Below the pieces are notes generated by a model, which was not told where the DNA came from, searched no databases, and saw only the letters and a list, made by a program, of their open reading frames with translations. Of a stretch of 64,000 nucleotides of DNA, positions 1-64,000 are shown one piece after another (within the stretch, counting starts at the first letter, position 1; each line of letters begins with the position of its first letter). Both the position numbers and the translations under genes were made by a program. Source of the stretch: Brachynemurus nebulosus (taxonomy: Eukaryota; Arthropoda; Insecta; Neuroptera; Myrmeleontidae); the NCBI GenBank assembly GCA_035578155.1, contig JAPWDM010000020.1, positions 8,407,269 through 8,471,268 of the forward strand. The letters are read 5' to 3'.

Positions 1-974
1 CGACTTAGCCCCAAATGGTTTAATATGGAAAGATTAATAAATTGTAGTTGATGCAGGAAATACCATAAACATTATAGTTTTAGTGCTGCCGAGTCTGCAA
101 ATAATTTTACTTGTGATTTTTATTTAAATGTATAAACTTTAAATAAAATACTTTCGTTCTGTAAACTTTATCACTTTTTTTGATAAAAGTTAACCTAACA
201 CTTTTTATACTTTTATAAGCTGAACTAAATATACCGATAATACAAGTTACGTTATGATGTTTCTTAGTTGAGTCGACAATAAGTAATAAAATGTGTTTTC
301 TAAAATAATTTATTGCATTACTCTTATTTGCTTCCTTAACAAGATGATTTTTTTACTGTACGGTATAGCCCCTCCTACCGTACGGAATAGCCCCGACCTC
401 CGGGGCTATTTCGTACAGAGACACTTTTTTTGTAATTTAATTTAAATATGTAAACAGTGGAATAATTCAAATTTCTTTGTATAAAATCAATAGCCAATGG
501 TCCAAATCATAGAGGACAGAGGTACAATACGTATCTCTCCACTACTGGAATCAGTGTAACCAGTAAGAGATGGAAAATATGTTATATACATGCATGGTGT
601 TTACTTTGTATTGGCGCGCTAAACTGTTTATGTGTGCGTAATCGAACATAGAGGTTGCAATCACATGACTGGGCTCACATACATATGTGTGATACCACAA
701 CGTTATGTGTGGGGGTTCTACAATGCTAACAACAATCAAATCCATTGTTGTTTGACTGACTTACACTTAGCGACTGCTACTGAGACACTGACTACCTACG
801 AGCCTAACGTACACAAAAAGCCACACTGCAGATTTCATGATAGAGATAGTTGCTGTGTCACCATTACTCCGTGGTCCAAATTATATATTGCTAATTTTCT
901 TATAATTTTATACTCGATATTAGCTGAACAATAACAGCTCTCCCTTAAGTGTACGGGATAGCCCCGCTCTCCCC
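1..974. other. AT-rich non-coding stretch with GTACGG-ATAGCCCC motifs
   Basis: No supportable gene. The motif GTACGGNATAGCCCC occurs at about 358, 380 and 950. The copy at 380-416 is half of a near-perfect hairpin (stem roughly 16 bp, centred near 398). Such GC-rich palindromic blocks in AT-rich DNA usually mark transposon ends, but I could not pair them into one element. The open frame at 632-934 has no recognisable domain and I do not call it. Confidence 0.5.
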
Positions 975-1185
975 TACTGAGATTCAGCCCTTAAAAACTT
1001 AAAACCTTTTTTTAACGCGCCGATCAACCGGACACTCATCATCAGTTTTGAAACCATCAAAATGGCAAATCGCTTGTGGACTTTCAATTACATTTCGCTT
1101 GTAGACATTCAATACCGAAGATGAAAGGAAAAATTCGACTTCCGTGATGGGGCTCCGCTGCTCACGGCGTTTTTTTTCTTAATTA
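975..1185 (+). repeat. Dispersed ~205-bp repeat, copy A
   Basis: This block from 'tactgagattcagcc' to 'cacggcgttttt' recurs in the same orientation at 23903-24107, with scattered substitutions. Neither copy has an obvious open frame, and the flanks differ, so the repeat boundaries are fairly sharp. It is a dispersed repeat of unknown class. Confidence 0.85.
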
Positions 1186-1189
1186 AAAT

Positions 1190-4100
1190 AAATATTTTTC
1201 TTTGACTTTTTGTGACTTTTGTTCAAATGACTTTTTGTGAGGTTTTGAAGATTGGAGTAACGTAAATTATAAAAATTTTATGCCTATGTTCGTTCAATGG
1301 ACTAAAAAGACTTTTTGTATTCTGAAAAACAGTAGGTTATAGATTTTTATTTATCCGAAATTAACTATTTAAATAATTTAGATTTAATTTAGACTTAATT
1401 TATAATTCAAATAATAATTTAAAGAAATAGAAATTTCAATGTTTCATAATCTAACACAAAATTTTATAAATAAATAAATTCAAAAAATTTCTATTTTAAA
1501 CAATGAACAGCCATTTTAAATTTATTCAAGGTATTGGAAAGAGCAAGTGTATCGTGCATATAATAAGTAAGAAAAGAAAAAAAATTTCAAAATTATATTC
1601 TTATTGAATAAAGATAAAGTGAATATGTAATTATTTAAAGTAAAGAGAGATAACACTTTCTTCTTTCGACGCTTTTTAAAACTGCTTCTAATTGGTGAAC
1701 AAATATAATATAATTGGCTGATTAATTAATAAAATTATGAAATTATCTCTAACATACGTTATATGAAGGTATAAAAAGCGGACGCTTTATTGACGTTGCA
1801 TGGCAAAACTCTCGTTGAATCGCGTATACTTACATTTTAGTTTTTACATTTCGAAATTCTGCTGAACAAAATTCGGAGTTCGAAGCAAAGAAGTTTGCCA
1901 CCATAAACGAGTCTATTTTTGATAAATTTGCGCTATCGGCTTTAATAAAACCTTGTTCCATTTTTGTCAAACTAAAAATAAGGTAAAACGTAATTAATGT
2001 CAAATCAACACAAAATATATATAAAGTTATTGTCACGGAAACGACAATAATAAAGTACAATATTTACGATTGGGATCTGTCCAAAAGGAGGAGCTTCAGA
2101 AAAATGGCTGACAAAAAAAGTGCATTAACATTAGTTTTATATATAGTAACCAGTGCTATGTTAATAAAAAATGATAAATATTAGAATTGTTTGTATTTGG
2201 GTTGACACAAGTCCAAAGCAAAGAGATTTTGTTGAAGGAGAGAAAATTTTAAATCTGTAAAACAGTTAAAATGTGGTAAAAGTATGAAAAAATGGATGAA
2301 TGAGTCAATGAATATTACAATTTAGAGTATACAAACGTCAAATTTAAATAACAAACGTCATAAAATAATTGGAGAACTGTAAATGAATGGAAAAATCAAA
2401 TATATAAAAATAGAAATTTTCACAATTTTTCTTGTGCACGTATACTAGGAAATTGCCAGTTGCTCTGCTCGTCAAACGACCCCAGCGTAGCCGTATTCTT
2501 ATTTTATAAATATACCTAATTTTAACAGCCTGTGACTTTTCTGTAGACAACCATACTTATTTAGATTTTCAGGAGTGGAGTACTTCTGATAATTTAGTTT
2601 TGGGTAATTTTATTGGTTTAGACTCCTGGAAATAAATTTTAAACTCACGTTTATTTATGCTGAGATTTAAAAAAGGTTTGAGTAACACTACTTAGTCAAA
2701 ATTTATCAAACCATTTATTTGAATATTTGGGGGAATTCCAATGCTTTGGGAAACAATTTTAAGTAGGTACATGTTTTCTTATCTCTTACCTCGATTTGTT
2801 TAAAAGAAATAAATTATTCTAAATCCATAAATTGAATAATTTTATCGTTTATTTTATTAAAAATGAAAGAGTTTGCTCGTCAACGTCACTGCTATATAAC
2901 ACATATCATCTCATCCTCATCATAATCATAGCTTCCTAATACTGTTTTGCTTACTGATCTTCTAATTATCTGTTGATACATTATAAAAAATTGTAGAACA
3001 CATTTACTGTAGTAACATAAAAACAGTCGGCATCAAACTTACACTGGCTTACTTTTCTGTATTGTTAACAGTAAATAGGATTAGTAAATATGTTTGCAGA
3101 ACCAATAATAGAAAATAATTAAATTTGAATAAATTTAGATCAAAAACATTTAAGTGACAAATATCAGTAAAAAGAAACAGTATCTATAAATAAATAGTAA
3201 CCATAGCTATATTAATTTTTAAAATTGCAAAAATTATTTTTCTACAAATACTTAGCAACTAACAACTTATGATTTTTTTATAATTTTATCCATAGGTAGC
3301 TTTATACAGTAATAAAAAATTGATATTTTACGATTTCTCGTAAATTTCTACGGTTAGACAAAAAATTTTGCAAAACCCTTTTTTAGCGAGCGCCTACGAC
3401 CCAATATGGACCTTGTTTAAGCTGGTACAAAATTCTAACTAAAATATTAAACAAATAATGAACGCGGACTGTATCTAACGATATAGGAAAAATAAAACAA
3501 AAATTAAGGTCACACTCTTACCTTAATCTTCAATAACGGCTGGTCCCCACGACTTTCCAGCAAAGATGTTAATACCAAGGAAAAGGTGAAAAATAGGGAT
3601 AAAGGGAGTATTCGGTGGGAATTACACTAATGGTATTTAAGCACGTAAAACCGATAATAATTCAAAATTACGACACTAAATTTTACTAATTACATATGTA
3701 TATGATATCCAAAATTTAACACATCTATACTGTAGCAAAAGCAACCAACTGCCTTTATTAAATCAAATCAAAAGACACACTAACGCGTCACTGCTTATTG
3801 CAAGCCAAAAAAATTATGTTCAAACCAACAAAGGTGTGGACACGTGTCGGTTTATTGCAAGAACAACGAACAAATATTAAACGTATTTTTTTTTAAAAAC
3901 TAATCAAAACATGTAACCAACTCAGTTACTTTTAAGTAAACAAATTTATCAATAGGTAGTACAATATGTGTCATCTATTATTATACAAAAGGATAAAATA
4001 TATGTCTGCACGATCGAAGGAAGCCTCCAATTGTTACGAAATTTGGTGTGTAGGTCAAAAGTCAAATAGCTTGGATAAATTCGCCAGCCAGATACATCCA

Positions 4101-4300
4101 ATTTTTGGAAGCTAAAATTTTAACCAATTTTCGCCAATTTTAGTGGTTTTTGCAATATTTGGCCAGAATTAAAAAAAAAAATTTTAACACCATCGAAAAG
4201 AGCGTAAAAGATTACATAAGACAAGCTTTTAAAACATTGTTCTAAATGAACTAGCTTTTGAGAAAAATTAAGAAAGTTGAATTTCTTTACAATAAATGCT
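1190..4300. other. Long AT-rich stretch without a recognisable gene
   Basis: Low-complexity AT-rich DNA. A TATAAAAAG lies at 1772. A 26-codon open frame with good context (AAAAATGGCT) starts at 2104, but nothing else supports a gene. On the minus strand near 3520-3625 a short open stretch ends in what could be a splice donor (AAG|GTAAGAG); it may be a relic exon or repeat. The segment 4180-4280 weakly resembles 20460-20560, suggesting an old repeat. Confidence 0.4.
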
Positions 4301-4308
4301 TCATTGTT

Positions 4309-4867
4309 TTTATCATTACAATAACAATATTTATATCTGTTTCATTTTTCAAAACTTCATTAACTATTCATTAAACTTTTTAAGAACGCGTCATCACCAA
4401 TTTTGAAAATTTCTTTACTGTTAGAGTGCTAAACTATTTTAAATGGATACAAGTTGTTATATGAGATCCGCCAGTGTCCAGTCTTTGGAAATTCACTATA
4501 TTATGCAGATGCTGCGACAGGGGTATTTATCATTACAATAACAATATTTATATCTGTTTCGTTTTTCAAAATAAAAAGAAAATTAAACTAACTTTTCAAG
4601 AACACGTCATCACCGATTTTGAAAATGTGTTTACTGTTAGAGAGCTAAACTATTTTAGATGGATACAAGTTATATTATTTGAGGTCTGCCAGTGTCCGGC
4701 GGTCCCAAAAGCGTCAATAATAAAACTACCCAACCGATTTTGAAAATTTTTTCACCTTTTAAAAGTTAAATCTTTTAAATGTATATATGCTCTAATATAT
4801 GAGATTCGCCAGTGTCTAAATCTTTGGAAATTCACTATGTTATGCAGATGCTGCGACAGGGGTATTA
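4309..4867. repeat. Tandemly duplicated terminal piece of a repeat that also forms the 38.5-40.1 kb array
   Basis: Two units of about 220 bp (about 4309-4526 and 4527-4740) share 'tatcattacaataacaata', 'cgtcatcacc-attttgaaa' and 'ctgttagag-gctaaac'. The end 'gcagatgctgcgacagggg' appears at about 4504-4523 and again at 4846-4864. Its reverse complement starts the tandem array at 38458 inside another transposon, so this is the terminal sequence of a mobile repeat family. No coding capacity is seen. Confidence 0.75.
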
Positions 4868-5168
4868 AATCTTAGAGTCAGTTTTTAATGGCACAGTTGC
4901 TTAAAGACATACCTCTGATCCACCTCTGACCATACTTTTGCATTTACTGGTACGTTAAAAATTCTAATTCTGGAAATTTATTTCTTCTAAACTTGACGTC
5001 AGAAATTATTCAAATGGTATCAGTGAATGCATCATATCTTTCTCTATTATATACTGAAATTTCAAATTCTAAACTTGGAAAATTTCTTGTGATTGTTGTG
5101 ATCGATTCAGCTTAATTAAGATAAAATTAATTAACGAGAATATTCCCTATCGGTCCTTTATCTCACAG

Positions 5169-5953
5169 CAGCCCCGGATCTACAATTTTTTAGAACCGGG
5201 GCAGAAATTTGAAAATGGCGCCCCGCCTCTCCAACGTTTTTACATAAATTGTCAAAAAAACTCATAAGTATGTAAGTCCTTTATATTTATGAGTTATAGG
5301 GTTTTGTAAAGGATCAATATAGGTACAACTTGATATTTTATTTTAATAAATCTACTCCGAAAGCACTGCAAGTTGTGCAAATTTCAAATTTTTATCACCA
5401 GCCCCATCAGGGATACCGGGGCGCAAAATTCCAAAATTTGGAAAAAAGTTTTTGGAAGTTTGTAAAAATTAAAGGATACAATTTTCACAATTGAAATAGT
5501 GCGTATCTGTTTCAAAATGGGTAGTTGTACCCGTAGAGCTATTCTTATAGAAAATACTAAGCGAGGTTTAAAGCATTCCTACCCACTTGTATCCATTTAA
5601 AAGCATTCCTTCAAGAAAATAGGTTAAATATGGACATCACTTAAAGAAATATTTATTACGAAATATGTGCATTGGCATAGATGGCTGCAAACACAAAAAT
5701 CAGCGCAAATTGGAAAACAAAAATGGCTACCACGCTTAAACGATTTAAGATAATTTTTTTTAAGAACTGTTCTCAATACTTGAAATACAGTAGAAACAAC
5801 TGGAAGAATATTAATTTTTTCTAAAATGGTCGAGCAACCAATTTTTTTTTAGACCATTTGCTATAGACCGACCTCGTATGATTTTGGCGCTCCCTGAAAC
5901 TGACACCCGGGGCAGTGGCCCCGGATTGCCCTCCCCCCTTAGATCCGGGCCTG
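5169..5953. mobile_element. Non-autonomous hAT-type element (MITE)
   Basis: Terminal inverted repeats are CAGCCCCGGATCTA on the left and TAGATCCGGGCCTG on the right. They begin with CAG, as hAT termini do. The flanking 8-mers TCTCACAG and TGTCATTG match at only 5 of 8 positions, a decayed target duplication at best. The 785-bp interior contains a second 'ccggggc' block near 5418 and no transposase. This is an old, internally deleted copy. Confidence 0.75.
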
Positions 5954-6367
5954 TGTCATTGACAGGTATTAACTACTATAATTAGTAATATAATTAATTT
6001 AATTGATTACTGAACCAAACAAACTTCTTTATTTATTATTCCCAAATTTATTTATACAAGAAATATTTGTTTCCACTTGACTGATATTTTCTATAAACAA
6101 TAATACAAGATGTAAAGGATACATCGTACTACAACATTTGGATAAATGTATATTTTAAAGACAAATGCTTATTGTTCTCAGATTTTCCAATTAAATCGAA
6201 ATATCACAGGTATTAATAGGTTGTCCGAAGCAAAATGGCACGTGTTATACGAAAAAGAATTTTTGTATGAAAACATGTTAGAACACGACTCAAATACATT
6301 CCTATAGTACGACTCCCATGCATTTCTATTCCATTTATTGTTGCCTCGTTCGAGATTTACCATGCGG

Positions 6368-6370
<3 letters not shown>

Positions 6371-6436
<66 letters not shown>
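6371..6436. repeat. (TA)n microsatellite
   Basis: About 66 bp of uninterrupted TA dinucleotides, ending in TTTATGG. Confidence 0.98.
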
Positions 6437-6439
<3 letters not shown>

Positions 6440-7012
6440 GGTGCCATGCACAACACATAAAATTTGCAAGTTTCAACAAAATCTATCACCGTGAGATCAA
6501 CGCAACATATCGACATACAGGATGTGAAATTGCAAAAAACAGCATAATCCACCAGCCAGCTACCGGATGTTCCCTAGACATATTAAAATAAAATAGATTT
6601 TGCAAACTTTGCAAACTAAACATAAAAATTATTATAAATTCAATGTAATTTCATTATTTTCAGTTTTTGGCCATTTTAATCAATTTTGATAAATTTTAAT
6701 AAATTAAAAAAATTAACTTAATTTGAACTTCGTTTTCTCAATTCTTACCAAACATTATCAAACAACTTAAATAAGACAATCAACGCTTCATAAGTTAATA
6801 AAAATAAATGAGTAAAATTATTGAAGTAAATAAAACTTAATAAAAGTAAATAAAATTTAAGTAAAGTGAACAAATCAATCAACAAAGACTTTAATTCAAA
6901 CCAAAGCTCCGTTTCTTTCGTTTTCGTTAAAACAAAGTGGCGATCCTCAATATTCCAAACGGGATTTCCGGTGTCGTCCGATTTTAATAACTTTCATTGA
7001 AGTTTTGGTCAC

Positions 7013-7014
<2 letters not shown>
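6437..7014 (+). other. Possible LTR or retroelement fragment between two (TA)n tracts
   Basis: No complete gene. A short plus-strand open stretch (about 6490-6590) ends in a stop before an AT-rich run of about 300 bp. This is followed by 'aacaaagtggcgatcctc' at about 6933, which resembles the junction between an LTR and a primer-binding site in insect Gypsy-type elements. The matching LTR is not visible in the window, so the call is tentative. Confidence 0.25.

Positions 7015-7094
<80 letters not shown>
7015..7094. repeat. (TA)n microsatellite
   Basis: About 80 bp of perfect TA repeats. Confidence 0.98.
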
Positions 7095-7096
<2 letters not shown>

Positions 7097-7450
7097 AATT
7101 TTAGGGGGGGTCATTTTTGGTTTCTCAAAGCCTTAAAATCAATCTCTGTTTTGATGAAATTTGGTATAGTGATAACTTATTAACTAGGTCAACATATAAG
7201 AACTTTAACTGTGGGCAAATATCTCCTTGGGGAAGTACAAAAACTCTTTTGAAAATGTGTATGCATTGCGTAAAAACTATTAGACGAATTAGGATGAAAT
7301 TTGGTGTGGTGATAACTTATCACCTGGGTTAACATTTAAGATACTGTTTACTGCAGGAAAATATCACATTCCCGTGGGAAACATATTATCGATCCGCAAC
7401 GCATCGCGCGAACGACATCGTGGGTGCAGCTACTTATGAATATATTGTTA
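7095..7450. repeat. Dispersed repeat with two internal ~130-bp units
   Basis: The phrase 'gatgaaatttggt-t-gtgataacttat' occurs twice (about 7154 and 7293), each followed by 'aactaggtcaacat' or 'acctgggttaacat'. The block ends in a GC-rich tail near 7390-7435. Short repeated units with a GC-rich end are typical of Helitron-like non-autonomous repeats, but no diagnostic Helitron end is proven. The 71-codon open frame across it is accidental. Confidence 0.5.
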
Positions 7451-8505
7451 TATGTAGTTTCTGACAGATAAAATATTCAACATCGACTGAGTAATCATGA
7501 TATTTGGTTCATTTTTATTTTATTTTTTTTTTTGTTTTAGGTGAGCAAGTGAATTGTACTAATAATAACGGAAAGATAATTCTCTCGGTTCTCTGTGTAA
7601 AACAAGAACCCTAGCAACATTTTTATTTTTCCGATTCCAATTTAAAAGAAATAATAATTATGTTTATTCGGAATAAACAAAAGGAATGTCGTGCTACTTT
7701 TCATTGTATAAACAAAATAGCGGCCTGAAATTTTCTAATGAGTTTTCCATATTTTAATTTCAATTTCTCATTCAGTTAGAGTCAATATATTTGCGTACCA
7801 CCTACACAAGTATACCTACACATATTTCAAACGTTCTTAATTACTATTTATTTTATAACAAAAATAATAACAGCTGTCATAAGAAAACAATTTTCATTTA
7901 TTCCTTGTATTGAGGAAAAAAATATGTTGCAGAAGTAAACAGCGTTAATTGAAATTAACATTTTGTTCTTTAAAATTTTCTATTTATTTGAGTGGATGTA
8001 GAAAATTATAGGTCGAGTAATTTGTTTGTGTCCCCTGTAACACAAACCCACATTGCGCATCTCTGATGATAAGGTCGTGTTGAAGAATTAGAGCAACAGT
8101 GAAGAACGTTATTCAGTGACAAGGCACTCGGAATCATAACCGGAGTAACTCGGCTTCAATTCCTGCTTCGACGAAGACATTTTCCTTTTCTTTTAAAATA
8201 AATTTTCGTTCTTCTTTTTTTTTTCTTAAATTTTTATGTAATGAATGAAATACTTGAGAACCTTTTACGAACAAATCAAGACAACAATATATAGAAGCAT
8301 CTAAAATAAGTATGAAGTATGTCATCATCTGATACTGATAGGTATATAAAGGGACTATCATCAACTGAAAACAGTTGAATAGTTAAAACCAAAGAGTTCG
8401 TTGGAAAGTGTAACTGATATAGAGCAGTTATTTGAAGTCAGGAGGAAAATAGTACGCGGTCAAGTGAATTAGAAAAGTATGTTGAAGTCAATTGGTTGTA
8501 ACAAC
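7451..8505. other. AT-rich stretch, no gene recognised
   Basis: Nothing supportable as a gene. A segment at about 8105-8160 vaguely resembles a tRNA T-arm (CGGCTTCAATTCCTGC) and could be a SINE relic, but no full cloverleaf can be drawn. Confidence 0.4.
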
Positions 8506-8541
8506 TATTGTGAAAATATTTCGTTTATACGACCTTTTAGG

Positions 8542-8547
<6 letters not shown>
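8506..8547 (+). repeat. 42-bp dispersed repeat that precedes a (TA)n tract, copy 1
   Basis: The sequence from 'attgtgaaaatatttcg' to 'taggacattt' is repeated at 9751-9792 with about one mismatch. This copy runs straight into a (TA)n array; the other copy continues into 'tatatctacaaaat' without expansion. Confidence 0.85.

Positions 8548-8627
<80 letters not shown>
8548..8627. repeat. (TA)n microsatellite abutting a MITE
   Basis: About 80 bp of TA repeats. The last TA is also the TA target site of the mariner-type MITE starting at 8628. Confidence 0.97.
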
Positions 8628-8631
<4 letters not shown>

Positions 8632-8990
8632 GGAAACAAATTTATCGAACAGAGGGCAAATATAATAGGAATTTTTTCTTAAGATCAATGTGATCTTTAT
8701 TCCCTCTGACCAATCATATTTTGTTTTTAAGTCTTATTACTGTAGATATAAAATATTTTTATATTTGTCAAATTAATTACAATCATCAAATAGCAAATGC
8801 CAAGCTGATTTTGTTTACGGTAATATGATAAGGATCCGTAATTAATTTATAACTATGAAAATACTGTATACCCATGGTAACATGACCTAAAAACGAAATA
8901 TAAAGTTAAAAATGTGTCAGAAACTACACTGATCTTACGAAAAATATTCCATTATATTTGCCCGATGTTCGATAAATCTGTTTCCACCTG
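8628..8990. mobile_element. Tc1/mariner-type MITE with ~60-bp terminal inverted repeats
   Basis: The left end GGGTGGAAACAAATTTATCG is mirrored at the right end (8931-8990) as the reverse complement of CAGGTGGAAACAGATTTATC. Similarity extends about 60 bp inward, to the GTAAGATCA/TTAAGATCA region. Both sides are flanked by TA (8626-8627 and 8991-8992), as expected for Tc1/mariner insertion. At 363 bp it cannot encode a transposase and has no open frame. Confidence 0.88.
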
Positions 8991-9420
8991 TATGTAATTT
9001 TATGTATAATATATATAAAAATATATAATTTTCTAAATATATTATTTTTTGCCGAATAGTAATTTTTTAACTTAATTTTTACGTCACCAGAATTTTGCTG
9101 TGCAACTCCATTTAGGATATCGACCCATAGTTTAAGAAGCGTCAGTTTATACATCAGATTTTTATCTCGGCTGTGTCTGTTCGATCAACTTTTTGACATG
9201 TTTTAAATTTAGTATAATATGCTGGTCTTAATCCCAAAGTTTATGCTGGTCTTGTTACACTACACAAGGCATTAGGTCATACATAACACCCAAAGGAAAT
9301 AAAATTCGATCTACAACAATGAAAGCCTATAGTTCGTAAAATTTTTATAATCTCAGAAACAGTTTTTATATTAAAGTCCAAATATGAATTTGATTTTTGC
9401 TTCCCCAATGTCCGACTGAC

Positions 9421-9621
<201 letters not shown>

Positions 9622-9750
9622 TCAATTCTCATAAACTTTTTGAAAGACCGTTTTAAAAACCTTGCCTTGATTATTACTTACTTGGAGACTCATATGTGAA
9701 TGAGTGAAATTCGTAATGTCGTTTTTTAGTGTCATTTTCTTCGTAAAATT

Positions 9751-9792
9751 ATTGTGAAAATATTTCGTTTATACGACCTTCTAGGACATTTA
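9751..9792 (+). repeat. 42-bp dispersed repeat, copy 2 without (TA)n expansion
   Basis: Near-identical to 8506-8547. Here the sequence continues into unique DNA, giving a view of the site before TA expansion. Confidence 0.85.
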
Positions 9793-11245
9793 TATCTACA
9801 AAATATCGACATTTTATGTTTTTATATAAGGGAAGTGTTTCTTTATTTCTATTAAATAATACAGAACTAAGCTTTGGGAGACACATTGATCACAATATAA
9901 AATTATATGAATAATAATGTAAGTACCATAACAATATTCATAAAAATTTTATGTGATACAAATAAGTATAAAAATACTTTTGTAACACTGTTTAAAGTTT
10001 TGTCGTAAAATATTTATTTTAGTAAGCGGAAGAAATTTACAGTCCTAATTCATATTAAAATTTTAAGTATACGGATGTAGGGTAACATAGGAAAAATTTA
10101 TTATAAAAATTCATACTTCAAAAAACGTTTTTAGGAGATGCATACTAACATTAATAAAAATTGATATAGGCACTATTATGACAAGTGAAAATGATTCATG
10201 CATAAAGAATACCCATTAACGTATGTATTATCGCTATCTCTCACAAGATCTACTATATAATATATTGAAAAAGGATAGTAGAAACTATAATAACTTTACT
10301 AACTGACAAAATTTCAGTTTTACGTTCTTAAAAGTATGTCATTTCTATTTAATACAAATACAATATTAAGCTTGAATTTGTCAATAGAAGGATAACTAAA
10401 AAAGGGTCAAGACTGTGTGTCGAATAAATACATTTTTTTAATATTTGTAAAATAAAGTTAAAGCATAATATAATGAGCCCATAATATTTGTTTTATAAAA
10501 TAACTTAAGCTACTATAAAAAAAAAAAAAAATTATTTAAAATACTCTAATTTTTCAGATTGCTGACTACCCCTAATCCCTTATATAGCGTTGCTAAATAA
10601 CGAATTACTTATTTAAAACAAAAATATTTACTTATTTAAGACAAATTCAAGCTTACGGGTAACGAGAGGCAGTATATTATACTGGAATCTGATATAGGAG
10701 CGTACATAATTCAATATGGCGTTCAATAAATGAATGTTTATTCAATAAAACAAAAATGTCATTGGGCTCGATCGAATCCAATCCAAACATATTTTTTAGG
10801 AGAGAAATTAGTGTCAGAAAAGCGTATCTTGGTGTGTGGTTTAATTAAAGAAGATTTAAATGGTGTTAAGTGCTGCATATTTGCAAACGTCTGAAATCGG
10901 CGAATTTCCTCACAAAGTTAGTGGCCAGGTCACCCAATGTCAATTTTCAGTTTGGTTTATCCAACGTGTACTTGATGTAATACTTATTATTTCATACAAT
11001 TTAAATAACGTATTTAATAATATTTTTCTTAAATAATAACCTCTTAGTGTATAGTGCAACCCTAGTGAGTACACTACTAGAATCGATGTTTAACTCCACA
11101 ATTCCTCGTTAGTCTCAAGTAGTCGCTGAACTGAGGCCAGGAAACGGTGCCTGAGAAACTAAGTTCGACATAGATACTCCTTTACGTGGCATCACTAGTC
11201 ATTATTATCAAATATGTACCTCATCTAACCCTCTATTATCTTGTC
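9793..11245. other. AT-rich stretch, no gene recognised
   Basis: No domain, RNA gene or clear repeat. Poly-A and AT-rich runs only. Confidence 0.5.
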
Positions 11246-11253
11246 TTCCGAAG

Positions 11254-11882
11254 CAGGGCCGTCGAGAGAAATCAAGGGCTCCAGGGACAAACTAACCCAG
11301 GCCCCCTGTGAAAGATTAAATTTACTACTGACATCCAACCTTGTCATCCAAAGATACTAGCTGGCGCGGCAAAGGTTATTCTGCCCTTTCCGGTATAGTG
11401 GTGCAAACTTCCCTATAGTTTAGGAGCTATTGCCATAATTCCAAATTTCTTTTTCTTCCAATAACTTCTTACTGATAAGAATTTAGTTATTTTCATCTGC
11501 AAATTCTAATACCAACTTGTTTTTCTTACCGAATCTTGTTTTTCTTACGAAATGTGAAATAGATTTTGGCACAGTTAATGGAATTTTTTCTCCTCTTTCT
11601 ATTGATATATAATATGGTATGTCGGTCTTGAAAAATAATCTCGAAAAATTTTGTAATATTTTTTAAATTTAGGTTGGGAAATGAATAAATTACGTTAAGT
11701 ATTAGTTGTAATGTCAGACAATAATTTACTATGAAATAATCGGGCAAAATATTTTCTTCGAGTTTTTCTATAACTACTCATTTTCGAGTTATAACCCCGA
11801 ACATTTGTTTTCTTATAGAATGTAAAGTAGGTTTTGACATAATTAAATGGCTTTATTTTTTCCGCTTTATCGACAAGAAGAA
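11254..11882. repeat. Left flank of the inverted-repeat element with two diverged ~285-bp units
   Basis: Segments around 11522-11660 and 11800-11882 resemble each other ('tgttttcttacgaaatgt' against 'tgttttcttatagaatgt', followed by similar 'ttttgacataatt-aatgg' and 'tttattgat' blocks). No gene; the 73-codon minus-strand frame has no domain. Confidence 0.45.
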
Positions 11883-11904
11883 GAGCTGAGCGGGTTCTAT
11901 GACA

Positions 11905-11973
11905 CAGTAAAACCCCAATTATCCGGACTACTTTTTGACGGTGTTAAGAACCGTGAAGTTTGGGGTTTTACTG
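11905..11973. mobile_element. 69-bp pogo-type micro-MITE in the left arm
   Basis: It starts CAGTAAAACCCCAA and ends with the reverse complement TTGGGGTTTTACTG. CAGTAAAACC with an ATTATCCG block is typical of pogo/Tigger-type termini. The flanking dinucleotides are CA and TA, consistent with a decayed TA duplication. The same 69-bp element sits at the mirrored place in the other arm (20353-20421), so it inserted before the inverted duplication or was homogenised with it. Confidence 0.75.
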
Positions 11974-13114
11974 TACCTCGTGTATGGATTAAACTTTGAC
12001 CCGGTATGTACCGAGTACATGGGTGTCGGCTGTGCCTTAGGGGAGTTTTTTATATGTATTTAAAAGCACGTTTTCAGCATTGTCAGCGCTTTATAAGATT
12101 AATTTGTTTAAGTTCAAAAATTGTTTAGTAAAAAATATCAGCCATTATAGGCCTCAAGCAAGAAATAATTTTTTATGAGTTTTAATACTGTAACATTTAA
12201 CCCACAGCGAGTATTCTTTAGTTAGTTAACAAAAATTCTTGGAATTTTAACGAGTTATAAAAAATATCGCTTCTTATAACTAGTATATAATATTTTAGAA
12301 TTTTAAAGTGTAGCACAAAACTATTCTAGCATAATTCATAAATCAAACAAAAATTATCCTAATACCTACACATCTGTATATTGTGTATATACCCTGTATA
12401 TTAATAATATATTTCTAATGCAACGTCATTCTAATTCTTATTAGAATATCATTTATAATTGAATATAGAATCTAATTATAAAATATTTTATCAGTATTGG
12501 AAAAAATTTGCTTAATCAGCAGAAATCATTGTATATCATTTTAATATTGATACATATTTATATTTGGGTAAAGATAAAGTTATTTCTTGATATCTTAATC
12601 AGTAAAAAAATTTCAAATTTTTTCGGTTTTAATTACTATAATCTAAACACGTTGTTTATAAAATATCACGTAGTAATATAAAAATTATAACAGTAATTGA
12701 GTTGCTAAATTTTTATAGATTAGTAGGTATACTAGAGAATTGACATGTAAAATGAAAATTTTTATAAACCAGAAAATTTTGGATTTGCTACTTTATCACT
12801 AACACACAAATATATACATATATAAATATAACGGGTGTATATTTATTATTTTTAATAAATATTTTAGTATACAGGATGTATCATTGATATGCTTTTCAAT
12901 TAGAATGGTAAATATCACTAGATTATTTTCAATAGTTTTATAGGTTAACGAAAGAAACTTCTTGCTGTAAAATAGGGGAATTTAGGGTAACAGTTAAATA
13001 AAACGTACATAATTTTTTTTTTAAATTTTGTTTATAGAATATGTATACAAAAAAATTAAATTGCTTAAATATATTTATTACATAAAATCTACTTATTTTT
13101 CATATAAAAAATTT

Positions 13115-13574
13115 TTAAAAAATACAATTTTCTAATGAACAAATTTTGTCTGAATGAAACATACAACGTCTTGAATAATATTCATCTCGCAGATTGGAAA
13201 TCTTCGGTCATCAAATATTTCTTCCAAATTCAAAATCCACAGCTGGTTTTTGGTGCCATCAAACAAATTTGAAATCCATTTCTTCTTTTCACTGCCCTTG
13301 ACGTATATGACATCAAACTTCTTTAATATAGGTTTCAATATGGTATGAAGTTTTTTGTACGGAATAAATCCATAAGACCAAGGTATCCCATGCCAATTTT
13401 GGCAAAGCCAACGTGCAGCAACTCATTCATATTTCGTCGGCAACTCGTTGAAATCAAACGGTGCGTCGAATATAAGATGTAATATTTCATCCGAATTTTC
13501 CGCAGCGATACCAACTTTTTAAAATAAAATTCGTTGTTAGCTCCTTGATAGCCCTGTATATCAAGAAACGCCAT
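13115..13574 (-). pseudogene. MAFLDIQG-type protein of a virus-like element, left-arm copy, broken
   Basis: This is the mirror copy of the gene at 17928-18389. The start (13574-13572) is the same ATGGCGTTT, and the stop lies at 13117-13115. Compared with the right copy it has two 1-bp deletions, one in the AAAG(A)AGTTGG region after codon 18 and one in the GATG(T)ACC region. It also has an in-frame TGA just before the V-A-A-R-W-L segment. Reading frames thus survive only as pieces (13335-13574 and 13132-13338). N-terminal D-I-Q-G followed later by H-G-I-P-W and Y-V-K-G-S-E-K is consistent with an RNase-H-fold exonuclease-like family common in arthropod repeats. The function is inference. A TATATAAAG lies upstream at 13625-13633. 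Confidence 0.8.
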
Positions 13575-13624
13575 TTTTTATCGCCGCGCCGCCGTAGAAC
13601 TGAAATTATAAACACAATCCATAA

Positions 13625-13633
13625 CTTTATATA
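13625..13633 (-). promoter_or_regulatory. TATA box of the left-arm DIQG gene
   Basis: TATATAAAG on the minus strand, 51 bp before the ATG at 13574. It is conserved at the mirrored position in the right arm. Confidence 0.65.
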
Positions 13634-13722
13634 GAATAATTAAAAGTGGTGGGGATAGTTAGTTAATTTGTGGGATGTATTCGAAAATGGCTACTAATAG
13701 CTATTGCTAGTTTACAATCAAA

Positions 13723-13905
13723 TTACAAACTGTTAATAATATTTAGCACAGTTCTTTTCATTTTAAGACCTAGTGATTTAAGGAATGCTAAATTTCCGGG
13801 TGAAATGTGTTGTTGCTTAAAAGATTTACGTTTAATGATCTTATGTTCCGAAAGTCCGTTGCTATGTTGGCTAGGGGTGGACTGCTGTGAATTGTAAATT
13901 AACAT
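13723..13905 (-). CDS. Small protein of the inverted-repeat element, left-arm copy (60 aa)
   Basis: An intact 60-codon frame starting MLIYNSQQST. It matches the 57-codon frame in the other arm through the motif K-I-I-K-R-K and then Q-Q-H-I-S-P-x-N-L-A-F-L-K-S-L. The last ten residues differ because of a small indel. The frame is open in both arms despite substitutions, and a TATAAAATA lies about 107 bp upstream in both, so I regard it as a real small gene. It is basic, with no signal peptide or membrane segment. The NLAFLKSLGLK-type ending recalls small proteins seen in other arthropod virus-like elements, but I cannot assign a role. It lies upstream of the DIQG gene, which reads in the same direction. 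Confidence 0.7.
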   Translation of the reverse strand: MLIYNSQQSTPSQHSNGLSEHKIIKRKSFKQQHISPGNLAFLKSLGLKMKRTVLNIINSL

Positions 13906-14011
13906 GGTTCGAAATGCAATTTTTTTATCACGAAAGTATAATTTTCAACGAAAGAGATGTTAACTCTTTGACAACCACCGGTAAATAGACAATATTTTGT
14001 GTAAGTTCAAC

Positions 14012-14020
14012 TATTTTATA
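14012..14020 (-). promoter_or_regulatory. TATA box of the left-arm small gene
   Basis: TATAAAATA on the minus strand. Its mirror copy is at 17468-17476. Confidence 0.55.
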
Positions 14021-14098
14021 CCCTTTAACCATGATAAGGTGTATGAGCTGGGGTATAACTCAGCAAATTATTTAGCAGTGGTGACGTAACACACAAAT

Positions 14099-14190
14099 TG
14101 CGGTGGTTGTGTGGCGGTTGTGTGGTGGTGGCGGTGGTGTTTGTGTGGTGGTGGCGGTGGTGTTTGTGTGGTGGTGGCGGGGTAGCAGCG
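14099..14190. repeat. GGT/GGC-rich tandem tract, left arm
   Basis: Imperfect repeats of GGTGGTGGCGGTGGTGTTTG. The mirrored tract at 17215-17390 in the right arm is about twice as long and C-rich on the plus strand. Dense GG runs could form two-tetrad G-quadruplexes. Open frames reading His/Pro/Thr here are artefacts. Confidence 0.9.
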
Positions 14191-14407
14191 GTGTTTGCGG
14201 CTGAAGTGAACAACTTTATCATTAATGCTATCGTAGCAGCAATTTACTGTATACAATGAATCGGTGGTGACATCTCGCGGTGTTTGTTGAACAAAATACC
14301 TAAATTACTCAATTTGGTGAGGTTCTTGTTCCCTGCTCTTATCATGGAAGATTATTAAATACCAATTTTAGGTAAAATATTGGAAAATTTGTTTTCACTC
14401 AAAATAC

Positions 14408-14415
14408 TATAAATA
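14408..14415 (+). promoter_or_regulatory. TATA box before the cysteine-motif gene
   Basis: TATAAATA, 27 bp before the ATG at 14435. Other genes of this element also have a TATA box close to the start codon. Confidence 0.5.
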
Positions 14416-14434
14416 CAACTGAATTATTAACCAG

Positions 14435-14676
14435 ATGTCATTTATTCGTTAAGTTTCAGAAGGTAAACAACAACAACAACATCAATATGCTGATTTGTGT
14501 GGTATTTGTAAATTTCAACCGTCACAGTGTAAGTGTTCCTTCTACGAGCATTGTGATAGGTGTCGAAACCAAATACCATTTGCATGTGTTGTAAACTATG
14601 TATGATGCCATTTCCAAACTGTGTTTGCAATTATATAAACTGCCCCACATGTAAAAGTCGTTGCAATTGCAAATAA
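14435..14676 (+). pseudogene. Small protein with duplicated cysteine-rich zinc-binding-like motif, broken
   Basis: Not recognised as a named family. ATG 14435 is followed by an in-frame TAA at codon 6 (14450-14452), then an open stretch with L-C-G-I-C-K-F-Q-P-S-Q-C-K-C and E-H-C-D-R-C. After a frameshift between about 14561 and 14583 comes C-K-L-C-M-M-P-F-P-N-C-V-C and N-C-P-T-C, ending at TAA 14674-14676. Both halves fit C-x2-C-x6-C-x-C-x4/5-C-x2-C, so the protein has two copies of one cysteine module, probably metal-binding. It is about 80 residues, with a short Gln-rich run before the first module. One stop and one frameshift make it a pseudogene here. The role in the element is unknown. 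Confidence 0.6.
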
Positions 14677-14710
14677 TTTAGTAAAATCAATCATCTGATG
14701 ACACCATAAT

Positions 14711-14935
14711 AGGTATTGACCAATTCCACGGTTGCTGAAACCAACATTAGCATTTATTTATAACGCAGTGACAAGCGATGTAATGAGGCATAATGTATAT
14801 TTTGAGTAACAGTGGAATTGGCCAATACCTTTTAATCAGCGGTATATCTAAAGTTTTTGTTTAATACTCAAAATATTCATTATACCTCATTGCATCGCCT
14901 GCCATGTCGTTATAAATAAATGCTAATGTTTATTT
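14711..14935. repeat. Compound inverted repeat in the centre of the element
   Basis: About 72 bp at 14738-14812 ('aacattagcatttatttata' inward to 'ttttgagtaa') is mirrored at 14862-14935. A second, offset pair is 'ggtattgaccaattccac' at 14711 and its near reverse complement at 14815-14833. It is intergenic and could fold into a large hairpin. It may be an old foldback repeat or an origin-like structure; the sequence alone does not decide. Confidence 0.75.
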
Positions 14936-15033
14936 GATATTTTTCATTGGTTCTGGTGTGTAAACACTGATCATATGAAGGCGTGTTTGCTTCCGAGTAA
15001 CTTAATTTGTAGCTGTGTGGGAATAAATATATC

Positions 15034-15128
15034 GGTGGAGTAAAATGAGCAACTCAAATGTTGTGATTGTGTCGGGGTGGTGGTGGTGGCGGTAGTGGTG
15101 GTGGCAGTGGTGGTGGTGGTGGTGGCTT
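15034..15128 (+). repeat. 27-bp direct repeat plus GGT tract, copy 1
   Basis: 'tggagtaaaatgagcaactc' is followed by a GGTGGTGGC-rich tract. The same phrase followed by a GGT tract recurs at 16093-16143. The copies precede the second and third central genes by about 0.36 and 0.13 kb, so they may be duplicated upstream regions. Confidence 0.7.
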
Positions 15129-15236
15129 AGCTGGTGGTTTTTTGTGGTGGCACCTCATAAATTATTTAAACGAAGTGCATACACTGAAATTGGCAGTTTA
15201 GGAAACAATGTTTGAACAACACGGTGTAGAGTTAAG

Positions 15237-15237
<1 letters not shown>

Positions 15238-15291
<54 letters not shown>
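15238..15291 (+). repeat. (TAA)n microsatellite
   Basis: About 18 TAA triplets, between a GGT tract and the OB-fold-like gene. Confidence 0.97.
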
Positions 15292-15294
<3 letters not shown>

Positions 15295-15390
15295 GTTTAT
15301 TTGTATTTTACTTTTTACAAAAAGTTTACAAAAGTGTTGTAACAAAGAAGAAGTTATCTGTGGACCACTTTTACTGCCACTGATGAAACA

Positions 15391-15769
15391 ATGGATCCGG
15401 TTTTGGAGAAGTTGAATAAATTTGGTGCTGGTAAACCATTCAAATCACTATCTACACTCAAACCGTATGGTAACGTGGAAAATTCTCGATGTACGACGCA
15501 TGGAAACTCAATATGGTCTAGCGGTTGCGGTGGAACTTGCAGATGCTCAAGTGTTCCTTACAAAACGATTCGCGGATTTGGATGAGCAGACCATGGAATG
15601 TTTACGTACAGGACAAAATTTTATTACATATAAAGGAACTGATTCTACTGTTTTTTACATACTGTGGAATTTAGCAAATAGCTACCACATGTATGAAGTT
15701 TGGTGTAAGATTAAGGAAACTGCCAGATGTGAAAATGAATTGATTTACTTTTTAATTTTAATATTGTAA
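15391..15769 (+). pseudogene. OB-fold-like small protein of a virus-like element, one frameshift
   Basis: ATG 15391 opens a frame beginning MDPVLEKLNKFGAGKPFKSL. Near 15478-15483 (GTGGAAAATTC) the frame shifts by one base and continues through D-V-R-R-M-E-T-Q-Y-G, an alternating hydrophobic strand, A-Q-V-F-L-T-K-R-F-A-D-L and F-I-T-Y-K-G, ending at TAA 15767-15769. The order (short strand, D-x-R-x-x-x-T-x-Y-G turn, V-x-L strand, F-L-x-x-R-F, late Y-x-G) recalls small single-strand-DNA-binding OB-fold proteins of arthropod virus-like elements. This is inference from pattern memory. The last ~30 residues look like run-on sequence. An AATAAA lies about 20 bp after the stop (15789). A role in DNA binding during replication is plausible but untested. 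Confidence 0.6.
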
Positions 15770-16092
15770 ACGTACATTTTATTAAAAAATAAATTATTTT
15801 ACGTATAAATTCTTATATTGTTCTTATTTTACAACATATTAAAACCTCCCAAATTATGTCTTGAATGTTGATAAGACTCTTAGTAGGTATGGGGCCACTT
15901 GGTAACGCAATGTAATTGCCTATATACAGGGGGCAAGTATTTTAATGTTGGTGTTGAGTAGGTATGTGGTCGCCTTGCACTTGCATATAGCTATTCATTC
16001 ATTTTTCTGAACTAATTTCGGTTAACCAAAAGAGTGTAATGGGGGTAAAATGAGTAAAAATGTGTGTAAGCCGGATGCCAACCATTACTTCA

Positions 16093-16143
16093 TGGAGTAA
16101 AATGAGCAACTCAGATGTGGTGGTGGTGGTGGTGGTGGTGATG
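16093..16143 (+). repeat. 27-bp direct repeat plus GGT tract, copy 2
   Basis: Second copy of the phrase at 15034, followed by about nine GGT triplets. It lies just before the TATA box of the zinc-finger gene. Confidence 0.7.
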
Positions 16144-16146
16144 GAA

Positions 16147-16154
16147 TATATAAG
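16147..16154 (+). promoter_or_regulatory. TATA box of the zinc-finger gene
   Basis: TATATAAG, 71 bp before the ATG at 16218, in an otherwise non-coding stretch. Confidence 0.6.
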
Positions 16155-16217
16155 TAATCGCTAACACAATTCTGAATTAATCTTGTAAGACTAGTTGAGC
16201 TTTACACATCTATTATA

Positions 16218-17095
16218 ATGTTCGAGTGTACGCAGTGCTATAAAAGCTTCTCGCGGAGAGATTCTCTTTCACGTCATATAAGAGATACACATATGCGGGA
16301 ATTTTCACCAAAAAGGTTTGAAAATAGTTACTCTCTTGATCCGCTAAAAAGACAAGCATTAGACACGGCTGATGACTTATCTAGTTATGATACCGAGAGG
16401 AATGATGTTGATGGTGAATTTCGAAAAAATAAAGTTGAAGAAAGGGTCAATCCACTTGAACAAAGAATTAAAGCTGCATCAAAATGTAATTCAAACTAAA
16501 TTTTAATTCAAGAAATCAAAATAATGTTTACACACCCAACGATGAGTTTAATAACAGGGTTTTAACCACTTCTGATAGTGGAAATGTTATTACTCCCAAG
16601 TTAACTACAGCTCTGCAAACTGTTTTAGATATTTTATTAATCAAAAAAACTCAAAATAAAGGTGAGAATTCTAATGAACTAATAGCAATAAAACGTCCAG
16701 TCAACTCAGTGGACCAAGAACTACTTGCTAAGCGTATCAAATAGTACGGCTCAGAAGATTTTGAAAGTGCTAATGGGCCATTGAAAAAAATCAATTACTG
16801 GCATAATCCTAATACTTTAATAGATGAATTACAACGTTTATACGCGACTTCAGAGACTGGTGAAAAAATACTCAATATTATTCAGAGTTTAGAGGAAAAT
16901 AAAAACATGTTGTTTAACGTTGACGATCGTGAAGCTTTAATCGAAGAGATAGATACTTTAAAAGAAACTACTGTCGGTCAAGAAAAATTCTCTATACTTC
17001 ATGAACTTCAAAAGGCTGATGTCATTGAGCAACTAGGTGATTATCTGAATGAAACTGATAAAGAAGATGCTAGCGATTATGATGATGATGATTAA
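16218..17095 (+). pseudogene. C2H2 zinc-finger protein with conserved C-terminal helical motif and acidic tail, broken
   Basis: The N-terminus is a single C2H2 finger: F-E-C-T-Q-C-Y-K-S-F-S-R-R-D-S-L-S-R-H at residues 2-20, with the second histidine in R-D-T-H. A basic linker with K-R-F follows. The first frame stops at 16497-16499. The protein continues in the next frame (frameshift about 16480-16500), has a TAG at 16742-16744, then reads through N-Y-W-H-N-P-N-T-L-I-D-E-L-Q-R-L and E-K-I-L-N-I-I-Q-S-L. It ends in D-A-S-D-Y-D-D-D-D at 17093-17095. The NYW-x-(N/D)P-x-x-L-(V/I)-D-x-L block is, as I recall, shared by many arthropod virus-like element proteins. About 290 residues in the original. 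The zinc finger suggests DNA binding. It has no downstream neighbour before the right arm. Confidence 0.65.
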
Positions 17096-17214
17096 TTTAG
17101 ATATTCCGTTCAACAGACACCGCGAGATGTCACCACCGATTCATTGTCTACAGTAAATTGCTGCTTCGATAGCATTAATGATAAAATTGTTCACTTCAGC
17201 CGCAAACCCCGCTC

Positions 17215-17390
17215 CTATCCCGCCACCACCACAACCGCCATACAACCACCGCCACCACCACACCAACACCACCGCCACAAACACACAACCGCCACATAAA
17301 CACCGCCACCGCTACAACCACCACAACCGCCACACAAACACCACCGCCACCACCACACAACCGCGACACAACCCACACACAACCACCGCA
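17215..17390. repeat. CCA/GCC-rich tandem tract, right arm
   Basis: Longer mirror image of the 14099-14190 tract. The length difference between the arms shows that it expanded after the arms were formed. Confidence 0.9.
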
Positions 17391-17467
17391 TTTGTGTGTT
17401 ACGTCACCACCGCTATATAATTTGCTGAGTTATACCACAGCTCATACACCTTATCACGGTTATAGAC

Positions 17468-17476
17468 TATAAAATA
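17468..17476 (+). promoter_or_regulatory. TATA box of the right-arm small gene
   Basis: TATAAAATA, 115 bp before the ATG at 17583. The mirror copy at 14012-14020 is unchanged. Confidence 0.55.
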
Positions 17477-17582
17477 CTTGAACTTACACAAAATATTTTC
17501 TATTTACCGGTGGTTGTCAAAGAGTTAACATATCTTTCGTTGAAAATTATATTTTCGTGGTAAAACAATTGCACTTCGAACC

Positions 17583-17756
17583 ATGTTAATTTACAATTCA
17601 GAGCAGTCCACCGCTAGCCAACATAACAAGGGACTTTTGGAACCTAAGATCATTAAACGTAAAACTTTTAAGCAACAACATATTTCACCCGAAAATTTAG
17701 CATTCCTTAAATCACTAAGTCTTAAAGTGAAAAGAACATGGTACGCACCAATGTGA
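17583..17756 (+). CDS. Small protein of the inverted-repeat element, right-arm copy (57 aa)
   Basis: Open frame MLIYNSEQST to stop TGA 17754-17756. It matches the 60-aa frame in the left arm over about 48 residues, including K-I-I-K-R-K and F-L-K-S-L-S-L-K. The basic, compact protein has no membrane segment. A dozen inserted bases near 17745 change the C-terminus after V-K-R-T. It lies 171 bp upstream of the DIQG gene in the same direction, so the two may be co-expressed from separate TATA boxes. It is the only gene type of the element open in both copies. Function not known. Confidence 0.7.
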   Translation: MLIYNSEQSTASQHNKGLLEPKIIKRKTFKQQHISPENLAFLKSLSLKVKRTWYAPM

Positions 17757-17868
17757 TGAATATTACCAACAGTTTGCAATTTGATGGTAAACTAGCAATA
17801 GCTATTAGTAGCCATTTTCGGATACACCCCACAAATTAACTAACTATCCTCACCACTTTTAATTATTT

Positions 17869-17877
17869 TATATAAAG
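17869..17877 (+). promoter_or_regulatory. TATA box of the right-arm DIQG gene
   Basis: TATATAAAG, 51 bp before the ATG at 17928, identical to the left-arm copy (13625-13633). Confidence 0.65.
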
Positions 17878-17927
17878 TTGTGGATCGTGTTTATAATTTC
17901 AGTTCTACGGCGGCGCGGCGGTAAAAA

Positions 17928-18389
17928 ATGGCGTTTCTTGATATACAAGGCTATCAAGGAGCTAACAACGAATTTTATTTTAAAGAAGTTGGTATCGCTG
18001 CGGAAAATTCGGATGAAATATTACATCTTATATTCGACGCACCGTTTGATTTCAACGAGCTGCCGAAGAAATAAGAACGGGTTGCTGCACGTTGGCTTTG
18101 CAGAAATTGGTATGGGATACCTTGGTCGTATGGATTTAATCCGTACAAAAAACTTCATACCATATTGAAACCTATATTAAAGAAGTTTGATGTCATATAC
18201 GTCAAGGGCAGTGAAAAGAAGAAATGGATTTCAAATTTGTTTGATGGCACCGAAAACCAGCCGTGGATTTTGGATTTGGAAGAAATATTTGATGTACCGA
18301 AGATTTCCAATCTGCGAGATGAATATTATTCAAGACGTTGTATGCTTCATTCAAACAAAATTTGTTCATTAGAAAATTGTATTTTTTAA
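17928..18389 (+). pseudogene. MAFLDIQG-type protein of a virus-like element, right-arm copy, single in-frame stop
   Basis: ATG 17928 to TAA 18387-18389 is one frame of 153 sense positions broken only by a TAA at codon 49 (18072-18074). Visible landmarks: D-I-Q-G at residues 5-8; a hydrophobic H-L-I-F strand at 33-36; A-A-R-W-L-C-R-N-W-Y-G-I-P-W after the stop; V-I-Y-V-K-G-S-E-K-K-K-W; W-I-L-D-L-E-E; and a C-terminal R-R-C-M-L-H-S-N-K-I-C-S-L-E-N-C cysteine/histidine cluster. D-x-Q/E near the start with later acidic and His positions suggests an RNase-H-fold exonuclease-like domain, but the first motif has Q where such enzymes have E. Similar frames are, from memory, abundant in insect repeats. 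It is the better preserved of the two arm copies. Confidence 0.75.
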
Positions 18390-19489
18390 AAAATTTTTAT
18401 ATGGAAAATAAGTAGATTTTATGTAATAAATATATTTAAGCAATTTAATTTTTTTGTATACATATTCTATAAACAAAATTTAAAAAAAAAATTATGTACG
18501 TTTTATTTAACTGTTACCCTAAATTCCCCTATTTTACAGCAAGAAGTTTCTTTCGTTAACCTATAAAACTATTGAAAATAATCTAATGATATTTACCATT
18601 CTAATTGAAAAGCATATTCAATGATACAGCCTGTATACTAAAATATTTATTAAGAATAATAAATATACACCCGTTATATTTATATATGTATATATTTGTG
18701 TGTTAGTGATAAAGTAGCAAATCCAAAATTTTCTGGTTTATAAAAATTTTCATTTTACATGTCAATTCTCTAGTATACCTACTAATCTATAAAAATTTAG
18801 CAACTCAATTACTGTTATAATTTTTATATTACTACGTGATATTTTATAAACAACGTGTTTAGATTATAGTAATTAAAACCGAAAAAATTAGAAATTTTTT
18901 TCTGATTAAGATATCAAGAAATAACTTTATCTTTACCCAAATATAAATATGTATCAATATTAAAATGATATACAATGATTTCTGCTGATTAGCCAAATTT
19001 TTTCCAGTACTGATAAATTATTTTATAATTAGATTCTATATTCAATTATAAATGATATTCTAATAAGAATTAGAATGACGTTACATTAAAAATATATTAT
19101 TAATATACAGGGTATATACACAATATACAGATGTGTAGGTATTAGGATAATTTTTGTTTGATTTATGAATTATGCTAGAATAGTTTTTTGCTACACTCTA
19201 AAATTCTAAAATATTATATACTAGTTATAAGAAGCGATATTTTTTATAACTCACTAAAATTCCAAGAAATTTTGTTAACTAACTAAAGAACACTCGCTGT
19301 GGGTTAAATGTTACAGTATTAAAACTCATAAAAAATTATTTCTTGCTTGAGGCCTATAATGGGTGATATTTTTTTCTAAACAATTTTTGAACTTAAAATA
19401 AACAAATTAATCTTATAAAGCGCTGACAATGTTGAAAACGTGCTTTTAAATACATATAAAAAGTCCCCCGTGGTACAGCCTACACCCAA

Positions 19490-20310
19490 TTTTCTGTAGG
19501 ACAGTAGCGGTTTGAAATCTGGACTTTGGAGTCGGAGATCTGAAGTTAGTTTTGTGGTTTAAAATCTAGCGCTTGGTACAGTGGCCCCCACAAAATTTAG
19601 CGGCCTCCCGATTTTCGTTTAAGATGACGCAATTAAGCGAGGCTAAAGGCGAAGGTTTGCACGTAATAAGCACAGTACGCTTCAAAAAGTGATCGGACAC
19701 CTTTTTTGGTCAGGGTGGTCCACACTCTTGACATGGTAGTGTACCAAAAATTTAAGTACACTACCATGTCAAAAGTTTGGGGCCACCCCCTGAGTTAGGG
19801 TATTCCCCACATTTTGACGTGGTAGTGTACCTTTCGTTTAAGATGACGCGATTAGGGCAAGCGGGTGTTGGGTTCAAAGGCCAAGATTTGCGCGTACACA
19901 AAATAAGTACAGTACGTTTCAAAAAGTGATTGGATACCTTTTTGGCCAGGGGGTCCGCACTTTTGACACGGCAGTGTACCAAAAATTTAAGTACAGTGCG
20001 GTGTCAAAAGTTTGGGGCACCTCTGAGCTAGGGTATCCCCACACTTTTGACGCGGTAGTGTACCCCATCTATCAAATTGTGGCCTAAAATTCAGTCTGCG
20101 CATGCGTTAGGTTTGCATTCAAAAACCATGTTAGTGCTAGTGAGTAATGGGTTAACACAAATGCAAATCGTGATGACCAAATTGTGTTGACGCATAATGG
20201 GTTAACTTTATTTTATCGAAGTGATGATGATTCATGTTTTAGGAATTTAAAGGCCAACAGTATGAGTGCGTGTTGGGGTCAAATGTCAACGACAAATTTT
20301 GATACATCTA
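19490..20310. repeat. Hairpin-bearing tandem units (~225 bp) in the right arm
   Basis: Two main units (about 19612-19835 and 19836-20060) share 'cgtttaagatgacgc', 'caaaaagtgatcggacacc' and 'gtcaaaagtttgggg'. Each contains a palindrome; the first is TTGACATGGTAGTGTAC, a 12-nt loop, and GTACACTACCATGTCAA. A related dimer in the opposite orientation occupies 63240-64000. No coding. Confidence 0.85.
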
Positions 20311-20352
20311 CTCGGTACGTGCCGGGTCAAAGGCCAATCCATACACGAGGTA

Positions 20353-20421
20353 CAGTAAAACCCCAAACCACACAGTTCTTAACACTGTCAATAAGCAGTC
20401 CGGATAATTGGGGTTTTACTG
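20353..20421. mobile_element. 69-bp pogo-type micro-MITE in the right arm
   Basis: Mirror image of 11905-11973: CAGTAAAACCCCAA and TTGGGGTTTTACTG ends, flanked by TA and TG. Confidence 0.75.
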
Positions 20422-20445
20422 TGTCATAGAACCCGCTCAGCTCGC

Positions 20446-21987
20446 TACTTCGATATAAATGTATTTTGCACCATCGAAAAAAGGGGCAAAAATCACATAA
20501 AGAGGGTTTTGATTTATTATTCTATGAAAATTGGTTTCCGAGAAAGATAATTTTTGTAATCGAAAATTCTCTATGCGCTGAATGCTGTGATAAAAGTATT
20601 TTTCTAAACTCATTGTTATGAATTTATATTCTTAGAAATATAAACAAAGACGAAAGATATACAGGCGTTAATAATAAGTTTAACTGCGGAGCTAGCACAG
20701 TATATACGAGTATATTATCTTTTCCCTTATTTTTTTATTAAATGAAGAAAAAAGGTAAGATAACTAAAATAAATTTCTTTTTTCAAAAAGTCATCAAAAT
20801 AATCTTCTTATATTTAATAACTTGTAATAAAAATATGCTTCGTTCAATGCACCATTAGTAGGTTTTTCGGTAATATGAACCTATACGATCATTTAATATA
20901 AATAATAATACGGAATTTAAGATGATATTTTTTATCTTATTTTGAAATAATATCTATTGCTTTTAGTTTAAGTCCACCTAATTTTGTTTTTCCATGAGCT
21001 TTTCTTACATAAATTTGATTTAACACGATTTAAAAAGAGAAATTTTGTTCTCATTTTGCAAGATTTAATTCGCTTTTATACTAACTATCCAAAAATAAAA
21101 ACAAAATTTTGTTATTTTTCTTGGAACTCAATAATTGGCTAGACTTCAAAACAAAAAAGCACGTGTTATTTTGATTTTCTTTTAAATAACTGAAAATCAG
21201 AGATGACATTTTTTTGAGTGCTTAACAATTCATAGAACTTCTACGAATGTTTTTATTTCATAATCAATTGAAAAAGAAGAAGAAATCAGAAAAATTTAAC
21301 TGATAGAACTTTTATTATAGAAATGTGCCTTTATTACATAGTGGCTTTTATAATTTTATAAATGGGAAACTCCTTTTAAAATGACGGTTTTTATATAAAT
21401 TTTACTGAAATGTAATAACTTGTAATTAATATTTTTGTGTTTTGTTAATTAAAAATCAGAAATATTTTTTAGCTACTTTTATAAAATAATGTACCTAACA
21501 TAATTGCAGTCAAAAAAAATTGTGCTTTTAGTGAGTTCTTTTGTTTTTTGTGTTTTTCAAATCAATTATTTTTCTGTTTAGTGTTTTTAAGTTATTTTTT
21601 GTTTCCTTTTTTCTTTTTTTTTTTTTTCAAGCAAAACTTACCTTATCTACTAAATTACTAAATTTCCAGTGTTTGTGGAATAAAATGTGCAAGCATAACT
21701 ATTAAAATGGTAAGACTAATTAAATTTTTATTTAATCTACTATTTTTTCCATAAATATTTTTTTCGGAAATCAATCTATCATGTGAAAACAGAATTAGAC
21801 GTAAATATCTATGTATGAAAAAAAATCTACCTACAAGGTTTTGTACTTTTAACGTTGTGATATTTACTGGCTAAAAATCTATTTATATGAGTTAAAATTA
21901 GGTAAAAATAAGACCAATTTGGCCGGCTCGGGCTCCCTTTGAGACCCCAGGCTACAGCACCGGCTGTCCCCCCTCTCGTCGGGCCTG
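20446..21987. other. AT-rich stretch between the right arm and the hAT-like right end
   Basis: No gene. 20460-20560 weakly resembles 4180-4280 and, in reverse, 11800-11880, suggesting parts of one old repeat. The last ~80 bp are GC-rich ('ggccggctcgggctccc') and end at the hAT-like terminus. Confidence 0.5.
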
Positions 21988-21995
21988 TTCCGGAG

Positions 21996-23902
21996 CTACC
22001 CTATACTTTGTGTTTTGTTATTATCAATGGATAATATATCATAACATAACAACCCGTTATTACTATTTTGTGAATATAGCCATAAAAAAGAAAACCATAA
22101 ATAATATTAATAGAGCAAATATATTTTACACTCTTGATTCGACCATATTGACACACAAACTAAATGTATATAATTATGTAATTTGTTCGGAATTATTGAG
22201 TATACATATACATTGATCATTATTCAAATTTTTTTTATTAATTATATTGTGTGTATTCAAGAATTATTCGTCTTTGTCGCGCATATCTCCGTAATTTACT
22301 TCGACACCACTCGAAAATTTATAAAATAATGATTATTGTCTACATACTCCAGAAAGTACTACAATAATGAAAAGGGCTTGTTTTCAGTAGGTAAAATTGA
22401 ATTTAAAAGAACTGGAATAAGTATGTGTATAATTACTAAATCGATAAAATATTATTCAGCTCTGAAAAAATTTGTCAGTTAACACGTTTGCTGTTAATGA
22501 TACGTATTATACATCTCCATGTACATATGAGCTACACACCTGACCGAAAATTAGAAGATATTGAATATTTTAAAACGGTCCGCTCTAAATGTCATGATGT
22601 ATATGGAAGAACGAAAAGGTATTGAAAGGTATAGAATGAAAGGTACTCTGATTTAAAATGTCTAGTTCCTATGTCTTACAAGGAAAGGTTCCCAGGTGTC
22701 CGCCTCCGATTTTATTGCCGCTGAAATATGTTATTCTACGTCGAAATCTAAGAGACACGTATTTTTTTATCGGCGGAAAAAAGGTTTGAAGGAGTAAAAT
22801 CGCCCCTCAAAAATTGGGGTAAAAATTTAATTTTTCAAATGTGTAAGAAATAGAGCAAAAGTTTAACTTGGCGATATTGCTCTTTTTTAAAGAGCTATCT
22901 ATTGATATTAATTTGTTCAAATTACATCAACCGGGGTGGTTAGGGGTTAAAATTTGGGGGTTAATTTTGCAAAAAGGGTGTAAAAAATAAACAATATAAA
23001 AATTTTGTTTACAGATTTGAAATCTACGTCAAAAAATCTAATTGATCTGTTTTTGCAAAATGTCCTAATATTATATCTAGGGGTAGTTAACTAAGAGGCG
23101 ACTGTGTCGAATAGTCGTACTATTTGAGTAGTTAAAGAAGTAATTCTTCATGGAAAATAATTTAAAATAATTAGCATGACTTAGAAATGAAATTCTCGAA
23201 ATCCAAATTCAGTTTGAACAATATTGTAGAGGTCATCCTCTTGAATTGCATATTAGTTTTCATATACTCGTTTTTACTATTAACACACTGACAATGAGTA
23301 ATAATGTCACAATAAGTGGCTCTGAAATTGGACTATCGTATGCAAGGTTTTTATTATTTTTTTTTGTAACGGATATTGTAGTTTTCGTTATCGGAAATTA
23401 TCGATATTGAAAATAAAACAAATTACGTGTATTGAGTTAGTATCCAGCTAGTGCCTTTTAAGGATTCCACATTTTTCCCCCCATTTCTCTCATTTTTACA
23501 TCGGAATTCAATGGTATTGTAAAATGTGTTTTAAATGCTTTATTCTTATTCTAATACCAGTAGGCGTATAGTAATTTTAAAAATTAAAAAAATATTAACC
23601 TACTTTTTTATAGCAAATGCAATACATAAATATTAAGTAATTTAAAAATGTTATTAAAGTCACTGTTTATTTATAATGTAGGAATTTTGGATTTTTATTA
23701 TTTATAAAATAGAAATTTTGGATTTTTTTGGAAAGAGAAATATCTTCATAAAAGCCTTCCAGGTCAGTATTTAAGGTCCTTTTTTAATATTTAAAAATAA
23801 AACACAAAGGCAATTGGCGGATATGCATGGGTCGGAATGCCCTCGTACGAATTGTGTTTGCTTTTTTCCTGCTAACTGCTATCGGCACAAAATTGAAATT
23901 TA
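21996..23902. other. AT-rich stretch with one G-rich dispersed-repeat-like block
   Basis: No gene. About 22680-23000 has the look of a repeated element ('ggtgtccgcctccgatttta', 'ggggttaaaatttgggggtt'), but no second copy is visible here. Confidence 0.4.
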
Positions 23903-24107
23903 CTGAGATTCAGCCTTTAAAAACTTAAAAACCTTTTTTTAAAGCCCCGATCAGCCGGACACTCATCATCAGTTTTGAAACCACCAAAATGACAAATCGC
24001 TTGTAGACTTTCTATCACATTTCGCTTGTAGACATTCAATACCGAAGATGAAGGGAAAAATTCGACTTCCGTGATGGGGCCCCGCTTGTCGCGGCGTTTT
24101 TGTTTTT
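23903..24107 (+). repeat. Dispersed ~205-bp repeat, copy B
   Basis: Second copy of 975-1185, same orientation. It directly precedes the rearranged PIN/CXC fragment, but the copy at 975 does not, so the two are probably separate. Confidence 0.85.
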
Positions 24108-24118
24108 TTAAATTACAT

Positions 24119-25350
24119 AACTATTATATTTTGCCTTTAATGTTTTCGAATTCAAATTTATATCTTCATGAACATCGTTTTGAACACCTTCTTCCGTAAC
24201 TTCTGGAACATCCGCGTTTTCGCAATTTAGGCCAATACATTCTTTGCAGAACATGGAGCAGCTAATTCCTATAATGTTCTACCGCCGCAATTTCCTTGAC
24301 AACCTTTTATACACTTGTAAGCTGTTTGCTGCAGTGAATTCTGAGGTGCAGGAGGTTTTGTTGTTTTAATTAGCACCAATCCATTTCCTGCAGTATTTAC
24401 AATTAGTACATCTGCATCTTCCCCTGCTTGTATAACGTCAATATTAACAGTGGAAAATTTTTCAACCAAATATGTAATGAGGTTTTTTTTATTATTATTT
24501 TCATTCGCTAAAAATTTTTATCGGTCACCATTCTGATAGGAATTGCATCCGGAATGTTCCAGAAGTTACGGAAGAAGATCTTCGAAACGATGTTTATGAA
24601 GATATTGAATTCGAAAACATTATGGGTAAAATATAATAGATATGTAATTTTAAAAAAAAAATATTAGAACAATTATAAGTTAGTACAATATTAAAGTTTT
24701 TTTTATACCTGAGGTTATATAAATATCAAAATTTTTAACAAATACTTTTATCATTACCTCTGATAGAGCGGAAATAATTTTTTTACTGAATAAAAATAAT
24801 TTTTGCGTGTAAAAATTAGTAATAATTTGGTATAAAAGTAAAAACTAATAAAATTGTAAAAAAGTAGGTAAAAGTAGGTGTCTCAGTCAATTTTTATCGA
24901 AAATATTTTTATCGGTCACCATTCTGACGGAAATTTCATCAGCTTTCTTTTTTGTGAACCAATACCTATACCTAAATTTACTCAAGAAAAGTACCTCACA
25001 AAAATTTAAAAAAAAGAAAAACTGAAAAATTTCTTCTTTTTTAAAATAATTTTTTTACTTATTTTGTTGAGAAAAGTTTTTTGGGTTCATAAAGTGCCAT
25101 TTCGATAGGAAATTTAATTCTCTGCAAAAAGTCATATCATGTGTATTTACGAAAATTGCATAGTTTTTGAGTAATAGTTAAAAAACTTAGGAGTCGATAA
25201 ATTGACGCCGTCCGTAAAAACCCACGCCTAAATTTAATAGCAGTTTGTGATTTTTAATCATCTTTGGGGTACAACTGAATATATGAAACAATAAAACACC
25301 TGTTACAAATTAGTTCCTTTTCCCCCTGTTTTATTATACATAGTCAATAG
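24119..25350 (-). pseudogene. Rearranged fragment of the PIN/CXC repeat gene with its 3' flank
   Basis: On the minus strand, V-N-I-D-V-I-Q-A-G-E-D-A-D-V-L-I-V-N-T-A (24446-24385) is fused by a deletion to L-V-L-I-K-T-T-K-P-P-A-P-Q and a cysteine-rich end with C-I-K-G-C-Q-G-N-C-G. Both match pieces that lie about 650 bp apart in the copy at 48.6-49.6 kb. A second, inverted scrap of the C-terminus reads on the plus strand at 24541-24640 (V-P-E-V-T-E-E-D). From 24660 to 25350 the sequence is the reverse complement of the 3' flank of the larger copy (48045-48640). A shared non-coding flank implies the gene moves as a unit. Broken and non-functional. Confidence 0.75.
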
Positions 25351-25880
25351 CCTATCAATATAATTTTAAAAAAAAATTTGGAAAACACGGTGTTTTTTTA
25401 GTGTGAAAGAACTTTATATAGAAACAAAACATAATATATAAATTAAGTTGCAAAACAATTTAGGCAATGACATTAATTATGCGTTAATTATGTTAACATA
25501 CAAAGTGTCAGTTGTTGGTAGTTTATGTGCGTAAGTTAAAGATTTTGTATTTCCCCAAAGACAATAATCTACTGGCATCAAATCACTCATTATGGAGGCC
25601 AATTTATTGAACAGTTTCTCGAAATAATATTGTTATATAAATATATACTTTGTTATTCTAATAATTTTTTATCAATTTTCATAATTATAAACGTTCTAGC
25701 GGTGTTAACTTCATAATAATTTTGCTTCCGAGATTACTAAAGTAGCGGAAGCATTGTGATCACTTTTGAAAAATAAAAAATTTTTTCTCTTCAAAATCAA
25801 ATTTTTTACGCACATTTTACGTTTTAGAGCTTCCTGAACAATTTTGGTTTGGGCCGTCCGTCTGTCTGTCCGTCTGTGTG
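25351..25880. other. AT-rich stretch, no gene recognised
   Basis: Contains 'gtccgtctgtctgtccgtct' at about 25857, a phrase often seen in arthropod repeats. The 64-codon minus frame has no domain. Confidence 0.4.
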
Positions 25881-25886
25881 TCTCCA

Positions 25887-26173
25887 ATTTTGCACCAAGT
25901 GGCATAACTTCTGAATTATTCGATTGTTTTTAATGAAATTTTCAGAAATTATGCAGTTTGGCTCCGCGATGGTCCCCTATGAATTTAATCAAAATCGGAG
26001 TAACGGTAGCAACGCCGCTACCATGTCATTCCAAAATTGCACCAAGTGGCATAACTTCTGAACTACTCAATTCTTTTTTATGAAATTTTCAGAAATTATG
26101 TAGTTTGGTTCCTATATGGTCCCCTATGAATTTAATCGAAATTGGAGTAACGGTAGCTACGCCGCTACCATGA
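25887..26173 (+). repeat. Tandem duplication of a ~140-bp unit
   Basis: 'aattttgcaccaagtggcat' through 'gccgctaccatg' occurs at 25887-26024 and again at 26034-26173 with a few differences. Non-coding. Confidence 0.9.
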
Positions 26174-26365
26174 AATCCCATTAAATGTCAATATCTTATT
26201 TACTGCTAGTCCAATCTCGCTCAAATTTTTAGGGTATATTGGGGGTTAGTTTCTAAAATATTTTTGCTATTATTTTATAATTTACCCTTTAAGTATTTTG
26301 AGTTACAACAGTTTTTTATAAACTTCAAGGCGAAAATATAATTTCACGGTATATAATATGTATAT

Positions 26366-26749
26366 TTGGTAGAATACTGTTTTAAAGCCTTTTACGACTA
26401 CGAGGAAGCTGTGTGCCCACCCTATTGGCAGCGTATTTTCATCTTTATCAGTGTCATACTGACATCATTTGATGAGGAGGGCTACAGTATCTCACAAAAG
26501 TGTTTAGATAAAAGTTTCTTTAAGAATCTTATTAAATTTTTCACGAGATCTTTTTTACAAAAGAAAATAGAAACACGGGGAATAAATTTTTTAAAATCTG
26601 TACTACAAAATCACAGTAAATATTATAACTCTCTTAAAAAAAATAAAATTAAATTAAGACATGTAAAAAAATGTAATTTTGCAACAACCTTGACTTTATG
26701 GCCTCGGATGCAATTTGAGTATCTGAGGATGAAAGCCGAGGATTCTTAA
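26366..26749 (+). CDS. Unrecognised 127-aa open frame
   Basis: The longest single ATG frame in this part of the window, MVEYCFKAFYDYEEAVC to stop 26747-26749. It has no motif I recognise; residues 24-34 are hydrophobic (I-F-I-F-I-S-V-I-L-T-S) and the second half is Lys-rich. The 3' end overlaps one arm of an inverted repeat (26700-26812), so its last residues are repeat-derived. It could be a remnant transposon frame or chance. No neighbour supports it. Confidence 0.25.
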   Translation: MVEYCFKAFYDYEEAVCPPYWQRIFIFISVILTSFDEEGYSISQKCLDKSFFKNLIKFFTRSFLQKKIETRGINFLKSVLQNHSKYYNSLKKNKIKLRHVKKCNFATTLTLWPRMQFEYLRMKAEDS

Positions 26750-26812
26750 GCATCTCAGCACTTCAGCATTTCAGCATTTCAGATACTCAAACTGCATCCG
26801 AGGCCATAAGGC
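26700..26812. repeat. Short foldback around 'ggcctcggatgcaa'
   Basis: GGCCTCGGATGCAATTTGAG at 26700 is mirrored by CTCAAACTGCATCCGAGGCC ending near 26807. The spacer holds three 'tcagcatttcag'-like repeats. Confidence 0.85.
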
Positions 26813-27736
26813 CATGCGAAAACGAAATTTCCTGCACTCTGCAAAACATGGTCATACGTCTATCATGGGGTAAGAGTGTAAGTTTGTTGGAAATTTACGT
26901 TTTTTGGATAAAATTAAGGATAAATATGTTTATCGGAATATTTTGAAAAAGAACTAACGTGTAAGCACCAGAAAATTAAATTTATCCGAGAGCCTTTCAA
27001 GAACTAATTTGTTAACAGGACAATGACCCTAAATATTCGGCATTGTAGTGAAGCAGTATTTCTTGAATTACGTACCTCATTTACTTCATACACCTCCACA
27101 GTGACTAGTTGTAAACCCTATCGAACATCTATGGCCAATATCTAGGTGTTCAAATAAGGAAACGTAATATTTCTAAAAAACAGGATTTAATTAAAGCATT
27201 AAATTGATGAGTAGAGCTAAATCAGCCTGGATTTTACAACAAAATTAATGGCATTATTTACAGAAATGAATAACGTTAAAAACTCGCATAGATATCGCTT
27301 GTTAGATGATTGCTTGTTCAATTAATATTCTGTTAAAAGCAGCAAAGTATGAACAGTATCAACCGATTTAATTAATCGAATATAAATTATTTAACGTCCT
27401 CTTTGTAACAACAGAAATTAATTTTTTTTATTACCTTTTCAATAATACAGATTGACTGTCTATTTTAACATCTAATTATATATTATTATGTCTGTTTGTG
27501 ATAAGAACCGCCTTTAATAAAGTATTTTAATATGAACGATTTTTGTTTTTATACTGCCTACTTTTTTAGATATCGATGTCACGTCATGGCCAGAAATTTT
27601 TTTTTAAGTTGAAATGATACGCATATGGGAGAAGGTTTACCATCCTTGATATAGACAGAGTAATGAGAAAAAAAAGACACTAATAGATTTACAATAGAGT
27701 AAGAAAAAAACCAGTAACATATTACAATGTTTTTTG
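26813..27736. other. AT-rich stretch, possible degraded transposon
   Basis: No intact frame. The composition resembles an eroded DNA transposon but no motif is secure. Confidence 0.35.
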
Positions 27737-28433
27737 CGAGCCTTCACTTCGTTGAATTAATCGTAAAATATCGAAATTCACATGCTTGCCAATCTGATTT
27801 TAAATCGATATTGTTGGCCAAGCTTGTCAAATGAAACGGGCTCATTGTAGAGCGGAGATAGTTTTTAATTAATTTCAGTTTTGGCAAACTTCTCTCACAA
27901 GGAGCCATGGACATACAAATAGTTAAAAAACAGTTTAAGGATAAGGGCAGGGTTAGATTTACTTTTGTGGAGGCCCCAAGGTGAGCCCGAAATACTTCAC
28001 ATGTGGGGGGCCCCTCTGAAATTTTTCAAATTCTTCTGAAAAATAGTGCGGGTGAGCAAAAAAAAAAACTAAAAAACGGTTATTCTTTCTATTCTATTCA
28101 TTAGTTTTGAAATTTTATTTCATTTTGTGGAGGCTCCTATTGTGTGGGGGCCCCGAAGCACGTGCCCAAGTGATTTTATATAAATCCAGCTCTGGATAAA
28201 GATCTCAATTATTTTTCGCAACGATTCACGGAAGACCATCTCAGTAATAAACTTAAGAATTTGCAGTGATGTCCATGAGGCTATATCATCAATTGTTATG
28301 TCAGAAGCCTCCAAACGTCTTCTCAATTTTTTTATATTTATAGTAAATGAAAAAATATAGAAAAATTTGGGGGCCTATACAAAAGCGCAGCCTGAGGCGG
28401 ACCGTCCCCTAAACCCTCTGTCCTACGTCACTG
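27737..28433 (-). pseudogene. hAT transposase C-terminal remnant, disrupted by a MITE
   Basis: Minus strand. 28326-28195 reads L-E-A-S-D-I-T-I-D-D-I-A-S-W with a following helical stretch. After the MITE at 27948-28194 the frame resumes as C-E-R-S-L-P-K-L-K-L-I-K-N-Y-L-R-S-T-M, the hallmark of the hAT C-terminal dimerisation region, ending in a stop near 27748. The usual E-R-x-F-S-K-L-K is altered (S-L-P). A hAT-like terminus (CAGTGACGTAGGACAGAGGG, minus strand) lies at 28433-28414, only ~100 bp before the coding remnant, so the element is internally deleted. Non-functional. Confidence 0.8.
27948..28194. mobile_element. hAT-type MITE inside a hAT transposase remnant
   Basis: The ends CAGGGTTAGATTTA and, reverse complemented on the right, CAGAGCTGGATTTA form imperfect inverted repeats. 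The flanks GATAAGGG (27940-27947) and GATAAAGA (28195-28202) match at 6 of 8. The coding remnant reads on both sides, which confirms the insertion. 247 bp, no coding. Confidence 0.75.
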
Positions 28434-28595
28434 ATCTTTGTTGAACACAAATGCCAAACTGAAGGTCACTAGCTACTTTCGATGTTAGGCAGATCCTTAA
28501 CAAAAATTCTATCACTTAACAAACTACTAACTACAGTAAAACTTATAAGTGTATCAAATATTCATAATTTTAATGTACTTAATTTTTATATGAAT

Positions 28596-29167
28596 AGTAG
28601 TCGAACAGAAAGTAACATTTCCACTTTTTGGCTTTTTGCTTTTTGTGCAGAATCGTAGTTATATCTATCAACTACACATCCTAGTTGAATTTGGCGTGTT
28701 AAATAGCAATAATTCTCCCCTAAAAAGGGTCCCAATCTCGGTTTTCGAACAAAAATATCCATTTCTTTATAAAAGTATTATTTCTTTATAGACTTAGATT
28801 TAGATTATTAGATTTAGTAGCTGAAAACACTAGGGAAAGTTAATCAAAGTTTCTTTGAACGACTGCTTCATCATCATTCATTACCACTATCTGTAACAAA
28901 AAGTAACATTTCCATTCAATGATTATCAAAAAGTGACACTTTCAAGTTTTAGTGACAAAAGGTATCATTTCGAAAATTCAAACTCAGTTATCTGCTGTAA
29001 TATGAAAGTTTTTAAATTGACAAAACAGTGACGTAAGGTAACTTTTTTCAATGTACAATTTTGCATAAACAGAATATTTTTAAAAATAAATGCTTACTCT
29101 TTAATCACATTTTAGTGTTTTCTGAACAAAAAGCAACGATGGAAATGCTACTTTCTGTTCGACTACT
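28596..29167. mobile_element. MITE with 27-bp terminal inverted repeats
   Basis: The left end AGTAGTCGAACAGAAAGTAA matches the reverse complement of the right end (TGCTACTTTCTGTTCGACTACT) with one mismatch, continuing to CATTTCCA. Subterminal repeats of 'aaaaagtaacatttcca' occur inside. No clear target duplication, no coding. Confidence 0.8.
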
Positions 29168-30044
29168 CCTCATATAATATAGAAATAGTAAATAGCGTCT
29201 GTATTAATAATAATTTTCAAAAAAAAAAAAGAAATAACTTATTAGTGTTATAGTTAACTCAAATTGAATTTATCAAAATAAGCACCCTAACTAAAAAAAA
29301 ACCAATATTACCAACCTACAAAAAAAATATAGACCTGTTGTATTACGCGACTTCATTTCTATTAAAGAAATTGAAATTCATTGATGTTATATATTAAAGT
29401 AGATCAAAAAGGTTGAATTTATTTATGATTATTTCATATTGCAAAATATGTCAAAATATACAAATTCTTAACACAAGAGATATTCATAATAAATAAATGG
29501 TAATGAAATATGTTAATGACAAATTTATTACACATTAATTTCTTTTGTATTTGCATTTTATTAAAAATACATAAGTTAAAATACTTTTATCAGACATGTT
29601 AGCATTTACTATTTAAAATTATGAAAAATTACAGGACTCTTGTTAGTTTAACTGTATATAAAAATACAAATGATTTTCTCTGATGAAATTCTATATAATT
29701 ACAATATTTTACCATATACAGAAATGACCTTTTATGTTACATTTTAATATTAATAATTATACAGAAATGACACTTTATGTTACATTTTAATACTAATAAT
29801 ACAAACATAAATATTACATGGACAGGTATTCCACAAATTGTAATTTCCACGATTTGATTTAAATTTAAAAATACATACTCCATCAGATGCTAAACTTATG
29901 TACCTGTAAATAAAAGTAGACAAAACTACAGAAGGTAAAGTCACTCAATATAACAAATTTGGATTGTGACTTCCCTTTTGTTATATAAAAAACTTTTTTG
30001 AATTTCTTTTCTTAAAAATTTCAGTCACTATTTTCGCTGTTTTC
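29168..30044. other. AT-rich DNA 3' of the transposase gene, with a small tandem duplication
   Basis: 'acagaaatgac-tttatgtt' followed by 'acattttaatattaataat' is tandemly repeated at 29718-29758 and 29761-29803. The matching transposon terminus was not found. Confidence 0.5.
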
Positions 30045-32929
30045 TTACTCAGAAGAACTCGATTCCAAGTTAATTACAATTCGTTCGTTGTCTTCAAAAT
30101 CCAGATTTCCCATTTCTTCTTTCAATTAACTCATTGACATGTCTAATAGAATTAGCCCAATTTTCAGGTATTACCTAACAAAAATGTAATTTTTAAATAA
30201 ACTTATAAAATTATGTATAAATTTACGCTGTGTTACCTGAGCTAAAGCATTTTGCCATAATGTTTTTACATTTCCTTGTGTATTGTTGATATTTATATTA
30301 TAATAATTCTTACACTGACTCCATGTTAATTCTATTGCATTAAAATGGCAATGATACGGTGGCAGCCTTAATACGCGGTGGCCATGTTCTTCTAATACTT
30401 CGTCTATAACAAACCTGAAAAATAATTGCAATTAAATTTTAACTAATACGGAGAATTGTTCAAGACTAAATGATAACAAAAATAATTTATTGTATTGGCA
30501 ACAAAAAAATTACGCGTACGTTTCAAGTGGTGAAAATAGAAGCTGTCTCAAGCAAAACATGTGTATATATTTCTAATTGGCGCTATAAAATCTAGTAAAC
30601 CGCACATACTTTGTATAATATACCTATTTCTGTTTCCAATTAAACGTACACAGGTATTCGCTGAGTGTGATCTACATGGTAGGGAAAACGAAATTGATCG
30701 CAGTGCACGACGTGATTAAAAAAGCAATTTAGGGAGAAAAAATTTTCATCTTTTACAATCAAACAGTAAAATCTTTGTACTATTTTTGTAATAAAATGGA
30801 AATTATAACGCGTCATGATCACTCCCAAATAAATCGTTTAGAAAAATATTTAAATTGTTTATATGTTTCTTAAAGTATTTTTCGTTGTCAGTAATACCCA
30901 TGGAACTGTATAACGATTCTCACCTTAATTATTGCCGCTAGTTGGGCCGGTGTACAGGGCCGGTGAGAGAAATGACGGGCCTCGGGCATAATAAGAAATT
31001 TTTAAACATTTTTCCCCAAAAATTCAATTAACGAGCAAAAAAAAATCGTATTCTTATTTTCTCCGGGTCCCTAACCGAGCCTGTGAGCCCTCGGGCAATT
31101 GGCCCACCTGCCCCACACTCTCGCCGGCCCTGCTTACGTAATCTTTGCGTCGCCAACACAATACTGATTTTTTTTTTAATATTCTGTGAAAAATTTTTTA
31201 ACAGTGTTGCGAAAAAAGTTTTACAAGAGAATTTATTTTAAAAAAATATGTATACCAAACATTTTACCTTTTTAATTTATTTTTATGTACTTTCGTCAAC
31301 GCTATCAATTCTCGTTTCAAAACATTACTAGGAACGTTTACTTCATTACTCTTTAACCATTCCTAAATTATAGATAAATAATTTAATATTAAAAAATACA
31401 TGAAATGATTTTGTATTGCCCAAATATTATAATATTACTCCACTCACAATCAAATCTGCTTTACGCCACGTGCTAGTTGGGCTCTTGTCTTTTAGTGTAC
31501 ACTGATATCTTGCATTATCCATTATGATAATACATTTCCCTAATTTTTGTCGTTCCAATCCTGGTATTAATTGTTCTTGGACCCATTTCGAGAAATTTTC
31601 CCCATTCATTTCTCCACGATGGTCGTCTGATTGTCTTGCTGAAGAAAATAACAAATCGGCACCTGAAACAAAACCAAAATTAGAATCTGCATGAACAATA
31701 ATAAACCTTTTTCCTTTATTTAATGGCTTATGCGGCATGTAGTCAATGTTGTCTTTCTTAATCCAAGTCTTCACAGGTTGCCCATTAGCGAATATCCATG
31801 TCTCATCTAAGAAGATAACGATTTTTGGTTCATTGTAAATTGCTTAAATATTCCCTCATAAGTCTAAAACAGAAATCTAATATTAATCTATTTTTCTTTA
31901 AAAAAAACTCAATATTCAGAAATATAATATTTACTGTATTCTCTGTCTAACTATGTGTGGTCTTTCAATTAAAACCTTTCTAGGATCAGGAGTAGTCCAG
32001 CTGAATCCCATCGTCTTCAATAATTTTCTAAAGGATGTTATTTGTTCTTCAAATTCTAAATTATTCTTGACTTCTCTAAAGATTTTTGAAACTGTTACGT
32101 GTTCACCTAGAAATCGTAATTGTAACAATTAAAAAAATTTCCCGCCTTTTCCGTGTTTCTACGAATTTTTATCATTATTAATAATATTTAGAATAAATGA
32201 ATTTTTAACAATTTCCAGATGATCAATAATGATAATACTGTCATTAAAGACGGACAAAATTATTGACTGTACTAAATGATTGACCGTAATAGAGGTATGT
32301 TAGGAATATTTAACACGATGACGGTCATGAAGAACCATGACGAAGTGACCAACTAATACACTATTTTGAAAACTAATACACTTTATATGGAGTTTTTGAC
32401 TTGGTATTGCATAGTGTCGCAGTTAATTAAGTTTCACTTGACGTCTTACAACGTCAGTGACCGTCAACCGGTTAAGTAACTTATAAAATTAATAATATGA
32501 ATCACTAATTACTGATAATATTGGTCGTCTTATGACAGTTCGTATAGTAAAAGTAGTCTCGAAGATGGTAACCCATTATTAATCTTCCAATAGCTTCCTT
32601 GGTAAAATCGTCGACCACCTTGTATGGACCCCTTTTTCTTCTTACTGTATCTTTAATCTCGCCGTATTTTAAATAAGAATTTATTATTGAAGTAGCGGTG
32701 TTTATATTAAACATGTAAATACAAATTATTTATTAGAACAAAAATTTAATTACATACTGGATAATTTTTGGTAGATATTTACCTTATGACGTTGACAAAT
32801 TCTGTTAATAAGTCCATGTTTTGAAATTATAATATTTTCTTCTGCTGCTATTTTCTTCTCGTATAAATAACTGTTGATTAACATTTGCTTAGCCGTTTTA
32901 TGTAATCGTTGATGTGGTCTGAAATCCAT
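30045..32929 (-). pseudogene. Multi-exon IS630/Tc1/mariner-type (DDE_3-like) transposase, nearly complete
   Basis: It reads leftward from ATG 32929 (MDFRPHQRLHKTAKQ). Exon 1 ends at 32783 before GTAAAT. Exon 2 lies around 32714-32528 with a helix-turn-helix-like stretch (A-T-S-I-I-N-S-Y-L-K-Y-G-E-I-K-D-T). Exon 3 (about 32108-31931) has the conserved P-D-P-R-K-V-L-I-E-R-P. Exon 4 (about 31868-31446) has V-I-F-L-D-E-T-W (first catalytic Asp) and I-I-M-D-N-A-R-Y (second). Exon 5 is about 31363-31267. Exon 6 (30416-30237) has L-P-P-Y-H-C-H-F-N-A-I-E-L-T-W (catalytic Glu). Exon 7 (30174-30045) ends I-N-L-E-S-S-S-S-E. Introns are short with GT..AG. Probable defects are a frame break just before the first Asp and another near 30120-30130. 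All three acidic residues are present. No terminal inverted repeats found. Confidence 0.8.
30955..31132. mobile_element. 178-bp hAT-type MITE in a transposase intron
   Basis: The left end CAGGGCCGGTGAGAG matches the reverse complement of the right end, CAGGGCCGGCGAGAG. It lies in the intron between exons 5 and 6 of the minus-strand transposase. The flanking 8-mers agree poorly (CCGGTGTA against CTTACGTA). Its termini resemble those at 11254 and 21987. Confidence 0.8.
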
Positions 32930-32991
32930 TTTGTACCTACAAAAAAAAAAAAAACAAACAATTAATACGAAAAATATAAATTAATATTTGA

Positions 32992-33065
<74 letters not shown>

Positions 33066-33616
33066 GAATTAAATAAATAAACATTAAATATTAATTTAAT
33101 ATTCTCAAATATCAACAGCAGCGAATTTTGATTCAACAACGCAATGCCAAGAGCAGTTCTGTTGATTTCAAATTCTGATTGTTGAAATATTATCTAGTAA
33201 CTTTTTTTTTAAATTCAAGCTAGTGTGGCAATGGTGTACATACGTGTGGTGCTATCTGCTTGAAGACGCTGACACTAATGTAATTATCCATCACAAATAT
33301 AAGGCTTATTTAAATTTAATAAATTTAAAAATAATAAAATTATTAAAAATAATCCTAATTTTATTCAGAATTTAACGTTATCTAACGTTTATAGTGTTTA
33401 CAGTAAATTTTTTCATCATAAAAAATTTTAAATTTTCCCACAATTTGTTACCAACACAAAAGAAACAAAAAATTGCAAATACCGTTGAATTTCATACTTA
33501 AAAAAAGTTAATTTTAAGCTGTTAAGTTGCACAGTTAATTTATAAAATCAAAACGATTAAATTATATAAAACAAATTGTTTAAATCACGTGTGTAATAGG
33601 TCAATTTAGCAAGAAC
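32930..33616. other. Upstream region of the transposase: poly-A, (TA)n and AT-rich DNA
   Basis: A (TA)n tract lies at 33000-33061. No promoter or transposon end can be fixed. Confidence 0.5.
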
Positions 33617-36315
33617 TCAAAGAGTATGGCGGAGTAATTATGGGGTAGCGGCCCCAGACAGTTGTGGGGCTGATATTTATTTATAAAATGACCTAACCAA
33701 ATGTAGCTTTTTCCTACATTTTCAGATCATTGCACGCACTACTTTCTTAGAAAACAATATTAATAATTTTTTGAAAAAAAATTTTTTTCTTTCATGGCTT
33801 TGTATATTTAATTTGTTGTGATATATGTGTTAGCTAAGGTAAAGTACTATTATATTCTACAATCTACACTCCAGCTCTTAAAAAAAAAATTATATGACTA
33901 TTTAATTTTTTTAAAAATTTTTTCCCCTGCTTATATGCCCTGGCACACTAACGAAATTTTTTTGGAAAGGCTTCTAACAATGCGTTAAATCGTGTATTTT
34001 TTCAGATTTTTCGTGTGGGTGGAAGGGGATCAAAAATTAACAAAGGTAATAGCCGGGTTTACATGGGAAAAGTGCGTCCCAATAGCAACTCATAGTAATA
34101 CATAGCTAAGTGTACTAATGGTATGGTAAGGTTATAAGTAACTGACATCTACAACGTTCCCGGCTAAAGCCGAGCAGTTACAGAGATAACTAAAAAAGGA
34201 TCCAAAAAAGACTGCTTTCTTCAAAAATTTTTTTCTTGGTAACTATTCAACCTAGGAAAGTAATTCCAAGTCAACATGAAATCAAATACTACCGAGGATA
34301 TTAGACATATTTTTTAACGTCCCATCCCTCGTTATTAAGGAAATTAATATGGATAAAATCCAACCCAGTGTTATTTTATGGGGCTTCTATTGAATAACCG
34401 CTTCTAAAAAATACAGTAACTTCGCCTTAATGTACTTTATTACCATAATACATATTTAAAAAATATTTGTCACCCGTAACCTGTCGAACAGCCTCTCCAG
34501 TAAGTCCGACCCTGAAACATGGTGGTCACATTACTGGAAAACCTGGAAAAGTCAGGGAATTTTACCAGAAGACTGGAAAAAAATTGATTTTTATATGTAT
34601 AATTTTGTTTATTTAGGGATAAAACTTCAATCAGTATTATTCACTTGTTTAGAGATTAGATTTAAAAATTGGTGCGGATTTCTTTTTTTTTCTCTTCCTT
34701 TACTTTTTTTAAGAAAGTGTTAATAAATTATTAAGAAATTCTTTTAGCTTTTTAGGGCGACATTTTTCACAAAATAGTCAGGGAATTTTTTAATAAAACT
34801 TCTGGAAAACTTGGAAAAGTCAGGGAATTTAATCTTTAAAGATCTGTGGCCACCATGTGAAATTAAACATGTCAATCGAAAGCTTTTTAAAAATAAAATG
34901 TTGTGTTTAATGAAGTATTTTTTTTATCTCCTAGTTTTCTAGATAATCAGGGAAAATCAAAAAAGGGTAAAATCAGATGCAAGGGATCTGCCCCTGAAAG
35001 AAAGTCATATCAGTAACTATACTGTCGTTTAGGTAACACTGTAAGTACTTCATATGTAAGTACTTCCGTAGACCAAAACAAAGCAGTTATGGAAATACAA
35101 TAAAAAATCGTGAGAAAATGTGTTTTCAGTGTGCTTTATTACTACCTAAAGTACCAAATAAAATTCAAGGATTGCTATATTTTACATGCTAACAAGACAC
35201 ACAAACATATTTTGGAAAATTTTCTATTGTATTTCTAAAACTGCTTTGTTTTGGTCTGCGAAAGTTATACATATGAGGTAGGTACTTGCAATCTTACCCA
35301 AACGACAAGATAATTGCTAATATGACTTTCTTTCGGGGTAGTTCCCCTATATCTGACTATACCCTTTTTTGATATTTCCTGATTATCTAAAAAACTATAG
35401 AAAACAGAAAAAAAAACACTTTATTAGACATAACACTTTATTTTTAAAGAGCTTTCGATTGCCATGTTGAATTCCAAAGTCGAACCTACTGGAGGGGCAG
35501 TTCAACAGATTAGGAGTAAAAAGTATTTTTTTTTATTATGTTGCACCCCTGGAATTTAGCTGAAACTTTCTTTGGTAATAAAGTGTATTAAGACACAGTG
35601 TATTTTTTTGGAAGTGGTCAGTCAATAAGAATCCCATAAAAATAACGTTGGGTCGGATTTAATCTGTTATTTTCCTTAATAACGAGGGCTGGGACGTTAA
35701 AAAATATGTTTAATATTCTCGATAGTATTTGCTTTCATGTGGACTTGGAATTACTTTCTTAGGTTGACTAATTACCGAGAAAAAATTTGAAGAAAGCAGT
35801 CTTTTTTGCATATTCTTTTAGTTATCTCCGTAGTTATTGCTATGAGTTGCTACTGGGAGGCACATTACCCATGCAAACCCGGCTATAACTTTTGCTAATT
35901 TTTGATCCCCTTCCATGCACACAAAAAATCTGATCAAAATGCACGAGTTAGAGTATTGTTAGAGGTTTTTACATAATAAATTTCGTTGGTGTGCCAGGGC
36001 ATATATAAGCGGGGAAAAAAATTTTTTCAAAAATGAAATAGTATTATTTTTTTCTTTTTAAAAGCTGGCGTGTAAATTATAGAATATAATAGTACTTTAC
36101 CTTAGCTAACACATATATTACAACCAATTAAATATACAAAGACATTAAAGAAAAACAAATTTTTTTCAAAAAATTATTATCTAAGAGAGTAGTGCGTGCA
36201 ATGACCTGAAAATGCAGGAAAAAACTACGTTTGATTAGGCCATCTTATAAAAAAAAATATCAGCCCTAAACACGTTTGGGGCCGCTACGCCATAATTACC
36301 CTGCCATACTCTTTA
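33617..36315. mobile_element. 2.7 kb near-complete palindrome (foldback element)
   Basis: From 'aaagagtatggc' at 33617 to 'gccatactcttt' at 36315 the two halves are reverse complements with many substitutions, meeting around 35150 with little or no unique spacer. Landmarks pair throughout: 'gtgcgtgcaatgacctgaaa' (36191) with the region at 33725; 'ctttaccttagctaacac' (36094) with 33830; 'aacgagggctgggacgtt' (35680) with 34320; 'aactgctttgttttggtctg' (35240) with 35075. The left arm is longer by the MITE at 34518-34857. No open frame of note. The class is unknown; flanks show no clear duplication. Confidence 0.9.
34518..34857. mobile_element. 340-bp MITE in one arm of the palindrome, with empty-site comparison
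   Basis: The ends CATGGTGGTCACA and TGTGGCCACCATG are inverted repeats, followed inward by 'ggaaaa-cttggaaaagtcagg' in both. TGAAA flanks both sides (34513-34517 and 34858-34862), a 5-bp target duplication. The opposite arm of the palindrome (about 35460-35490) preserves the unoccupied site with a single TGGAA in place of TGAAA, so insertion and duplication are directly visible. No coding. Confidence 0.9.
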
Positions 36316-36821
36316 CACTAGTGTTCCTTAAAAATTTGAGAATTTGAAAAGGATCCCGCGGTTAGAAAAGTTGGAGAACACTGCTTTATTTGATTGCTTT
36401 AAATACAGAGCGGTCAAATACAGTGTAAGGGGAGTTAGTACATGTGTACTGTCGTCAAACGTTGAATTTTACTGAAAATTGACGTTGAGGTATGATTAAT
36501 GGTTTTACATATAACATGACAAAATTAAAACATAGATATTTAATTTATTTCATTGTTCTCTGCTGAGCCTTATAATTTTGTTCTACTCTATTTTACACAG
36601 TTCAAAGGCTCGTCAAAACATAATGGTCAATGTCACTGGTCTATTCATTGGTAGGTTGAAAGACATAATTCGGACAGTGTAGCAACGACAGTGTAGCTGG
36701 TTTGTATATTACGCTACACCTGTTATAAAAATAAGTTTTTAAATTTGGAAATAATTGTTTTTATGTTTCGTAACGCCCCTCTATTCTTTTTTCATAATTT
36801 TGAACCCACTGTACCCCTATA
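36316..36821. other. AT-rich spacer, no gene recognised
   Basis: Nothing supportable. Confidence 0.4.
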
Positions 36822-36997
36822 TAGGGTAGACCGGGGCAAGTTTAATACAGTGGTAAGTTTACACAATCCTTATAGCTCACAAACCGTTGATCGGAGTGCA
36901 GCACTTGTCAGGCCAAACAAGTTAGTGAGACTGGCATTTGCAAGTACGTCAGTTTGCAACCAGTAATATTAGTAACAAACAACGTAGAGCAGAATTT

Positions 36998-37035
<38 letters not shown>

Positions 37036-37106
37036 TGAGTAAATTTTTTTATCACAATGTTAGTGTTAATAGTATAATTATACTATTAGATCTTTACAAT
37101 TTTTAA

Positions 37107-37991
37107 GGGGGACCACTAGTGTGACCGCCTGAAAATAAGATGATTTTTGGTAATTTTTTTAAAGAAAACTACTATTATGGAATATTTTAATATTTTCAGG
37201 ATATATTCGTTGATATATAATAAATTCATGATAAACTTTTTGGACCAAAAAATTGAAAATTCAGCGAGTTATTCGAGATCTGCCAAGACTCCAAAAAAAG
37301 TTTCCCCACTTCTGTAGTGATAGCGGCCATCATACAAACTGAAATAAAAAAACAAAAAACAAAAAGCCTATTAAACTAGAAGGTATGGTCCGTACCGTGA
37401 ACTTCAATCGAAAAAAAAGTTGAAATTTAACAAAATGGCCGAGTTTTTAAAAAAAAAGTTTCAAATTTTGCGCGAAAATTTGATGGTTTTTGGCCTACAA
37501 AAATTACATTTTTTATTCGATCGGAAAGCTGGAGGTTCATAGTACGAATAAATATATATAAAAGAAGTTGCTATAAGAATCAAATCGATCGAATTATTTG
37601 TCTTCGAGTTATAACTGCAGCAAATTTTAAAATGTAGTTTTTCTTTACTTTACCTTTTAATCACTGAGAATTTTTACTAAAATTGTTTACGATGTACTCA
37701 CTATAACGGTCATAGTAAAACTAGATGAGTCGTTTAAATGTACCAGGGTCTAGCTTCTCCTCGACATGTGTCTGGCAGCCACGTGAAGAAACTCCCGAAC
37801 TATCAACCTTCGTACATTTCTCAACACGTCACAGTTAACAATAAAAATCAGAATCCACTTTTCGGATGGCTGTAACTAAAAAAAATATTTGAAAAATGCA
37901 CTTGAAATTTTAATATGTTATTTTTAAAGCTATAGACTATCGAAACATGCAAAAAAATTTCTTTTTAAAAACGTCACACTAGTGATCCCCC
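37107..37991. mobile_element. TTAA-flanked non-autonomous element nested in the pogo-like remnant
   Basis: Terminal repeats GGGGGACCACTAGTGTGAC and GTCACACTAGTGATCCCCC are each bounded by TTAA (37103-37106 and 37992-37995). TTAA duplication fits piggyBac or Kolobok-type transposases. 885 bp without coding. Confidence 0.88.
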
Positions 37992-38312
37992 TTAATGGAT
38001 TATCTCGTTAGGCTGTTCTTTTACGGCTATTTTGAGATAGCTTGTTAAATGTTAATCTCATTAAAAAAATTTATAGGTTACATTTTGTTGGAAATATGCC
38101 GAAGGGGCAAGTTTACACAAGGCACATGGGGTATGTTTACACATTTTTTAAATCTTGTTTTATTTATTGATTTATCAACGCTTTCTTCCGAATAAGCTCC
38201 GTCTACTCCCGCAGGACTCTCGTCTTCCTTTGGGCATACTGACCAATCGGTTTCTACACGTGTGTCATATATAGCTTTCTGGGAAACCCATCGCTAAAAT
38301 AGGTATTAGGTT

Positions 38313-38433
38313 TTTCCCAACGCCAGAAGATGTGTGGCCATTTAACGAAGCAGATTTAAGAAAAATATCTAGTAAAGGCAGGAAGCAAATGTACAAAAAG
38401 ATACTATCAAGAATAAGAAAAAAACGGAACTAA
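38313..38433 (+). pseudogene. pogo-like transposase fragment (linker before the PHD-like end)
   Basis: The short frame F-P-T-P-E-D-V-W-P-F-N-E-A-D-L-R-K, then basic residues, ends at a TAA (38431-38433), after which the tandem-array repeat begins. It probably belongs upstream of the finger at 40756 in the ancestral protein. Confidence 0.45.
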
Positions 38434-38457
38434 AAATTTGTATTGCTCTGAAAAGAT

Positions 38458-38931
38458 AATACCCCTGTCGCAGCATCTGTATAACATAGCGAATTTCCAA
38501 ATATTGGGCACTGGCGGGTCTCATTTAAGACCTGTACCCATTTAAAATAATTCAGGTTTCTAAGAGTGAAAAGATTTTCAAAATCAGTTGAGTAGTTAAT
38601 TTTTGGCGGTTTTTCGCATAAGGCACTTAGTGCATATATCTACTTAAAATAGTTTAACTTTCTGATGGTGAAAAAATTTTCAAAATCAATTGTGTAGTTC
38701 ATTTTTATACCTATCTAAAATACTTTAGCTTTCTAAGACTAAAAGAATTTTCAAAATCGGCTGGGTAATTTATTTTTGGTATTTTTGGGACCGAAGACCC
38801 CGAACGGACTTTGTACAGCATAGTGCTAACCACCTAAAATAACTTAGTTCTCTAGCAATGAGAAAATTTTGAGAATCAGTTCGGTAGCTTATTTCTGGTG
38901 TTTCCGGATCTGCAAGATCCCGGTGGACCTC

Positions 38932-39013
<82 letters not shown>

Positions 39014-40140
39014 ATGTAACCATCACATCCGCCCTAATACTTAATTAATACATATTATATTTTTATACGTTTAATCAATATTTTTGTAATATTAAGAATT
39101 GTACAATGTATGTAGACAATAAGTAATAATTCATTCCATAAGGAACTCATATAGATAATTATTTAATATTTCATGCAACTAAAAATAACAATAGCTTAAT
39201 CATCAAAAACTACTAAATAATTAAATACAATGTATTAAAACAATAGAATTACAATGATATCATTTTAAAGTTACATCTTACATTACATAATCCATATTAG
39301 CTCTTTAACAGCGAAAAAATTTTTAAAACTGGTCGGCTAGTTTATCTTTTACAATTATGGGAGCAGTGGACCCTGGCGGGTCATATAACTTATGGCAGCC
39401 CGTGAGGGTCTTTCGGACAACATATAAGCTATATCCATCTAAAATTGTTTACCTCTGTAACAGTGAAAAAAGTTTCAAAATCGGTCACTTTTGGGTCCCA
39501 TGGACCCTGGCGAATCTTACATAACGTAATCTATATCTATCTAAAATAGCTTACTTCTCTAACAGTAAAAAAATTTTCAAAATCGGTCGGTTATTTTATT
39601 TTTGACACTCTTAGATTCAATGGACCTTAGTGGACCTTGCATACGGTAATCTATATCTATCTAAAATGGTTTAGCTCTCTAACAGTGAAAAAATTTTCAA
39701 AATCAGTCGGTTAGTTTATTTTTGACACTTTTGAGTCCCATGGACCCTGGCGGACCTTACATTATATAATCTATATCTATCTAAAATAACTTAGCTCTTT
39801 GACAGTGAAAAAATTTTCAAAACTGACCGGCTAGTTTGTTTTTTACAATTATAGGATCAGTGGAACCTGGGGAGTCATATAACTTATGGCAGTCAGTGAG
39901 GGTCTTGTGGACATCCTTTAACAATTTAACTAATTCAAATACCTTAGCTTACTAACGATGAAAAAATTTTAAAAATCGACTGAGTAGTTAATTTTTGGTA
40001 TTTTTAGGTCCCCAAAAGCCTGAAAGATCTCATATAAGATACCTTAAATCCATTTCAAATTGTTTAGCTTTCTAACACTAATGATTAATAGTGAAAAAAT
40101 TTTCAAAATCGATCCAGTTCTTTAAAATTTTTTTCCTGGC
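38458..40140 (+). repeat. Tandem array of ~115-bp diverged units inserted in the pogo-like remnant
   Basis: The array starts with AATACCCCTGTCGCAGCATC, the mirrored end of the repeat at 4309-4867. Units share 'aacagtgaaaaaattttcaaaatcggtcgg', shown here in parts: 'aacagtgaaaaaattttc', then 'aaaatcggtcgg', then 'gaccctggcgg' and 'atctatatctatctaaaat'. At least eight units are recognisable between 38550 and 40110. A (TA)n tract at 38936-39010 interrupts them. Non-coding; satellite-like arrays of this kind occur in Helitron-like repeats, but no diagnostic ends are proven. Confidence 0.8.
38936..39010. repeat. (TA)n microsatellite
   Basis: About 75 bp of TA repeats inside the array. Confidence 0.97.
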
Positions 40141-40522
40141 ATACAAACATAATTATTATGTTATCTTTCTATAATATTTAATAATATTATATCATGACAT
40201 TACGGTCATTATCTTGTTTATTTAAAATTCAAAAAAAAAAAAATCTTCATCACATATGCTTAAAATATTTGGTTAATTTTAATTTAAAAAAATGAGACAG
40301 AGATATGGTATTATAATATATAGATTATGAATAACTACCATTTGTTTCACGTAAAAAAAATGAAATTTTTCTATATCTTATAAGGAACTGAGACATAAAT
40401 ATAAATTACTTATTACAATAACAAAGAGAGCAGATGTGAAAAATTACAATTTTCTCGAAAAATACATAACATAGAAAGAAAATTATAAGAACATTTTGTG
40501 TATTTTTTTAGAGTAATGTTAT

Positions 40523-40574
40523 ATGTAATTTACATATAAGAGTATTTATATGTAATTTACATATAAGAGTATTT
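40523..40574. repeat. 27-bp tandem duplication with palindromic core
   Basis: 'atatgtaatttacatataag' plus 'agtattt' occurs twice in a row. ATATGTAAATTACATAT-like cores can form small hairpins. Confidence 0.85.
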
Positions 40575-40755
40575 TTTTCCTTTTCAATAATGTAAAAATC
40601 GAACTGTCTTATGTAATGATCGAATGATAAAAAATGGCCAAAAATCCTACTTCTGGGCATCCGACGTGTCTGGCTAACGAACTTAGCCGAGCCAAACCAG
40701 ATTCAAATTTACACCCCAAATTTCATGTGCATTGAACGTTTCGTTCGAGAAAACA

Positions 40756-41011
40756 GAGAAAAGTAATTATTACAAAACCAAAAGATGACGGTTCATGTGA
40801 ATTGGATAATGAAAATGATGATGAGAACTACGCTTGTAAATACTGCTTGAAACGATTCAAAAATTCTAAACCTTGTGCATATTGGATACAATGCATATAG
40901 TGTAAGAGATAGACACATGATAACTGTAGGTTTATTGACACTGATTCAATTTTCCTTATATGCGTAAACTGTGAAAGCAATTTTGAATGTGACATTCTAG
41001 CCGATGTGTAG
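40756..41011 (+). pseudogene. PHD-like zinc finger of a pogo-like transposase, two stops
   Basis: The frame reads N-Y-A-C-K-Y-C-L-K-R-F, then W-I-Q-C-I-stop-C-K-R-stop-T-H-D-N-C, then L-I-C-V-N-C. The spacing C-x2-C ... C-x2-C ... H-x3-C ... C-x2-C is that of a PHD/RING-like finger. Fingers of this kind close the C-terminus of some pogo-family transposases in insects (family knowledge). Two in-frame TAG stops break it. It ends at TAG 41009-41011, about 440 bp before the right terminal repeat. Confidence 0.65.
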
Positions 41012-41454
41012 ATCTTGCTCATTATTTCATACTAATTTGTATATTTTTCGTTATTTTATGCTTTTTAGTATTTTAAGGTTTTATTTATTTATTTATTTAT
41101 TTGTTTATTTATTTATTTATTAATATTATTTTTTTGTTAATAAAAGCGATTCACATATTTATTTGTGTTTTTTACACTTATTACTCTTAAATTTTTTCAT
41201 TTTAAAAATGTGCAAACTTACCTCAGGTACTGTGTAAACATGCCCCCTAAAGGAGACATGTTTAAGCAGGTGACATCACTCAAAAATAAGCTGAGTATAT
41301 AAAAAAGTATAGTAATAGGAAACTCTTCATAGGTGTCAAAATGAAGCTTAACAATCAAGTTATAATTTAGTATAAAAAATATCTAAATAGCTGTAATACA
41401 AAAAATTAGAATAATCAAAAACTGAAAACTGTATAGACATGTCGCGGTCTACCC

Positions 41455-42095
41455 TGCATATTAAAGGTGTAACTAAGCAAATACATAATTGTTGCTGTGG
41501 TTAATCACAAGATCTACAAGCTGATAATAAGTACATCGCTCCTTTTTTGGAAGAACGTCACAAATAAAAATTTGATAATTTTTAGTGAGAAGTTTAAACG
41601 CTTTGTGTTATTCTACCTATTAATATTTTATGAATTTTAATAAAATTTACAAAATTAAATATCTATGGTGCATGTAATGGCGCCGCACTTTAACAAATGT
41701 ATATGTGCATCATTACTCATATACTGTAGGTTTAGCGGGCAATTGTTTTTGTAGTTTCGTCTGTACCAATACTTTATTTATTGGAATGTTTTCTTAAACG
41801 ATTGAACTTGAGACATCTGATTTATTTCCTTATTTCAATAATGTACACACCTACAGATTTCTATAGATTTCTTCTGTTTCACAAATTTACCTTGAAACAT
41901 TTGCTCAGTGACTTAATTGATAGCGATATTTTCTCGATGTCACTGTATTCAACTCATATTTTATGTTTATCCACAGTATCTTGAAATACTGGTTATTGAT
42001 TTATAAAATATACGGTTTGTTGAAAAGTATGGGAAAATGTATGTGAAGCGCGTGGTGTAAGGGTACGTTTAGATTACACCGTACAATCGTTTGTA
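41455..42095. other. AT-rich spacer, no gene recognised
   Basis: No motif recognised. The 67-codon frame at 41781 is Leu/Phe/Ser-rich with no support. Confidence 0.4.
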
Positions 42096-42308
42096 TATGT
42101 TACGCTCAAAGATCGAAATCGCTCATTGTGCGAAAAAAAACCACCACAACGCGTTGTGGTCACTTAAAATTATCTATAACGCGAAATTCGTGTGTAGCAC
42201 TTGCAAAAGCAGCCACAACGCATTGACTAACTCAAAAAGACCACAACGCGAAATTCGCGTCGTAGCTTTTATAAGATTTGATCACAACGCAACGTGGTCA
42301 TTTAAAAA
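42096..42308 (+). repeat. Palindromic CACAACGCG array, copy 1
   Basis: It starts TATGTTACGCTCAAAGATCG and contains the perfect palindrome CCACAACGCGTTGTGG near 42152 and several CACAACGCGAAATTCGCG-type blocks. The reverse complement of the whole block is at 45605-45786. Every sub-block is itself self-complementary, so the DNA can form clustered cruciforms. CpG-rich in an AT-rich setting. Open frames here are accidental. Confidence 0.85.
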
Positions 42309-42537
42309 AGCCACAACGCGTTCTGGACGGTTAGCTGATGTAGCCGTATGATACAGGGGACAGGTTATTATTTGCCAACAGACGTGTAGGGTTCAGAATG
42401 TTAACTAATAAAAGCGCTTCATTAAATTTTATTTATTCATTATGATTTCATGTAGGTACTTACATTTGTAAATATAGCAAAATTATTTCCCACATACTGA
42501 AATGCAAATTCGTTATTTTTAAGCAATACGTAATCAT

Positions 42538-43275
42538 CAAAGTTGTGCCATGTGATGTAAAAAAAAAGTTTTTTACATTTTTATGTAAAAAATTGTAAAA
42601 TACGTAAAAGACTGTAAAAAACCCTAAAAAATTGTAGAAAATTGTAAAAAATGTAAAATACTTAAATTATTTGTCATTTCACTGACAAACAATTTATTTT
42701 GACGGATATTACTTGTTTATAAGTTCACATAAAAAAACGTGTAAACAAAATTTCGACACAAAAATGATTTTCTGCTGGTGGAAGGCCATCCACAACAAAG
42801 CTTTAAATTTCCAAATTAACAAACTGAGTTTTGACAGATTAAAAAAACTAGGTACTACATATTTACCTCTCTTTAAATTATAATAACAATATAATCACTG
42901 ATGATAATAATAATGAAGGTGATTTGATACCTTTAATAAAATTTAACTGAATAATTAAAAATCTTTTTAATACCGAATTCTTAAATAAACTATTCTATCA
43001 AAACTAACCTTTCATTTTCCTGTTTGTCCTCATTTATATTTTTAGTTTTCAAATTACCTAAGTTTTACTTCGCAAATATAGCAAACACTTCAACAGCAAA
43101 TATGGAATACCATCAGTAACGCTTACATATCTATTAAATTTAAAAAATTTAGTTTTTTACATTTTTTACACTTTTTAGAGTTTTTTTTATCAAAACACGT
43201 ATGTGTAAATTACAAAGTTTTTTACTTGTAAAAAACTGTGTAATTTACCCGAAGTAAATTACACGCACAACTCTG
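42538..43275. mobile_element. hAT-type MITE with perfect 8-bp target duplication
   Basis: Ends CAAAGTTGTGC and, from the right, CAGAGTTGTGC. GTAATCAT flanks both sides exactly (42530-42537 and 43276-43283). Subterminal blocks are rich in 'tgtaaaaaa' and its complement. 738 bp, no coding. The intact duplication suggests a fairly recent insertion. Confidence 0.93.
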
Positions 43276-43369
43276 GTAATCATGCATTAAAATCTGTTTA
43301 ATTAAGTACTCGAGGTGTCAGTATTTTTACTCGAAGCTTAGGAAGTATGTATATATCTATCTAGGTATC

Positions 43370-43883
43370 AGACTATCTGTTTCTATGGTGCAGCCTGTAC
43401 CCTAAACAACTTGACGGATTATGGTAAAGAAGGTGTCGTTGGATTCGTCATAATCTCGGGAGTGCTATAGGCTAAATTTCAAAATTCGTCCCCTAAATAG
43501 AGGATGAAATATTTATATAAAAAACTGTTGGATTTAGAAACGAGAAATTTTGAACAGTGGTACTTTATGTAACATAGGTGAGTACCAGAAAGGAATTTTT
43601 GACAATTCATCCCCTAAAGAAATAAAATAGGGGATGAACATTTATATAGCAAACCATTGACGCTAGAAACATAAAATTTGATATAGGGATCCCTTAGTAA
43701 CGCAGGTGAGTATAAAGAGGGAGAATTTTTGTAAAAATCTATCCACTAAAAGCCTAAAATAGGAGATGAAAATACATACAAGGAAACCGCTAGGTTCAGC
43801 ACAAGGTTTCTCTTAGTGACGTAAGTAAGCATCGAGAGAGGATTTTTGCAAATTCGTCCTCTAAGGGGTTAAAATAAGGGATG

Positions 43884-43969
<86 letters not shown>

Positions 43970-44460
43970 AACCGTTAAGTCTAGAAATGTAAAATTTTAC
44001 ACAGGTGTTTCTTATATAACACAGGTGAGCACTAAAAAGGGATTTTTAGAAATCTGTCCTGTAAGGGGGGTGGGGGGTAAAGAAATAGTGGATGAAAAAT
44101 TGTATAAAAAATTGTTGGGTTTAAAAACGTGAAATTTTGCACATGGGTTTCTTTAGTAACGTAATGTAAACGAGCACTAAGAGCAGATTTTTGAAAATTC
44201 ATCATTTAAGGTGGTAAAATAAGGGATCAAAATTTATGTGGAAACTAGCTTATGTTCACGAATTCATCTGAGTGGAGTTGATAACGACATAGTGTGTACA
44301 CTAGTCAACCTACAACAAGTTCATACGAAGAAAGTCGCGGACAAAAGTTATTTTATGATAAAAAAATTTTGCTTGATGTCAAATTCGTGGTAATTTAGGC
44401 TCCCAGCCGCTATAATCTCGAATGCGTACCTATATATTTCTTCATCTAAATAATTAAGCA
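43370..44460 (+). repeat. Repeat with ~115-bp internal units, plus-orientation copy
   Basis: Five to six units share 'ctagaaacgtgaaattttgc', 'cacaggtgttt', 'gtgagcactaaga' and 'gggatgaaaatttatat'. The tail after the units ('cgacatagtgtgtacactag', 'tgtcaaattcgtggtaattta') is also found in reverse at 46980-48030. A (TA)n tract (43887-43966) sits exactly where other units read 'tttatatagaaaacc', so the microsatellite grew from the unit itself. Probably a non-autonomous Helitron-like element; ends not proven. Confidence 0.8.
43887..43966. repeat. (TA)n microsatellite grown inside a repeat unit
   Basis: About 80 bp of TA repeats replacing the 'ttatata' of the neighbouring units. Confidence 0.96.
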
Positions 44461-45604
44461 ACACTGAAAAGACCTCAATAAAAAAGTTAATTCAAAAAGA
44501 TCAAAAACCTCAACTGCGCAAAAACCAAACTAAAACGATGGAAACAAGATAAAATAAAGAAAAAGAAACAAAAAAGTAAAGCAGTTCAAGGCATACATAT
44601 TGTACCAAGTTAAACACAAATGTTTAATGCCTCCGAATGCTTTATTTTTTTTTGTAAATTTTTCTTTTTCTCTATTCCATCTTGTTTCCATCGTTTTAGT
44701 TTACTTATTGCCAAATCGTTTTTTTCTTAAATTTTTTTTTAATTAACATTTTTTTTATTAAAAACTTAACAAACACTTGGGTTATAATTTAAATTTTTAA
44801 AATCAAACAATGGGTAAATGAATTTCAGCATAGTAGCATTTAAAGAAAATGTAAGTAAAAAGTTTTTTTTTAAGTTTTAAGCTACTGAGCAGCAGTGGCG
44901 ACGCGTAGGAGTAGACAAGAGAGACAGTGTCTCCCCAAAAAAATCAATTTCATAAAATTTAAAATCCTCTAGAAAATTTAAAATAATTACGTTTTATAAT
45001 ATTGGACATTTTCAATACATTCACATTTTCAAATAAAACGTATATATGAATATATAATATATATACGTTTACATCCATATACAATAATATATACATATAA
45101 CCTGAAAAATATGAGCCTCTGTGGTCACATAGAATGAAGATAGGTAAGTTACAAGCACGGTACAAATATATATTTAAATGCAAAAGACATTTTTATTTTT
45201 GTTTATCCTGAGTCTGCATGTATGTGTGACAAGTACCCATTTACACATTCACACACACATTCTACATGTATGTAGTATTCTCCAATATTTTTACATCATT
45301 ATTATTCAAAAACTAAGAAAGATTTTGGAATAATTTTTTCTTATCTATATGTAAAATGTAGTATTCTTCTTAATAGTGCAAAAATTATCAAAATATATTC
45401 AGTACTTTTTAAATCACAAATATTTTTGAATCACAAATACTATCAGATCCATATTCAGTCAATTTTTCAGTGTCACTGACTGTTTCTTGAAGTAAGGTTA
45501 GCTATCGTTCGTTACCTGTGAAAAAACTGCGACCGGTATTTGTCTTCATAGGCAATTTATCATAAAATATATTCTTTCACATTTGGAAATAACAGTCAAC
45601 AATA
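44461..45604. other. AT-rich spacer with one orphan hAT-like end
   Basis: No gene. CAGTGGCGACGCGTAGGAG at 44893 looks like a hAT terminus, but no partner was found. Confidence 0.4.
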
Positions 45605-45786
45605 ATTAAATGATCACGTCGCGTTGTGGTCAAATCTTATAAAAGCCACGACGCGAATTTCGCGTTGTGGTCTTTCTGAATTAGCCACAACACGAAATTC
45701 GCGTTGTGGGTGATTTTAAGTGGCCACAACGCGTTGTGGTCGTCTTTTTCGCTTAATGAGCGATTTTGATCTTTGAGCGTAACATA
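45605..45786 (-). repeat. Palindromic CACAACGCG array, copy 2 (inverted)
   Basis: Reverse complement of 42096-42308, ending GATCTTTGAGCGTAACATA. It contains GCCACAACGCGTTGTGG and CGACGCGAATTTCGCGTTG palindromes. Both copies stop at 'tcatttaa' on the inner side. Confidence 0.85.
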
Positions 45787-46073
45787 CCCCGAGTGTCTGT
45801 TTACCAGTATCCTTAATTGCGACATTTATTGCTGACACCATAAGTAGTGTCTAATCAGGGGCTGTGTGAACACGTTGTGTTAAAGAGTCTCTTGTGGTTA
45901 ATAAATTTTCAAACAGGTTCGACACGTTTCCATACACTCACAGAAGAGAGATTGACTTATGGCGATCGAGTAGTAACTGCTTCGTTCTTAAAATTTTTTT
46001 GCGTGTGAATAGTTCGGACACAAAAGCCGTCGTTTATGTACGGACACTATCTAGACACAAAAAACATGCTAGG

Positions 46074-46484
<411 letters not shown>

Positions 46485-46935
46485 GTTATATAACTCCTCC
46501 CTCGCTAGACAAAGGCAACGACCATAAAAGTTTGCCTGTAGGTGATATGGGCGCGTTACTGGGTCTTGATGCTGTAGATGATGCTGGTGGGCTAATTTCT
46601 TTCTTCATTTTCTTTTTCCACATGGAGATGACTGTGCTAGCTCAAGTTCCAATTATGATGATGGCGATTAAGGTGTACGTTGCTGATATGTGACAGATGC
46701 CTTGGGAACGAATAATTTGAATGTTGTCCCTATTTTGTATGTGGTATGTGTGCAGTTTTTTCAGGTTTAGTTGCTTTTCCAGTTTAATTTCGTTAATTTC
46801 GACGTTACGTAAGGGCAGAATCTGAAGTGGTTGTTCTTGAAGTTGATACACTGTGTCGTCATATGTTAAGTTATTGACGGTAACGGAACAATTTTTGAAA
46901 TGTATTAGAATTGTTCCATTTAATACACATTTTTT
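46485..46935 (-). pseudogene. Envelope-like C-terminal remnant of a Gypsy/errantivirus-type retroelement
   Basis: A minus-strand frame with two N-glycosylation sequons (N-G-T, N-C-S) in its first 25 residues, a helical Leu-rich stretch, then a hydrophobic segment H-I-S-A-T-Y-T-L-I-A-I-I-I-I-G-T that would be the membrane anchor. It stops at TGA 46644-46642. After the stop, a basic then Ser/Pro-rich cytoplasmic-tail-like stretch continues in frame to a stop near 46490, followed by the purine tract. Its position just before a purine tract and LTR fits the third gene of insect errantiviruses (family knowledge). Only the tail end is present; no gag or pol is seen. Non-functional. Confidence 0.6.
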
Positions 46936-46979
46936 TAATTAATTTTTTTATTTAGATCTTTTTAGCGTTGTTTAATTAT

Positions 46980-48030
46980 TTAGAAGATGAAATATATATA
47001 GGTACGTATATATATTTCATCTTCTAAATAATTAAATTATCACGAATTTGATATTAAATTTTTTTTTATACTAGCGCTAATATAATAGCTTTCGTTTACA
47101 ACTTCGTCCACTTAGAGTCACTGAAGGTTGATTAAATGATTTCGTACACTTACTATGTCGTCATCGACTTCACATGGGTGAATTCATCGACAAAAACTAG
47201 TTTCCATATAAATTTTCAACCCTTGTCCTACCGCCTTAGGGTATGAAATTTTAAAGATCTGCAGTTGGTACTCGCTTAAGTTACGAAAAAACGCCTGTGC
47301 AGAATTTCACGTTTCTAGACTCAATGGTTTTCTATATAAATTTTCATCCCCTATTTCATATCCTTAAGAAATAAAATTTCAAAAATCCCTTCTTATAGCT
47401 CCTATTTTGACGGCCTATTTTACCCCCTTACGGGATAAATTTGCACAACTCTTTCTTGGTGCTCGCCTACATTATATAAAGAAGTCCTTTATAGAATTTC
47501 ACGTTTCTAAACTCAACGGTTTTCTATATAAATTTTCATCCCTTATTTTAACCCCTTAGGAAGCGAAAGTCTAGAAATCCACTATTGGTGCTTGCCTGCG
47601 TTACTAGAAGAACCTTTGTACAAAATTTTACGTTTCTAAACCCGGTGGTTCCCTATATAAATTTTCATCTCCTAATTTTTCACCTTTAATGGATAAATTT
47701 TTACAAAAATTCTCCCTCTTAATACTCATCTACATTATTAAAGGACCCCTGGGGCCCTATATACCCTTAGGGTATGAATTTCCAAAAATCTTTTCTTAGT
47801 ACTCCCCTACGTTACATAAAGAACTCGTCTAGAAAATTTCACGTTTCTAGACCCAATGGTTTACTATGTAAATTTTACATCCCCTATTTAGGGGATGAAT
47901 TTTGAAATTTCATGTAGCCTATAGCAATCCCCAGATTAAGACGAATCCAGCGATACGTTCTTTACCAAAATCCATCAAGTCGTTTCGGCTGCAGGCTCCG
48001 TCAAAGAAAGTCATAATTACAGGATACATA
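46980..48030 (-). repeat. Repeat with ~115-bp internal units, minus-orientation copy
   Basis: Inverted relative of 43370-44460, with units 'cacgtttctagac-caatggttt' and 'tatataaattttcatcccct' on the plus strand. It includes the mirrored tail at 47070-47170 and a head at 47950-48010 ('aatccatcaagtcgtttcgg'). Near 46985-47035 a local palindrome around 'atatatataggtacgtatat' repeats the 'tttcatcttctaaataatta' phrase. Confidence 0.8.
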
Positions 48031-48044
48031 CAAACTTTCGAAAA

Positions 48045-48645
48045 ACATTACCTAGACTATTGACTATGTACAAAAAAAAAAACAAGGGGAAAAGGAACTA
48101 ATTTGTAACAGGTGTTTTATTGTTTCATATGTTCAGTTGTACCTTAAAGATGATAAATTTTTACGAACGGCGTAAATTTATCGACGCTTACGTTTTTTAA
48201 CTATAACTCAAACTATGCATAAGTCAAAAAACGATTTAAAAAAAGCTCAAATTTTTAAATTTTTTTTTTTTAATTTTTGAGTAGTGCTTTTTTCTGAGTG
48301 AATTTAGGTATAGAGATTAGTTCACAGAAAGAAAGCTGATGTAATTCCCGTCAGAATGATGACCGATAATAATATTTTCGATAAAAACCGGCTGAGATAC
48401 AGTCGTTCAAAATTACCTGCTTTTACAATTTTATTAATTTTTAATTAGAGTATAGTAACTTAAGTTATTTGTAATTTTTACGCGCAAAAATTATTTTTAT
48501 TCAGTACAAAAATTATTTCTGCTTTATCAGAGGTAACGATAGAAGTATTTGTTAAAAATTTTGATATTCATATGATCTTAGGTATAAAAAAAAACTTTAA
48601 TGTTGTACTAATTTATAGTTCTAATTTTTCTTAAAAAATTACATG
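48045..48645 (-). repeat. Shared 3' flank of the PIN/CXC repeat gene
   Basis: Reverse complement of 24660-25350, from 'gactatgtacaaa' to the stop-codon region. It shows that non-coding flank travels with the gene. Confidence 0.75.
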
Positions 48646-49032
48646 TCAGTACCTATTATACATTATTTCTCCCATAATGTTTTCAAATTCAATATCAATA
48701 TCTTCATCAACATCGTTTTGGACATCTTCTTCTGTAATTTCTGGAACATCCGCATTTTCACAATTTAGGCCCATACATTCTTTGCAGAACATGGAGCAGC
48801 TAATTCCTAATTTCCTACAGCCGCAATTTCCGTGACAACCTTTTATACACCCGCAAGCTATTTGCTCCAGTAAAGTCTGCAGTGCAGGAGGTTTTGTTGT
48901 TTTAATTGGCACTAACCCATTTTTAGATTTTTTCCAAACCCACTCAAATGGATTTAAAATATTTCCTTCCCACTTTTGAATTTGGTGATACGTCCTTAAA
49001 CCATGATATTTAGTGGCATCAGTTGGTGGCAA
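48646..49032 (-). pseudogene. CXC-like cysteine-rich C-terminus of the multi-domain gene
   Basis: A 128-residue frame: aromatic/basic start (H-G-L-R-T-Y-H-Q-I-Q-K-W), P-I-K-T-T-K-P-P-A, then C-G-C-I-K-G-C-H-G-N-C-G-C-R-K and C-S-M-F-C-K-E-C-M-G-L-N-C-E-N, followed by an acidic tail (E-E-D-V-Q-N-D-V-D-E-D-I-D-I-E). The spacing resembles CXC (tesmin/TSO1-like) zinc-binding repeats. This piece is intact and is the most repeated part; a truncated copy is at 24.2-24.35 kb. Confidence 0.75.
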
Positions 49033-49231
49033 ATTGGCTAGAGAAAATTTTGTGCTTTTTGATAATTTTTGAAAAAGTTGTAACCGAGAACTACTTAAAC
49101 TGTTGGCCTTAATGCCATAATGAGAAATTACAATTTGTTGAGATGCGGAACTAAATCGCTAGGACTTGCATTATTATTTAAAAATACTTCCAAATATTTT
49201 TCCTACGATAAAGTATTTTTATCGATAAATT

Positions 49232-50144
49232 TCATGAATTTCTTTTTGCCAATATTAAAAAAAGCAGAAGTAGTATGGCCTCCGCTGAATGCACGGATGA
49301 GGCCAAGAAATTTCTGATTTTGTGGAAAATTGAAACTATTGCGATTATATAATATAGCTGCTGTATTTCGATACTAGGTTTTAATAAATATACATCTGTA
49401 ACATTTATACATTTGTACATTTCTATATACATTTGTAATAAATATACATTTGTAACTGTTTTGGTAACATTGATAAAATGATGAGAAGATCGATATCCTG
49501 GGCAACTATAACTACATTTTTCAAATGATGAGCCTTTTCTTTAGCAGTATTTACAATTAGTATATCTGCATGTTCCCCTGCTTGTATAACGTCAATATTT
49601 GCACTGAAAAATTTTTTATCAATCAAATATGTAATGAGGTTTTTTTATTATTTTCATTCGCTAAAAATTTATCAGGTTTGGATAGTGGCTTTGAGTCATT
49701 TTTAATCTATATTCCGGGGCTAACTTGCTTGGTCCGGCGGAATCTTTCTGCAGTTTTTGTGGCTACATTATTAACCTCACTAGCGCTAGGATAACCATCA
49801 AAAACAACAGTGCAATTCATATAATTATGTATTAAATAATTTATAAATTTTGCACTGATTTCGTCAAATGTTTCATTAGTATTCCAAACTACTTTATGAA
49901 GTAAATATCCACCAACGATTATATAATATATGTTGTTGCGAAAATCATCTTCAACAGGTGTGAAAAATTCATAAAGATCAGATTTTTTATTTTTGCGCAT
50001 ATTTAAGCCGTCAAATAATGACGACGGATATGGAGATAACTCATAATTAAAATAATCTTCAAATTCTGCATTACTGGACTTAAACAAAAGCATTCTTCGA
50101 AAAAGCGTGTCCGAATCAACTACCACGATGTTGTCTTCGCCCAC
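49232..50144 (-). pseudogene. PIN/FEN-like nuclease region of the multi-domain gene
   Basis: Pieces 50144-49707 (D-N-I-V-V-V-D-S-D-T-L-F-R-R-M-L near the start; C-T-V-V-F-D-G-Y-P-S near the end, then R-F-R-R-T-K) and 49626-49423 (I-D-V-I-Q-A-G-E-H-A-D and V-V-I-V-A-Q-D-I-D-L-L-I-I-L). Acidic residues at the ends of predicted strands (F-D-G, E-H-A-D, Q-D-I-D) fit a PIN/XPG-type metal-binding nuclease fold. The two pieces are out of frame with each other, and a further Thr/Phe-rich stretch is lost downstream. Nuclease activity is inferred from the pattern only. Confidence 0.6.
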
Positions 50145-50349
50145 CTTAATTTTTGAAAATGCAATTTTTTTTCAATTTAATTTGATCAAATGTTCCTTTC
50201 ATTACTTTGTGAAGAAGAACAAACCCATTTGTTTGTGCTTGATAGCAATTAATTTCTGAACCAGCTATTACTCCAGTACTTAACGATACGAAATCATCTA
50301 ATTTTAAAAATGGGTGATGACTTTTTAACCATTCTAGTAAAGTTACAAC

Positions 50350-50775
50350 TAGTGATGAGCAAAATTAGTCTTGCTCTTGCAGTCTTGTCTTGGTCTTGCA
50401 TTTTTTACAAGACCAAGACCAAGACCAAGACTGCATTTTGCAAGACCAAGACCAAGACCAAGACTATAAGTATGGCTGCAAGACCAGTACCAAGACTCAA
50501 GTGAGCAAGACCAAGACTATAGTAAGAAAAAAGCAAGACTCTTGCTAAATTATTTAAATAGTTTAAAAGTATAATTAATACCGTAAAGAGAGAAAATTCT
50601 GATTTTAGAAGAAAAAAATTTGCTAATAAAAAAATGCAAGAAAGTGCAAGATTCTTTAGCAATACCAAGACCAAGACCAAGACTGCATTTTGCAAGACCA
50701 AGACTCAAACTGCTCTGGCAAGACCAAGACCAAGACTGCAAGTCTTGGTCTTGGTCTTGTATTTGCTCATCACTA
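50350..50775. mobile_element. hAT-type MITE with CAAGAC hexamer repeats, inserted in the multi-domain gene
   Basis: Terminal repeats TAGTGATGAGCAAA and TTTGCTCATCACTA; exact 8-bp duplication GTTACAAC at 50342-50349 and 50776-50783. The interior is built from CAAGAC/CAAGACCAA repeats on one strand and GTCTTG repeats near both ends, so the two ends fold back. The host frame reads K-D-V-V before and T-L-L-E-W-L-K-S-H after the insert, confirming the site. Open frames of Leu-Val or Lys-Thr repeats inside are artefacts. Confidence 0.95.
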
Positions 50776-51271
50776 GTTACAACGTCCTTCTCATCCTTCC
50801 GAGTTCGCGAATTACCAGCATCTCTATGTTGATGCGATTTTCCATCCATCTTCAAGCCTTCACTTGAATGAATGTTTCTCATAAATGTTTGTTCGATTGT
50901 CATATCAGACCAAGTACCGGAATAGAACTTGTTAGTCCTTCGTATGGTAAAATATCCTTTATTAGTATATAGATTATAATTATGATTACTCAATTTATGC
51001 ATATCTTGAAGATACAGATAAGAAAATTTGGCATAGTTGAAACGTCCGGATGTTCACCACATCACCACATTTTTCAGCATGTATGAACTGAAGTGATAGA
51101 GAAACCATTTCAAAACACTGAATAAATAATTTTGCTGTTGGACCATTCTCTTTTAAATCTTCCACATTTTTATTGAATTTCAGTTGAAAAAAGATAAGTT
51201 TGCCATCTGTAAGGTCTCTTTCAGTAACATTTTCAAGTAGGCATAAGTCATTTAATATTTGTTGTTCTTCA

Positions 51272-51718
51272 TTAGACAATTCCAAACCTTTCAAAATAAT
51301 TATACCTAAAGCAAGGTGTATTAACGAGTGACATCGTATTGCTCAAGCATAAGCTTTCCCACAACATTTTTTCAACTGACCCTGGGGCATAAATAAGGTT
51401 ACATATATCTTCGAGACCACTACCAGCCATTATATATCCAATGCAACCAAGAAATGACATAGCTAGGTGAAAACCCCCAAGTTTGATAATAACTTTTTTT
51501 ACATTTAAAACTTCGCTGCAGGAAGCAACAATTTCCCTTGCTTTGATGTATAATGGCAAGTCAAAAGTGATGATACAAAAATCTTGTTTCGACGCTTTCG
51601 ATGCGTCAGCTGCCATTTTCAAAGATGTATAAATCGTGTCATAATCGCTTGGAATAGCATCAATAATTGGTAGGTAAATGATTTGTGAAACATCAAATGC
51701 CTTATTTTTAGTAAACAT
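51272..51718 (-). pseudogene. Conserved core of the multi-domain gene
   Basis: A 148-residue frame with F-C-I-I-T-F-D-L-P-L-Y-I-K-A-R-E-I-V and G-G-F-H-L-A-M-S-F-L-G-C-I-G-Y-I-M-A-G-S. The strand-D-x-P-L-Y and G-G-F-H-L blocks are the most recognisable signature of this repeat protein family and may form an RNase-H-like fold, but I cannot confirm that. An intron with AG acceptor ('ttattttcag') precedes it. The next piece continues in a different frame. Confidence 0.65.
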
Positions 51719-53027
51719 CTCATAATAACCATTACTTCCTGAAAATAATATTTAAATTTATAAATGATATTTGAATAACTAAATTAAACAAACCTGGTGT
51801 CTTTTCAGAGTATTTCCATTTCTTATAAAACCACATGCAATGAATAGGATCTACTTCAAATTTATTTGTGAATGATGGGTTAAAATCTCGTAAATCTTCA
51901 ACAATAATGGAAGCTAAACCAGGTTTGACTTTATTAAAAGTTATTACATCAGCACGCCCATACTTTACAACTTCAATAATTTTTGGTATTTCTTTGAGCC
52001 TAGAAATAGAATTCGTAAATAAGTTTTCACTTGTGGGTGTAATGCATTGAATTCCTGCCATTGCGTGAAGAGTATTATTTCCAGTTACTGTGAAAGTTTG
52101 GTGATCGACGTTGCCAAATACAAACTGAACAAAACCTGGTTAAAAATTCTGTAAATGTGGATATAAAACGCTGGAAATTTCAAACAATCTAGTTCTTTAT
52201 AAGAAGCTGCAAAACCTAGGGCTGATAACATATCTAAAAGGCTACTGGAACCAAATCTTTTCAACAAAAAAGAACTCAGCCCAGTTAAAATTGACGATAT
52301 GGAAAACCGAGGTCTAGTAGCAGAAATAATTGCATGCGAAATCGCAGTAATTATCGCTCTCCATTTTTTTATATCTCCACGCTTGTTTTTTAAAATTACA
52401 GTTTCAAGTAAAGCCTGTAATGTATCTGGAACGTCGTCGTCAGCATTACAGAGAAATTACATTGGGGATGGATATCCTTCACAGAAATAAACTTTTGAAC
52501 GAATATCTTCTACGATGATTTTACCTGCAGATTTAACCAATCTTAATCGCTTTTTTTTTCATTTTTTTTTCTCCTTTTTTCATACCACGCATTGTACAAG
52601 ACTTCGTGCCCCGTGTCTTTAAAGATATAATTGGAGAATGGTTTTTTAACTTCGTAATTATTATGTCTTCTTGATATTTTTCTTTTAATTTATGTAAAAT
52701 CCATTTCTGAGTTGGCCTGTTCTCTGTATAATCAGCTAAAATCTCATCTAAAGAAGACTGGTATTCTTCTTTGTGTATATTTGGGAAATTACTTATATAT
52801 AATTAATTACTTTCGTAGTATTAGCACTTTCAATTCTTCCAGATTGTCTTATATCATTTGGGAGTTGTAATTTTCGGAAACAACTGACATGATACTTAGC
52901 TTGAAGAGAAGCAATGTTTCTGATATTTTCAATTCGTTTCAATAACTCCATATCGTTTTTTTCCTGTGCCAAACCAGTAATAGTTTCGTGTATTTCTGAA
53001 CCTTGAATTACGCGAACATCACCTTAA

Positions 53028-55195
53028 ATACATATTTATTTATTTTACGCTGCTTAATTTATTGAACAAATAAACTACTATAAACTACACTATAAAGTAT
53101 AATATCTACCCTATTTCTAAAGTAATATAATTACATACGTTCATAACTACGATAAACAATACGTTCATAACAACGATACGTTTAAATTTACAAAAGTCCA
53201 ACATTATCTGCCGTTTGTCTTTTTTTATTAATAAAACAAAAGAGATATTAGTATAATAAAGGGATATAACGTTAATTTTTTTTTATTACTTTGTCTAAAG
53301 TGGGTATACAATATATATTAAACTCAAATAAATTGGCTCAGTAATTTCGGCAAAAAAGATTTTTTTTTTTGTCTGTTTGTGTATTCATAAACTATTAGCC
53401 TCGAAGGGTTGAAATGTATCTGGGGCTAAGAAGTATTATTTCCTATAAAAACAATCAATTTTGCGTCAAGGGCCGTTTTCCCTATCTTACCCGGCTTCGT
53501 TTTTTGTAGCAATGTTAGTATAATTAAATATTATTAACTAAAAATAAATAAAATATTAAATTTTGGCTTCATCAAAGTAAACCACCTTTTTTCTTGTTGA
53601 CTTGTTCAAAAATTTTGAGCCACCGTTTAGAAGTTTATCAAAATATTCTTTGTCCAAATTTTCCATTCGTCTTTTAGAATGTCCAGGGCTGTGCTGCACT
53701 AGATCGAGAACGATTTTGCACCAGTTATGCAGTTACCTCAAGAGAACAGTTGTCTGTTGTGCCATTAACGAGATGGTAATAAAACACGTGCATTGATGAA
53801 TACGAGAAACTACCGACAAAAGATGTGAAAGCTTTTATAATTTTTAGTTGTTATTAATTGTGATATGAACTATATTATTTATACTATATACTATTATTTA
53901 TACTATATACTATACTATATAATGTTATTAAAATAACAAACTAATTTATTAAAATGTCTCAAAAATAAATTTTGTAATCTGGAAAAATATGTTGAAAATT
54001 ATATATGCACGGTAGTGTATATATAATTTCGAACTTTATCAAAACTGATATTTAATAAATTTGTCCGTAGGCGCCACGAAAATCACAAAATTCAAACAAA
54101 GATTTCATCACCAAACATATACGTAAATATCATTTGTGATATAAAAGGCACGTCTAGTATGTATCAAAGTCTTATTAATGTTTGAAAGAATACGGAAATA
54201 AATAAATTTATTTGTTCTATAAAACACAAGAAACCAGAAAAAGTTGAGTTAATTTTTTTTCATTTTTGTACACTTTATTTTATATTATTAAACTTTTTTT
54301 TAGAAATTCGGTAAATAGGGTGGCTTTTTAGATACAACAATACCAAAAAAGTGAATGTAAATTTTCAGGAAAATTGGAATCCACCTCGATTTTCAATTAT
54401 ACCATAAAAATCTTTACCATATTAAATTCAAAGAACTAGCAATTTAATGTTTATTGTTGTCGCTGTTCTACAAACTTTAGATCATGATTTTTCGAGTAAC
54501 ATTTCTAATACTTATCTAATTAGCCTCTATAACTTATATCACTTATGATTTTGTTTTATTCCCTGCCAAACGACTTTTTGGGTTATCGTTTGGGTTTTTA
54601 CTAGAAAGTCCAGTTTTTGATTTCTTTGAAAGCTTTCCCAAATGATGCAGTTTTTGAAGCACATTGTACCACAAGCACATTGTATTACTAGCAAATTTTA
54701 AACATTTCAAACTTAATGATATTTAACACGCGAAATATAATAAAAATATATACTTCTGCAATCTGTAAACGGAGTGAAATAGGAATCCCTATTTTATTTT
54801 CACAAATATTGCATTTAAAGGTACGGAATCACGTTTCCGTGTTACAGCAAAGCTTTCTACCGTTTAAATAATTTATTTTGTTTGTCTCGTCGACGCTATG
54901 AAATGTGCACTTTTAGCGGGCTGCAGGATATAACAAACACAGATATGTCTTCTTCAAACATATTTCTTCACTTTTAAAATAAGGTAGTATGCTCTGTGCT
55001 GATTTGAATGTATACTTTGGACTATGTTACAGAACACAAAATTATAATATTTCGAACTTCGAAAATAAATGCATTATTTGTGAGTCGTTTACTATTCTAT
55101 GGTTTCTTTTTAGTGTTCCAAACCAAAATTATGTTCGTCCGTTTATCATAGATGAATTTTTCTGAAATTATTTGACATGAAAATTTGAAATTTAA
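53028..55195. other. AT-rich stretch, one possible further exon
   Basis: On the minus strand 53710-53565 reads W-C-K-I-V-L-D-L-V-Q-H-S-P-G-H-S-K-R-R to V-V-Y-F-D-E-A-K, an open, reasonable-looking stretch that may belong to a transposon. I cannot attach it to a family. The rest shows no signal. Confidence 0.35.
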
Positions 55196-55831
55196 CCCTA
55201 GAACGACAAACCGGGATAGATATCTACTCCAGGTAAACTTTAAACTACGTTTTTAAATTAGTGAGGCACATTATCGACTGGACACCTAAACCATAATTTA
55301 GTTCAAAATTTTAACAGTAGGGTGAGGTCGGGAAACCCTTCAGTTTCTTGTCTACTGTGACGGAGTGAAGATGTGAAGCTAATGTGGGGTTGATATCTAC
55401 CCCGGTTTGTAGTTTGCGTCAGTGTTTTGTGTAGGTGTTATTTTCATTTTTTTTTTTTTTGCCAAAATAATTTTAATTCACTTATTATATAATAACCTAA
55501 TTTTGCAATAAAGCAGTAGATATATAATTTTCGGTGATGATTTTCATATTTTAAGTACCCATACACTGAGAATAGGAAAAAAATTAATACACGTTGCTTT
55601 CTTATAGCCGATGATGACGACCTGCGAGAATCATAGAATACTATATTGCAGCGATTGTAGCGAAATATATTGCAGCGAAAACATCATGATGCCATTTTTT
55701 TCTTAAAATCTTTTGTGTTTTCTTTAAAATGCCGTCTAAGAATTTGAAAATTGGTTCATTAGAAAAATAGTTATCAATTTTTGTTTATTAAATGACCGTT
55801 TGACCGTTTTTGAACACTTTGAGCTATCGTG

Positions 55832-57002
55832 ACTTGGGGTAAGATTGGCCCTTAAGGATAAGATTGGACCAAGTCTTGGAAAAAGAGAGTTTGGTTTACT
55901 ATTAGTTAGCAAATACAGCTATCAACTTGGTTCTTGTGGTAAATGACAGGTAGCAGCACTGACTATACTCGAATGCTAAGATTGATTTAATTCCATCTTT
56001 TGCCACTGCTCAGTGCTGCTCCAACTTCACCGTTACTTCTTCTGAATGTTTTGATGCAAACCAACTTTTGCTTACACATCCAGAACTACTTAAGATTTTT
56101 GATTGGTAAGTGTATAACAGCTTTCATTTAATATATATTCAAAATATCTTAAGTTTGTTTTTTCTGATACTTACCTTGTTTATTTGTAAAATGTGATTTT
56201 GTAAGTTGGGGTAACTTTGGCCCAAGTATTGGGGCAAGATTGGCCCACCCTGTTTTTTTTTTAAATTTCCATTAAAACAACATTATATTATGCAATAAGT
56301 GCGGGAAATTGTCGATTGCCCACGAGAGCGAAGTTAAGCGCACGTCGTAGTGAGTGCGCTCATTGGCTCAAGTAGGCAATCAACAATCCTGCACGAGTTG
56401 CATATACTATTTTTTATTACGAACTTCACATACTTTTTTCCATTATTATTACTATTTTTTTTATTCCTTTTTAAAATAATATTATTGAGTGTTTGTCTTT
56501 TTTTTTGAATTTAAAAAAGTTTAAATTATTTTGTTAGTGGTTTCTATAGAAATAATTATAAAATATTTATTAAATGAAAAATCAGGACTTAAATGAAAAA
56601 AAATTACAAAATTACCGCCCTTAAAATTAGCCGCTCCGGGCAAATGTCCGGGTGGCCTGCTCTTGGAGCGGGCCCTATCCCTAGCATATTATACACTCTC
56701 TACTTACGTACAACCACAATTAAAAATGTCGAACATTGTCCCAAATAATATTTGGCATTAATTACTATGACATTTTGTATTTGGGACAATGTTACCCCAA
56801 ATAAAGGCAAGATGGTCCCAAATTTTCAGAACATCTTAAAATAGAAATTAAATAAGTTCTGAGCTCTAATAACTAGTCAATGTATACTTTGAAATATGCA
56901 GAGTTCAATAGCTAATAGTAAGAGGAAGTTACCTAAGTATATGAGAAATATAAGGCAGTTTACGTAAAAAAACGCAAAACATGGGCCAATCTTACCCCAA
57001 GT
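55832..57002. mobile_element. DNA transposon remnant nested in the piggyBac-like element
   Basis: ACTTGGGGTAAGATTGGCCC at the left is mirrored by GGGCCAATCTTACCCCAAGT at the right, a perfect 20-bp inverted repeat. Variants ('gttggggtaactttggccca', 'tttgggacaatgttacccca') recur inside as subterminal repeats. No coding. The class is uncertain. Confidence 0.85.
56291..56402. repeat. 112-bp GC-rich foldback inside the nested element
   Basis: TGCAATAAGTGCGGGAAATT and its near reverse complement at 56375-56402 bracket a GC-rich loop ('gcgcacgtcgtagtgagtgc'). A third level of nesting. Confidence 0.75.
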
Positions 57003-57214
57003 TATGGTATTTAAATCGATTTTTCACCTACTAAGCTTTAATTAAATTGAATTTGCTCTTCACCATTCTCTTCAGCATGAAAAAACGAAAAAATTCATGT
57101 ATTAATAAGTGAAATTACTTCTGTCAGAACGATTTTACGACCAAAAATCCCGATAAATACATACTCGGTTTGTAGTTTAACAGTACAAAAATACGTTTGT
57201 CGTTCTAAGGTTAA

Positions 57215-58688
57215 CACAAAGATAGACAGAGGTGGTCCAGTTATAGATGTAAAGTTGGATATTGTTTCTGGAGTTAATTTAAATTTAAAATAGGGAATTT
57301 TGGAATAATTGGAATAATTTTGGAGTTAATTTAGAAAGTTGGAAAAATATTTTCCCCAAGAACATCATGTAAAACATTTCTGAGTTCTAAAATTTTCAAT
57401 AAATACTAGTGTAAATTTGGGGATTTGCTATAGGTATTTATTATCCACGCAATTTAGATTAATTTGTGTAATAACAACGATGAGGTTTTATATTTGTGTT
57501 TGAGACTTATTGTCAATTACAGAAGCCATCCACATCATTTTTTACATAGTTATATACATTAGAATTATACACATAATAGACATAATATGAACTTCATAGA
57601 ACAGACCTATGCTGATAAACTACTAATAATTGATGTTTTCAATATTAACGTAGTTCATGTTATTGCCGACATAAGACCACAATTACGTGATAATGTGTTT
57701 AATAAATCAAAGTAACAGAATTCTAAAAATTACTTTCAATGAACAAAGGACATAAAATCACTTTCCCAGTTTAAAAGAAAAAAATATTTGCCTCCAGTTA
57801 ACGTTTTTGTACGTGTTTTATTTCTGTTTCAAGTTTTTTCATGCTAAAAAGTCACCGTTTGCTTTTCCCAAATTTCTTTTAGGAGTTATTTTAAATTGTT
57901 TTAAATACGTTTAAATTCATAATTTTTTCGCGGAACATCTAGTGACTGCGAAACACAAGTGGTTCGCGGAACACAGTGTAGTGATATCGGGTATCAAAGA
58001 AAAAATTATTAGGGAACGAATTCAACGAATTTTTCTTTTTAGAGGAGGAGGGAAAGAGTTTTGAAAACTTCTGTACCCGGTTTTTATCATCAGAAAGATC
58101 TTTTAACAAAATCTGAAAAAAATCAAAAACGTTAAGGTGTAGATTGAAAGAAAATTATCAGAGCTAGACTTCTTATATACCTAATTTTCTTGTTACAAAA
58201 AAAGAAAGTTTAATGACCAGTTTTGCTTTGATCAAGATGCTGTAAGTCCATAATTATATTAGTATTATGTTAAACGGATGTATCGGTAAACATTTTAGAA
58301 ATTGTGTTTTAGAAACTAAAGAAGAAAGAAGGAATTACACTGCGTTACAAAAAGAAATAAAAAAAAATTAAGTACCCACTTTTATTTTGCCTGTTTATTC
58401 ATTCATACACATCCCTCAAGAAGAATATATGCCTACTTTTTTTGTACTGTTTTTTAGGTGCGATAACACAGGTCTGCGAAATTTGACTTTTTTTCCCCCT
58501 TCCAATAATTATATTCTTTTTAAATATCTAGGTATGTTAAATTAAAATACAGCTCTTTTTTTTTTTCTAGCACACCGAGATTTATTTTTATTGACGACAT
58601 GCATATTTTAAAATTTTTTAACAATTATTATGAAAATATAAAAATTAATGAATTTAAAATTAAATTTTTACTCAAAAAACTAACAGTA
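57215..58688. other. AT-rich stretch, no gene recognised
   Basis: No frame, RNA or repeat that I can support. Confidence 0.45.
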
Positions 58689-59018
58689 TTAGGTAGTTGA
58701 AAAAAAAATGCTAAAGAAACTAAGGAAATTAAATAAAAAAGACTTATAGTATTTTTTTTTATTTTGTTCAAAACTCCTGTTCAAACTTCTCCTCTTATGC
58801 TTTCTATTCGGTTCATCTCTCTTCAACATCCAACGGTAGTCTGCCATCATATTTGCGTCCCAGCTACCTTGGTATCTGCTCTCCATAACCCTTATATCTT
58901 GGTGGAAACGCTCACCTTGTTCTTCACCAAAATTCTCAGGAAAGAAGTCAATATGAAATTGCAGAAAATGTAACTTTACACTCATATTGCAACCCAGTTT
59001 ATGGAATTTGCTGAGCAT
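58689..59018 (-). pseudogene. GERFHQDI-type repeat protein, copy 1 (C-terminal part)
   Basis: A minus-strand frame with M-S-V-K-L-H-F-L-Q-F-H-I-D-F-F-P-E-N, G-E-R-F-H-Q-D-I-R-V-M-E-S-R-Y-Q-G and a basic W-M-L-K-R-D stretch. This combination marks an uncharacterised protein family that is highly repeated in arthropod genomes (pattern memory), so it probably belongs to a transposon. There is no N-terminal part upstream. The last ~30 residues are Lys/Phe/Ser-rich run-on. Function unknown. Confidence 0.6.
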
Positions 59019-59671
59019 ATTATTTGCTATATTTTTATAATCTGGGCTTTTTTGTTTCCTAAAAAATTTTTCACTACCTCTTTAAATGAATAGAAAAAAA
59101 TAAATTACCTTCAATGATGAGCTCATTAGCGGATGATGTTAAAATTCACCTTTTTTTCCCAAAATAAAGATATGTCACTTAGTTAATTAGGTTTCATTTA
59201 ATAAATCATTGATGAGATTGTGTTCCTAGAAGCCAATTAGAACTATTTAATGACTTTTTATTAGATTGTAAATAAATAAAAATGTGTAATTTATTCTTGA
59301 CTTGGTCGACCTAGGTAATTTTAGTCAAAAATTTTAATACCTAATATCTAAAAATTCTGACGTGCTGGAATTTTTTGAATATTTTTTTCGTAATCAACGC
59401 CCTAAAATCTATCAAAATCAGTTGTCAAATCTTAAAGGGGGAAACCATCGCGGACCTGTGTAATTAACATATATAACTATTACTAAAAAATTAAAATGTA
59501 ACGCTTCAGTACACACATTATTTTAGTTAATAATGAAAAATTATTATAATTTATTTAAACTATAATTCGAGTAAAACCAACAACAGAACTTATCATTAAA
59601 ATATTTGCGCACATTAAAATATAAAATATATAGTGAAAAGTACATATTGTACACAAAAATACGAAAAATAT
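59019..59671. other. AT-rich spacer between the two GERFHQDI copies
   Basis: No gene or repeat recognised. Confidence 0.4.
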
Positions 59672-59941
59672 TTAACTTTTTCTTTTCGCTTTAAACGCGA
59701 AACAGTATTCTTCTAACATAGCTGCATCCCAACGAACTTGAAACCGTTCTTCAAGCCTTTTTATATCCTGGTGAAACCGCTCCCCTCCAAGATTTGAAGT
59801 AGGAAATGAGAAATAGGAATGAAAAAAATGAAGTTTCAATGACATTCGGCAACGCATCTTGCTGTATGCATCTAGCAAATTGTTCACAAAGGCTGCCTGT
59901 ATACGATCAGTAATACTGTCAGTATTTAGAAATACTGACAT
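59672..59941 (-). pseudogene. GERFHQDI-type repeat protein, copy 2, truncated by a transposon
   Basis: The same family as 58689-59018 but diverged: M-S-L-K-L-H-F-F-H-S-Y-F-S-F, G-G-E-R-F-H-Q-D-I-K-R-L-E-E-R-F-Q, M-L-E-E-Y. The family's P-E-N-x-G-x-x-x-(E/D)-x-x-GERF spacing is shortened, a small deletion. The first ~17 residues of the frame (from 59941 to about 59891) come from the MITE end, not the protein. Both copies lie on the same strand about 0.65 kb apart, with too many differences for a recent duplication. Confidence 0.6.
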
Positions 59942-60647
59942 TATTACTGATCGTGTATTGATAATACTGAAGTACAGTTAATCCTTTTTGTGTGCATAAG
60001 GATGGACTTGGAGGAGACCGCATAAAAAGAATCGCACAAAGAAAATATATTCAAAAATATCATAAACAGCTATAAAAAGTATAGTTCTATCCAGATTGTA
60101 CAAAAAACTTTTTTATGCGGTTGGTCGGGACTGCATAAAAAAAGTTTCATCGAAAAAACTTCACTCAAAACGCTAAAACTTAGAAATTTCCTTAGAAGTT
60201 GCTTCTGTAAACAAGCATTAATTTACACGTAGAACACATGTGTAAAGCATTAATTTACACATTTTATTTCAATTTTATAATATTATGAAAATTTTGAAAA
60301 ACACATCCGTAACAAAATTAAATGATGCAATAACTTATGTTCTTATGCAATGTATTGATTAAATGCTTAAAAGCCGTTAAAAAGTATTTTTATCAAAGAA
60401 AGTTATTATAGTAATTGTTTAAGTTTCTTACTATCTCGTGATTTTGATTCACATTATGCATTTTAATCGCCATTTTTTACAAACCGCATAAAAAAAATCG
60501 CATAAAAATTGCATAAAAACCGCACAAAAAAATACCGCATAAAAAAGAGTCAACTGTACTCGTATATATAATTTATACAATAAAAATAATGATTCACTAT
60601 TTTTGTCAGCAAGTACTGACAGTTTAACTGATCGTGTACAGCCAGCC
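59891..60647. mobile_element. MITE with GGCTG-CTGTA-ACGATCAGT inverted ends and internal hairpin
   Basis: The left end GGCTGCCTGTATACGATCAG is mirrored at 60647 as GGCTGGCTGTACACGATCAG (reverse complement). Just inside the left end, 59905-59952 forms a hairpin (GATCAGTAATACTGTCAGTA against its complement). No target duplication is clear. It contains the nested element 59975-60556. Confidence 0.75.
59975..60556. mobile_element. TA-flanked element nested in the MITE
   Basis: The left end CAGTTAATCCTTTTTGTGTG and the right end (reverse complement) CAGTTGACTCTTTTTTATGC, both preceded by TA, fit a Tc1/mariner or pogo-type terminus. 'gcataaaaa' repeats fill both subterminal regions. 582 bp, no coding. 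Confidence 0.8.
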
Positions 60648-62078
60648 TAAGAGTTCTGCGTTTTCGGCTCTGTGATTACTTATCCTTGTGACCAATACAA
60701 ACGATTTTTCTTTCTCTCAATCGAAGCAGTAGTATAACTAATATGGACGGAATAAGGATAGTTCAAGAAAAGTTATCGTTGTGTACCTCAAAAACAAGAC
60801 TTGATAGAAGACAAACACTGTCAATATACTCTAGCTAACAGAAAACTATAAGAGCAATCAGTTTTTCGGGTACCGAAATCGTGTCACGCAGTGTTATTGA
60901 TAAATCTATACGCGGAAATTATATTACAATATCTGCACCTGAATGTTACTTAATGTTTGCAAATTTGTTAGCATACCCATAGAAATAACATTCAAAATAT
61001 TCGAAAAAAATTGACGACAATTCTTAATACAATAATATATGTACTAATTACTGAAAGAAAAACAGGCGACGCACGTTGGTATATTCAATTCATTCAGTAA
61101 ATAAATATCTTTGTTTCTTTTGATAAGCGAAAAATACGATTGTTCTGAAATCGAAAATTATGGCTGACTTTAGGAATTAAACTTATATACGTCAGGAATA
61201 GTATTTTGTCTATTTACATCAAATCTATAAAAGCAAGTGTTAGCACGGAACAGTATTTGCGTAAGTACAACTTGTACTTGGCGACTTGCTCTATTTTTGT
61301 TTATAACACGATATCATTCTTAGAACTAGGGTAAAAACAGAGTGTATATGTGTACTAACCTTGGAATTCTGTCACTTGCAAATGTTATTACAATTTTATA
61401 AACTGAATTACGTGTATCTGTTTAACTGATTTAATTTATACAGCAAAATAAATGTTAGTTGAAGTGAACCAAGTTTCTATTATGTTATAAATTATTTGAA
61501 TAACATCATTGCCCATGTGTAGCCCATTCATTTAAGTCAAAAAAAAGTATCAAAGTGGGTGAGCGTTCCCCACTCATTGCGCTCTATCTCCAAAACAGCT
61601 AAACGCATCGAAAAGTGTTTGAAATAAAAGTTGTAGGGAATTTTATGCTCTAGAACTTTTATAATAAATGTAAAACAATTTGTGGCAAAGGAAGCGAGAT
61701 ATTTCCAAAAAACTTTCGCGACCTTTAACCTTCAATATCTAAAGACGCTCACACGTGATCTTATGAGACTTTTGAGGGAACATTAGGATACCAAAATAAA
61801 GGTGTACACGAAAATTTAACTTATTCCGTTTCATTCGGAGGTGAAACCCTTAAATGATTGGGTTAGTATGTGTAGTGGAGCTTAGAAATATAGGCAATAA
61901 AAATAATAGTTAAAAAAAAAATCTAGTCAATTTTATAAATCTATAAACGGATTGATCAAAAGAAAATAATAATATATCAGGAAATTATAAGCAAAAATAA
62001 AGTCTGACTGCAACTCCTATTCAGAACTTGAAACAGCGATGGAAAATGCTATCGATATTACAGAAATGTCGCTAATTA
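60648..62078. other. AT-rich stretch with one repeat-like block
   Basis: No gene. 61500-61870 ('gtgagcgttccccactcatt' to 'cggaggtgaaacccttaaat') reads like a known type of dispersed insect repeat, with no second copy in this window. Confidence 0.4.
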
Positions 62079-62387
62079 CACAGCCACACAAAAAAAAAAA
62101 ATTTCTGACCTGGAGGTCTCACTATATGTACTATATGTTTTTGGGGTCGCTCAATCCGAATTTGGGGTCAGTTTCATTCCAGTACATCTGGGTTCGGCCA
62201 TAACCTCAAAAAACACCCTCAAAATTAACAAATATAGCAATTTTGAGGGTGTTTTTGAGGTTATGGCCGAACCCAGATGTACTGGAATGAAACTGACCCC
62301 AAATTCGGATTCAGCGACCCCGAAAACATATAGTACATATAGTGAGACCTCCAGGTCAGAAAGTTTTTTTTTGTGTGTGTGGCTGTG
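62079..62387. mobile_element. 309-bp palindromic foldback element, unit 1
   Basis: CACAGCCACACAAAA to TTTTGTGTGTGTGGCTGTG: both halves are reverse complements over about 145 bp, with a short central loop around 'aattaacaaatatagcaatt'. Includes 'ctgacctggaggtctcacta' and 'ggggtcgct-aatccgaattt' blocks. No coding; frames are shadows of the palindrome. Confidence 0.95.
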
Positions 62388-62693
62388 CACAGTCACACAA
62401 AAAAAAAATTTTCTGACCTGGAGGTCTCGCTATATGTACTATATGTTTTTGGGGTCGCTGAATCCGAATTTGGGGTCAGTTTTATTCCAATACATCTAGG
62501 TTCGGACATAACCTCAAAAAACACCCTCAAAATTAACAAATATAGCAATTTTGAAGGTGGTTTTTGAGGTTATGGCCGAACTCAGATGTAGTGGAATGAA
62601 ACTGACCCCAAATTCGGATTCAGCGACCCCAAAAACATATAGTACATATAGTGAGACCTCCAGGTCAGAAATTTTTTTTTTTGTGTGGCTGTG
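62388..62693. mobile_element. 306-bp palindromic foldback element, unit 2, abutting unit 1
   Basis: Begins CACAGTCACACAAAA immediately after unit 1 ends in GGCTGTG, with no base between. Same structure as unit 1 with scattered changes. The junction itself is GTGCAC. Confidence 0.95.
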
Positions 62694-63060
62694 TTATTAA
62701 AGTCTGGTTTGACGCATTAGTTAATGGTATTTAACGGAAAAAGGGAATGTCATAAAGTAAAACAAACTACAAAAAGCAGATGTTACAAAAAATTAAAAAA
62801 TAAATTAGCTGATGGTGATGATTACCATATGGTCCTCATCAGACAAGTCTATTAATAATAATCATATGAAACGAAAAATATTGCACAATTGGTTGAATAG
62901 AAGTGGTATTTTTGAAAAATAAAGAGTTGTGTTAGTTATTGACATCCGTTTACTTCAAAAAGTCGTAGTCTAAAAAGCCTGCCCCCCAAGAAAGAGATAC
63001 TACAACAATATTATTTTCGTTCAACATATCAGGGAAAACATGTTTAGTTGATATAAGTAG
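62694..63060. other. Spacer, no gene recognised
   Basis: Nothing supportable. Confidence 0.4.
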
Positions 63061-64000
63061 AATGGCTAGGCCGGTTCTGCGGCACCGTAAAACTAACCAA
63101 CTTGAACCCTTTTGCCAATGGTTGAAATCGTGTGACTTTACGGTACTACACATTCCGAACTGATGAGTCATCAAACTGTATCGATGTGCAAACCTTGACC
63201 TTTGACCCGGCACGTACTGAGTACATGTATTTAAAATTTGTTGTTGACATTTGACCCCAACACTCGCTTATACTGTTAGCCTTGAAATTCCTAAGAGGTG
63301 AGTCAATACCAGCGACCAAATTAATTTATGTTAACCCATTATGCATCATCACAATTTACTTATCACAATTTGGTTTAGTGTTAACCCATTACCAGCCAAA
63401 CCTAACGCATGCGCAGACTGAATTTAAGTACACGACGCATGCGCAGACTGCATTTTAGGTTACAATTTGATAGATGGGGTACACTACCGCGTCAAAAATG
63501 TGGGGTTACCCTAACTCGGGGGTGGCCCCAAACTTTTGACACCGTACTGTACTTAAATTTTTGGTACACTGCCGTGTCAAAAGTGTGGACCCCCCCTGGT
63601 CAAAAAGGTATCCGATCACTTTTTGAAACGTACTGTACGTGCAAACCTTGACCCCAACACGCGCTTGCCTTAATTGCGTCATCTTAAACGAACTATCACG
63701 TCAAAAAATGTGGGGAATACCCTAACTCGGGGTGGCCCCAAATTTTTGACGCCGTACTGTACTTAAATTTTTGGTACACTGCCATGTCAAAAGTGCGGGT
63801 CCCCCTGACCAAAAAGGTATCCGAACACTTTTTGAAGCGTACTGTACGTGCAAACCTTAACCCCAACACGCGCTTGCCTTAATTGCGTCATTTTAAACGA
63901 AAGGTACATTACCAAGTCAAAAATGTGGGGAATACCCTAACCCAAGGGGTTGCCGCTAAATTTTGCGGGGCACTGTACCAAGCGCTAGATTTTAAAACCA
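63060..64000 (-). repeat. Second copy of the hairpin-bearing tandem repeat, running off the window
   Basis: Reverse complement of 19555-20340 in the right arm, including 'tttgacccggcacgtactga' (63204), 'aacccattatgcatcatcac', 'acgcatgcgcagactg' and two ~210-bp units with 'caaaaaggtatccgatcact'. At the end it reaches 'accaagcgctagattttaaa', matching 19555-19575. It continues past the window edge, so a further inverted-repeat element may begin here. The 80-codon plus frame is not a gene. Confidence 0.85.

Follow-up and report, generated by a model that had tools for sequence, protein, structure and literature searches.

What kind of element places two multi-kilobase inverted arms around a small set of virus-like frames in the Brachynemurus nebulosus genome? 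The window, that is, the whole stretch of 64,000 nucleotides analyzed here, contains a single element at 11876–20449 (8.6 kb), in which a left arm of 2.4 kb and a right arm of 3.4 kb enclose a 2.8-kb centre. The first-pass annotation had described a five-gene virus-like cassette, either non-autonomous or a new, minimal type. Mavericks are thought to be viruses living as transposons, and our analysis identifies the element, with high confidence, as a broken copy of a non-autonomous family that derives from Mavericks/Polintons (adintovirus type) of the same genome and has presumably spread with enzymes provided in trans.

Arms, termini and target sites

Positions are those of the window, and features lie on its plus strand unless marked otherwise. 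The left (11876–14311) and right (17089–20449) terminal inverted repeats align in inverted orientation over 2,403 columns at 91.4% (12020–14311 versus 17089–19488), with 102 differences in 2,290 positions (~4.5%) when gaps are left out, and their outer ends (11868–12021 and 20305–20455) are alike at 89%. The long-inverted-repeat layout proposed initially, with frames in a 2.8-kb centre, was thereby confirmed. About 0.8 kb of 235-bp subrepeats lies in the right arm (19489–20304; ~235-bp units with palindromes at 19613–20064), while the left arm, which carries a GGT-rich tract at its inner end (14100–14180), has none. A second, recent element of the family, whose left end occupies 63056–64000 and which extends to about C59:8480045, contains these subrepeats in both arms, so the left arm of the window element most likely lost them. 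Folding revealed a subterminal hairpin near each outer end (left, 11904–11974, ACAGTAAAACCCCAA ... TTGGGGTTTTACTGT; right, 20352–20422), and a similar strong fold was present in four out of six additional copy ends folded.

Comparing the boundaries for target duplications, as had been suggested, revealed 6-bp target-site duplications (TSDs) in three out of four copies with both ends placed: GATATA/GATATA in the neighboring element (6/6 matches), AACTAA/GACTAA in copy L014 (5/6) and TCGACA/TCGATA in the window element (11870–11875 and 20450–20455, without strand; 5/6, chosen among seven end pairs tried). The fourth copy, C58b, had no TSD (flanks TAAGAG/GGTATC). Random AG/CT-anchored pairs match at five or more positions in 0.9% and at all six in 0.06% of cases, and an unanchored TSD scan gave no signal above chance. 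Eleven out of 14 placed copy ends start with AGTAG, the exceptions being the window element's left end (AGAAG), L013 (AATAG) and L017 (AGTAA); an AG or (AGT)n start is the Maverick end motif according to the part of a vertebrate survey drawn on here (PMC8097293). The element thus shares AG/(AGT)n-type ends, 6-bp TSDs and terminal inverted repeats, all hallmarks of Mavericks/Polintons (polintoviruses, Adintoviridae).

Each arm is a capsid-side Maverick end

Each arm, made up of a terminus, an exonuclease-like gene, a capsid leader and the last part of the gene before it, is a capsid-side Maverick end. The 57–60 aa frame (left, 13726–13905, minus strand; right, 17583–17753), which had been counted as a separate gene, represents no more than the N-terminal leader of a double-jelly-roll capsid (MCP) gene whose body is deleted. 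It is preceded by the end of a further frame, taken for penton (minor capsid), in both arms (13937–14035, minus strand, E 2e-7, 61%; 17468–17551, E 2e-6, 64%). At one other site, L018, the arm DNA (90% over 2,283 columns) continues via the exonuclease-like gene into two capsid frames matching the Pfam double jelly roll PF21738 (1.1e-54 and 2.1e-20), and the 57-aa frame matches the start of this capsid gene at 58% over 40 aa (E 9e-11); L018 is itself a broken copy, with leader and capsid body in different frames. The adjoining site L040 matches the hydrophobic, ATPase and 317-aa frames of L030. The search for added genes near the arms, recommended in the first reading, therefore returned a capsid and a packaging ATPase in same-genome relatives, which bears out its view of a virus-derived transposon with very long terminal inverted repeats and, together with the capsid leader and the preceding-gene remnant, adds to the likeness to Mavericks/Polintons. 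A second, independent link comes from C1:97032108, where a capsid frame free of stops is located 2.6 kb inward of a terminus with 89% similarity to that of the window element; between the two, 901 bp were read, which align with the window arm over 883 columns (88%) and include an exonuclease-like frame that is open. The capsid-deletion junction is common to ten out of 11 arm sequences, from seven out of eight sites.

The remaining arm gene, first recognized by its MAFLDIQG-type start, is broken by a stop and indels on the left (13118–13577, minus strand) and by a stop at 18072–18074 on the right (17928–18386). A structure model of one family member (pLDDT 91) has DEDD exonucleases as structural neighbors, and the predicted structure shows an RNase H-type exonuclease fold. 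DEDD 3'-5' exonucleases carry a DxE first motif plus further acidic catalytic residues; in the arm gene family the first motif is D-x-Q, and E22 and E98 are nearly invariant. We regard the protein as RNase H-fold and DEDD-exonuclease-like, with a putative activity. Viral matches to the predicted fold include a Drosophila-associated adintovirus 2 protein (A0A7D4ZHK6; TM 0.89, 27% identity) and proteins of two ichnoviruses (Glypta fumiferanae, Apophua simplicipes). The ichnovirus comparison covers the predicted fold, and those genes, unlike the element, sit on polydnavirus segments of wasps. Drosophila-associated adintovirus 2 is a 13.3-kb contig with a gene complement almost identical to that of adintovirus 1, for which the portion of the source used here names PolB, integrase, capsid, protease and FtsK (PMC8363768); the window element differs from it in this gene set, and the likeness observed is that of the arm protein. 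The exonuclease-like gene belongs to the Maverick end. Of the identical TATA boxes reported upstream, a TATAAA-like box was found before both frames in both arms, but the surrounding letters differ.

Could gene-carrying long inverted repeats be normal in this Maverick lineage, the window copy merely lacking its middle? Several copies are long on both sides, and the distances between paired outer ends include 20.1 and 29.9 kb besides 4.5–10.9 kb, so that there may be long elements that have both their ends. Against this, the truncated capsid and the preceding gene's tail are found in both arms, as though a deleted end had been duplicated, and the capsid-bearing C83 copy, of which one end was read, has one arm-query match among the 40 scored. 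We consider this reading unlikely, at perhaps one chance in a handful. Intact vertebrate Mavericks measure 12.7–24.6 kb with arms of 46–1,447 bp in the survey data used (PMC8097293), whereas the element is 8.6 kb long and its arms, at 2.4–3.4 kb, exceed the lengths reported there.

Missing genes and private central frames

The first-pass annotation saw no polymerase, integrase or capsid gene, and our scans agree. The window element has no stop-to-stop frame above 117 aa; seven of its frames gave no match to protein-primed DNA polymerase B, RVE integrase or a transposase; and its double-jelly-roll capsid gene is reduced to the N-terminal leader, with longer or complete versions in relatives. 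An FtsK/A32-type ATPase (tblastn, L030 query, E ≤ 1e-4) matched L030 and L040 and nothing in the window. In lacking PolB, integrase, ATPase and capsid body, the element departs from Mavericks/Polintons. The genome contains 193 PolB matches and at least 126 Maverick capsid genes that are free of stops and score almost equally (126 scored of 1,648 candidates). Among the listed PolB matches (75 scored of 1,288 candidates), none had a listed arm (40 of 639 candidates scored), terminus (40 of 1,449) or capsid within 25 kb; for the listed capsids, the same distance gave no case with a listed arm and a single case with a listed terminus. None of the sites read runs end to end with a full Maverick gene set plus both ends. 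Separately, the centre of copy L010 contains an rve match, taken by eye for an inserted retroelement.

In the window copy, all three central frames carry frameshifts or stops: the cysteine-module frame (14453–14673) is split across two frames, the OB-like frame (15391–15766) has a frameshift between its 15391–15585 and 15416–15766 parts, and the C2H2 zinc finger protein with an acidic tail (16218–17092) is in three broken frames. The five frames first described could thus all be located, but nearly all are broken. The OB fold originally assigned was unsupported, the single-sequence structure model reaching a pLDDT of 38.9. At the 17 other sites read, the OB-like frame was found three times, the C2H2 frame five times and the cysteine frame not at all (E ≤ 1e-3). 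With a capsid remnant and a Maverick-end gene among the five, the idea of a new, minimal five-gene virus falls away, while that of a non-autonomous element, present in many copies, stands. The C2H2 tail weakly matches a Maverick protein (E 0.005), and the C2H2 and OB-like genes possibly have a regulatory or DNA-binding role.

These private genes raise the alternative of an animal Maverick satellite: a small linear element with two helper capsid-side ends and its own C2H2 and OB-like regulators, which would be copied and packaged by the helper and may in turn interfere with that helper in a defective-interfering-like manner, by analogy with phage satellites and virophages. In its favor, the recent neighbor retains C2H2 as a single, intact 327-aa frame yet has broken exonuclease-like genes in both arms, the OB-like and C2H2 frames recur in other copies and stop-free capsid genes abound in the genome. 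However, the window copy carries its central genes in broken form, and they turned up at few of the sites read. We rate this satellite reading as tentative and rather improbable.

A dispersed family with a recent member

Searching the genome with a 523-bp arm piece, as the first-pass annotation had advised, gave 639 candidates, of which 40 were scored; 12 of these form six pairs, 2.9–8.5 kb apart and all inverted in the same way. Both arms are present at seven of the 17 other sites read. In four out of six copies compared, arm-to-arm identity exceeds that to any other copy (neighbor 99.9%, C58a 98.1%, window element 96.4%, C95 93.7%); in C58b (86.6%) and C1b (92.0%), the two arms are not one another's closest relatives, and both copies look recombinant. 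The neighbor, with two mismatches in 2,947 aligned arm positions, is a recent copy inserted with practically identical arms. Because these arms are near identical and their exonuclease-like genes share the same lesions, it moved with the lesions already in place, presumably using enzymes of intact Mavericks.

Foldback transposons have long inverted arms with internal subrepeats, their own transposase and a characteristic target duplication. The very long, internally repetitive arms do resemble elements such as Foldback and Galileo, as far as the material compared extends, but a cut-and-paste transposon of this type with captured Maverick genes is very improbable, as the ends and 6-bp TSDs are Maverick-like, the terminus is common to capsid-bearing copies, viral gene remnants are present in the window element and the element frames scanned gave no transposase match. 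An ordinary repeat duplicated in inverted form at this site alone, a segmental event that could give an inverted layout with ~4.5% arm divergence, is refuted by the other copies, including the six inverted pairs, the seven two-armed sites, the neighbor with its near-identical arms and perfect TSD, and L020 and L022, two of the 17 other sites read, where four of the five frame families (capsid leader, exonuclease-like, OB-like and C2H2) accompany the arm. The outcome named as refuting the first reading, a local inverted duplication whose frames never co-occur elsewhere, is thus not what the genome shows.

Discussion

Ends, 6-bp TSDs and content together point to a non-autonomous Maverick/Polinton (adintovirus) derivative. 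We propose that a founder lost the capsid body plus the replication and integration genes and came to be flanked on either side by one and the same viral end, probably by snap-back or end-copying in a linear, protein-primed replicon. For its later spread, the derivative would have relied on intact Mavericks to provide DNA polymerase and integrase in trans, and it may have been packaged in trans as well. During strand-displacement replication, the complementary long arms could form a panhandle, by which they would be kept identical.

Decayed copies make up 96% of Maverick loci in the vertebrate survey, as given in the part cited (PMC8097293). Here, a single genome holds its many stop-free Maverick capsid genes beside a derivative family that is capsid-less yet went on moving. 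Lesions present twice, once per arm, provide a natural record of the upkeep of end identity in a linear virus-like element. Should selection act on the private central genes, the family would represent a satellite of an animal polintovirus.

Arms and reading frames of the element

Comparison of the window with itself revealed inverted arms at 12020-14311 and 17089-19488 (91.4% identity over 2403 columns) and outer ends at 11868-12021 and 20305-20455 (89%). In a gap-free comparison of the arms, 102 of 2290 positions differed, 58 of them within the inner 800 bp, and the right arm carried subrepeats of about 0.8 kb that were missing from the left. A neighbouring element starting at 63056 has a related terminus and the subrepeats (80% over 747 columns); it extends past the window edge to about C59:8480045 and includes its own inverted partner arm. 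The first-pass annotation had proposed a virus-like element of five genes, either non-autonomous or of a new, minimal type. Its frames were present where named, but nearly all were broken, with no stop-to-stop frame above 117 aa anywhere in the element, and the OB fold assigned to one of them is unsupported. GGT/ACC-rich tracts (14100-14180, 15076-15125, about 16117-16142 and 17223-17389) sit near the arm frames and ahead of the OB-like and C2H2 frames, and are possibly shared regulatory stretches. Elsewhere in the window, 31427-31843 (minus strand) holds a DDE-type transposase remnant, a weak DDE_3 match below cut-off.

A capsid gene remnant in the arms

At another site of the genome, L018 (C83:312500-321500), two frames with matches to the double-jelly-roll capsid domain of Pfam (1.1e-54 and 2.1e-20) come after an arm and an exonuclease-like gene. 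The start region of this capsid gene can be aligned with the window's 57-aa frame (58% identity across 40 aa, E 9e-11). The L018 copy is broken, with leader and capsid body in different frames, and contains an inserted LINE-type reverse transcriptase. Sequence ahead of the leader in the window (13937-14035 and 17468-17551) matches the end of the frame preceding the capsid, which we take to be a penton gene from its position and motifs, and the roughly 1.1-kb capsid body is absent between 17789 and 17837. This deletion junction is common to 10 of 11 arm sequences, from seven of eight sites; the eleventh (C84:55.2M) diverges after the leader.

At a further site, L030, the arm occurs with a Pox_A32-type ATPase (6e-7) and a 317-aa protein, and the site adjoining L018 (L040) matches the L030 hydrophobic (57%), ATPase (80-88%) and 317-aa (97% over 36 aa) frames. 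Penton, hydrophobic and 317-aa protein are presumptive names, given on the strength of motifs and the order of the genes. In the neighbour, the C2H2 protein is unbroken at 327 aa, and its tail is weakly similar to the 317-aa Maverick protein (E 0.005-0.006, composition correction off), a sequence likeness that may serve as a lead only. The neighbour's centre also contains a 187-aa frame on the opposite strand. Window positions 56262-56510 (minus strand), a putative repeat or gene remnant, show 47% identity (E 2e-8) to a frame of 150 aa lying next to the arm at L030.

Distribution across the genome

When the genome (960 Mb, 138 contigs) was searched with 523 bp of the arm, 40 of the 639 candidate matches were scored; 12 of these 40 formed six pairs, 2.9-8.5 kb apart and all inverted in the same sense. 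Besides one 901-bp piece, 17 other sites were read, a non-random choice made up of the neighbour, the remaining five pairs and 11 single matches from among the better ones, with 17 of the 40 matches left unread. Both arms were found at 7 of the 17 sites. By tblastn (E <= 1e-3), the exonuclease-like gene was present at 12, the capsid leader at 10, some piece of the C2H2 frame at five, the OB-like frame at three and the Cys frame at none. Co-occurrence elsewhere was borne out for the leader, exonuclease-like, OB-like and C2H2 frames, which accompany an arm at L020 and L022, the latter having both arms. The exonuclease-like gene of L026 (C1:86716500-86726490, at 6906-7445), about 1.5 kb from a family arm, is only about 34% identical, indicating that the arm occurs with differing gene versions. 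Outer ends form pairs at 4.5, 9.2-10.9, 20.1 and 29.9 kb, which suggests several size classes of related elements; no listed capsid gene lay inside any of these pairs.

AGTAG finishes 11 of 14 placed copy ends, the deviating ones being AGAAG (window left), AATAG (L013) and AGTAA (L017). Target duplications read GATATA/GATATA at the neighbour, AACTAA/GACTAA at L014 and TCGACA/TCGATA at the window element, where seven pairs of ends were tried. Random AG/CT-anchored pairs (200,000 trials) agreed at 5/6 positions in 0.9% of cases and at 6/6 in 0.06%. For the window alone with the AG anchor dropped, the best match was 4 bp, equalled by 340 of 400 random pairs and hence not above chance. According to PMC8097293, intact vertebrate Mavericks are 12.7-24.6 kb long, end in (AG)n or (AGT)n, carry repeats of 46-1447 bp and are flanked by duplications of 6 bp.

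Arm equalisation and a likely recombinant

The nearest relative of an arm is the other arm of its own copy in four of six cases (neighbour, 99.9%; C58a, 98.1%; window, 96.4%; C95, 93.7%), the exceptions being C1b (92.0%) and C58b (86.6%). The latter is L022 (C58:16095500-16105490), the fourth copy with both ends; given ends of two subtypes and no target duplication (TAAGAG/GGTATC), it is likely a recombinant between two elements. The neighbour's arms differ by two mismatches in 2947 aligned positions, 114 further gap columns reflecting the excess length to which one arm was cut, and their exonuclease-like genes carry identical lesions, indicating that the arms were equalised at, or just before, insertion. 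Being broken in both arms, this gene is evidently dispensable in cis.

Intact relatives and proposed movement

In a capsid family search, all 126 frames scored out of 1648 candidates lacked inner stops (329-399 aa, 410-414 bits). Scores this similar suggest that these at least 126 genes are nearly identical, and their number looks like the outcome of a large, recent expansion of a Maverick that is apparently intact. One capsid gene, C1:97032108-97033037, sits 2.6 kb inward of a terminus that is 89% like the window's; no other of the 126 comes within 25 kb of a listed terminus (40 listed). Of the stretch between this gene and that terminus, 901 bp were read; they hold an exonuclease-like frame that is open, and they align to the arm of the window at 88% over 883 columns. 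The arm is thus the end, on the capsid side, of an element whose capsid gene is still free of stops. Among the places listed, none of 75 for PolB was found 25 kb or less from a capsid, a terminus or an arm.

We read the window element as a non-autonomous derivative of a Maverick/Polinton (adintovirus). From established knowledge of protein-primed linear replicons, it may have originated by snap-back of such a replicon and would replicate by pairing of its long arms. As none of its stop-to-stop frames exceeds 117 aa, and as the genome is rich in Maverick capsid and PolB frames free of stops, its mobilisation would probably occur in trans.
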